Below, piece after piece: positions 1-37,128 of a stretch of 37,128 bases of DNA. Every line of letters begins with the position of its first letter. The first letter of the stretch is position 1. Under the pieces are notes generated by a model. That model saw nothing but the letters and a program-made list of their open reading frames with translations, did no database searches and was not told the DNA's origin. The DNA is from Porticoccaceae bacterium (GTDB lineage: Bacteria; Pseudomonadota; Gammaproteobacteria; Pseudomonadales; Porticoccaceae): positions 1 to 37,128 of the forward strand of contig JAQXEN010000029.1 in NCBI GenBank assembly GCA_029250825.1, written 5' to 3'. Position numbers and translations under genes: made by a program.

Positions 1-1310
<1,310 letters not shown>

Positions 1311-1334
1311 TCACTTTGGTTGAGCTGTGCAAAG

Positions 1335-1379
1335 AGATTAAAGATGCATTTTGACACTGTCAAGATGTATTGCTACATT
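1335..1379. promoter_or_regulatory. overlapping divergent promoters of fadH-like gene and tetR
   Basis: On the plus strand TTGACA (1351-1356) is followed after 17 nt by TACATT (1374-1379). On the minus strand TTGACA (1363-1358) is followed after 17 nt by TAATCT (1340-1335). Both -35 boxes lie in one palindrome, so one bound repressor would block both promoters. The predicted rightward start site falls about at the tetR ATG (1386). Start sites are inferred only. Confidence 0.65.
1347..1367. promoter_or_regulatory. palindromic operator, probable TetR site
   Basis: The core is a perfect inverted repeat TTGACA-C-TGTCAA (1351-1363). It is extended by a matching CAT/ATG pair after one unpaired base on each side, giving 21 bp in all. 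It lies between the divergent genes and covers both -35 elements, the expected position for autoregulation by the adjacent TetR protein. Confidence 0.6.
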
Positions 1380-1385
1380 GGCTTT

Positions 1386-2006
1386 ATGAATCTAACCACA
1401 TCACAGAAAAGCCTCCGTCCAAGCTATCACCACGGTGACCTGCGACAGGAGCTGTTGCGCTCGGCCAAACAGCTGATCGCTGAAGCTGGGATAGACAATC
1501 TCTCACTACGCCGATTGGCGGAGAGGGCAGGCGTCTCGCGAACTGCTCCCTATCATCACTTCTCGGATAAAAATGATTTGCTCTGTGCCATTGCCGCGGA
1601 AGGCTTTCGTCGCCGGCACCAGACTGCTGCCGCGGAGTTTGATGATCCGTCCAAGACAATGCTGCAAAAGTTTCATGACTACGTGAACGGCTATATTCAG
1701 TTTGCAGTGGACGGCCCTGAGGAATATGAACTGATGTTTGGGCGCAGTATCTGGAAACAGCAGAACAGTACGGAGGAACTGCGTGATCTAGCCTATCCCT
1801 GCTTTCAGCATCAGGTGGATATGGTGCGCTGCTGGCAGTATTGCGGGGTGATTTCTGGGGATAATGCTTTGCGCACGGCTCAGGTTATCTGGGGGGCGCT
1901 GCACGGTATTGCCAAACTGTTTATTGATGGTATCTACACGGATACTGCTCAGATTGAAGAGGTTACCCGCTGCGCTATTGGTATGTTTGTTATCAATCAG
2001 GACTGA
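1386..2006 (+). CDS. TetR/AcrR family transcriptional regulator
   Basis: A 206-residue protein with the TetR layout. The N-terminal three-helix DNA-binding domain begins YHHGDLRQELL and contains the helix-turn-helix around SLRRLAERAGVSRTAPYHHF. The C-terminal ligand domain is variable. The reading frame is open back to a GTG at 1257. I chose the ATG at 1386 because the protein then starts just before the conserved domain, and because a good promoter ends at 1379, inside the longer frame. No Shine-Dalgarno precedes 1386, so the mRNA may be leaderless. It is divergent from the FadH-like gene and probably controls it in response to an acyl-CoA-like or aromatic ligand; the ligand is a guess. Confidence 0.85.
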   Translation: MNLTTSQKSLRPSYHHGDLRQELLRSAKQLIAEAGIDNLSLRRLAERAGVSRTAPYHHFSDKNDLLCAIAAEGFRRRHQTAAAEFDDPSKTMLQKFHDYVNGYIQFAVDGPEEYELMFGRSIWKQQNSTEELRDLAYPCFQHQVDMVRCWQYCGVISGDNALRTAQVIWGALHGIAKLFIDGIYTDTAQIEEVTRCAIGMFVINQD

Positions 2007-2229
2007 TGCTTTCTCTTATGGTTTAACTATAAGCTATTGATTTATATATTTAAAAATTCATTTTTTACGACTCTTTCAGCTTTAGCTGGCCTTTCCATTA
2101 GACCTATCTAACTCTCTTTAGCTCTCTCTTTAGATCCCACTTGCCCTCATTTTGTGGGGCCTTCTTCCATGTTTCTATGCGACAGTGAATTCCCTAGACA
2201 AGAAGCTAAATAAAAGAAAGGTTTATTTT

Positions 2230-2258
2230 TTGACTTTCCAAAAAATGAGAACTACGTT
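2230..2258 (+). promoter_or_regulatory. candidate sigma70 promoter for PEP-CTERM protein
   Basis: TTGACT (2230-2235), a 17-nt spacer, then TACGTT (2253-2258). This would give a leader of about 125 nt. It is the best match in the gap. Confidence 0.4.
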
Positions 2259-2366
2259 TACTTAGCCTGTTAAGCAGTTTTAAATTAAGTTTCAAAATGT
2301 GGATTTGGTCGCATTCACCCCTGAATAGTTTTTATCTGGATGTGGGGTATTTTTGCGAGGTTTTAC

Positions 2367-2385
2367 TTAGGAGTTATTAGGAGTT
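2367..2385 (+). promoter_or_regulatory. duplicated Shine-Dalgarno
   Basis: TTAGGAGTT occurs twice, at 2367-2375 and 2377-2385, one base apart. The second AGGAG lies 8 nt before the ATG at 2392 and is the functional site by spacing. The first could act as a standby site. Confidence 0.55.
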
Positions 2386-2391
2386 TTAGCT

Positions 2392-3054
2392 ATGAACAAG
2401 AGTTTTATTAAATTACTGCAGTCATGCGCAGGCGTCTTACTACTATCTACCGCTGGCGCATCAATGGCAGCGACTTACGATTATGATTTTGATGCAGATG
2501 AAAACGAGCGTGGTGGACAGCCATTAAACTTTGGTGATCTCAATGTAAGTGGCCATTACAATGGCCAGTCGGCGTTTGCCTACCTTGATGCAGGCACCCT
2601 AGCTGGTTTAGGTGTATGTAAAGGGCCGGTAGCGCCTGGCAATACAGGAACCAATAATAAGTGTAATACACCTGTTACTGGATCTTCGGATGACAATCTG
2701 CAGGTGGGAGAAATGCTGAAGTTTGTATTCGACACCGCGAAGCAGATCGAAGTGGGTATCAATGGACCACACGTACAGGCTAATGGCCATAATGTGTTGA
2801 TCTGGACTGATGCAGGCAGCTGGGATCTGTTAACTGTAGTCGCTGGAAAAATCACTTTGGGTGTACAGCACATCGGTTTGATGACTCTCAAGATCTTTGG
2901 GCAGGGTGACTTTGGCCAGAACATCAAAGGAAGAACGACAACTGATCTGTATGTGGCTGGCATCAATGAAGTACCTCTTCCAGCAGCAGTCTGGTTGTTT
3001 GGTTCGGCTCTCTTGGGTCTTGCTGGATTGCGTCGCCGCAAGATCGCAGCCTAA
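2392..3054 (+). CDS. secreted protein with VPLPA-type PEP-CTERM sorting tail
   Basis: A 220-residue exported protein of unknown function. It begins with a Sec signal peptide (about 1-26, cleavage near ASMA/A). A mature domain of about 165 residues rich in Gly, Asp and Asn follows. The C-terminal 27 residues carry the tripartite sorting signal: VPLPA at 194-198, a hydrophobic helix, and an RRRK cluster. In characterised families this tail is recognised by an exosortase, which cleaves it and passes the protein to the surface or exopolysaccharide matrix. No exosortase gene is in the window, so it must act from elsewhere. The mature domain shows no motif I recognise. It stands alone, with its own promoter and a strong terminator. 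Confidence 0.85.
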   Translation: MNKSFIKLLQSCAGVLLLSTAGASMAATYDYDFDADENERGGQPLNFGDLNVSGHYNGQSAFAYLDAGTLAGLGVCKGPVAPGNTGTNNKCNTPVTGSSDDNLQVGEMLKFVFDTAKQIEVGINGPHVQANGHNVLIWTDAGSWDLLTVVAGKITLGVQHIGLMTLKIFGQGDFGQNIKGRTTTDLYVAGINEVPLPAAVWLFGSALLGLAGLRRRKIAA

Positions 3055-3129
3055 GCCAGTACGTTAACACCTGGCTTCAAGCATGCAGTAGCGCCGCAGT
3101 TCTTGTCTGTTAGGATTGCGGTTCAAATA

Positions 3130-3155
3130 AAAACCCCGGCTTGCACCGGGGTTTT
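3130..3155. terminator. bidirectional intrinsic terminator
   Basis: A 10-bp stem AAAACCCCGG/CCGGGGTTTT (3130-3139, 3146-3155) with a 6-nt loop, A-rich on the left and T-rich on the right. It lies between convergent genes and can serve both. Confidence 0.85.
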
Positions 3156-3237
3156 TAGTTTTCTGGTTTTTGCTTTTTACATTTTAGCTTCTGCTTACCT
3201 ATCTACTGACTTTCCCTTTTTTACCTTCAATGGGCTA

Positions 3238-3507
3238 CTACTTGTCCAGTTTTCTCATTGCGTCAGAGATCTCATCCTCGGCATCACTGCTCATATCGTC
3301 CATTATTTGGTCAACGCTGTCGGATGCTTCATCGACTGTTTCCTCAATAATATTGATTGCGTCATCGGCTGCGCCCTCAATACTGTCCGACATTGTTGAC
3401 TCTGAAGCCGCTGGAGCTTTGGTCTCCTCTGGCGAGCCACCCTTGTCACAGGCACTCAGTCCCAAAGTAGTCAGTGCGGCGATTAGCAAAACATGGTAAT
3501 TCTTCAT
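3238..3507 (-). CDS. small acidic lipoprotein
   Basis: An 89-residue protein of unknown function. A lipoprotein signal peptide ends in the lipobox LSAC, with Cys20 as the lipidation site. The mature part is very acidic and low in complexity (many Asp, Glu, Ser and Ala), probably one long amphipathic helix or disordered. The residues after Cys20 are Asp-Lys; Asp at +2 is the E. coli inner-membrane retention signal, so the protein may stay in the inner membrane. The ATG follows AAGGAG at 7-nt spacing on the minus strand. It faces the PEP-CTERM gene and shares its terminator. An 18-bp sequence is duplicated directly upstream. Confidence 0.75.
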   Translation of the reverse strand: MKNYHVLLIAALTTLGLSACDKGGSPEETKAPAASESTMSDSIEGAADDAINIIEETVDEASDSVDQIMDDMSSDAEDEISDAMRKLDK

Positions 3508-3518
3508 ATCTCTACTCC

Positions 3519-3558
3519 TTAGTGGGGTATTTCATAATGTTTAGTGGGTTATTTCATA
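3519..3558. repeat. two 18-bp direct repeats with 22-bp period
   Basis: TTAGTGGGGTATTTCATA (3519-3536) and TTAGTGGGTTATTTCATA (3541-3558) differ at one base. They start 22 bp apart, about two helical turns. They cover the leader of the minus-strand lipoprotein gene; the copy nearest the gene abuts its Shine-Dalgarno. Confidence 0.75.
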
Positions 3559-3755
3559 CTCTGTTTTTCTCCTCAAGCATAGTTCAAGGGTGCTCAGGAG
3601 GAGGCAGATAGGGCGAAAATATTTTTAGCCGGGTCAATCCCTTGGTTATTTAGGCCTTCTGAGAAAATAACACTGTTATTTCACCTCTTATAACCGCTAA
3701 TTGGTTGCCGATTGCGAAACGCTGTGGCAAACTTCACGCCGCTTTTAGAGGGGCT

Positions 3756-3784
3756 TTGAGAAACGAAAAAGTTCCGAATACTAC
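3756..3784 (+). promoter_or_regulatory. candidate promoter for tRNA-Leu and tig
   Basis: TTGAGA (3756-3761), 17 nt, TACTAC (3779-3784). The start would be near 3791, about 18 nt before the tRNA. An alternative -10, TACTAA (3789-3794), has no matching -35. Confidence 0.45.
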
Positions 3785-3808
3785 CTACTACTAAGAGTGT
3801 GTTTTTAT

Positions 3809-3893
<85 letters not shown>

Positions 3894-3924
3894 AATTTAC
3901 TGAGTATCATCGTGAGGAAAATCC

Positions 3925-5238
3925 ATGCAGGTTTCCATCGAGTCTAGCACCGGTCTTGAGCGTCAACTTAAGATTGGTGTCCCTGCCGACCGTATTGAGA
4001 GTGAAGTTGCTCAGCGCCTTCAGAAAGCCACCAAAACTGTAAGCATCAAAGGTTTTCGTAAAGGCAAAGTGCCTCTTAAAGTGGTTAAGCAGCAGTTTGG
4101 CAAAGGCGTGCGTCAGGAAGTTGTTGGCGAAATCGTCAACTCAAGCTTTTACGAAGCCATTGCTCAAGAAAAACTGCAGCCAGTTGGACAGCCGCGCATC
4201 GATGATCTCAAGGATTCTGAGGGTCAGGATCTAGAGTTCTTAGCCGTTTTTGAAGTGTATCCAGAAATCGAACTTGCTGACCTAGGTAAAGTGTCTATTA
4301 CCCGTCCAGTAACCGATCTCAATGATAGCGATTTAGACAAGATGATCGAAGTGTTGCGCGATCAGCAAGCGACCTTCGAAGCATCTGACAAGCCTGCTGT
4401 TGACGGCGATCAGCTCAATATTGACTATGTGGGCACCAAAGGCGGAGAAGAGTTTGCTGGTGGCAAAGCTGAAGGTCAAGATCTGGTGCTGGGTTCAAGC
4501 AGCATGATCCCCGGTTTCGAAGATGGCCTTGTGGGTGCCAACCCCGGTGATGAAAAAGTTTTAAAACTCAAGTTCCCCAAAGATTATCATGCTGAAGAAC
4601 TCAAGGGCGCTAAAGTTGAATTTGCCGTTGTGGTTAATTCTGTTTCATCAAAGCAGATGCCAGAGATGAACGATGAGTTCTTTAAACTCTACGGCGTCGA
4701 TGAAGGCGGTGTAGAGAAGTTCCGCGAAGATGTAATGCAGAACATGGAGCGTGAACTGCGCAATGCAATGCGTTCAAAAATTAAAAATCGCGTTATGAAT
4801 CAGTTATTTGATCTGAACAAGGTCGAGTTACCAGCCTTGCTGGTTGACAATGAGATCACTCAGCTTAAGCAGCAGATGGTGCAGCAGTTTGGTGGAGGTC
4901 AGCAGATCGATCTGAGCATGCTTCCCGATGATATGTTCCGCGAAAAAGCGGAACGCCGTGCTTCTTTAGGTGTAATTGTTTCTGAGATTGTTAAAGTTGA
5001 AGAGCTTACTCCCGATGAAGATAGTGTACGTGAAAGAATAAACGAAATTGCTTCAACTTATGAGCAGCCTAAAGAGGTTGTCGACTACTATTACAGCCAA
5101 CAGCAGCTGTTGAGTTCGGTTGAAGCCGTAGTGTTAGAAGATCAGGTTACTGAGTTGGTGCTGAGCAAAGCTAAGGTTGCCGATGAAGCCTGTTCTTATG
5201 AAGACGCTGTAAAGCCTGATCCTGAGCCTGGCGCATAA
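3925..5238 (+). CDS. tig: trigger factor, ribosome-associated chaperone and prolyl isomerase
   Basis: A 437-residue cytosolic chaperone that binds at the ribosome exit tunnel and protects nascent chains. The N-terminal domain carries the L23-docking signature GFRKGKVP (43-50). An FKBP-type peptidyl-prolyl isomerase domain spans about 155-240 (from DGDQLNIDYVG through the PGFEDGL segment). The C-terminal helical arms form the chaperone cradle. The length is close to the 432 residues of E. coli. The ATG follows GAGG at suitable spacing. It heads the conserved tig-clpP-clpX-lon cluster and lies just behind tRNA-Leu. The 3' end of the frame, including the stop, forms one arm of a hairpin. Confidence 0.97.
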   Translation: MQVSIESSTGLERQLKIGVPADRIESEVAQRLQKATKTVSIKGFRKGKVPLKVVKQQFGKGVRQEVVGEIVNSSFYEAIAQEKLQPVGQPRIDDLKDSEGQDLEFLAVFEVYPEIELADLGKVSITRPVTDLNDSDLDKMIEVLRDQQATFEASDKPAVDGDQLNIDYVGTKGGEEFAGGKAEGQDLVLGSSSMIPGFEDGLVGANPGDEKVLKLKFPKDYHAEELKGAKVEFAVVVNSVSSKQMPEMNDEFFKLYGVDEGGVEKFREDVMQNMERELRNAMRSKIKNRVMNQLFDLNKVELPALLVDNEITQLKQQMVQQFGGGQQIDLSMLPDDMFREKAERRASLGVIVSEIVKVEELTPDEDSVRERINEIASTYEQPKEVVDYYYSQQQLLSSVEAVVLEDQVTELVLSKAKVADEACSYEDAVKPDPEPGA

Positions 5239-5313
5239 AGAGCCAGGTGCCCACATAATCGGGCACTCAAGGAGTCAGTGTTTTAAAACGCCTGCAGCTT
5301 CAAAGCGCAGGCG
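5227..5313 (+). other. three consecutive stem-loops between tig and clpP
   Basis: Perfect stems are CCTGGC/GCCAGG (5227-5232, 5242-5247, across the tig stop), GTGCCC/GGGCAC (5247-5252, 5261-5266) and CGCCTGC/GCAGGCG (5289-5295, 5307-5313). None has a T-run, so these look like RNA processing or Rho-related structures rather than an intrinsic terminator. Confidence 0.55.
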
Positions 5314-5341
5314 CCCCTGCTGCACGGAAACATACTATAGT

Positions 5342-5347
5342 TATAAT
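5342..5347 (+). promoter_or_regulatory. candidate -10 box for clpP
   Basis: A perfect TATAAT lies 90 nt before clpP, but no good -35 is found 16-18 nt upstream. It may depend on an activator. No clear sigma32 promoter was found in this gap. Confidence 0.3.
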
Positions 5348-5437
5348 AATCTCGGGCGCTAGGATCTGAGTTCCCAATTTGATGCGTATAGAGAAGCCTA
5401 AGCATTAAAGAATGTTAACGATAATAGCGAGGAAGCG

Positions 5438-6079
5438 ATGATTTTTCAGCAGTCCAATGCCGGCGACATGCACGATGTTCAATCTAGTGGCTTAGTGCCA
5501 ATGGTAGTAGAGCAAACCTCACGCGGTGAGAGAGCCTACGATATTTACTCTAGGCTTTTAAAAGAGCGTGTGATTTTTATGGTGGGTCAGGTCGAAGACC
5601 ATATGGCCAACCTGATTGTCGCTCAGATGCTGTTTTTGGAATCTGAAAATCCCGATAAAGATATTCATCTCTATATCAACTCCCCCGGCGGATCTGTCAC
5701 CGCGGGTCTGTCTATTTACGACACCATGCAATTTATAAAGCCAGATGTCAGCACTATGTGTATTGGTCAAGCTGCAAGCATGGGCGCCTTTTTGTTGGCT
5801 GCCGGAGCCGAGGGCAAGCGTTACTGCCTGCCAAACTCTCGCACCATGATTCACCAGCCAAGTGGTGGTGCCCAGGGGCAGGCAACTGATATTCATATCC
5901 AGTCTCAGGAAATCCTCAAGATTAAGTCGCGTCTCAATGATTTGATGGCTAAGCACACTGGTCAGTCTGTCAAAAAAGTTACTGCCGACACTGAGCGTGA
6001 TAATTTTATGAGTGCAGAAGAGTCCAAGGCCTATGGTCTGGTTGACGATGTGCTGGACAGCCGAGTTCAGGATAGCTAG
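5438..6079 (+). CDS. clpP: ATP-dependent Clp protease proteolytic subunit
   Basis: A 213-residue serine peptidase. It forms the double heptameric chamber that degrades proteins fed in by ClpX or ClpA. The catalytic triad is Ser114 (GQAASMGA), His139 (TMIHQP) and Asp188 (ERDNF). The substrate-binding [11 protein letters not shown] segment is at 80-90. The N-terminal stretch before [14 protein letters not shown] fits a short propeptide. The ATG at 5438 is preceded by GAGGAAG. clpX follows after 156 nt that are filled by a repeat array. Confidence 0.97.
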
Positions 6080-6137
6080 GATTTCACTTAGCATCGTTGG
6101 TTTTAACGTTGTTCAGCCTTTCTAGTTTAGCTTGGCT

Positions 6138-6215
6138 TTTTTAGTGCGAGTTAATAGCCTGAGTTGTTGGTTTGGATTGCTAGTTTAACTTGTTAGTCTG
6201 AATTGTTAGTTTGAT
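6138..6215 (+). repeat. 13-bp tandem repeat array in the clpP-clpX gap
   Basis: Four clear back-to-back 13-mers: TTGTTGGTTTGGA (6164-6176), TTGCTAGTTTAAC (6177-6189), TTGTTAGTCTGAA (6190-6202) and TTGTTAGTTTGAT (6203-6215). Consensus is TTGTTAGTTTGAA. Two degenerate copies precede them in phase (6138-6150 with 9/13 matches, 6151-6163 with 8/13). Fainter traces reach back to about 6104. The array ends 8 nt before the clpX Shine-Dalgarno. Confidence 0.75.
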
Positions 6216-6235
6216 GATTATATTGGAGGTGTACC

Positions 6236-7522
6236 ATGAGCGATGATGACACTTTAGGAGAAGGCGGAAAGCTGCTCTTCTGCTCATTCTGTGGCAAGAA
6301 TCAGAATGAAGTGAGACGTCTGATTGCAGGACCTTCAGTCTATGTTTGTGACGAGTGCGTCGATCTGTGCAACGATATTATCTCTGAAGAGGCAATTGTC
6401 GCCGAGTCCAATGAAGCCAGTCATGAGCTACCCATACCCGCAGAGATCAAAGGCAATCTTGATGCCTATGTTATTGGCCAAGAACGCGCTAAACGAATTC
6501 TCTCAGTGGCCGTGTACAATCATTACAAGCGTTTGCAAGTCAGTGAGTCCGGTGCCGCTGTCTCCGATGTGGAGCTGGGCAAGAGTAATATCCTGCTAAT
6601 CGGTCCTACAGGCAGTGGTAAAACGCTGCTTGCGGAAACGCTGGCACGCATGCTTGACGTTCCCTTTACCATCGCCGATGCGACTACGCTAACCGAAGCT
6701 GGTTATGTGGGTGAAGACGTCGAAAATATTATCCAGAAGCTACTTCAGAAGTGCGATTATGATGTCGACAAGGCTCAGCGTGGCATTGTCTACATTGATG
6801 AGATCGACAAAATCTCTCGCAAGTCTGACAACCCCTCAATCACCCGTGATGTTTCAGGTGAAGGTGTTCAGCAAGCACTGCTCAAACTTATTGAAGGCAC
6901 TGTTGCCTCGGTTCCGCCTCAGGGCGGCCGCAAACACCCACAGCAGGAGTTTCTGCAGGTTGATACCTCCAATATTCTGTTTGTCTGTGGCGGCGCGTTC
7001 GCCGGTCTTGAGAAGGTCATCAGAGATCGTTCTGAGAAAGGCGGCATAGGCTTTAGCGCAGAGGTTAGCAGCAAAGACAGTCAGAAATCGATCGGTGAAA
7101 CACTGCTCGATGTGCAGCCTAGTGACCTTATTGGTTACGGTTTGATCCCCGAGTTTATTGGTCGTCTGCCGGTCGTAGCGACACTCCAAGAACTGGATCG
7201 CGATGCTCTGGTCAATATTTTGGTGGAGCCCAAGAATGCGCTGTTCAAGCAATATCAGGCGTTATTTTCCATGGAAGGTGTTGAACTCGACCTGCGTCGC
7301 GATGCACTGGATGCGATTGCCGATAAGGCGATTGAGCGAAAGACTGGCGCCCGTGGTCTGCGTTCAATTCTAGAGACGGTACTGCTCGATACGATGTACC
7401 GGGTACCTTCAGAACCCAGTGTGATTAAAGTTGTGGTAGATGCTGCAGTGATCAATGGCGAAAATGAACCACTGCTAGTGCATGAGCAAAATGACCAACA
7501 GCCGGCAGCAGATGAAGCCTAG
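6236..7522 (+). CDS. clpX: ATP-dependent Clp protease ATPase subunit ClpX
   Basis: A 428-residue AAA+ unfoldase that recognises tagged substrates and threads them into ClpP. The N-terminal zinc-binding domain has Cys16, Cys19, Cys38 and Cys41. The AAA+ core has Walker A GPTGSGKT (123-130), the GYVG pore loop (156-159), Walker B IVYIDE (184-189) and the RKH loop (232-234). The ClpP-docking tripeptide IGF is at 271-273. The length matches the family. A strong GGAGGT lies 6 nt before the ATG. A strong intrinsic terminator follows. Confidence 0.97.
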
Positions 7523-7557
7523 TCGCTGCATTGTCAAAAGGTGAAATAGCACAGATC

Positions 7558-7585
7558 AAAAAAGGCGACGCGAGTCGCCTTTTTT
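7558..7585 (+). terminator. intrinsic terminator after clpX
   Basis: Stem GGCGAC/GTCGCC (7564-7569, 7574-7579) with a GCGA tetraloop, flanked by six A and six T. This separates clpX from lon. Confidence 0.9.
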
Positions 7586-7673
7586 ATGCCTCGAAAGATC
7601 ACCCGTATCGACAGCCTTAAAACCTTAAGCCATTGAAAAACTCTCTTTTCGACAATTAAGCATTAAAGAGAGG

Positions 7674-7703
7674 TTGTTTTTCTGCCGCGCGTCCCAATAT
7701 AAA
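7674..7703 (+). promoter_or_regulatory. candidate lon promoter, possibly heat-shock type
   Basis: TTGTTT (7674-7679), 18 nt, TATAAA (7698-7703) fits sigma70. The overlapping CCCAATAT (7693-7700) matches the sigma32 -10 CCCCATNT at 7 of 8 positions, but the expected CTTGAAA upstream is poor. lon is heat-induced in many proteobacteria. Confidence 0.35.
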
Positions 7704-7844
7704 TTAGTAACTTGATAATAAAGCCGTTTTATCTGATTGCCATTTAATGCCGTTGCCCAGAGATCTCTCGCAGTGACAGAGCAGGATAAATCGATAGAAT
7801 AGAAAATAGGGCACAAAGCCCCTCCAAGACAACCTGAGGTACCC

Positions 7845-10259
7845 ATGGCCGCTGAACCAACTGAATCGAATGACAATATCTATCCGCTCCTGCCACTGCG
7901 TGATGTCGTCGTCTACCCGCATATGGTCGTTCCATTGTTTGTCGGTCGTGAGAAGTCGATCACTGCCCTCGAAGATGCGATGGAAAACGACAAACAGGTG
8001 GTTTTGCTTGCCCAACGAAATCCTGCAGATGATAACCCCGAACTCAAAGATCTCTATTCAGTGGGCACCCTTGCAACTATTCTGCAAATGCTTAAATTAC
8101 CGGATGGCACTCTCAAGGTGCTGGTTGAGGGCGCCTCGCGAGTCAATTTAGTCGATCCTATAGATGGCGAAGCCTTTATGCAGACCCGAATTGAAAAGCT
8201 AGCGGACGGCGATCTCGATGAGCGTGAGGCAGAGGTGTTGACCCGCTCGGCCATGTCTCTGTTTGAGCAATATGTCAATCTTAGCAAGAAAATTCCCGCC
8301 GAGGTGATTGCCACCGTCAGCGGTATAGAAGATGCCAATCGTTTAGCGGATACCATTGCGTCCCATATGACTCTGAGCATTGAGCAAAAGCAGGATGTAT
8401 TGGAAGTGGCGGATCTTACCGAGCGCTTCGAACACTTAATGGGACTTATGGAATCTGAAATTGATCTGTTTCAGATGGAACAGCGCATCCGCGGCCGCGT
8501 TAAAAAGCAAATGGAAAAAAGCCAGCGCGAGTACTATCTCAATGAGCAGATGAAAGCCATTCAGAAAGAACTCGGCGATATGGATGACGGCGGATCAGAG
8601 ATCGATCAACTAGAGACAAAGATTGATGAAGTGGGCATGCCAAAAGGAGCCCTTGAAAAAGCCAAGTCAGAACTGGGCAAACTTAAAATGATGTCCCCCA
8701 TGTCTGCGGAAGCCTCTGTGCTGCGTAACTATATTGACTGGATGATTGGAGTGCCTTGGAAAAAGCGCTCCCGTGTTAAACACAACCTAGTGGACGCCCA
8801 GCAGACTCTAGATCAAGATCACCACGGTCTAGAGGAGGTCAAAGAGCGTATCCTCGAATTTCTCGCGGTACAGCAACGGGTTAAAAAGCTTAAAGGGCCA
8901 GTGCTCTGCCTGGTAGGGCCTCCAGGTGTCGGTAAAACCTCCCTAGGTGAGTCAATCGCCCGCGCCACTGGCCGACAGTTTGTGCGCATGAGCCTCGGCG
9001 GCGTGCGCGATGAAGCCGAAATTCGCGGCCATCGGCGAACCTATATCGGTTCACTGCCGGGCAAGGTGATTCAAAAGCTCTCTAAGGTGAAAGTTAAGAA
9101 TCCACTGTTTCTGCTGGATGAAATTGACAAGATGGGTATGGACCAGCGCGGTGATCCAGCATCGGCCTTATTAGAAGTGCTAGATCCAGAGCAGAACCAT
9201 ACCTTTAATGATCACTATCTCGAGGTGGACTACGATCTCTCTGAGGTGATGTTTATCTGTACTGCCAACTCCATGAATATTCCGGGGCCATTGCTCGACC
9301 GTATGGAAGTAATTCGTATTCCCGGTTACACCGAAGGCGAAAAAGTCGCCATTGCCGAGAAATACCTGGTGCCCAAGCAGCGCAAAGCCAATGGCTTGAA
9401 AGAGTCTGAGCTGGAGATTACCGAAGGTGCGCTGCAGGACGCGATTAGATACTACACCCGTGAAGCCGGTGTCCGTGGTCTGGATCGTGATATCGCCAAA
9501 ATTTGCCGTAAAATTGTCACCGAGCATGTTCGCGATGGTGCCGCTTCAACCGAGAGTGTTGGCTCTGAGCAGCTTGAGTCTCTGCTGGGGGTTCGCCGCT
9601 TTGACTATGGCCGTGCCGAAGCGGAAAACCAGATCGGGCAGGTTACAGGTCTGGCGTGGACTTCTGTTGGCGGTGAGCTATTGACCATTGAGTCTGCGGC
9701 AATTCCCGGTAAGGGACGGGTGATTAAAACCGGATCTCTGGGCGATGTGATGCAGGAATCTATCCAAGCAGCCCTCACAGTGGTTAGAAGTCGTGCAAAG
9801 GCCCTCGGCATCCGCAAGGACTTCTATCAGGAGAACGACCTTCATATCCATGTTCCCGAGGGTGCCACGCCAAAGGACGGACCTTCGGCAGGTGTTGGCA
9901 TGTGTACGGCTCTGGTATCGGTTTTAACCGGTATTCCGGTAAAAGCTAATGTTGCCATGACCGGTGAAATAACCTTGCGCGGTCAGGTGTTGAAGATTGG
10001 AGGCTTGAAGGAAAAGCTTCTTGCAGCCCACCGAGGCGGTATCACCACGGTGATCATTCCTGACGATAATGGTAGTGATTTGAAGGAGATACCGGATAAC
10101 ATTAAAGCAGATCTTACTATCTGTCAGGTAAAATGGATCGATGAAGTATTGGCCATTGCCCTAGAGCATAATCCCGAATCTTTAAGCGATGAAGAATTTA
10201 ATCGTAGCAGTGGAGTGAAGGAAGAGGGGCAACAGTCCTCTAGGCCAAGTACTCACTAG
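7845..10259 (+). CDS. lon: ATP-dependent protease Lon
   Basis: An 804-residue AAA+ serine protease that degrades misfolded and regulatory proteins in the cytosol. In order: N-terminal substrate-binding domain (from about residue 14, [13 protein letters not shown]), a coiled-coil region, the AAA+ module with Walker A GPPGVGKT (358-365) and Walker B FLLDEIDK, and the C-terminal protease domain. The catalytic dyad is Ser681 (PKDGPSAG) and Lys724 ([14 protein letters not shown]). The ATG follows GAGGT. It is set off from clpX by a terminator and has its own candidate promoter; hupB follows after 163 nt. Confidence 0.97.
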
Positions 10260-10272
10260 GGATAAAGAAATT

Positions 10273-10311
10273 AGCCATTTCGTCAAACGGGGCTTGACCC
10301 GCGAAATGGCT
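10273..10311 (+). other. 10-bp inverted repeat after lon
   Basis: AGCCATTTCG (10273-10282) pairs perfectly with CGAAATGGCT (10302-10311). There is no T-run, so it is not a classical terminator. The hupB -35 box lies inside its loop. Confidence 0.6.
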
Positions 10312-10322
10312 ATTGGTATAAA
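10294..10322 (+). promoter_or_regulatory. sigma70 promoter for hupB
   Basis: TTGACC (10294-10299), 17-nt spacer, TATAAA (10317-10322). The leader would be about 95 nt. The -35 lies in the loop of the inverted repeat and the -10 is just downstream of it. Confidence 0.65.
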
Positions 10323-10422
10323 GGATCCACGATTGAGCGTGAGGCCAGATGTGTAGTGAGTTTGGACTCGAAAAGCCTTTCTATTTGACTACGCAAAACT
10401 AATTCCAAAAAAGGGGAATACC

Positions 10423-10695
10423 GTGAATAAATCTGAACTTATCGACGCAATTGCTGCTGGCGCAGACATTTCTAAAGCTTCAGCAGGACGTGCTCTTGAC
10501 TCAGCACTTGAAGCAGTAACCGGATCACTGAAGAATGGCGATCAAGTTTCACTGGTTGGCTTTGGTACTTTTGCTGTTAAGCATCGCGCAGCGCGTGCAG
10601 GCCGTAACCCACAGACTGGTCAAGAAATCCAGATTAAAGCAGCCAACGTGCCTAGCTTTAAAGCTGGTAAAGCGTTGAAGGACGCTGTTAACTAA
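10423..10695 (+). CDS. hupB: DNA-binding protein HU-beta
   Basis: A 90-residue histone-like protein that bends and compacts DNA as a dimer. The HU/IHF signature is complete: [21 protein letters not shown]-type arm at about 46-66, containing the Pro63-equivalent that intercalates DNA. It starts with GTG after AAGGGGA. It has a good promoter upstream and a strong terminator downstream, so it is probably mostly monocistronic. Its place between lon and ppiD matches Pseudomonas. Confidence 0.96.
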
Positions 10696-10723
10696 TATAC
10701 AGCCAAAGGTTTGTTTATTTGGT

Positions 10724-10753
10724 AAAAAGGCGCATCGGTGATGCGCCTTTTTT
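10724..10753 (+). terminator. intrinsic terminator after hupB
   Basis: Stem GGCGCATC/GATGCGCC (10729-10736, 10740-10747) with a 3-nt loop, five A before and six T after. Confidence 0.9.
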
Positions 10754-10820
10754 AATAAAGCGCTAAGTAAAAGTGTTGTAAAAAATGACTATTGTATTAA
10801 TCGCATTAAGGGACAGATAA

Positions 10821-12677
10821 ATGTTAGACAGTTTTAGAAGCAACATGAAGGGCATCGCCTTCGGTATCGTTATTTTGATCGCCATCGTCTTTGCTTTTTC
10901 TGGTATTGGATCACTGTCTGTTTCCGGTAGTGCGTCTGATACTGCGGTCACCGTCAATGGCGAAAAAGTCACTGAGTTGAGCGTGGCGCGAGCCATCACC
11001 GGCGAGAAGCGACGCATCCTCAGGGAAAATGAAGGCCTCGATCCCGCAGTGCTGACAGACGAGTTAATCCGCCCGCAGGTGGTGGATCAAATAATTGGCC
11101 GCAAACTGCTTACGCAGGCGGCAAAGTCCTCAGGTATGGGCGTCTCTTCACGCTCTACAAGCAAAATACTTCTGGGTACTCCGGCTTTTCAGGGGGAAGA
11201 TGGTCGCTTTGATCAAGACCTCTATCTCTATACGATTCGCAATCAGGGCTACACCAGCGGTACATTCCTTGAAATGTTAAAAGGCGATATGTTGGTTGAG
11301 CAGTATGTTCGTGGTTTTATCGCATCTGGGTTTAGCACCGAGAGTGAGATCGACCTTTTGGCTAGCATTACCGAACAAAAGCGTGACTATTACTACCTGA
11401 CCCTGCCATTGCAGGCGTCCCTTGATGCTATCGATCTCAAGGAACAACAGATCGAAGATTACTATCAAGCTAACAAACAGCGCTACCAAGCCGCTGAACA
11501 GGTCGTAATCGATTATATTGAACTCAGTCCGGGACTGTTCAGTGCAACACAAACAGTCGCTGAAGAGCAGGTTAGAGCTCGCTACGAAGAGCAGCTTGAA
11601 ACTCTTGAGTCAACAACTTCACGTCAAGCGGCACATATTCTTCTGGCTGATCCCAGTGATGCCACCCTAAGTGAGATAACTGAAAAATTAGCCGCTGGTG
11701 AGTCCTTTGAAGCTCTGGCCAAAGAGTACTCAGAAGACGTTGGCTCCGCAGACTTTGGCGGTGACTTAGGTTACACCTCTGGCGATACCTTCCCGGAGTC
11801 CTTTGAGGCAGCCTTAGAAGCCCTGCAGGTTGGCGAAGTCTCCGCACCCGTAGCCACGGACAGCGGTACACACCTAATCAAATTGCTGGACATTCAAGAA
11901 CAGACTATCGACTTTGATTCCGAACGTGGGCGCATAGAGCAGGAGCTGATTACTGAACTGACCGATGTCTGGTTGGTAGAGAAGTTAGCTAAGTTGAAAG
12001 AGCTTAGCTACAACGCTGAAAGTCTTTCCGAGATCGCAGATGATCTGCAGTTGACAGCACAGGTGTCTGAGCCCTTTACACGAGCGGGCGCCACGGGTAT
12101 CAGTGCCGAGTCGGCAGTGGTTCAGGCAGCCTTCAGTGCTGAAGTCTTTGAAGACAACTATGCCAGTGAAGTGCTGGAACTGGGCGATGACCGCTATGTT
12201 GTGCTCAAGCTCAACAAGGCGATTCCAGCTCGTCAGAAAGCATTGGCTGAAGTGAAAAGCACTGTAATCGCAACGCTGACCAATGAGCTGGCGCGAGATA
12301 GTCTCGCCACTCAAGGCCGAGAGCTAGAGGCGCAAGTCGACTCCGGTGAGCAGGTTGAAAGCGTAGCCAAAGCCGAAGATCTAGACTGGCAGGTTGTTTT
12401 GGATGCTAAGCGTAGTACCGGTGGTCTTAATGACGAGATTAAGCGTTTTGTTTTTCAACTGCCAGCCACGGCGACTGCAGATTTGGTGGAAAGTTTTTAT
12501 ACCCGCAGCGGTGACTTTGTTCTGGTGGTCTTGACCGATGTTGAGGCGGGAGCAAGCAGCAACCTTAGTCCTGAGCAAACAGCTAGCTTGAGCAATGCCG
12601 GAGTATCCTCCAGCGGTGGCCGCGAGCTTCAGGCTGTGCAGGCAAGCCTGCTGAACAATGCGGATATCGAGCGATAG
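10821..12677 (+). CDS. ppiD: inner-membrane periplasmic folding chaperone PpiD
   Basis: A 618-residue SurA-like protein anchored in the inner membrane. It meets newly secreted proteins as they leave the Sec translocon. A short cytosolic N-terminus is followed by one membrane helix (about 11-32). A SurA-N-like chaperone region (about 45-180) and a parvulin rotamase domain (about 268-358, AAHILLADPSD to SGTHLIKLLDI) follow, then a long C-terminal region. The length is close to E. coli PpiD (623). GGGA precedes the ATG. It follows the hupB terminator, so it needs its own promoter, which I cannot place with confidence. Confidence 0.95.
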   Translation: MLDSFRSNMKGIAFGIVILIAIVFAFSGIGSLSVSGSASDTAVTVNGEKVTELSVARAITGEKRRILRENEGLDPAVLTDELIRPQVVDQIIGRKLLTQAAKSSGMGVSSRSTSKILLGTPAFQGEDGRFDQDLYLYTIRNQGYTSGTFLEMLKGDMLVEQYVRGFIASGFSTESEIDLLASITEQKRDYYYLTLPLQASLDAIDLKEQQIEDYYQANKQRYQAAEQVVIDYIELSPGLFSATQTVAEEQVRARYEEQLETLESTTSRQAAHILLADPSDATLSEITEKLAAGESFEALAKEYSEDVGSADFGGDLGYTSGDTFPESFEAALEALQVGEVSAPVATDSGTHLIKLLDIQEQTIDFDSERGRIEQELITELTDVWLVEKLAKLKELSYNAESLSEIADDLQLTAQVSEPFTRAGATGISAESAVVQAAFSAEVFEDNYASEVLELGDDRYVVLKLNKAIPARQKALAEVKSTVIATLTNELARDSLATQGRELEAQVDSGEQVESVAKAEDLDWQVVLDAKRSTGGLNDEIKRFVFQLPATATADLVESFYTRSGDFVLVVLTDVEAGASSNLSPEQTASLSNAGVSSSGGRELQAVQASLLNNADIER

Positions 12678-12780
12678 AATAGAGAAGATTCAGTGGGGAG
12701 TTCTGGTGTTTAGAGCTTCCTGCTGTTTTTACCGCTGAGCCTTTAAGAGCGAAGCTGTCTCTTCAAAGACTGTTAGTTTC

Positions 12781-12831
12781 AAGGCTCTCCATCACAAAGC
12801 TCTCCATCACAAAGCTCATCAATACAAAGCT
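12781..12831. repeat. 15-bp tandem repeats between ppiD and mltD
   Basis: Three consecutive 15-mers, AAGGCTCTCCATCAC, AAAGCTCTCCATCAC and AAAGCTCATCAATAC, then a partial AAAGCT. They lie between convergent genes. No clear terminator hairpin is visible in the 206-nt gap. Confidence 0.8.
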
Positions 12832-12883
12832 TTTCCCCAACCAAAACCCCAATAGTAAGTAAGCTGCGAGCTCTCTAGGCGCT

Positions 12884-14482
12884 TTAAATCTTCAGTGCAT
12901 TAATAAACAGTGTTAGGCGCTGCCCCGGCTGCAGCAGTGCGCTGCGACGAATTTTATTCCACCCGGTAATATCGGAGATCGCCACATCAAAGCGGCTTGC
13001 AATCAGCGATAGGGAATCGCCGCGCCTTACCCTGTAAGACAGTTTGCGTAGATGCTCAGATTCCACTGTGGCGTTCTGACTGCCAACCACTAAGCGGTCA
13101 TTAACCTGCAGCGTATTACTGGACAACTTATTTGTCTCACGCAGTCGCTTAATGCTGGTATTAAACTGCTTGGCAATAGACCAGAGGGAATCGCCGGAGC
13201 TGACATTGTAATAGAGTGGCTCTTGGGTGCCATCAGTTGCGACCTTCGTTAAATAACTGCCATTTTCCCCGGCATGGGGAATCAGCAATACCTGACGGAT
13301 CCGCAGTCGATCACTTTTTAGCTTGTTGCGCTCGCGCAACCATGATGTGGGTATATCAAAGCGCAGGGCTATCTCTGAGAGGGTGTCTCCGCTGACTACA
13401 GAGTACTCTGTGTGTGGCACCCAGGTTTTGGGGTCCGTGGTAGCGAGCAGATCCCGCAGGGGCTGAGCTTGGCCCAGGGGCAGTAACAGGCTGTGGGTGC
13501 TCTCTGGTGGCGTTAGAGCACGGCGATAGGCGGGGTTAAGTCTGGTGAACTCGGCCACTTCAATATCACTGAGTTGAATAACCTTGCCCAGATCAATCTG
13601 TGAGCTAATCTCGACAATCTCAAAATACGGCTGATTGGCTATGGCGGGCAGCTCCAGATCATACTTTTGGGGGGCGCGAATTAAGGTCGCCAGAGCCAGA
13701 AGCTGGGGCACATAGTTGCGAGTTTCTCTAGGCAGCGAGATAGACCAGAAGTCGGTGCCTTTTTGGGCTTTGCGATTGCGCCTAATGGACTTGCTCACAT
13801 AGCCTTGTCCAGAGTTATAGGCAGCCAGCGCCAGCAGCCAGTCACTGTCAAAACGCCGGTGCAATCGCGTCAGATAGGTGATTGCCGCATCGGTAGAGGC
13901 CACCACATCTCTCCGGCCGTCGTACCAGCGATCTCGGCGCAGCCCCAGAGAGGCTCCGGTTGAGGGAATAAACTGCCAAAGGCCCACGGCATGACTGTGA
14001 GAATAGGCGAGGGGGTCATAGGTGCTCTCAACAATTGGCAATAGAGCCAGTTCTAGAGGCAGGCCAGCTTCAGACAGCTGCTCGGTGACATAGTAAATAA
14101 AGGGTTCAGCCCGTTCAAAAACTGTCTTTAGGTAGCTTGGATTGCGTAGATACCAGTCGCGCTGTTTGGTGACACTTGCGGGCATGGATTCCGGTGTTAG
14201 GGCAAAGCCATCTCGGAGTCGCTGCCACAGATCAATCTCTGGGCTTTTTATGTCTGTGCGTTCAAGCTCTTGGCTTTGCATATCTAATGCAGCAACAGGC
14301 GCAACGGTGTCAGTATTCTCGGTGGCCAGCGGGATATCGTCTAACTTAGGCTGTTCGACTGCGGCTGAACCCTCAGCTATAGCAGTCGCATCGGGGTTTG
14401 CCTCGGGCAGATGGCTGCAGCCCAGAGTGATAAGTGCTAGGCAAAAGGGCAGAATAAAAGCGTTTGATGCAACAGATGGCAA
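12884..14482 (-). CDS. mltD: membrane-bound lytic murein transglycosylase D
   Basis: A 532-residue lipoprotein that cleaves peptidoglycan glycan strands to 1,6-anhydro products. The signal peptide ends in lipobox ITLGC (Cys22). The SLT domain has catalytic Glu152 in ESTYDP, followed by GLWQFIPSTG and AYNSGQGYV. Three LysM peptidoglycan-binding repeats follow (about 358-402, 424-467, 482-526). The start is odd. The frame has no ATG before the domain and only TTG at 14482 with a weak AAGAGA upstream, and the resulting n-region has no Lys or Arg. A stop lies about 50 nt further up, so only rare start codons could lengthen it (ATT would add Arg). In Pseudomonas gloB lies next to mltD; it is absent here. 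Confidence 0.93.
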   Translation of the reverse strand: MPSVASNAFILPFCLALITLGCSHLPEANPDATAIAEGSAAVEQPKLDDIPLATENTDTVAPVAALDMQSQELERTDIKSPEIDLWQRLRDGFALTPESMPASVTKQRDWYLRNPSYLKTVFERAEPFIYYVTEQLSEAGLPLELALLPIVESTYDPLAYSHSHAVGLWQFIPSTGASLGLRRDRWYDGRRDVVASTDAAITYLTRLHRRFDSDWLLALAAYNSGQGYVSKSIRRNRKAQKGTDFWSISLPRETRNYVPQLLALATLIRAPQKYDLELPAIANQPYFEIVEISSQIDLGKVIQLSDIEVAEFTRLNPAYRRALTPPESTHSLLLPLGQAQPLRDLLATTDPKTWVPHTEYSVVSGDTLSEIALRFDIPTSWLRERNKLKSDRLRIRQVLLIPHAGENGSYLTKVATDGTQEPLYYNVSSGDSLWSIAKQFNTSIKRLRETNKLSSNTLQVNDRLVVGSQNATVESEHLRKLSYRVRRGDSLSLIASRFDVAISDITGWNKIRRSALLQPGQRLTLFINALKI

Positions 14483-14675
14483 AGTAGATTCTCTTAATAT
14501 TGATATGAAAATTGATTTTGGGCAGGATTGTAACGATCAGCCGAAGACGAAACAATCATCGGCTTCACAGAGGCCGAAATTCAACTCTGATGACCTCGGA
14601 TCATCACATCCTCCACTGGCCTTTAGGTAGCTCAGGGAACATAATAACCAGCATGACAAAAAGCCCCTTTTCACA

Positions 14676-15578
14676 ATGATTCTAAAGCACCTCCGCCGCG
14701 CCGGCGAGAATCTATTTGACCGTCTCAAAGTGAGAGATCTGGCGCTGTCGTCCGAGGCTATTGGGCATTGGTTGAAAACCGATTTTGGGCGCTATCTGCT
14801 GCGCCAGGAACGCCGTATTCTGCGTGACAAATGTTCCAATCTGCCGGGTTATCGTATGTTACGGTTGGGGCTTAGTGAAGACAGTGAAACCCTCGATTGC
14901 TTTAATCATATTCACTGTTTCAGCATGCATCCCTCAGAGCGTAAGGCCGGTCATGGCGCCATTTCTGACTATATGGAATTGCCGCTGATGTCGGAAACCT
15001 TAGATGCGGTGTTACTGCACCATGCCCTAGAGTTTTCGACCTCGCCCAAGGCGGTGTTGGCGGAAGCCAGCAGGGTGGTGATGCCTGGCGGCCATATGGT
15101 GCTCTGTATGTTAAATCCCTACGGCCCTATGGGACTGATTAAGTTTCCCATGCAGCTGTTCTCTAAACAGCCTCAATACCGTTTCCATAATCTGCGTATT
15201 AGCCGGCTAATTGACTGGCTGTCGCTGCTTAATTTTCATGTCGTACAAATTGAGCATGGTGCCTATAATCCTCCGGTCGATGTTCCCGGCTGGGTAGAGC
15301 ATAACAACCTCTGGGAGCGGGCCTGTAAAAAGATTCGTTTTCCATTGGGCAATGTCTATATGATTCACGCGGTGAAACGGGTTCCTAGGGGCACCAAGAC
15401 AGTTTCTTCCCCCTGGCAGCGGGTGGCCAATAATGGGTATCCTGCATCGAGTGGGATAAAACAGGCGCCTCATATCAATCAAACATCTCTTGAGGGTCCA
15501 GCACTCCGTCTGAGTCGAGCATCCCTTTTGAGTCAAGTATCAAAGCAAAAAACCTCAGATCAAAAAAAACGCCAATAA
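14676..15578 (+). CDS. SAM-dependent methyltransferase (type 11-like)
   Basis: A 300-residue protein matching the methyltransferase that usually sits beside rnhA in Pseudomonas-type genomes. The recognisable part is the second half of a Rossmann-type fold: ELPLMSETLDAVLLHHALEF (motif II/III region), then EASRVVMPGGHMVLCMLNP. The usual glycine-rich motif I is not obvious; RMLRLGLSED at about 60-69 lies where it should be, so SAM binding may be atypical. The substrate is unknown. The start has no strong Shine-Dalgarno. The C-terminal 40-50 residues are polar and probably disordered. It is divergent from mltD and heads a tight run with rnhA (18-nt gap), dnaQ and hrpA. Confidence 0.75.
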   Translation: MILKHLRRAGENLFDRLKVRDLALSSEAIGHWLKTDFGRYLLRQERRILRDKCSNLPGYRMLRLGLSEDSETLDCFNHIHCFSMHPSERKAGHGAISDYMELPLMSETLDAVLLHHALEFSTSPKAVLAEASRVVMPGGHMVLCMLNPYGPMGLIKFPMQLFSKQPQYRFHNLRISRLIDWLSLLNFHVVQIEHGAYNPPVDVPGWVEHNNLWERACKKIRFPLGNVYMIHAVKRVPRGTKTVSSPWQRVANNGYPASSGIKQAPHINQTSLEGPALRLSRASLLSQVSKQKTSDQKKRQ

Positions 15579-15596
15579 AAAAGCTAAGGGCCGAAT

Positions 15597-16028
15597 ATGA
15601 AAGTAGTTGAATTATTTACCGATGGCGCCTGTCGCGGCAATCCGGGTCCCGGCGGCTGGGGCGTATTGATGCGCTACGGTGACAAAGAGAAAAGCCTGTG
15701 CGGTGGCGAGGCGGATACTACCAATAATCGCATGGAGTTAACTGCGGTCATCGAGGGTATCGCTGCCCTCAGTGAACCCTGCAAGGTATCAGTCACCTCA
15801 GACTCAACTTATGTGCTCAAAGGAATCCAGGAATGGATGCCAGCTTGGAAAAAGCGCAACTGGAAAACGGCCAGCAAGAAGCCAGTGAAAAATGTTGATC
15901 TCTGGCAGCGGCTCGATGGAGTGATTGGGCAACATGATATTGATTGGCACTGGGTAAAAGGGCACAGTGGACACATTGAAAATGAAATTGCCGATCAGCT
16001 AGCCAATCGCGGTATCGACGAACTCTAA
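15597..16028 (+). CDS. rnhA: ribonuclease HI
   Basis: A 143-residue endonuclease that removes RNA from RNA-DNA hybrids, such as R-loops and replication primers. The four acidic metal-binding residues are Asp9 ([11 protein letters not shown]), Glu47 (NRMELTA), Asp69 (SDSTYV) and Asp133. The catalytic His123 is in VKGHSGH. The basic handle region ([15 protein letters not shown]) is present. The length matches E. coli (155). TAAGGG precedes the ATG. It is co-directional with dnaQ, 37 nt apart, unlike the divergent arrangement in E. coli. Confidence 0.97.
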
Positions 16029-16065
16029 CCGCCTGATAAACACAAAATTATAAGTAGCAGATATC

Positions 16066-16785
16066 ATGAGACAGATTGTTCTCGATACAGAGACCACCGG
16101 CCTAGAAACCTCACAGGATCACCGCATTATTGAAATCGGCTGTGTCGAACTGGTGGGGCGCAAGCTCACCGGCAGGCACTACCATCAATATATTAATCCT
16201 CAGCGCAAGGTCGATGCCGGCGCGATGGAAGTGCACGGTATCAGCGATGAGTTTCTGGCGGACAAACCATTATTTGAAACCGTCGCCCGGGAATTTCTCG
16301 AGTTTGTTGATGGCGCCGATCTGGTTATCCACAACGCACCGTTTGATGTGGGCTTTATCAACCATGAAATCGCCAAACTCAGTGGTGCCTATCAGGTCAT
16401 TGAGAGCGGCTGCCGAATTATTGATACCTTGGCCCTGGCGCGACAAAAGCACCCGGGGCAGAAGAATAATCTCGATGCCCTGTGTAAGCGCTATGGCGTA
16501 GATAACTCCCAGCGCGACTTACACGGCGCTCTATTGGATGCCGAGATTCTCGCCGATGTCTATCTGCTGATGACCGGCGGGCAGGTAAATCTCAATATCA
16601 GCGGCCAACAGGCCTCTGATGGCGGCCAAGACAGCGGCGCGGGGGATATTCGGCGTCTAGGGCAAGATCGCCAGCCACTGCGTGTTGTCACCGCCAGTGA
16701 GGAAGAAATAGAACTCCACCAACAGAAGCTCGAGGCGATTAATAAAAGCAGCGGCAACTGTGTGTGGATGAGTGGTGGCGACTGA
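16066..16785 (+). CDS. dnaQ: DNA polymerase III epsilon subunit, 3'-5' proofreading exonuclease
   Basis: A 239-residue DEDDh exonuclease that proofreads for the replicative polymerase. Exo I is DTETTG (Asp7, Glu9), Exo II HNAPFD (Asp94), Exo III HGALLDAEI (His153, Asp158). The C-terminal segment (about 180-239) is the flexible, polymerase-binding tail. It has no canonical clamp-binding motif that I recognise, apart from a Gln-rich region. It lies between rnhA and hrpA, 9 nt before the latter. Confidence 0.96.
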   Translation: MRQIVLDTETTGLETSQDHRIIEIGCVELVGRKLTGRHYHQYINPQRKVDAGAMEVHGISDEFLADKPLFETVAREFLEFVDGADLVIHNAPFDVGFINHEIAKLSGAYQVIESGCRIIDTLALARQKHPGQKNNLDALCKRYGVDNSQRDLHGALLDAEILADVYLLMTGGQVNLNISGQQASDGGQDSGAGDIRRLGQDRQPLRVVTASEEEIELHQQKLEAINKSSGNCVWMSGGD

Positions 16786-16794
16786 TACCTGACC

Positions 16795-19700
16795 ATGACA
16801 AACCCGCCTGCGCCTGACCTACCCAGCGGTCAGCAAGACTTTCAGCGTCTTCAATTGTTAGTCGATGAGACTGCCAGTACTCGAGATAGCTTCAGACTGA
16901 GCCGTCAGTTGAGAGAGCTCGCTCAGCAGTATAAGCGCGGCCGCGATATCAGCGGCGGCTGGCAGAAGTGGCATGCCGGCCTATTAAAAACTCAAACAGT
17001 CACCGACAGCCGCCGTCAGGCAATTCCGGCATTTACCTATCCTGAACTACCAGTGAGCGCTCGAGCCGATGAAATTGCCGAGCTGATCAGCAAACATCAG
17101 GTAATTGTGGTGGCCGGCGAAACAGGCTCGGGCAAGACTACCCAGATACCGAAAATTTGTCTTCAGGCCGGGCGTGGAGTAAGAGGCCTTATTGGTCATA
17201 CCCAGCCGCGGCGAATCGCCGCCCGTACCGTAGCCACCCGTATTGCAGAAGAGCTAAAAGTCAAAATCGGCGAAGCGGTGGGTTATCAGGTGCGCTTTTC
17301 CGACCAGAGTTCACCGAAGAGCCTGGTCAAGTTGATGACCGATGGCATACTACTGGCAGAGATTCAGCGGGATCGATTTCTCAGTGCTTATGACACGCTG
17401 ATTATTGATGAAGCCCACGAACGCAGCCTTAATATCGATTTCCTGCTCGGCTATCTGAAAAATTTGCTGCCCCAGCGTCCCGACCTGAAAATTATTATCA
17501 CTTCAGCGACCATTGACGTCGCCAAATTCTCCAAGCACTTTAACGATGCACCAGTGGTTGAAGTCTCAGGGCGCAGTTTCCCAGTAGAGGTTATCTACAA
17601 TCATCCCGATGAGGTAGAGACTGATCGGGATCAGATGATTGTCGACTGTCTGCAAGATATTCAGAACAATCAAAAGGCCGGCGATGTACTGATTTTTCTA
17701 AGTGGTGAACGTGAAATCCGCGAAGTCAATTTGGCCATTAAACGGGCGCAATTACCGCACACCGAAGTGGTGCCCCTCTATGCTCGGCTCAGCCTTGCGG
17801 AGCAGAGTCGAATTTTCTCACCTCATCGTGGGCGACGTATTGTGCTCAGCACAAATGTCGCAGAAACCTCCCTGACTGTGCCCGGCATTCGCTATGTAAT
17901 CGACACCGGTAGGGCGCGGGTCTCCCGCTATAGCTTTCGCACCAAAGTCCAGCGTCTGCCCATCGAGGCGATCTCTCAGGCCAGTGCCAATCAACGCGCG
18001 GGGCGCTGTGGTCGAGTTGCCGATGGCGTCTGTTATCGACTTTACTCAGAGGAAGACTTTCAGAGTCGGCCTGCCTTTACCGACCCAGAGATAATACGTA
18101 CCAACCTAGCGGCGGTAATTTTGCAGATGCTGCATCTGCGAATCGGCGATATCCGCAATTTCCCCTTTGTGGATCCCCCAGATCAGCGCATGATCAGCGA
18201 TGGCTTCAAATTACTGGAAGAGTTGCAGGCAGTGACTGAAGGCGGCAAATTGAGCAGCCTTGGCAAACGTCTGGTGAACATTCCCTTGGATCCGCGTTTT
18301 GCGCGCATGCTGTTAGAGAGTGCCAGCAATGGCTGCCTCGCCGAGGTGATGATTATTACCACCGGTCTAAGTATTCAGGATCCCCGCGAACGTCCTGCGG
18401 ATAAAAAGCAAGCTGCGGATCAGAGCCATAAGAAATGGCAGGAACCCAACTCAGACTTCGTGTCACTGTTAAATCTCTGGCGTCACTTCGAAGACCAGCG
18501 TCAACAGCTCTCTGGCAATCAGTACAGTCGCTACTGCAAGGCTAACTACGTTTCATACCTGCGAATGCGCGAATGGCGCGACCTCCATCATCAGGTGCAT
18601 ACTGCCTGTCGAGGCCTTAAATTAGATGCCAATAAAGAACCTGCGGAACAGGATTCTATCCACCGATCAATTCTCTCGGGACTGCTGGGGCAGGTGGGAA
18701 TTCTACAAGACAAATGGGAATATCTTGGCACCCGCAATCGCAAGTTCTTTATCTTTCCCGGCTCTGGTGTCAGTAAAAAACCGCCCAAGTGGCTGATGGC
18801 GGGATCGCTGATGGAAACTACCAAGCAGTTCGCGCTGACCGTGGCAAAAATTGACTCCGACTGGCTCGAACCCCTGGCCGCGCATCTGGTTAAAAAGAGC
18901 TATAGCGAACCCTTCTACAATAAAAAATCCGGTCAGGTGATGGCCAAAGAACGCCAGACGCTGTTTGGTCTAAGCATTGTGGAAAATAAAAACCGTGTCT
19001 ATGGACAGGTTGCGCCTCAGGAAGCGCGCAAGGTTTTCGTACAGCAGGCACTGGTGGAAGAGGGCTATCGCGGTAAGGGCCAGTTTTACGCTCACAATCA
19101 CAGGCTGGTGGAAGAACTACAGGCACTGGAAGATCGCTTTCGCCGCCGTGACCTATTGGTAGAACAGCAGGCTATCTTCGATTTTTATGATCAACTCGTT
19201 CCCGAGGGAATCTACAATCTTACCGCCTTTGAAAAATGGCGTAAGCAAGCCGAGGCTAAAACTCCGAAACTACTGATGCTGGAAAAAGAGTATCTGTTGC
19301 TCCGTGGACTATCACAGAGTGAGCAGGCACAGTTTCCGGAAAGCATAAACTGTGATGGTATTCCCTACCAACTGCGCTATCACTTCCAGCCGGGCCACGC
19401 AGAGGACGGCGTCAGTGCCGTGATACCTCTGGCACTGCTGCACCAGCTGCCAAGATACTTTTTTGAATGGTTGGTGCCAGGTATGTTGCGAGACAAATGT
19501 ATCGCACTGGTAAAAAGCCTGCCAAAACAGACACGCCGACACTTTGTGCCGGTGCCGGATCATGTGGATGTGTTTCTGCGCAAGGCCAAGGCTCAGGATC
19601 GGCCACTAACCGAGGTGCTGGCAGAGCATCTGCGCACCGTAAGTGGAGTGATTATCGGGCCTGAACAGTGGCGTCAGGAGAGTCTCGACAATTGGTATCG

Positions 19701-20724
19701 GATGAATTTTGTTCTGGAGGATGAACATGGCAGCACCATCGCCATGGCCCGTAGTCTGGAGCAATTACAGCGAGACTTTAAACAGCAAATTAGTCAGGGT
19801 TTGGAGAAAGCCGCTGATCATAGGGCATCGCGGCAGGGCATTACCGAATGGGACTTTGATGAATTGCCAGAAGAAGTAGCACTGCAACATGGCAAGATCA
19901 GTATTAAAGCCTGGCCCGCGCTCCGTGACTGTGGCGACTCGGTGGCCCTAGAAGTAATCGACAATCCCCTGCAAGCAGAAAAAATAAGTCGCCAAGGGCA
20001 GCTTCGACTGGCTTTGCTGCGAGGTCGCGAGCAGGTTCGGTATCTGGATAAGAATCTCTTGCGCGGCAAAGACCTGGCTCTCAAAGCGGCAAATATTGGC
20101 TCCCGCCAGCAGCTCGCCGAGGCACTGATCAGCGCCAGCTTTCGGCAGGCTCATTTCTCCAGTGGAGCAATTGTGCGAGATCAACAGCAGTTTGATCAGG
20201 CCTATGAACAGGGTATTGGTCAGGTGGTGGGTTTTGCTCAGGACTATGCTCGATCCATTGAGTCACTGTTACCGGGATTACACGATCTGCAAAAGCAACT
20301 GCGGAGCCTCGGTTTGCCGGCTATTTATGCGACCGAAGATATTCGCAATCAGCTCGACTGGCTGTTTGCTCCAGAGACCTTAAGTGGGGTGACTGACAAT
20401 ATTATTAGCCAGTATCCCCGCTATATTAAAGCGGTTCAGGTTCGTATCGATAAGCTGGCAGCTCAGCAGGCTAAAGATCGTCAACATATCGCTGAGATCG
20501 ATGACTTATTGACTCCCTGTCGGCAGGCATTGATTGAAGACCAACCCCTTTCAAGCGATCTTGAAGCCGCTTTACTCGACTACTGTTGGCTGGTTGAAGA
20601 GTACCGTGTGTCGCTATTTGCGCAGCAATTAAAGACTCGAGTGCCGGTATCACTTAAGCGCTTAAATAAGCGCTGGGCTGAGCTTGAAGAGCAGCTGCGG
20701 CGCTTTAGAGTACAGGCCGGCTAG
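16795..20724 (+). CDS. hrpA: ATP-dependent RNA helicase HrpA (DEAH box)
   Basis: A 1309-residue DEAH/RHA helicase, close to E. coli HrpA (1300). Walker A is GETGSGKT (108-115) and Walker B DEAH (205-208); TSATID is motif III. NVAETSLTVPGIRYVIDTG and QRAGRCGR mark motifs V and VI. The helicase-associated and OB-fold domains and the long DUF3418-type C-terminal region follow. In E. coli HrpA acts on stalled ribosomes and structured mRNA. The start is 9 nt after the dnaQ stop, so translation may be coupled; no other in-frame start is needed. It ends 118 nt before the RiPP operon. Confidence 0.96.
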   Translation: MTNPPAPDLPSGQQDFQRLQLLVDETASTRDSFRLSRQLRELAQQYKRGRDISGGWQKWHAGLLKTQTVTDSRRQAIPAFTYPELPVSARADEIAELISKHQVIVVAGETGSGKTTQIPKICLQAGRGVRGLIGHTQPRRIAARTVATRIAEELKVKIGEAVGYQVRFSDQSSPKSLVKLMTDGILLAEIQRDRFLSAYDTLIIDEAHERSLNIDFLLGYLKNLLPQRPDLKIIITSATIDVAKFSKHFNDAPVVEVSGRSFPVEVIYNHPDEVETDRDQMIVDCLQDIQNNQKAGDVLIFLSGEREIREVNLAIKRAQLPHTEVVPLYARLSLAEQSRIFSPHRGRRIVLSTNVAETSLTVPGIRYVIDTGRARVSRYSFRTKVQRLPIEAISQASANQRAGRCGRVADGVCYRLYSEEDFQSRPAFTDPEIIRTNLAAVILQMLHLRIGDIRNFPFVDPPDQRMISDGFKLLEELQAVTEGGKLSSLGKRLVNIPLDPRFARMLLESASNGCLAEVMIITTGLSIQDPRERPADKKQAADQSHKKWQEPNSDFVSLLNLWRHFEDQRQQLSGNQYSRYCKANYVSYLRMREWRDLHHQVHTACRGLKLDANKEPAEQDSIHRSILSGLLGQVGILQDKWEYLGTRNRKFFIFPGSGVSKKPPKWLMAGSLMETTKQFALTVAKIDSDWLEPLAAHLVKKSYSEPFYNKKSGQVMAKERQTLFGLSIVENKNRVYGQVAPQEARKVFVQQALVEEGYRGKGQFYAHNHRLVEELQALEDRFRRRDLLVEQQAIFDFYDQLVPEGIYNLTAFEKWRKQAEAKTPKLLMLEKEYLLLRGLSQSEQAQFPESINCDGIPYQLRYHFQPGHAEDGVSAVIPLALLHQLPRYFFEWLVPGMLRDKCIALVKSLPKQTRRHFVPVPDHVDVFLRKAKAQDRPLTEVLAEHLRTVSGVIIGPEQWRQESLDNWYRMNFVLEDEHGSTIAMARSLEQLQRDFKQQISQGLEKAADHRASRQGITEWDFDELPEEVALQHGKISIKAWPALRDCGDSVALEVIDNPLQAEKISRQGQLRLALLRGREQVRYLDKNLLRGKDLALKAANIGSRQQLAEALISASFRQAHFSSGAIVRDQQQFDQAYEQGIGQVVGFAQDYARSIESLLPGLHDLQKQLRSLGLPAIYATEDIRNQLDWLFAPETLSGVTDNIISQYPRYIKAVQVRIDKLAAQQAKDRQHIAEIDDLLTPCRQALIEDQPLSSDLEAALLDYCWLVEEYRVSLFAQQLKTRVPVSLKRLNKRWAELEEQLRRFRVQAG

Positions 20725-20809
20725 GGTTCACCGACTAAATAGTTACTCAATTGTTAGGTCAGAATAGCATCTCAATTCGGTCTTGGATTGGGAGCCAAGG
20801 AAAAACGAT

Positions 20810-20825
20810 ATGGCAACTTTGCCAT
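20810..20825. promoter_or_regulatory. palindrome in the leader of the RiPP operon
   Basis: A perfect inverted repeat ATGGCAA-CT-TTGCCAT lies 4 nt upstream of the Shine-Dalgarno of the precursor gene. A second, weaker one (CTTGG/CCAAG, 20782-20786 and 20795-20799) precedes it. Either a regulator binds here or the mRNA folds near the ribosome site. No convincing -35/-10 pair is seen in the 118-nt gap. Confidence 0.45.
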
Positions 20826-20842
20826 CACAAGGAGAAAGTCGA

Positions 20843-21253
20843 ATGAATAATCACAAAACCAATCCACTTGTAACGGCTATTGGCTCAGCATTTGTTGCCG
20901 CTACAGCACTCTCAGCTGTCGCTCTATCCTCATCAGCTTTTGCTGCGGAAAATCCTTTTCAGGCTGATCAGCTGCAATCAGGCTACAACCTTGCTGCCAG
21001 TAATGCCGAAGGCAAATGTGGAGAGGGCAAGTGCGGAGAAGGCAAAGCCAAATCCAAATCCGAAGGCAAATGTGGCGAAGGTAAGTGCGGAGAGGGTAAG
21101 GCCAAATCTGAAGGCAAATGCGGCGAAGGCAAGTGTGGTGAAGGTGAAGGAAAAGCCAGAGCTGAAGGTAAATGTGGCGAGGGCAAGTGCGGTGAGGATA
21201 AGGCCAAAACCGAAGGCAAGTGCGGCGAAGGCAAATGTGGTGGAGCCGCTTAA
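20843..21253 (+). CDS. hvfA: HvfA/bufferin-like RiPP metallophore precursor, ten EGKCG motifs
   Basis: A 136-residue secreted precursor. A Sec signal peptide (1-34, cleavage SSAFA/AEN) is followed by a short linker (35-55). Five repeat modules follow, each EGKCGEGKCG, separated by Lys/Ala/Ser-rich spacers. All ten cysteines (59, 64, 77, 82, 93, 98, 111, 116, 127, 132) are in EGKCG; module spacing alternates 18 and 16 residues. In characterised HvfA-type peptides a DUF692 iron enzyme with a DUF2063 partner converts EGKCG cysteines to oxazolone-thioamide groups that bind copper; both partners follow here. The ATG at 20843 follows AAGGAG. An upstream in-frame ATG at 20783 would break the signal peptide and is rejected. 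The peptide probably acts in the periplasm. Confidence 0.9.
   Translation: MNNHKTNPLVTAIGSAFVAATALSAVALSSSAFAAENPFQADQLQSGYNLAASNAEGKCGEGKCGEGKAKSKSEGKCGEGKCGEGKAKSEGKCGEGKCGEGEGKARAEGKCGEGKCGEDKAKTEGKCGEGKCGGAA
21008..21241 (+). repeat. coding repeats of the RiPP precursor
   Basis: Five units of alternately 54 and 48 bp encode the paired EGKCG modules (residues 56-133). Synonymous codon differences between units (GGC/GGA/GGT, TGT/TGC) show they are not a recent duplication. Confidence 0.85.
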
Positions 21254-21320
21254 TGGCGCTGTCGTCTGCACTGTTAGTTAGCTCTAACGACTCTACTATT
21301 GTAAGTCGAAAGCGCACCTA

Positions 21321-22202
21321 ATGACGCATCAGTACCCTGTTCAGGGGGCAGGCCTAGGGTTGCGGCGCTCGCTATGCGAGCCTCTCTCCTCAGTGTCTCT
21401 TGAGCAGGTTCAGTTTATGGAAGTGGCCCCGGAAAACTGGATTAATGTCGGTGGCCGTTATGGCGCGGCTCTGCGTCGTTACACAGAGAAATTCCCCTTT
21501 GTTATCCACGGCCTGTCCCTCTCTATAGGGTCACCCTCGGGCCTTGACTGGGATCTATTGCGTTCGATTAAACGCTTTATGTCTGAGCACTCAATACGCT
21601 GTTATAGCGAACACCTCAGCTTCTGCAGTGACAGTGGTCATCTCTATGACCTGATGCCGATTCCATTCACCGAAGAAGCGGTGGACTATGTGGCCCAGCG
21701 GATTATCCAGATTCAGGATTTTCTGGGAGAGCGCATAGCCATGGAAAATGTCTCCTATTACGCCGCGCCGCAACAGGAGATGTCTGAGATTGAATTTCTT
21801 AACGCGGTACTGGCTAAAGCCGACTGCAACCTGCTGCTAGACGTGAATAATATTTTCGTCAACAGTATTAACCACAGCTACGACCCCTACGAATTTTTAA
21901 AGGCACTGCCAGGAGAGCGCATAGCCTACGGCCATATTGCCGGTCACTACGAAGAGGCCGAAGATCTGCGCGTTGACACCCATGGCGCCGATGTTATCGA
22001 TCCAGTGTGGCAACTGCTAGATGCTGCCTATAAGCACTTTGGTGTGTTTCCCACTCTGCTTGAGAGAGACTTCAATATTCCTCCAGTGGATGAGCTGCTT
22101 GTGGAAGTGGAGCAGATACGAGTTTATCAACGGCAACATGACAGACAAGAGCAGGGCGGTCAAAAGTCAATCCCGACCGCTAGCCAATTGGAACGGGTAT
22201 GA
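21321..22202 (+). CDS. hvfB: DUF692 multinuclear iron oxygenase (HvfB/BufB-like)
   Basis: A 293-residue TIM-barrel enzyme of the MNIO family, which includes MbnB of methanobactin synthesis. It probably modifies cysteines of the EGKCG precursor in the cytosol, using several iron ions and oxygen. The family's candidate metal ligands are all visible: His63 (VIHGLSLS), Glu97-His98 (YSEHLSF), Glu142-Asn143 (MENVSYY), Asp174-Asn176 (LLLDVNN), His205 and His209 (YGHIAGH), Asp219 and His221 (DTHG), Glu248 (LLERD). The ATG lies 67 nt after the precursor stop with no clear Shine-Dalgarno. This may keep enzyme levels below precursor levels. It overlaps the next gene by 4 nt. Confidence 0.9.
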   Translation: MTHQYPVQGAGLGLRRSLCEPLSSVSLEQVQFMEVAPENWINVGGRYGAALRRYTEKFPFVIHGLSLSIGSPSGLDWDLLRSIKRFMSEHSIRCYSEHLSFCSDSGHLYDLMPIPFTEEAVDYVAQRIIQIQDFLGERIAMENVSYYAAPQQEMSEIEFLNAVLAKADCNLLLDVNNIFVNSINHSYDPYEFLKALPGERIAYGHIAGHYEEAEDLRVDTHGADVIDPVWQLLDAAYKHFGVFPTLLERDFNIPPVDELLVEVEQIRVYQRQHDRQEQGGQKSIPTASQLERV

Positions 22203-22969
22203 GGCGAGAGCTCCAGGTGGCCTCTCAGCCGGCCTTTCAGCGCGCGCAATTTGAACTCGCCGCACATATCCGAAACCCACAATCCAATCCGGCCCCTGAA
22301 GGCATCGAAGACCGCCGTCTGGAAATCTATCGAAGCCTGTTTTTTAATAATATCGAAGGTTTTATTGCCAATGGTTTTCCGATTCTGAAATCTATCACGG
22401 AGCCGGATCAATGGGGCACCATAGTCAGAGACTTTGTCCATCGCCACCAGAGCCACAGTCCCTATTTTTTAGACATAGGTAGTGAATTTTTGCACTATCT
22501 GCAGAGTGAGCGCATATCCCAGCCTGAGGATCCGGTGTTTATGCTGCAACTGGCACACTATGAGTGGGTAGAGCTAGCTCTAGATGTGTCCGTCTTGGAT
22601 TATCCTGAAGCCCAGATTGAGGGAGACCTGCTAGACAATCGACCCCTTGTCTCACCACTGGCCTGGGTGATGAGCTATAACTATCCGGTTCATCTTATTG
22701 GGCCTGATTTCCAGCCAACAGAAGCCTCGTCAGATGCCACTCATATTATTGTGTACCGGGATCGTCAGATGCAGGTAGGCTTTATGGAAATCAATCGCAC
22801 TACTCAGCGACTGCTGGAAATCTTAGATAAAGATAAGCTTAGTGGCAGGGGCGCATTGCTCCAGTTGGCTACCGAACTTGAGTATTCTAATCCTGATGCC
22901 ATACTTGAATTTGGAGCCAGTCTTCTCTCCCAGTTGCACAGCAAAGATATAATTTGCGGATTCAACTGA
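22199..22969 (+). CDS. hvfC: DUF2063 RiPP partner protein (HvfC/BufC-like)
   Basis: A 256-residue protein of the DUF2063 family, the obligate partner of DUF692 enzymes in MNIO RiPP clusters. Its N-terminal half has the family's RRLEIYRSLFFNNIEGFIANGFPIL segment and the YFLDIGSEFLHYL and LAHYEWVELALD helices. The C-terminal half is probably the winged-helix/RRE-like part that binds the precursor leader. Its ATG overlaps the hvfB stop (ATGA), so the two are translationally coupled. There is no DoxX-like or exporter gene after it; the next gene is mlaA. Function is inferred from family and operon. Confidence 0.87.
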   Translation: MRRELQVASQPAFQRAQFELAAHIRNPQSNPAPEGIEDRRLEIYRSLFFNNIEGFIANGFPILKSITEPDQWGTIVRDFVHRHQSHSPYFLDIGSEFLHYLQSERISQPEDPVFMLQLAHYEWVELALDVSVLDYPEAQIEGDLLDNRPLVSPLAWVMSYNYPVHLIGPDFQPTEASSDATHIIVYRDRQMQVGFMEINRTTQRLLEILDKDKLSGRGALLQLATELEYSNPDAILEFGASLLSQLHSKDIICGFN

Positions 22970-23061
22970 TTTTTATTGTTGAGAGCGATTCGACAGTGTA
23001 CGGCAGGCAATTTGGGCAGTAAGATAGCCTTATTTGCAAACGGATAATTTACGAGCACTCC

Positions 23062-23793
23062 ATGAAGCTTTTCTCCTCCTCCACTCCTCCACAGTTGGCT
23101 ATAAAATTACTGGCGACAATCCTACTTTCACTGCCACTGTTAAGCTCTTCGCTTCAGGCCGAAGAGCAGGATAGCTTTGAAGGCTTCAACCGCAATATGT
23201 TTTATTTCAATGATAAGGTCGATCAGTATGCCCTGAGGCCGCTTGCGGTTGCCTACACCGAAGTAATGCCCAATCCACTAGAGCAAGGTGTTGCCAATGT
23301 GTTTAGCAATCTCAATGAAGTGACCAATGTGGTCAACGATCTACTGCAGGGCAAGTTTAAACAGGCGGGTCACGATGGTGGTCGTTTTTTGATCAACTCA
23401 ACGATTGGTATGGCCGGTTTATTTGATGTCGCCGAACGGGCTGGCCTCAGCAAGAGTGATGGTGAAGACTTTGGTCAGACCTTGGCGGTTTGGGGAGTAG
23501 GGGAAGGTCCCTATCTGATGCTTCCTCTGGTGGGTCCTTCGACTCTTAGGGACGCGCCGAGTGCACTGATTGATAACTTAACCAATCCACTGTCCCACAG
23601 TGATGATGTTCGCCTTCGAAACTCTGCCAGAGCGCTGGATCTTTTGACCACTAGAGTCAGCCTTTTGGCTGTCGACGAGATCGCCTCGGGAGATCGCTAT
23701 CTGTTTGTCAGAGATGTTTATTTGCAACGCAATCGGTATTTGGTTAATGATGGCGTAATAGAAGACGATTTTGGCGATTTCGACGAATACTAA
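23062..23793 (+). CDS. mlaA: MlaA/VacJ family phospholipid transport protein
   Basis: A 243-residue outer-membrane component of the Mla system, which removes misplaced phospholipids from the outer leaflet. The family pattern is complete: DSFEGFNRNMFYFNDKVDQY, then NLNEVTNVVNDLLQGKFKQAG, FLINSTIGMAGLFDVA, and EDFGQTLAVWGVGEGPYLMLP. Unlike E. coli MlaA it has no lipobox: the protein contains no cysteine at all, and the signal peptide ends SSSLQA/EE (about residue 33), a signal peptidase I site. It is therefore probably soluble or held by OmpF/OmpC-type porins rather than lipid-anchored. The other mla genes are not in the window. Confidence 0.9.
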   Translation: MKLFSSSTPPQLAIKLLATILLSLPLLSSSLQAEEQDSFEGFNRNMFYFNDKVDQYALRPLAVAYTEVMPNPLEQGVANVFSNLNEVTNVVNDLLQGKFKQAGHDGGRFLINSTIGMAGLFDVAERAGLSKSDGEDFGQTLAVWGVGEGPYLMLPLVGPSTLRDAPSALIDNLTNPLSHSDDVRLRNSARALDLLTTRVSLLAVDEIASGDRYLFVRDVYLQRNRYLVNDGVIEDDFGDFDEY

Positions 23794-23823
23794 TAGACAG
23801 TTGGCTCATTCTTAATTTTAAAG

Positions 23824-25047
23824 ATGAGCTTTAAACTACCACCTGCGAAAGCTGTATTAGCAATGAAAACACCGTCAGACCTGATCTTTTTTCTCGGTGA
23901 AAAAGAGTCCAGTGTTCAGGGCTCAAGCGAAAGCCTTCAGCGTCTTGTTGCTGCATCGATAGCTGTGCCAGATGCCAAGGCTGTCCGCACTCAGAGCGAT
24001 GACCCGCTGCTGCAAACGGTGCTAATCAGTGCCAGTTATGCCGCCATTGAAACCCAGGAACAACGTGAATTTCTACAGGCACTAGCGGCTGAATTTTTGG
24101 TCATCCTAGTACTCAGTTCGGATCAGAATCACAGGGTTGCCGAATACTTCCGTCTCGGCGTGGCCGATGTAGTCTTTCACCAAAGTAGTGATCAGGAAAT
24201 AACAGAAATTCTTGAACGAGTCAGTGATCTGGCCCAGTCGCGTGATCAGAAAAGGCGCTATCGCAGCGAACTCGAACAGACCAATCAAAACTTGCAGAAT
24301 AGCCTGCAACTGTTAAAGCAGGATCAGCTCGCCGGTCTCGAAGTGCAAAAAAGTCTGATGCCTGAGAGCCCGCTGAAGTTTGGTGACTACGAAATTTCTC
24401 ACTCCGTAACCCCCTCACTCTATTTGAGTGGAGACTTTGTCGGTTACAACTTTGTCCTTGGTCGCTACCTACTGTTTTACTTCGCTGATGTCTCCGGGCA
24501 CGGTGCCTCCTCAGCATTTGTCACCGTGCTACTGCGCTTTATGATCGGCCGTGTGATTCGCAAACATCAGGTGCAGCAAGACTACGCGGCGCTGGCTCAG
24601 GCCCCAGAGGGTCTTGTTGAGTCGATTAACAGTCAATTGTTGGCCACCGGACTAGGCAAGCATTTGACTATTGTTGCCGGATCACTGGACACTGAGACCC
24701 GGCAGCTGCGCTACGTCATCGGTGCCCAGCAACCGTCGCCTATCTTAATCAGTGATGGTGAGGCGCGCTTTCTGCCGGGCAAGGGCAAGCCGGCGGGCAT
24801 ATTTGAGGATGTGAAATGGGTTGTTGAAGAGGTTAGTCTGCCTGAATCCTTTGCCCTAGTGCTGTTATCCGATGGAGTCTTTGATCTAGTCTCAGATAAA
24901 GAAATTGTTGACAAAGAACAGACCCTATTGAGCTACCTCACCGCCAGGTCCGGCAACATTGATACCTTGAAAGACGCGCTATTTCTTGATGATATAGAAG
25001 ATCTGCAAGACGACATATCCGTTCTACTTTTGACTCGAGGTATGTAG
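23824..25047 (+). CDS. PP2C/SpoIIE-type phosphatase with degenerate receiver domain
   Basis: A 407-residue partner-switching regulator. Residues about 18-135 look like a receiver fold. However, the usual acidic pair (here FFLGEKES), the phosphoacceptor Asp (here VLISASYA) and the conserved Lys (here VVFHQSSD) are absent. A coiled coil (about 140-172) links to a PP2C domain (about 188-405) with intact metal-binding acids: LSGDF (Asp204), ADVSGHG (Asp222), LLSDGVFD, DDISVLLL. It should dephosphorylate the STAS protein encoded 1 nt downstream. The pair matches a Pseudomonas arrangement between vacJ and tal, from memory. Starts at 23824 and 23863 are both possible; neither has a strong Shine-Dalgarno. 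Confidence 0.88.
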   Translation: MSFKLPPAKAVLAMKTPSDLIFFLGEKESSVQGSSESLQRLVAASIAVPDAKAVRTQSDDPLLQTVLISASYAAIETQEQREFLQALAAEFLVILVLSSDQNHRVAEYFRLGVADVVFHQSSDQEITEILERVSDLAQSRDQKRRYRSELEQTNQNLQNSLQLLKQDQLAGLEVQKSLMPESPLKFGDYEISHSVTPSLYLSGDFVGYNFVLGRYLLFYFADVSGHGASSAFVTVLLRFMIGRVIRKHQVQQDYAALAQAPEGLVESINSQLLATGLGKHLTIVAGSLDTETRQLRYVIGAQQPSPILISDGEARFLPGKGKPAGIFEDVKWVVEEVSLPESFALVLLSDGVFDLVSDKEIVDKEQTLLSYLTARSGNIDTLKDALFLDDIEDLQDDISVLLLTRGM

Positions 25048-25048
25048 G

Positions 25049-25534
25049 GTGAGCACTGGGAAAATTTTTGTTGCCGACGAGCAGGGTAACTATCTGATTA
25101 AATTTATCGGCGATGTCAGAGTGACCCTCTGTGGGTCACTGAATCGCCATATAGACCGTATTTTTGGCAGCAATGATGTACAGAGAGTCGTTGTCGACTT
25201 GCTCGAAGCCGATGGCCTCGATAGCACCACACTGGGATTGATGGCCAAACTCGGGCTGCACTGCCGCAAAGCCTATGCCATCGATGTACAGGTCTTTTGT
25301 CAAAACCCCAGTATCCTGCGCACTCTCGACTGCATGGGCTTTGATGAACTGTTTGATATCTATCAGGAAGTGCCCAATATCACTGCCGAGCTCAAGAGCA
25401 TTACCTCGGTGAATCCCGAGGTGGATGAAGTTCGGCAGCAGGTTCTTGAGGCACACCGCTTGCTGGTTGAGCTAAATCCGAAAAACAGTGCAGAATTTAC
25501 TGACCTTATTCGAGCGCTGGAATCAGATCAGTAG
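25049..25534 (+). CDS. STAS domain anti-sigma factor antagonist
   Basis: A 161-residue protein with an N-terminal STAS domain (about 1-110) like SpoIIAA/RsbV. The phosphorylation loop is EADGLDSTTLG, with Ser59 (after Asp58) the likely target. The C-terminal extension (about 110-161) is helical. It starts with GTG one base after the phosphatase stop, so the two are coupled. The phosphatase probably activates it. The kinase/anti-sigma partner is not in the window, and the output (biofilm, stress or envelope) is unknown. Confidence 0.88.
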   Translation: MSTGKIFVADEQGNYLIKFIGDVRVTLCGSLNRHIDRIFGSNDVQRVVVDLLEADGLDSTTLGLMAKLGLHCRKAYAIDVQVFCQNPSILRTLDCMGFDELFDIYQEVPNITAELKSITSVNPEVDEVRQQVLEAHRLLVELNPKNSAEFTDLIRALESDQ

Positions 25535-25579
25535 GGGATCTCGGAGTTTCCTGAGCTGTCTTGGCTTTACTGGAGTTAA

Positions 25580-26023
25580 TCAGCTATCTCGAGCCAATAG
25601 TTTGCACTGCATAAACTCGCTGTGACGCAGGTGCAGCAGATCAGCCACACGGCGAATAATCCCTTCCTCATGCTTGTCCAAATGGCCATCGGCAAAAGCG
25701 ACACGCCACATGGCAGTCATTAGTTTAAGTTTCTTCTCATGACTGAAATGGGCATTGATCTCCTTGGTAAACTGATACAGCGACGTAGCCTCCGAGACCT
25801 CATCGCGAGATAACAGAATCAGCTCATCCACCTGCTCAGAACTCAGCTCTAACATCTGCCCGAGTGTCGCGCTAATCGACTGCAGCTCATCCTCGGCCAG
25901 ATTGCCATCAATAACCATTACCTCAATCAGCAGCGCCGCTGTTGCCAGCTGCTCGCCGCTGAGTGAGTTGTCGTCCGCATCAACTACATTTTTGGCAAAA
26001 AATGCCTTAATTTTAGCAATCAT
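25580..26023 (-). CDS. TerB-like protein
   Basis: A 147-residue all-helical protein of the TerB/tellurite-resistance-like superfamily. It has the paired acidic metal-binding segments VMVIDGNLAEDE and AFADGHLDKHEE. TerB-fold proteins are associated with the membrane and with metal or stress responses; no specific role can be assigned. Its ATG overlaps the tal stop by one base (TAATG), so translation is coupled. It is the last gene of dusA-tal-terB and faces the STAS gene across 45 nt with no strong terminator. Confidence 0.8.
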   Translation of the reverse strand: MIAKIKAFFAKNVVDADDNSLSGEQLATAALLIEVMVIDGNLAEDELQSISATLGQMLELSSEQVDELILLSRDEVSEATSLYQFTKEINAHFSHEKKLKLMTAMWRVAFADGHLDKHEEGIIRRVADLLHLRHSEFMQCKLLARDS

Positions 26024-26988
26024 TAGTTTAGGTCTTTTAGCCAGGTTTCCAGCTTAATCTGGTCGGCGACAAATCCTCGGATACCCTCAGCCATCTTTTC
26101 AGTAGCCATTGCATCCTGATTCAGTTCAAGGCGGAATCCGCTTTCACCACCAAGGCTGTAGTGAATCGTCGAGCCGGTGTCAGCCGGATCCAATCTGCGC
26201 TCCAGAGTGCCGTAATCATCATTCAGCGCCTGCAGTAACTGCGGGCTAATAGTCAGGCGATCACAGCCAGCCAGCTCGGTGATCTCTTCGGTGTTTCTAA
26301 AGCTCGCACCCATAACCACCGTGTTGTAGCCAGTCTGCTTATAGTAATTGTAGATTCGCGTCACCGACTGCACGCCCGGATCATCAGCCGGCTCATACTC
26401 AGTGAGGCCGGTTGAGTTTTTATACCAGTCGAGAATACGGCCGACAAAAGGCGAGATCAAAAAGGCGCCAGCATCCGCAGCAGCCACTGCCTGAGTAAAG
26501 TTAAACAGCAGTGTCAGATTACAGTTTATACCCTCTTTTTCCAGCTGTTCCGCGGCGCGAATACCTTCCCACGTCGACGCCATTTTAATCAACACGCGCT
26601 CACGACTAATACCGGCTTGCTCATAGAGGTTGATCAGGTGACGCGCTTTGGCGATAGAGGCATCCGCATCAAATGACAGGCGCGCATCCACTTCGGTGGA
26701 AACACGACCGGGAATCTGTTCGAGAATTTTTTCACCAAAACCCACTGCCAGTCTGTCCATGCAATCTGCCAGCTGTTCACTGCTCGACTGACGGCCATTC
26801 ATAGTTGTAGAGACAATTGAGTCAACCAGACCTCGGTAGGCGGGCATCTGAGCGGCTTTTAAGAGCAGTGATGGATTGGTTGTGGCATCTTCCGGAGAAT
26901 ACTGAGCAATGGCATCAAAATCGCCAGTGTCGGCAACCACTGTGGTCATCTCTTTGAGTTGAGTGAGTTTACTCTTAGGGTTGCTCAT
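26023..26988 (-). CDS. tal: transaldolase
   Basis: A 321-residue class I aldolase of the non-oxidative pentose phosphate pathway. It moves a dihydroxyacetone unit between sedoheptulose 7-phosphate and glyceraldehyde 3-phosphate. The Schiff-base lysine is Lys135 ([12 protein letters not shown]; Lys132 in E. coli TalB). The N-terminal signature [12 protein letters not shown] is present at 34-45. The length is right for the TalA/TalB class. AGGAG lies 11 nt before the ATG, inside the end of dusA, whose stop is 5 nt upstream. Confidence 0.97.
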
Positions 26989-26993
26989 GTATC

Positions 26994-27962
26994 TTATGCT
27001 CCTGTTGTCTTCTGTAATGCGGTGCTTAAAACCTCAATTGTTGCCGAGGGTTTATGGGCATTCTCGCTAATATGGCGTCTGAATTGACGGGCGCCTGGCA
27101 TGCCGTGAAACAAACCCAATATATGACGGGTCATGGCATTCAATTTGGTGCCCTTGCTGAGCTCAATATCCGCGTATTGTAGAAACTCTTCAGCGATTTG
27201 TCGCCGCGTTTTTACCCCGTGGCTGGCACCATAGATATCTTGATCTACGCTAGCCAGTAAGTACGGATTGCTATAGGCCTCACGCCCAACCATGACTCCA
27301 TCGAGGTGTTGCAAGTGCTCTTTAGATTGTTCAAGAGTTGTGACACCACCATTGATGATAATCTCCAGCTGAGGGAAATCTTTTTTCAGCTGATAGACGC
27401 GATCATAGTTCAGTTCAGGAATCTCCCGATTCTGTTTTGGGCTAAGACCTTTGAGCCAAGCCTTGCGCGCGTGAACTAAAAATACCTCGCAGCCACTCTC
27501 GGCAACACGGCCGACAAAGTCGCGCAAAAACTCATAGGAATCATAGTCATCTACGCCAATACGGTGCTTGACCGTAATCGGTAAGTCCACCGCCTCGCGC
27601 ATTGCCGAAACACAGTTAGCCGTGATTTCCGCATCCTTCATCATCACGGCGCCAAACATACCGTTTTGCACACGATCGCTAGGGCAACCACAGTTTAGAT
27701 TGATCTCGGCATAGTTATACTGCGTCGCCATCTTGCAGGCCAGAGCAAGATCTTTGGGATTGCTGCCGCCTAATTGCAAGGCTACTGGATTTTCGAAGGG
27801 GTCCGTCTGCAAGTGGTAGGCACTGTCGCCATAAATAATCGCGCCAGTGGTTAGCATCTCTGTATAGAGCATCGTGTGCTGGCTGATTAGGCGCAAAAAA
27901 TAGCGACAGTGGCGATCAGTCCAATCGAGCATGGGGGCAACACAGAATTTGCGGTCAATCAT
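26994..27962 (-). CDS. dusA: tRNA-dihydrouridine(20/20a) synthase DusA
   Basis: A 322-residue FMN-dependent enzyme that reduces uridine to dihydrouridine at positions 20/20a of tRNA. It has the [15 protein letters not shown] start typical of DusA, the catalytic Cys93 in [14 protein letters not shown], and the C-terminal helical tRNA-binding domain ([20 protein letters not shown]). It heads the minus-strand operon with tal. A TATAGT -10 on the minus strand (27995-27990) would give a leader of about 20 nt; no Shine-Dalgarno precedes the ATG. Confidence 0.95.
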
Positions 27963-28160
27963 TGCTATTAATCATTTGGTGGGCGTCTGACTATAGGGCC
28001 AGTCTGTTAAATTCAGGGCGGAGATTTTACACACTTTTAAGCCGCAGTGCTCTGTTACTGGTAAGGGTTTTTGAGATGGTTTAGTTCAGGCTGGAGTTCA
28101 AATAGGTCGGTCTGATCGGGGGGCTGGTAGGCTGGAAATTGCTTTGGATGAGGGGTTATA

Positions 28161-28186
28161 TTTAAATATCATATATGATATTTAAA
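28161..28186. promoter_or_regulatory. distal HipB operator, perfect 26-bp palindrome
   Basis: The arms are TTTAAATATCATA and its exact complement. The core TATCAT-AT-ATGATA (28167-28180) recurs at 28275-28288. It lies about 70 bp upstream of the hipBA promoter. Confidence 0.7.
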
Positions 28187-28242
28187 GTGTATTTAGATCA
28201 AAATACACTCACTAATGATCACAAAATATCCCCTATTTTTTA

Positions 28243-28271
28243 TTGCTTTATTATCGGGGCAGCAGTATATT
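28243..28271 (+). promoter_or_regulatory. hipBA promoter
   Basis: TTGCTT (28243-28248), 17-nt spacer, TATATT (28266-28271). The start would be near 28278, inside the proximal operator. Confidence 0.6.
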
Positions 28272-28274
28272 ATT

Positions 28275-28288
28275 TATCATCTATGATA
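28275..28288. promoter_or_regulatory. proximal HipB operator
   Basis: TATCAT-CT-ATGATA, the same arms as the distal site, placed over the predicted transcription start, so binding would repress hipBA. The centres of the two sites are 108 bp apart. Confidence 0.7.
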
Positions 28289-28331
28289 TTAAAATGGACA
28301 TTTTAGTTTAAAAGTAATCATTGGTGATAGT

Positions 28332-28667
28332 ATGAGAATCGATTATTTAACCCCGGAGGGCACTGCCCTTACAGAAATGGGCCGCAGGCTGGCGCGGGTT
28401 CGCAAGCAACAGGGCTTCTCTCAAATCCGTCTTGCTGAAGAGGCGGGTGTTGGCGTTGCTACTCTACGCCGTATTGAATCCGGCCAAGATGGCCAGATGG
28501 CCTCATGGCTCAAAATTCTCAAAGCGCTACGCATGACCGCGTCCATCGATGGGTTGCTGCCGGAAACCTTTGACTCACCTATGGCTGAAGTACTTTTCGG
28601 CGCCAAGAAAAGCAACAGGGCAGGGGTGGCTGAGGGAGGGATTCGCTGGGGTGATGAACGAGAATGA
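28332..28667 (+). CDS. hipB: HipB-type antitoxin, XRE family DNA-binding protein
   Basis: A 111-residue antitoxin and repressor. A Cro/C1-type helix-turn-helix occupies about 13-70 (LARVRKQQGFSQIRLAEEAGVGVATLRRIESG). The C-terminal tail is variable, and in known HipB it helps hold the toxin inactive. Two palindromes upstream are its probable operators. The Shine-Dalgarno is weak (GGTGAT). It overlaps hipA by 4 nt (ATGA), ensuring antitoxin is made with toxin. Confidence 0.88.
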   Translation: MRIDYLTPEGTALTEMGRRLARVRKQQGFSQIRLAEEAGVGVATLRRIESGQDGQMASWLKILKALRMTASIDGLLPETFDSPMAEVLFGAKKSNRAGVAEGGIRWGDERE

Positions 28668-29974
28668 CTACTGCGACGGTAAAGCTCTGGGGCACCACTA
28701 TTGGCTATATTGCGATGGACCGCGGCGAGCGCTTTGCGCGTTTTGAGTATGCTCCAGATTTCGAAGGTTTTGGTATAGAGCCTGCACCATTGATGATGCC
28801 AGTGCAAAGCAGGCGTATCTATCAGTTTCCCGATCTGCACCCAAGGTCATTTCACGGCATGCCAGGACTGATTGCCGACAGCTTACCGGACAAATATGGT
28901 CAGCGACTGATCGATGTGTGGCTGGCGCAAACTGGGCGCAATCCGGCAGACTTTAATGGGGTTGATCGTCTCTGTTATACCGGCACTCGTGGAATGGGCG
29001 CTCTGGAGTTTGAACCCTCCGCAGGGCCTGACAAAACTGAGGGTAGATTGCTGGCGATCGAAGATTTAACTGAGCTCGCGTCAATGGCCTTTGCCAGCAA
29101 AGAGGCGCTGAATGCGAGATTTACCGAGGCCAGTTCCAGTGAGGTAGGGGATAAAGAGGCCTTGCTGGATATCTTAAAGGTTGGCACCTCCGCCGGTGGT
29201 GCGCGGGCCAAAGCCGTTGTTGCTTTTAATTCTCAAACCAAACAGGTTCGTTCCGGGCAACTGCATTTGCCCAAGGGATTTGAGCACTGGCTGATCAAGT
29301 TCGACGGCGTAAAATTTAGCGGTGACTGGGGTGTTGCAGATCCCTCAGGCTATGGCTTGCTCGAATACAGTTATCACCTTATGGCTAAAGAGTGCGGCAT
29401 TAATATGATGGAAAGCCGTCTCCTCTCAGAAAATGGCCGCGATCACTTTATGACCAGACGTTTTGATCGCGATGGGGAGGGTAATAAAAAGCTTGTTCAA
29501 ACCTTCGCTGCACTGGCTCACTATGATTACTATGAAAGTGGCTATCACTCCTACGAGCAACTCTTTATGGCCATGAAACGCTTAGATATTCCCAAGCCTG
29601 CCTTCGAGGAACAGTTCCGTCGTGTGGTGTTTAATATTGTCGGCTGTAACCAAGACGATCATGTTAAAAATTTCGCTTTTATGATGGATCGCAAGGGCAA
29701 GTGGGATCTGTCTCCCGCCTACGATCTCTGTCATAGCGAAGGCAGCGAATTTACCCGCAATCATCAACTCAGTATCAATGGTAAAACAAACGACTTTGAT
29801 CGCGGTGATTTAAAGCATCTAGCACAATATGCCGGCCTGCCGCGGGGTAGTGAAAAACAGATTATTCAGCGCACGGTGGAGGCCTTTTCGACTTGGCAGG
29901 CAATTGCCACTGATCTCAGTATTCCTGCCAAGTTACAAAAACATGTTCTGGGTACCCTGCGATTAAAAATATAA
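28664..29974 (+). CDS. hipA: HipA-type serine/threonine kinase toxin
   Basis: A 436-residue toxin kinase. In E. coli HipA phosphorylates glutamyl-tRNA synthetase and causes growth arrest. The N-terminal HipA domain carries YTGTRGMGALEFEP. The Gly-rich loop GTSAGGARAK (174-183) has Ser176, aligning with autophosphorylated Ser150 of E. coli by its spacing to Lys183. The catalytic loop is CNQDDHVKNF (Asp331, Lys335, Asn336) and the metal-binding Asp354 is in AYDLCHS. All catalytic residues are intact, so the toxin looks functional. The length matches E. coli HipA (440). HipA homologues vary in target, so the substrate is not certain. Confidence 0.92.
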   Translation: MTTATVKLWGTTIGYIAMDRGERFARFEYAPDFEGFGIEPAPLMMPVQSRRIYQFPDLHPRSFHGMPGLIADSLPDKYGQRLIDVWLAQTGRNPADFNGVDRLCYTGTRGMGALEFEPSAGPDKTEGRLLAIEDLTELASMAFASKEALNARFTEASSSEVGDKEALLDILKVGTSAGGARAKAVVAFNSQTKQVRSGQLHLPKGFEHWLIKFDGVKFSGDWGVADPSGYGLLEYSYHLMAKECGINMMESRLLSENGRDHFMTRRFDRDGEGNKKLVQTFAALAHYDYYESGYHSYEQLFMAMKRLDIPKPAFEEQFRRVVFNIVGCNQDDHVKNFAFMMDRKGKWDLSPAYDLCHSEGSEFTRNHQLSINGKTNDFDRGDLKHLAQYAGLPRGSEKQIIQRTVEAFSTWQAIATDLSIPAKLQKHVLGTLRLKI

Positions 29975-30128
29975 AGCCCAAACTTGATACTGATTGCTAG
30001 AAAGGCAGGATTGCTTTAGGTTGCACCTATCAAACAGCGGGCCGGATCTTAAAAAGAGCTCGATGCAACAGGCACAGAGGCCCTCTCTAGGGTGATCAAG
30101 TGCACCAAGAGTTATAGAGGCTGTCCCA

Positions 30129-31076
30129 ATGAAACTTATTACCGGTCAGAGAATTCTCAGCACAGTTAGCAATATTGGCCCTGGACTGAGTCGCTCGCCG
30201 CTCAAGTCTTTTCGATTTATCTATGACAGCTTTGATCAGCTATTTGGCAGCGGCTCTCGATCAGATGTCACCACGGAGGACAGATCAATCGATGTGGGTG
30301 CCCGTGAACTGGGCATTAGAATTTACCGGCCTAGCAAAGCTAAGCCCAAGCTAACCATGATCTACTTTCATGGCGGTGGCTACGTGATTGGTGGATTTAA
30401 AAGTCATCATGGCTTTTGTAGCCTATTGGCGAGTGAGGCCAATATAAACCTTATTGCAGTGGATTATCGACTAGCACCTGAGAGTCCATTCCCTGGCCCA
30501 TTACAAGATGGTTTGGACGCTTGGAACTGGGTGATAGATCATGCCACGGAGCTGGGTATTGCCCAGACCCAAATTGGTATGGGTGGTGATAGTGCTGGGG
30601 GCAATTTGACCGCGGTATTATCCATGCAGACTTTCGGTGATCTCTTGGACGGGGACTTAAAGGTAGCGCCAGCGTTTCAATTTTTGCTCTATCCTTGGGT
30701 CGATATGAGTGGTGAGTCAGATTCGATTCGGCGTTTTGCTAAGGGTTTGATATTGACCGAGGAAACTATGACCTTTTTTCGCGACTCCTATTTGCCCAAA
30801 GAAATGGAACCACAGGCTATCAAAACCAGCCCGATTCTCTGTGAGGATATGAGCGCAACGCCAAATACATTGATGGTGACCGCGGAATACGATGTGTTGA
30901 GAGATGAAGGTCTGGCCTTTGTGGATAAGTTGCAACAGGCACAGGTGTCGGTATCTCATCTTCATTTGCCAGATTGCACCCACGGGTTTATCTCGACGGG
31001 CAAATTTAGCCCAGCAACGCGCAAACGTTTAAAACAAGTCGCCGCTATGTTTGATACATATGCAACCAATCTCTAA
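30129..31076 (+). CDS. alpha/beta hydrolase, HSL/acetyl-esterase type
   Basis: A 315-residue esterase of the hormone-sensitive-lipase family. The oxyanion-hole motif HGGG is at 81-84. The catalytic triad is Ser155 (GGDSAGGN), Asp255 (EYDVLRDEG) and His285 (CTHGF). There is no signal peptide, so it is cytosolic. AGAGG precedes the ATG by 8 nt. The family cleaves small acyl esters, and kynurenine formamidases of the alpha/beta type share this fold. Because of the cluster to its right, a formamidase role is a possible inference but not supported by a specific motif. It is convergent with the Lrp gene. Confidence 0.85.
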   Translation: MKLITGQRILSTVSNIGPGLSRSPLKSFRFIYDSFDQLFGSGSRSDVTTEDRSIDVGARELGIRIYRPSKAKPKLTMIYFHGGGYVIGGFKSHHGFCSLLASEANINLIAVDYRLAPESPFPGPLQDGLDAWNWVIDHATELGIAQTQIGMGGDSAGGNLTAVLSMQTFGDLLDGDLKVAPAFQFLLYPWVDMSGESDSIRRFAKGLILTEETMTFFRDSYLPKEMEPQAIKTSPILCEDMSATPNTLMVTAEYDVLRDEGLAFVDKLQQAQVSVSHLHLPDCTHGFISTGKFSPATRKRLKQVAAMFDTYATNL

Positions 31077-31103
31077 TAGAGTGAGTAGCTTTATTTAACC
31101 GCC

Positions 31104-31125
31104 ACTTTTTCGCCCTGTAAAAAGT
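31104..31125. terminator. possible hairpin terminator between convergent genes
   Basis: Stem ACTTTTT/AAAAAGT (31104-31110, 31119-31125) with an 8-nt loop. Outer arms AACC/GGTT (31097-31100, 31129-31132) can also pair. It is AT-rich and therefore weak. It touches the lrp stop codon. Confidence 0.35.
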
Positions 31126-31622
31126 TAGGGTTTAATAAGCTTAGGTGAGCGATGAGCCATGGTCTGATTGAGAATAATGGTCGACTCTATATCTTCCACC
31201 TGTTCTACAGTGGCCAGCTTGTCCTTTAAGAACGATTCAAATGTCTTCAGGTTTTTTGTCACTACACGCAGTGCATAATCATGCACGCCGGCCAGAACAC
31301 AGCACTCCAATACCTCCGTAAATTCCCCGATCGCCGCTTCAAATGAGGCTGCATTGCTGGAAGTGTTTTTATTTAATTTTATAAACACAAAGGCCGAGAC
31401 GCCAATGCCCAGCATGCTGTGATTTAAGCGCGCCGTATACTGCTCGATAAGGCCGCTCTGCTCCAGTTTACGCAGACGCCGCAGACAGGGAGTCTGGGAC
31501 AGATTGACCAGAGCCGAGAGTTCGGCATTACTGATCCGCGCATTGGCCTGCAGAGCATTGAGAATCTTGATATCGGTATTGTCGAGGCTGATGTTATCTG
31601 TGCTCTGGGTGTTTGGGGGCAT
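31125..31622 (-). CDS. Lrp/AsnC family transcriptional regulator
   Basis: A 165-residue regulator from the ATG at 31622 (a TTG two codons earlier is less likely). The N-terminal AsnC-type helix-turn-helix (about 17-65, NAELSALVNLSQTPCLRRLRKLEQSGLI) is followed by the RAM effector-binding domain (about 75-160), which binds amino acids. It is divergent from the PrnB-like/kynureninase-like operon. The same arrangement is known for KynR, the Lrp-type regulator next to kynBAU, so it probably senses tryptophan, kynurenine or a related amino acid. A perfect TATAAT on the minus strand (31660-31655) is a likely -10. Confidence 0.9.
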   Translation of the reverse strand: MPPNTQSTDNISLDNTDIKILNALQANARISNAELSALVNLSQTPCLRRLRKLEQSGLIEQYTARLNHSMLGIGVSAFVFIKLNKNTSSNAASFEAAIGEFTEVLECCVLAGVHDYALRVVTKNLKTFESFLKDKLATVEQVEDIESTIILNQTMAHRSPKLIKP

Positions 31623-31670
31623 AATCAACTCAATATTATAAAAAATAGAGTCTTATTATACAGATTGCGC

Positions 31671-31680
31671 CCCTATAGGG
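31671..31680. promoter_or_regulatory. palindrome CCCTATAGGG, candidate Lrp-type operator
   Basis: A perfect 10-bp palindrome between the divergent genes, flanked by AGTCT (31649-31653) and AGACT (31681-31685) as an outer inverted repeat. It overlaps the expected -35 region of the lrp promoter. Confidence 0.4.
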
Positions 31681-31689
31681 AGACTATTT

Positions 31690-31713
31690 GGCCGAAAGCG
31701 TTATCGGCCTTTT
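31690..31713 (+). terminator. terminator-like hairpin in the leader of the PrnB-like operon
   Basis: Stem GGCCGA/TCGGCC (31690-31695, 31704-31709) with an 8-nt loop, then TTTTG. It lies about 50 nt upstream of the first gene, so it may be an attenuator if transcription starts upstream. The rightward promoter is not clear. Confidence 0.4.
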
Positions 31714-31763
31714 GTTACTATTTATTTATTCGGAAACCGCCAGAAAAATAGGTAGAACAGCTC

Positions 31764-32987
31764 ATGACCGAGAAAGCTAAGGCCCTTGATCAATGGATTC
31801 GCAGCGATTTTAGAGAGATCAATACGGCACTAGAAGAACTTCATTTTAGCCAGCCGAATCGACTGCCTGACGATGCCCTAGGCGGCGCTTTAAAGCAGCG
31901 CTTGGCGGAAGAGGGCAGAGCCCTGATCAGCGAGCTACTCGATGAAGGCAATACAGACGAAGGTTTTGATAGCGGTTTCGACCTGCTCGGCAATGTGGGT
32001 TTTTATATGGGCGCCTGCCGCCGCCATGAAATCACTGAACCCTCCAGAGAAACCCGCTCACCCCTTCAGGAAGCCTCGGCGCTGGCAATGCAGTTAGGTG
32101 CCTCTCTAGGTGTGATTCCACGTTTTGCCTCCAGTCATTTGGAGACCCACAACCGCGCGATCAATGGTGTCTACAAAACCTTCACCGATCTTGAAGACGA
32201 AAAGCTGTTTCTCGATTACAACACCCGCAGTGTGTTTGCCTTTATCCGTGCCTCAGAGGCGCTGCGCCAGATCCTGCCCCTCGGCGTCTCCCACCCGGTA
32301 ACCTACGATCTGCTGCTGAGCGCCAAACAGTCTCTTGAAGAGGTCTATGCCTACAACCAAGAATTATTTGAAAAGCTCGATGTGGATCGTTTCTTTTATT
32401 GCGTCAGGCCCTATTACCGACCTCACCGTGTAGGGCTCCACGAATATCGCGGCGCCAATGCCGGGGATTTTTCCGGGATCAATGTGATCGATCTATTGCT
32501 CGGTCTGTGCCGCGCCGATGATCCCTATTACTCGCAACTACTGGTGGATAAGTTCTTATTTATGCGTCCGGATGATCAGTTGGTATTGCGGGATTGTATG
32601 CGCCGAACCAGTTTGCTCGATAGCTTTTTAGATAGCTGTTTAGGCAGCAGTTCAGAAAGCGGTTTAGACCGCTTTTCACAAAGTAGGGAGGCGGACAAAA
32701 ATCAGCCCTGCATAGAAAAAAACCTCAGGCTATTTTTACAGGTCTGTCATGCCCATGGCCAGACCGCGCTGCAGCATCACGAGCAGTTGGTGAATAAATT
32801 TATTCAGCGACCTGCGGATGACGGCGCACTTACCGAGACTCAGGGTATTACCGCCAGCGGCCCACCTTTGCCAGTATTATTAAAAAGTCTTCGTAAACTC
32901 TGCGATATGCGCTGTGCGGCGGATGTGGGAGGCGAGTTTAAAACTCGTCATAAAGATATTGAATACCTTAAAGGCTTGTTGCTATGA
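31764..32987 (+). CDS. PrnB-like (DUF1864) protein, IDO/TDO superfamily
   Basis: A 407-residue protein resembling the PrnB/DUF1864 family. PrnB is a heme protein structurally related to indoleamine and tryptophan dioxygenases and acts on a tryptophan derivative in pyrrolnitrin synthesis. Visible family-like segments are LLGNVGFYMGACRRHEI, RGANAGDFSGINVIDLLLG and HAHGQTALQHH (329-339). The last is a plausible source of the axial heme ligand; I cannot prove it. It has no signal peptide. A Ser-rich insertion (about 283-310) separates the two conserved parts. It overlaps the kynureninase-like gene by 4 nt. The pairing suggests ring opening of a tryptophan-like substrate followed by side-chain cleavage. 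Confidence 0.7.
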   Translation: MTEKAKALDQWIRSDFREINTALEELHFSQPNRLPDDALGGALKQRLAEEGRALISELLDEGNTDEGFDSGFDLLGNVGFYMGACRRHEITEPSRETRSPLQEASALAMQLGASLGVIPRFASSHLETHNRAINGVYKTFTDLEDEKLFLDYNTRSVFAFIRASEALRQILPLGVSHPVTYDLLLSAKQSLEEVYAYNQELFEKLDVDRFFYCVRPYYRPHRVGLHEYRGANAGDFSGINVIDLLLGLCRADDPYYSQLLVDKFLFMRPDDQLVLRDCMRRTSLLDSFLDSCLGSSSESGLDRFSQSREADKNQPCIEKNLRLFLQVCHAHGQTALQHHEQLVNKFIQRPADDGALTETQGITASGPPLPVLLKSLRKLCDMRCAADVGGEFKTRHKDIEYLKGLLL

Positions 32988-34078
32988 ATCCATTTGTTGC
33001 CCACGAGGGAATCTATATGCTGAGTCATTCTGTGGGGCTGCCGGGGGTGGGGGCAGAACAGGCGGCGAGCAATGCTTTTTGGCAGCCGTGGCAGCGTGCA
33101 GATGGCGATATTTGGACACATTGGCTGTCGGAGGTTGAAGCTTTTCGTCAGCAGTTGGCAGTCCTGTTAAACACCGAAATGGCCAATATATGTCCCCAGA
33201 CCAGTCTCTCCAGTGCGGTGTCCAAAATTATTTATTCGTTGCCGAAACCCAGAGAGCGGCGGGTTATTTTATTAAGTGAAGAGGACTTTCCATCAATTGC
33301 CTTTGCCCTTCAAAAAACCACCCATCTCGGCTATCAACTCAAGTTTATTCCTGAGGATACTGACACCTCGGATCTGACCCACTGGGATCAGCAGATGAGT
33401 GATGATGTTGCCATGGTTCTGGTGACTCATGTGCAGTCTAATAATGGACGTCAGCTACCGGTGCAACAGATCACTGAGCTGGCGCGCGACAAAGGTATTC
33501 TATCCCTTGTGGATGTGGCTCAGTCAGCGGCTATTATTCCCATCGATCTGCAGCAATGGCAGGCAGACTTTGTTGTTGGTTCCTCGGTTAAGTGGATTGG
33601 CGGTGGCCCGGGGGCGGCGTTTCTATGGATTAAATTGGAGATGATCGACCAGTGTCAGCCGGATAATGTCGGCTGGTTTTCCCATCAGAACCCCTTTGAA
33701 TTTGATATCCATCATTTTCGCTATGCCACCGACGCACTGCGGTTTTGGGGCGGCACGCCCTCCGTCTATCCCTATGCTTTGGCGACCAATAGTCTGGCTC
33801 ATATTAATACTGTTGGGGTGGAGAGCATTCGCGAGAATAATATTGCGCTCAGTAACAGCATTATTCAGGCCATACCGGCTTCGGTATTAATATCACCCCG
33901 TGCAGTGTCAGAGCGCGGAGGCACCCTGATTCTAAATTTTGGCCAATATCAGCCTAAGGTTATAAGTCAACTGAACGAGTGTCAGGTGCATTTTGATGCT
34001 CGGGCCAAGGGGATTCGGCTGTCGCCTCATAGCTGTAATACTATGGCGCAAATAGACAGGTTAATAAGCTGTTTTTAA
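32984..34078 (+). CDS. kynureninase-like PLP enzyme (aminotransferase class V fold)
   Basis: A 364-residue PLP enzyme, shorter than KynU (about 416). The PLP lysine is Lys203 in SSVKWIGGGPGAAFLW, close to the kynureninase HKW-GGPG-AF pattern. Upstream is the cofactor aspartate in LVDVAQSAA. ERGGTLILNFG near the C-terminus resembles the substrate-carboxylate arginine segment. Kynureninase releases anthranilate and alanine from kynurenine. The ATG overlaps the previous stop (ATGA), so the two enzymes are coupled. A desulfurase or another class V lyase cannot be excluded, but the GGPG motif favours kynureninase. Confidence 0.75.
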   Translation: MNPFVAHEGIYMLSHSVGLPGVGAEQAASNAFWQPWQRADGDIWTHWLSEVEAFRQQLAVLLNTEMANICPQTSLSSAVSKIIYSLPKPRERRVILLSEEDFPSIAFALQKTTHLGYQLKFIPEDTDTSDLTHWDQQMSDDVAMVLVTHVQSNNGRQLPVQQITELARDKGILSLVDVAQSAAIIPIDLQQWQADFVVGSSVKWIGGGPGAAFLWIKLEMIDQCQPDNVGWFSHQNPFEFDIHHFRYATDALRFWGGTPSVYPYALATNSLAHINTVGVESIRENNIALSNSIIQAIPASVLISPRAVSERGGTLILNFGQYQPKVISQLNECQVHFDARAKGIRLSPHSCNTMAQIDRLISCF

Positions 34079-34086
34079 TTCAAATT

Positions 34087-34115
34087 TTGCAACACGGAGA
34101 GGACAATAATAATGT
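34087..34115 (+). promoter_or_regulatory. candidate promoter for phoD-like gene
   Basis: TTGCAA (34087-34092), 17-nt spacer, TAATGT (34110-34115), giving a start near 34122, about 20 nt before the first ATG. Confidence 0.4.
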
Positions 34116-34140
34116 AATCTAGATCCATAAACCCTCATCC

Positions 34141-36015
34141 ATGAGAAGAGCAAACTCCATGAATCCGTCCCCCTTAAATCGCCGTCAAATTCTTAAAGGC
34201 ATGAGTGCCAGTCTTGGTCTCCTCGCTCTACGTGGCTTTGAAGTGCAGGCTGCAGCTCCAGCCCATTTTACCCACGGCGTCGCCAGTGGCGACCCTTTAG
34301 CGGATCGCGTGATTCTGTGGACACGCTTGATTCCCGGCAGCGGTGAGCACAGCAGTATCAGTTGTCAGTGGCAGGTGGCCAAAGATCGCGATTTTAAACA
34401 GATTGTGAGTACAGGTATGGCTTCGACTGATGCTGAGCGAGACTACACGATCAAGATCGATGCCGCTGGACTGAGTCCGAATAGCGCCTATTTTTACCGT
34501 TTTTTGATGGACAATCAGCTGGCTAGCCCCACAGGAATGACCCGAACCTTGCCGGTTGGCGAGATACAGCAAATCCGTCTTGGCATCGCCTCCTGCTCCA
34601 ACTATCCCCAGGGCTACTTTAATGTTTATCGCCATATGGCTGAGACCGATATCGATCTGGTACTGCACCTAGGCGACTATATCTATGAATATGCCGAAGG
34701 GGTCTATTCCAATAAAGTAGCCACCGATAAACTCGGTCGCAAGGTGGAGCCGAGTAATGAAATTCTCAGTCTCGAAGACTATCGTATGCGCTATGGCCTT
34801 TACCGCACCGATGAAGATTTGCAGCTAGTGCACGCGCGCCATCCCTTTGTCTGTGTCTGGGATGATCACGAACTGGCCAATGACACCTGGAAAGAGGGTG
34901 CCGAAAACCACAGTGCGGATGAAGGGGACTTTCAGGCGCGGATGCGCAGTGCCCGTCAGGCCTATCACGAGTGGATGCCGATTCGCACCAATTCCAGTGG
35001 TGATCAGAGTGCTATCTTTCGCAGCTTTAAGCTGGGTGATCTGGCAGATTTAATTATGTTGGATACCCGTCTTCACGGTCGCGATCGGCCCTTAGATTAC
35101 GCCAAAGATCTGCCTATGCACTCGGCCTTATACCAACTCTCAGCTTCAGGGGAGGGCAGTTTGATCGATCAAGAAGACGTTGCTCAGGCCACCGCCAGCC
35201 TGCCAGCAGATCGGCTTAAGCGCCTCACCATACCCTTTGATTACACCTCGGGTACGCCCATTGCAGTAAATGACTATGCGACTATCAAAGATCTCACCAC
35301 CGAGACCTTGCCTGCAGGTTGGTATTACCTGCCCGACAGCCAGAGCTTTAAACAGCAGGCCCTTGTTGAATCTGACAGAACTATTCTCGGTGCTGACCAA
35401 GAGCAGTGGCTAGACAGCCAGTTGCAGACCAGCAAACAGCGCGGTGCTATCTGGCAGCTGCTGGGCCAACAGGTACTTATGGGAAAGCTACAGCTGCCCC
35501 TGTTGACCGATGAGCAGCTCAAGATCGATCAGGCGGAGCCTTATATTCGCGAAATAATGCAGATGATGCAGACTCTGGCGCCCAATCAACTGCCGTTCAA
35601 TCTCGATGCCTGGGATGGTTATGCCGCTTGTCGCGACCGTGTGTTCGCTAGTTTTGTCGAGCATGGCAACAACCCCGTAGTGTTGGCGGGAGACACCCAC
35701 AATGCCTGGTGTTTTAATCTCGCCGACAACCGAGGTCAGGCAGTGGGCGTTGAAGTAGGCACGCCCGGGGTTAGCAGTCCTGGGTTGGAAACCTATTTGC
35801 CCACAGACCCAGTTGAACTGGGCAGGGCGATGCAGGATGTCAGTGTCGAATTGTTTGCGGTGGACACTGCACGGCGCGGCTGGTCAGAGATGACTTTGAC
35901 CGCTGAGGCCATGACCAATCAGTGGCATTTTGTCAGCACAGTGTTGGATCGGGATTACAGAGTCGAGAGTTCCCCGATACAGTACTGCAAAGCCGGTAAT
36001 AAGCGCTTCTCATAA
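34141..36015 (+). CDS. PhoD-like alkaline phosphatase/phosphodiesterase, Tat-exported
   Basis: A 624-residue exported metallophosphatase. The Tat signal has the twin arginines Arg14-Arg15 in NRRQILKG, then a hydrophobic stretch to about residue 38 (VQAAAPAHF). The N-terminal PhoD domain carries FTHGVASGDPLADRVILWTR. The catalytic domain has LHLGDYIYEYAEG, WDDHELANDTW and LAGDTHNAWCF, which supply the Fe/Ca-binding Asp, Asn and His. It releases phosphate from mono- and diesters in the periplasm, usually under phosphate limitation, but no Pho box is obvious upstream. ATG at 34141 or 34159 (residue 7) is possible; the second has AAGAG before it. Length is slightly above typical PhoD. Confidence 0.9.
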   Translation: MRRANSMNPSPLNRRQILKGMSASLGLLALRGFEVQAAAPAHFTHGVASGDPLADRVILWTRLIPGSGEHSSISCQWQVAKDRDFKQIVSTGMASTDAERDYTIKIDAAGLSPNSAYFYRFLMDNQLASPTGMTRTLPVGEIQQIRLGIASCSNYPQGYFNVYRHMAETDIDLVLHLGDYIYEYAEGVYSNKVATDKLGRKVEPSNEILSLEDYRMRYGLYRTDEDLQLVHARHPFVCVWDDHELANDTWKEGAENHSADEGDFQARMRSARQAYHEWMPIRTNSSGDQSAIFRSFKLGDLADLIMLDTRLHGRDRPLDYAKDLPMHSALYQLSASGEGSLIDQEDVAQATASLPADRLKRLTIPFDYTSGTPIAVNDYATIKDLTTETLPAGWYYLPDSQSFKQQALVESDRTILGADQEQWLDSQLQTSKQRGAIWQLLGQQVLMGKLQLPLLTDEQLKIDQAEPYIREIMQMMQTLAPNQLPFNLDAWDGYAACRDRVFASFVEHGNNPVVLAGDTHNAWCFNLADNRGQAVGVEVGTPGVSSPGLETYLPTDPVELGRAMQDVSVELFAVDTARRGWSEMTLTAEAMTNQWHFVSTVLDRDYRVESSPIQYCKAGNKRFS

Positions 36016-36039
36016 GCTCCTTTTATCGACAAAAACGGC

Positions 36040-36045
36040 TACAAT
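36040..36045 (+). promoter_or_regulatory. candidate -10 box for uvrC
   Basis: TACAAT with its predicted start at the uvrC ATG (36052), 7 nt downstream. No good -35 is seen, and no Shine-Dalgarno lies between the phoD stop and the ATG. Confidence 0.35.
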
Positions 36046-36051
36046 CTCGGC

Positions 36052-37128
36052 ATGGCATTTGACCCCCCAACATTTCTCAAATCATTGACCCAGCGGCCGG
36101 GCATCTATCAGATGTTCAATGGCGAGGGGGAAATACTCTATGTGGGTAAAGCTAAAAACCTTAAGAACCGAGTTAGCAGCTATTTCCGCAAGACCGGCCT
36201 GAGTCCGAAAACTGCGGCTCTGGTCAAACGCATCGAACAGATTGATGTGACCGTCACTGAAACTGAAACCGAAGCACTGATACTCGAACACAATTTAATC
36301 AAGCAGCGGCGGCCGCCATTTAATATTTTGATGCGCGACGACAAAAGCTACCCCTATATTCTGCTGACCGACAAAGATAAGTGGCCGCGTCTGGCCTTTC
36401 ATCGCGGCGCAAAAAAAGCCAAGGGAACTTACTTTGGACCTTTTCCCAGTGTCTATGCTGTTCGGGAAACTATGAGTTTCCTGCAAAAGACCTTTAAGGT
36501 ACGTCAGTGTGAAGACAGTTTTTTTAGCAATCGCTCACGTCCCTGTCTGCAATATCAAATCAAACGCTGCACCGCCCCCTGTGTAGAGTTTGTTAGCCCT
36601 GAGGACTATGCCGCGGATGTCGATGTCACGCGACTCTATCTCGATGGTAAGGGCGAGAAAATCCTTAAACAGTTAGAGGGTGATATGGTCAAAGCCGCCG
36701 AGGCACTCGCCTTTGAGAAGGCCGCCGAGACTCGAGACCAGATTGCCGCACTGCGACAGATTCAAACACAGCAGGTAATAGAGAAGGGCAAAGGCACTAT
36801 CGACGTGGTAGCCGGCGCCATTAGCAATGGTCAGGCCTGTGTGCATATGCTCTATATTCGCCAGGGGCGAATTCTCGGCAGTCGCAGCTATTATCCAAAA
36901 GCACCGCTGGCGCAGAATGTCGGCGAACTCTTAGATGATTTTCTGCCGCTGTTGTATTTGGCGGGCGGCGGGCGCCCTGATCTGCCGAAAGAAATTTTAC
37001 TTAATGCTAAAATCGACAGTGCTGAGACACTTACTGAAGCCCTTGAACTTCAGGTTCAGCGCAAGCTTGAAATCCGTCACTCGGTGCGGGGTTTCCGTGC
37101 CAAGTGGATCGAGCTGGCAGAGCGCACC
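36052..37128 (+). CDS. uvrC: excinuclease ABC subunit C (5' part)
   Basis: The gene runs off the right edge; 359 codons are visible of about 610. UvrC makes the two incisions flanking bulky DNA lesions in nucleotide excision repair. The N-terminal GIY-YIG nuclease domain (RPGIYQMF at 13-20, ILYVGKAKNLKNRV) makes the 3' cut. Cysteines in the CTAPC segment (from RCTAPCVEF) match the Fe-S/Zn-binding region. The UVR motif, which binds UvrB, is at about 200-235 (AAEALAFEKAAETRDQI). The C-terminal RNase H-like and helix-hairpin-helix domains are beyond the window. The ATG is 36 nt after the phoD-like stop. Confidence 0.95.
   Translation, partial: MAFDPPTFLKSLTQRPGIYQMFNGEGEILYVGKAKNLKNRVSSYFRKTGLSPKTAALVKRIEQIDVTVTETETEALILEHNLIKQRRPPFNILMRDDKSYPYILLTDKDKWPRLAFHRGAKKAKGTYFGPFPSVYAVRETMSFLQKTFKVRQCEDSFFSNRSRPCLQYQIKRCTAPCVEFVSPEDYAADVDVTRLYLDGKGEKILKQLEGDMVKAAEALAFEKAAETRDQIAALRQIQTQQVIEKGKGTIDVVAGAISNGQACVHMLYIRQGRILGSRSYYPKAPLAQNVGELLDDFLPLLYLAGGGRPDLPKEILLNAKIDSAETLTEALELQVQRKLEIRHSVRGFRAKWIELAERT

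Follow-up and report, generated by a model that had tools for sequence, protein, structure and literature searches.

The heme protein SO4414 of Shewanella oneidensis (1ZEE, 2NWB) belongs to PF08933, a family named for PrnB of pyrrolnitrin biosynthesis and formerly known as DUF1864. The 2NWB structure was solved with ferric heme, recorded for the crystal in its PDB title, and the same title of 2006 calls the protein a "putative 2,3-dioxygenase"; "putative" is the title's own word, and a literature search found no reaction for SO4414. In Pseudomonas, the Lrp-type gene kynR lies divergent from the tryptophan catabolic operon kynBAU.

The window (the whole stretch analysed, 37,128 nucleotides) contains a similar arrangement, with an Lrp-type gene divergent from an operon, but this operon has two genes, and no kynA or kynB equivalog was found. 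The same Lrp, heme and PLP gene order occurs in Shewanella itself, where SO4414-type genes of two relatives (L139, L148) are arranged as in the window. On balance we favor reading the pair as an alternative kynurenine module, converting tryptophan via (formyl)kynurenine to anthranilate and alanine. The features of the locus are as follows:

30129-31076, + strand: HSL-type alpha/beta hydrolase with an HGGG motif (PF07859, Abhydrolase_3, 202 bits)
31125-31628, - strand: Lrp/AsnC-type regulator with a TTG start, divergent from the pair (HTH_24 70.9 bits, AsnC_trans_reg 59.2 bits, HTH_AsnC-type)
31685-31702 and 31710-31723, strand not given: two partly conserved blocks between the Lrp and heme genes (alignment of the window with 16 genus-level relatives)
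31764-32987, + strand: PrnB-family protein, 407 aa, SO4414-like, a proposed heme-dependent tryptophan/indole dioxygenase (PF08933, 598 bits)
32984-34078, + strand: short kynureninase-like PLP enzyme, 364 aa (Aminotran_5, 108 bits; best PDB match kynureninase 1qz9)

All four open reading frames named in the initial annotation (hydrolase, Lrp, PrnB-like and PLP) were present at these coordinates, and the coupled operon with a divergent regulator that it described was confirmed by a 4-bp overlap between the heme and PLP genes and by the Lrp gene on the opposite strand. The hydrolase gene is convergent with the Lrp gene and lies outside the operon of the pair. Compared with relatives L070 and L071, dN was far below dS in the PrnB-like gene (first 292 codons; dN 0.04-0.05, dS ~1.2) and in the PLP gene (dN 0.11-0.14, dS 1.0-1.4), indicating purifying selection on both genes. 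Of the 80 relatives, 37 have a divergent Lrp gene at a distance of 40-320 bp from the start of the PrnB-like gene, and, judging from its domain and position, the Lrp protein probably controls the pair. The two intergenic blocks are a possible operator or promoter; a scan for the Lrp consensus revealed no shared site, and generic promoter and terminator scans performed no better on this DNA than on shuffles.

Structure and relatives of the predicted heme protein

The predicted heme protein of the window matched PF08933 over model positions 1-386 of 387 (cut-off 27 bits) and scored 497 bits against SO4414 (1zee/2nwb), with 55% identity. Its AlphaFold model (pLDDT 89) matched 2nwb at an rmsd of 1.5, and the next best hits of the structure search after 2NWB were PrnB and IDO1, in line with the fold relationship to PrnB and IDO first suggested for this protein. 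R215, H125 and H338 were invariant in 81 of 81 aligned rows. H339, which aligns with IDO1 His346 (the proximal His of IDO), was Gln in one of the 81 rows (L042), unlike the neighboring H338. The protein has its fold and heme-protein superfamily in common with IDO and TDO (kynA), and its role is predicted to be alike, but it showed no PF03301 (TDO) match, and IDO1 scored no higher than 17.5 bits when a 42-row profile was used.

PrnB likewise has the IDO-like fold (Foldseek TMq 0.63-0.68), and the alignment revealed a common PR....H....N stretch together with both the Arg and the Gly within RP..P.R(V/I)G. However, identity between the two was 14-17%, and the window protein has a kynureninase-like partner gene. 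A true PrnB or pyrrolnitrin identity was rejected on sequence distance (26-32 bits) and on the neighbors scanned; no halogenase was present among the eight window proteins scanned. A looser likeness would have the protein carry out a monooxygenation or rearrangement of the PrnB/MarE type, with tryptophan or some other aromatic amine as its substrate and a PLP partner acting as a lyase of different specificity, so that the module makes or detoxifies a specialised metabolite. This would suit the family name, but true PrnB scores only about 30 bits against the heme protein. Nor does PrnB yield a gamma-keto amino acid, the type of compound that a kynureninase-type enzyme would cleave. Together with the genomic evidence below, we regard PrnB/MarE-type chemistry as unlikely.

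The PLP enzyme and its relation to kynureninases

The PLP enzyme scored below the cut-offs of both KYNU_C (20.4 vs 27 bits) and the kynureninase equivalog TIGR01814 (104 vs 246 bits). In a fold search kynureninase was the best match, with cysteine desulfurases close behind, and this search separates the two poorly. A tree that took in 20 of the 31 A3 alignment rows along with 6 of the 9 unlinked rows placed the enzyme with kynureninases on one side of a 98/96 split and SufS-type enzymes on the other; on its own side the nearest KynU rows joined at only 84/70, so its exact position there is tentative. A cysteine desulfurase identity was rejected on this separate clade, and the kynureninase-like assignment of the initial annotation was retained.

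Besides its side of the tree, the enzyme shares with KynU the Lys, Asp and Arg (K203, D177, R345) and the GWFxH motif (GWFSH). Two positions differ. The residue before the Schiff-base Lys, catalytic in kynureninase, was Tyr in 11 of 11 kynureninases and in none of the 33 rows of the PLP subfamily, which carried Val or Ile (31/31) or, in the TDO-paired rows, Val (2/2); the window enzyme itself has Val. After the Asp, kynureninases have His, whereas the subfamily has Gln, as do 11 of 13 SufS rows; the His before the Lys seen in 12 of 13 SufS rows occurred in 0 of 33 subfamily rows. The 11 KynU rows compared are also longer (392-456 aa vs 364 aa). The two altered positions count in favor of PrnB/MarE-type chemistry with a lyase of other specificity. 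The missing Tyr, like the lack of a KynB equivalog found in its own genome, also speaks against an ordinary kynurenine pathway.

Conservation of the gene pair

To follow the co-occurrence of the two genes, we examined 80 of 394 confirmed stretches, leaving out of the counts L073 and L116, in which the sequence stops at the heme gene. Of the 78 judged relatives, 66, from no fewer than 12 named families, have a PLP gene of the subfamily adjoining the heme gene; among them are L094, where that PLP gene is fragmented, and several loci cut by a contig end (L096, L100, L110, L117, L123). The other 12 tell against the module: nine had no PLP gene of this kind in the DNA examined and three (L120, L133, L135) had another PLP type about 1 kb off. 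These three were not counted as pairs because the second PLP type also occurs in unlinked places, accompanied by a CDGSH/cupin-type protein and in many cases a transporter (an assignment made partly by eye), and in the tree it lies away from the kynureninase side. L108, counted as partnerless, shares its genome with L103, which has the partner. In the genus set (L041-L063, which overlaps the 80 loci and includes L042 and L052 from other families), an unbroken subfamily PLP gene was present in 21 of 23 loci; it was in pieces in L060, and L063 ends at the heme gene. Across the class, PF08933 was detected in 4 of 369 genomes, own genome included, too few for a class-wide test of co-occurrence.

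These counts agree with the initial proposal that the two genes belong together. That they are independent neighbors, a heme sensor or storage protein beside a housekeeping class-V enzyme, could appeal to gene order persisting by descent and to the 12 of 78 relatives lacking the PLP subfamily beside the heme gene, but adjacency is kept across many families despite differing outer neighbors, overlaps of 4-23 bp are common, and in L093 and L099 the heme and PLP genes are divergent yet still adjoin each other; we consider independence very improbable. The same survey bears on PrnB/MarE-type chemistry, for which the relatives without the PLP gene, with their varied neighbors, offer some support. 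One of these is L108, where a Rieske-oxygenase-like pair adjoins the heme gene. Nevertheless, the outer neighbors of the pair vary as well, and no conserved biosynthetic cluster was seen.

The proposed reaction and the missing pathway enzymes

In the kynurenine module that we favor, the SO4414/PrnB-family protein would hold tryptophan above a heme with a His ligand and, in the manner of IDO/TDO, use O2 to open the C2-C3 bond of the indole, forming N-formylkynurenine. The PLP enzyme would then cleave the side chain, directly or after deformylation, yielding anthranilate or its N-formyl form plus alanine, and the divergent Lrp protein would control both genes. We infer the substrate, the dioxygenation, the products and the regulation; the heme protein probably substitutes for the enzyme that normally starts the kynurenine pathway.

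TDO (PF03301) was absent from all 50 genomes searched in the genus, own genome included, and was present in 1 of 47 carriers of the heme gene, as compared with 30 of 369 genomes in the class, in keeping with the initial idea that the PrnB-like protein replaces the dioxygenase. The 47 carriers represent 50 of the 80 loci minus L136 and L140, with L103 and L108 in one genome; L107 appears to be relative G060. The deficit gave p 0.11 for 1/47 and ~0.027 with 24 relatives added, and taken alone is weak support for the module. At two loci (L064, L178) a divergent TDO gene overlaps a PLP gene of the same subfamily (504 and 484 bits), and the genomes concerned (G064, G144) had no PF08933 match. A TDO-family protein can thus replace the heme protein, which supports the kynurenine module and argues against PrnB/MarE-type chemistry. 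Both TDOs are without a GTGGS-like motif and may not be ordinary TDOs. Among the TDO-centred loci, the profile called TDO in 22 of 25; the PLP gene beside a similar divergent TDO is broken in L181, and L179 and L180 have no PLP gene beside the divergent TDO.

No KynA and no KynB equivalog were found in the own genome (91% complete assembly), and the canonical kynBAU pathway, with KynA and KynB both present, was accordingly not found there. Of the three observations that the initial annotation gave as refuting its proposal, two were not made: the PLP enzyme does not cluster with cysteine desulfurases, and there is neither a kynA-kynB set in the assembly searched nor a poorly conserved pair. Its sole PF04199 protein scored 29.5 bits vs the 223 cut-off for arylformamidase (TIGR03035), a check that covered 5 of 17 PF04199-positive carriers. 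The suggestion that the HGGG hydrolase replaces the formamidase was not supported because the gene is not consistently conserved with the pair: in 8 of the 18 genus loci that were informative, the Lrp gene has no such hydrolase next to it, and these eight keep both pair genes (the heme gene itself is broken in two of them, L061 and L062). The hydrolase is probably outside the module.

A stronger version of the module is doubtful but conceivable: a third lineage of tryptophan-opening heme dioxygenases besides TDO and IDO, joined to a Tyr-less kynureninase subfamily acting on N-formylkynurenine, by which marine gammaproteobacteria degrade tryptophan with two enzymes and no formamidase. To call the route undescribed was an overstatement, because the 2NWB title of 2006 already says putative 2,3-dioxygenase; the dioxygenase idea is already known, and the new evidence is the pairing with the PLP gene. 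If the module is real, a protein family with structures known since 2005-2006 would gain a function, kynA-less tryptophan degradation would be explained in many gammaproteobacteria of the sea (SAR92, Shewanella, Pseudoalteromonas, Endozoicomonas and others), and there would be a natural means of comparing IDO/TDO chemistry with that of PrnB; annotation limited to kynA and kynB would overlook it.

Regarding the end product, 3-HAO exceeded its cut-off in 2 of 34 carriers and not in the own genome, so anthranilate fits better than 3-hydroxyanthranilate. L093, L099 and L118 have an acyl-CoA dehydrogenase gene adjoining the pair; a glutaryl-CoA dehydrogenase link was set aside because the scanned proteins (L099, L118) passed no curated cut-off. 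The same two-step logic might act on another substrate, either another indole (D-tryptophan, hydroxytryptophan, tryptamine) or an unusual kynurenine needing no formamidase, which would accommodate both the altered PLP site and the formamidase not found. This we judge distinctly improbable, since one lineage carries a Trp-like permease with trpFBA nearby. In L119 of that lineage, an aromatic amino acid permease (426 bits, cut-off 350), nearest to tryptophan permeases, starts 17 bp after the PLP gene, with trpF, trpB and trpA further on, and at the same spacing L124 and L125 have a member of that gene's cluster, assigned by cluster membership.

Gene pair: layout, selection and conservation

We filed the heme gene and the PLP gene of the window (the pair) as a variant of the kynurenine pathway with predicted chemistry. 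They belong to four ORFs between a HipA-type gene on one side and a phoD-type gene on the other, and all four, as claimed by the initial annotation at 30129..34078, were found at its coordinates:

30129-31076, + strand, HSL-type hydrolase
31125-31628, - strand, Lrp/AsnC gene
31764-32987, + strand, PF08933 heme gene
32984-34078, + strand, Aminotran_5 (PLP) gene

The heme and PLP genes overlap by 4 bases. Compared with L070 and L071 (loci in relatives), codons 1-292 of the heme gene gave dN 0.04-0.05 and dS about 1.2, and the PLP gene gave dN 0.11-0.14 and dS 1.0-1.4; dN was far below dS in both, indicating that both genes are under purifying selection. A short tandem repeat in the heme gene (32619-32683; 12/24 bp units) belongs to an insertion of ~16 residues absent from L071 and other close relatives. 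Upstream of the module, an HTH gene and the HipA-type gene (28332-29974), likely a toxin-antitoxin pair, accompany the hydrolase in several relatives.

PF08933 was present in 22/50 genomes of the genus and 24/94 relatives (own genome included). In a wide survey of one genome per species (84,980 species), 394 stretches were confirmed and the best 80 kept, two of which end at the heme gene. Among the remaining 78 of these best 80 loci, the PLP subfamily (the PLP gene and its close relatives) lay downstream on the same strand in 64 and was divergent in 2 (L093, L099); a different PLP type stood about 1 kb from the heme gene in 3, and no PLP partner was found in the available flanking DNA of 9. 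Families with the pair include Porticoccaceae, Halieaceae, Cellvibrionaceae, Arenicellaceae, Alteromonadaceae, Endozoicomonadaceae, Oceanospirillaceae, Pseudoalteromonadaceae, Shewanellaceae, Colwelliaceae and Vibrionaceae, and the outer neighbours differ between families. Of the best 80 of 394 loci, 37 had a divergent Lrp gene at a distance of 40-320 bp from the heme gene. Within the genus, 10 loci carry the hydrolase, initially proposed as a possible formamidase substitute, beside the Lrp gene; 8 others that retain both pair genes lack it there, two of these (L061 and L062) with a broken heme gene. Several carriers of PF08933 with no PLP partner beside the heme gene possess a distinct conserved unit, in which a class-V PLP enzyme (Leu/Val before Lys) stands beside a CDGSH-cupin-type protein, frequently together with a transporter (L225:4631-8366, L226:4177-7909, L231:6272-8538).

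Heme protein: family, fold and prior accounts

The heme protein matched PF08933 at 598 bits and Shewanella oneidensis SO4414 (PDB 1zee, 2nwb) at 497 bits, versus only 32 and 26 bits for the two PrnB sequences in the PDB. An AlphaFold model built from a 42-row alignment (mean pLDDT 89.4, lower where the insertion sits) matched 2nwb in a fold search (rmsd 1.5, 55% identity), followed by PrnB (TMq 0.63-0.68) and then, among the matches listed, human IDO1 (TMq 0.52-0.63). R215, H125, L126, G224, S365 and H338 were invariant over 81 aligned rows, and H339, a His in 80/81, lies in the profile alignment opposite IDO1 His346, which we take to be a heme ligand. PMC11791213 states that in PrnB the pocket size is set by Val117/Tyr104 and the substrate carboxylate is held by Gly210, Gly211 and Ser319; in an alignment judged by eye, L126 lies opposite Val117/Tyr104 and G224 opposite Gly210.

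A 2,3-dioxygenase role for the SO4414 family was already suggested by the title of 2nwb, released in 2006: 'Crystal Structure of a Putative 2,3-dioxygenase (SO4414) from Shewanella oneidensis in complex with ferric heme'. Listings of open-licence papers on SO4414, SO4413, DUF1864, PrnB + kynureninase and Shewanella + kynureninase described neither a function nor the pairing. PMC5080296 lists ordinary kynU and kynA, and PMC6214176 names DUF1864, the old domain name of the family, in a coral protein domain table, so that PF08933/DUF1864 proteins may also occur in animals or in organisms associated with them. Beyond this, the present analysis contributes the regular co-location of the two genes, the swap of TDO for the heme gene, the permease and trp genes nearby, and a PLP subfamily of its own.

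PLP enzyme: a non-standard kynureninase relative

By sequence, profile and fold, the closest solved relative of the PLP enzyme was Pseudomonas fluorescens kynureninase 1qz9. The sequence match was 97 bits; the profile search gave 140 bits for 1qz9, 99-100 for human kynureninases, 89 for cystine lyase and 85 for SufS. In the fold search TMq was 0.91 for 1qz9 versus about 0.85 for SufS, and the next match, a cysteine desulfurase, had an E-value less than 10-fold from that of 1qz9. A 55-row tree split kynureninases and the PLP subfamily from SufS-type enzymes at 98/96, so the subfamily is on the kynureninase side. KynU rows there do not form one group, and three divergent KynU join the subfamily at 84/70, which makes its exact place within that side provisional.

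The enzyme is not a standard kynureninase: it scored 104 bits against the kynureninase equivalog, below the cut-off of 246. D177, K203, D338, R340, R345 and GWFSH are retained. The residue preceding Lys is Tyr in 11/11 kynureninases, where it is catalytically important, Val/Ile in 31/31 subfamily members and His in 12/13 SufS rows. Q180 replaces a His found in 11/11 kynureninases; Gln is common to 11/13 SufS rows.

Substrate clues and predicted end product

Three lines, namely a TDO swap, the permease/trp context and TDO rarity, point to tryptophan as substrate. We examined 25 loci around TDO hits and called TDO in 22. In L064 and L178, TDO overlaps a PLP gene by 8-11 bp, and these PLP genes scored 504 and 484 bits against the window subfamily, compared with 68-149 bits for the PLP gene beside TDO in 10 of the 22; in one more, L181, a PLP gene of the L064/L178 kind is broken, and another 9 had no PLP gene among the neighbours listed. 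PF08933 was absent from the genomes of both loci (G064 and G144). Their PLP rows fell just outside the PrnB-paired members (union 99/100, PrnB-paired set 98/92). L064/L178-type TDOs retain the HQ..ELW His, Arg and proximal His and lack a GTGGS-like motif, elements whose roles we assume, together with an insert; since motif and insert are lost, these TDOs may be specialised.

In one genus (G195, G311, G410), a divergent TDO is kept with His where PLP-paired TDOs have Arg; G410 has a broken kynureninase-like gene (L181:6379-7538), and in G195 and G311 none was found beside TDO. Elsewhere TDO genes overlap or abut a very divergent kynureninase-type gene (L067:5245-7162, L066:4772-6753, L190:4831-6834); these kynureninase-type genes form their own long-branched clade, with KYNU_C matches in L066 and L067.

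Three loci (L119, L124 and L125) share a gene, assigned to a single cluster, that begins 17 bp past the PLP gene. The L119 copy, the one scanned, matched an aromatic amino acid transporter family at 426 bits (cut-off 350); its top-scoring equivalog was tryptophan permease, at 392 bits and thus under the cut-off of 515. In L119 this gene is followed by truA, trpF, trpB and trpA, each above a cut-off of its family. In the genome of L118 the pair has an aromatic catabolism neighbourhood (L118:3934-9179), with 4-hydroxyphenylpyruvate dioxygenase (over cut-off) and an FAD-hydroxylase-like gene (below cut-offs among the matches listed) nearby.

Canonical TDO was found in 0/50 genomes of the genus, many incomplete, and in 1/47 carriers versus 30/369 genomes of the class (p 0.11; about 0.027 with relatives added). 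The one carrier locus, L146, has no PLP partner adjoining its heme gene. Given 30/369 in the class, TDO rarity is weak by itself as a clue to tryptophan.

Matches to 3-hydroxyanthranilate dioxygenase (3-HAO) reached E 0.001 in 4/34 carriers and the family cut-off in 2/34; the own genome was not among the positives of the 34 searched. Since this step is rare in carriers and the window PLP gene is the sole kynureninase match in its genome at E 1e-10, the simplest end product would be anthranilate. PF04199 in the wide sense occurred in 17/34 carriers. The own genome's single PF04199 protein scored 29.5 bits against the 223 set for arylformamidase, below threshold, and four others from carriers scored 26-80 bits. 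Deformylation could be served by a formamidase other than those scored, or the PLP enzyme could act on formylkynurenine directly, a substrate with which its altered site might be compatible. The own genome's PF04199 (cyclase-family) gene adjoins genes similar to the two indolepyruvate ferredoxin oxidoreductase subunits, with a Rid-family gene close by (L235:4776-9332), possibly another aromatic degradation locus.
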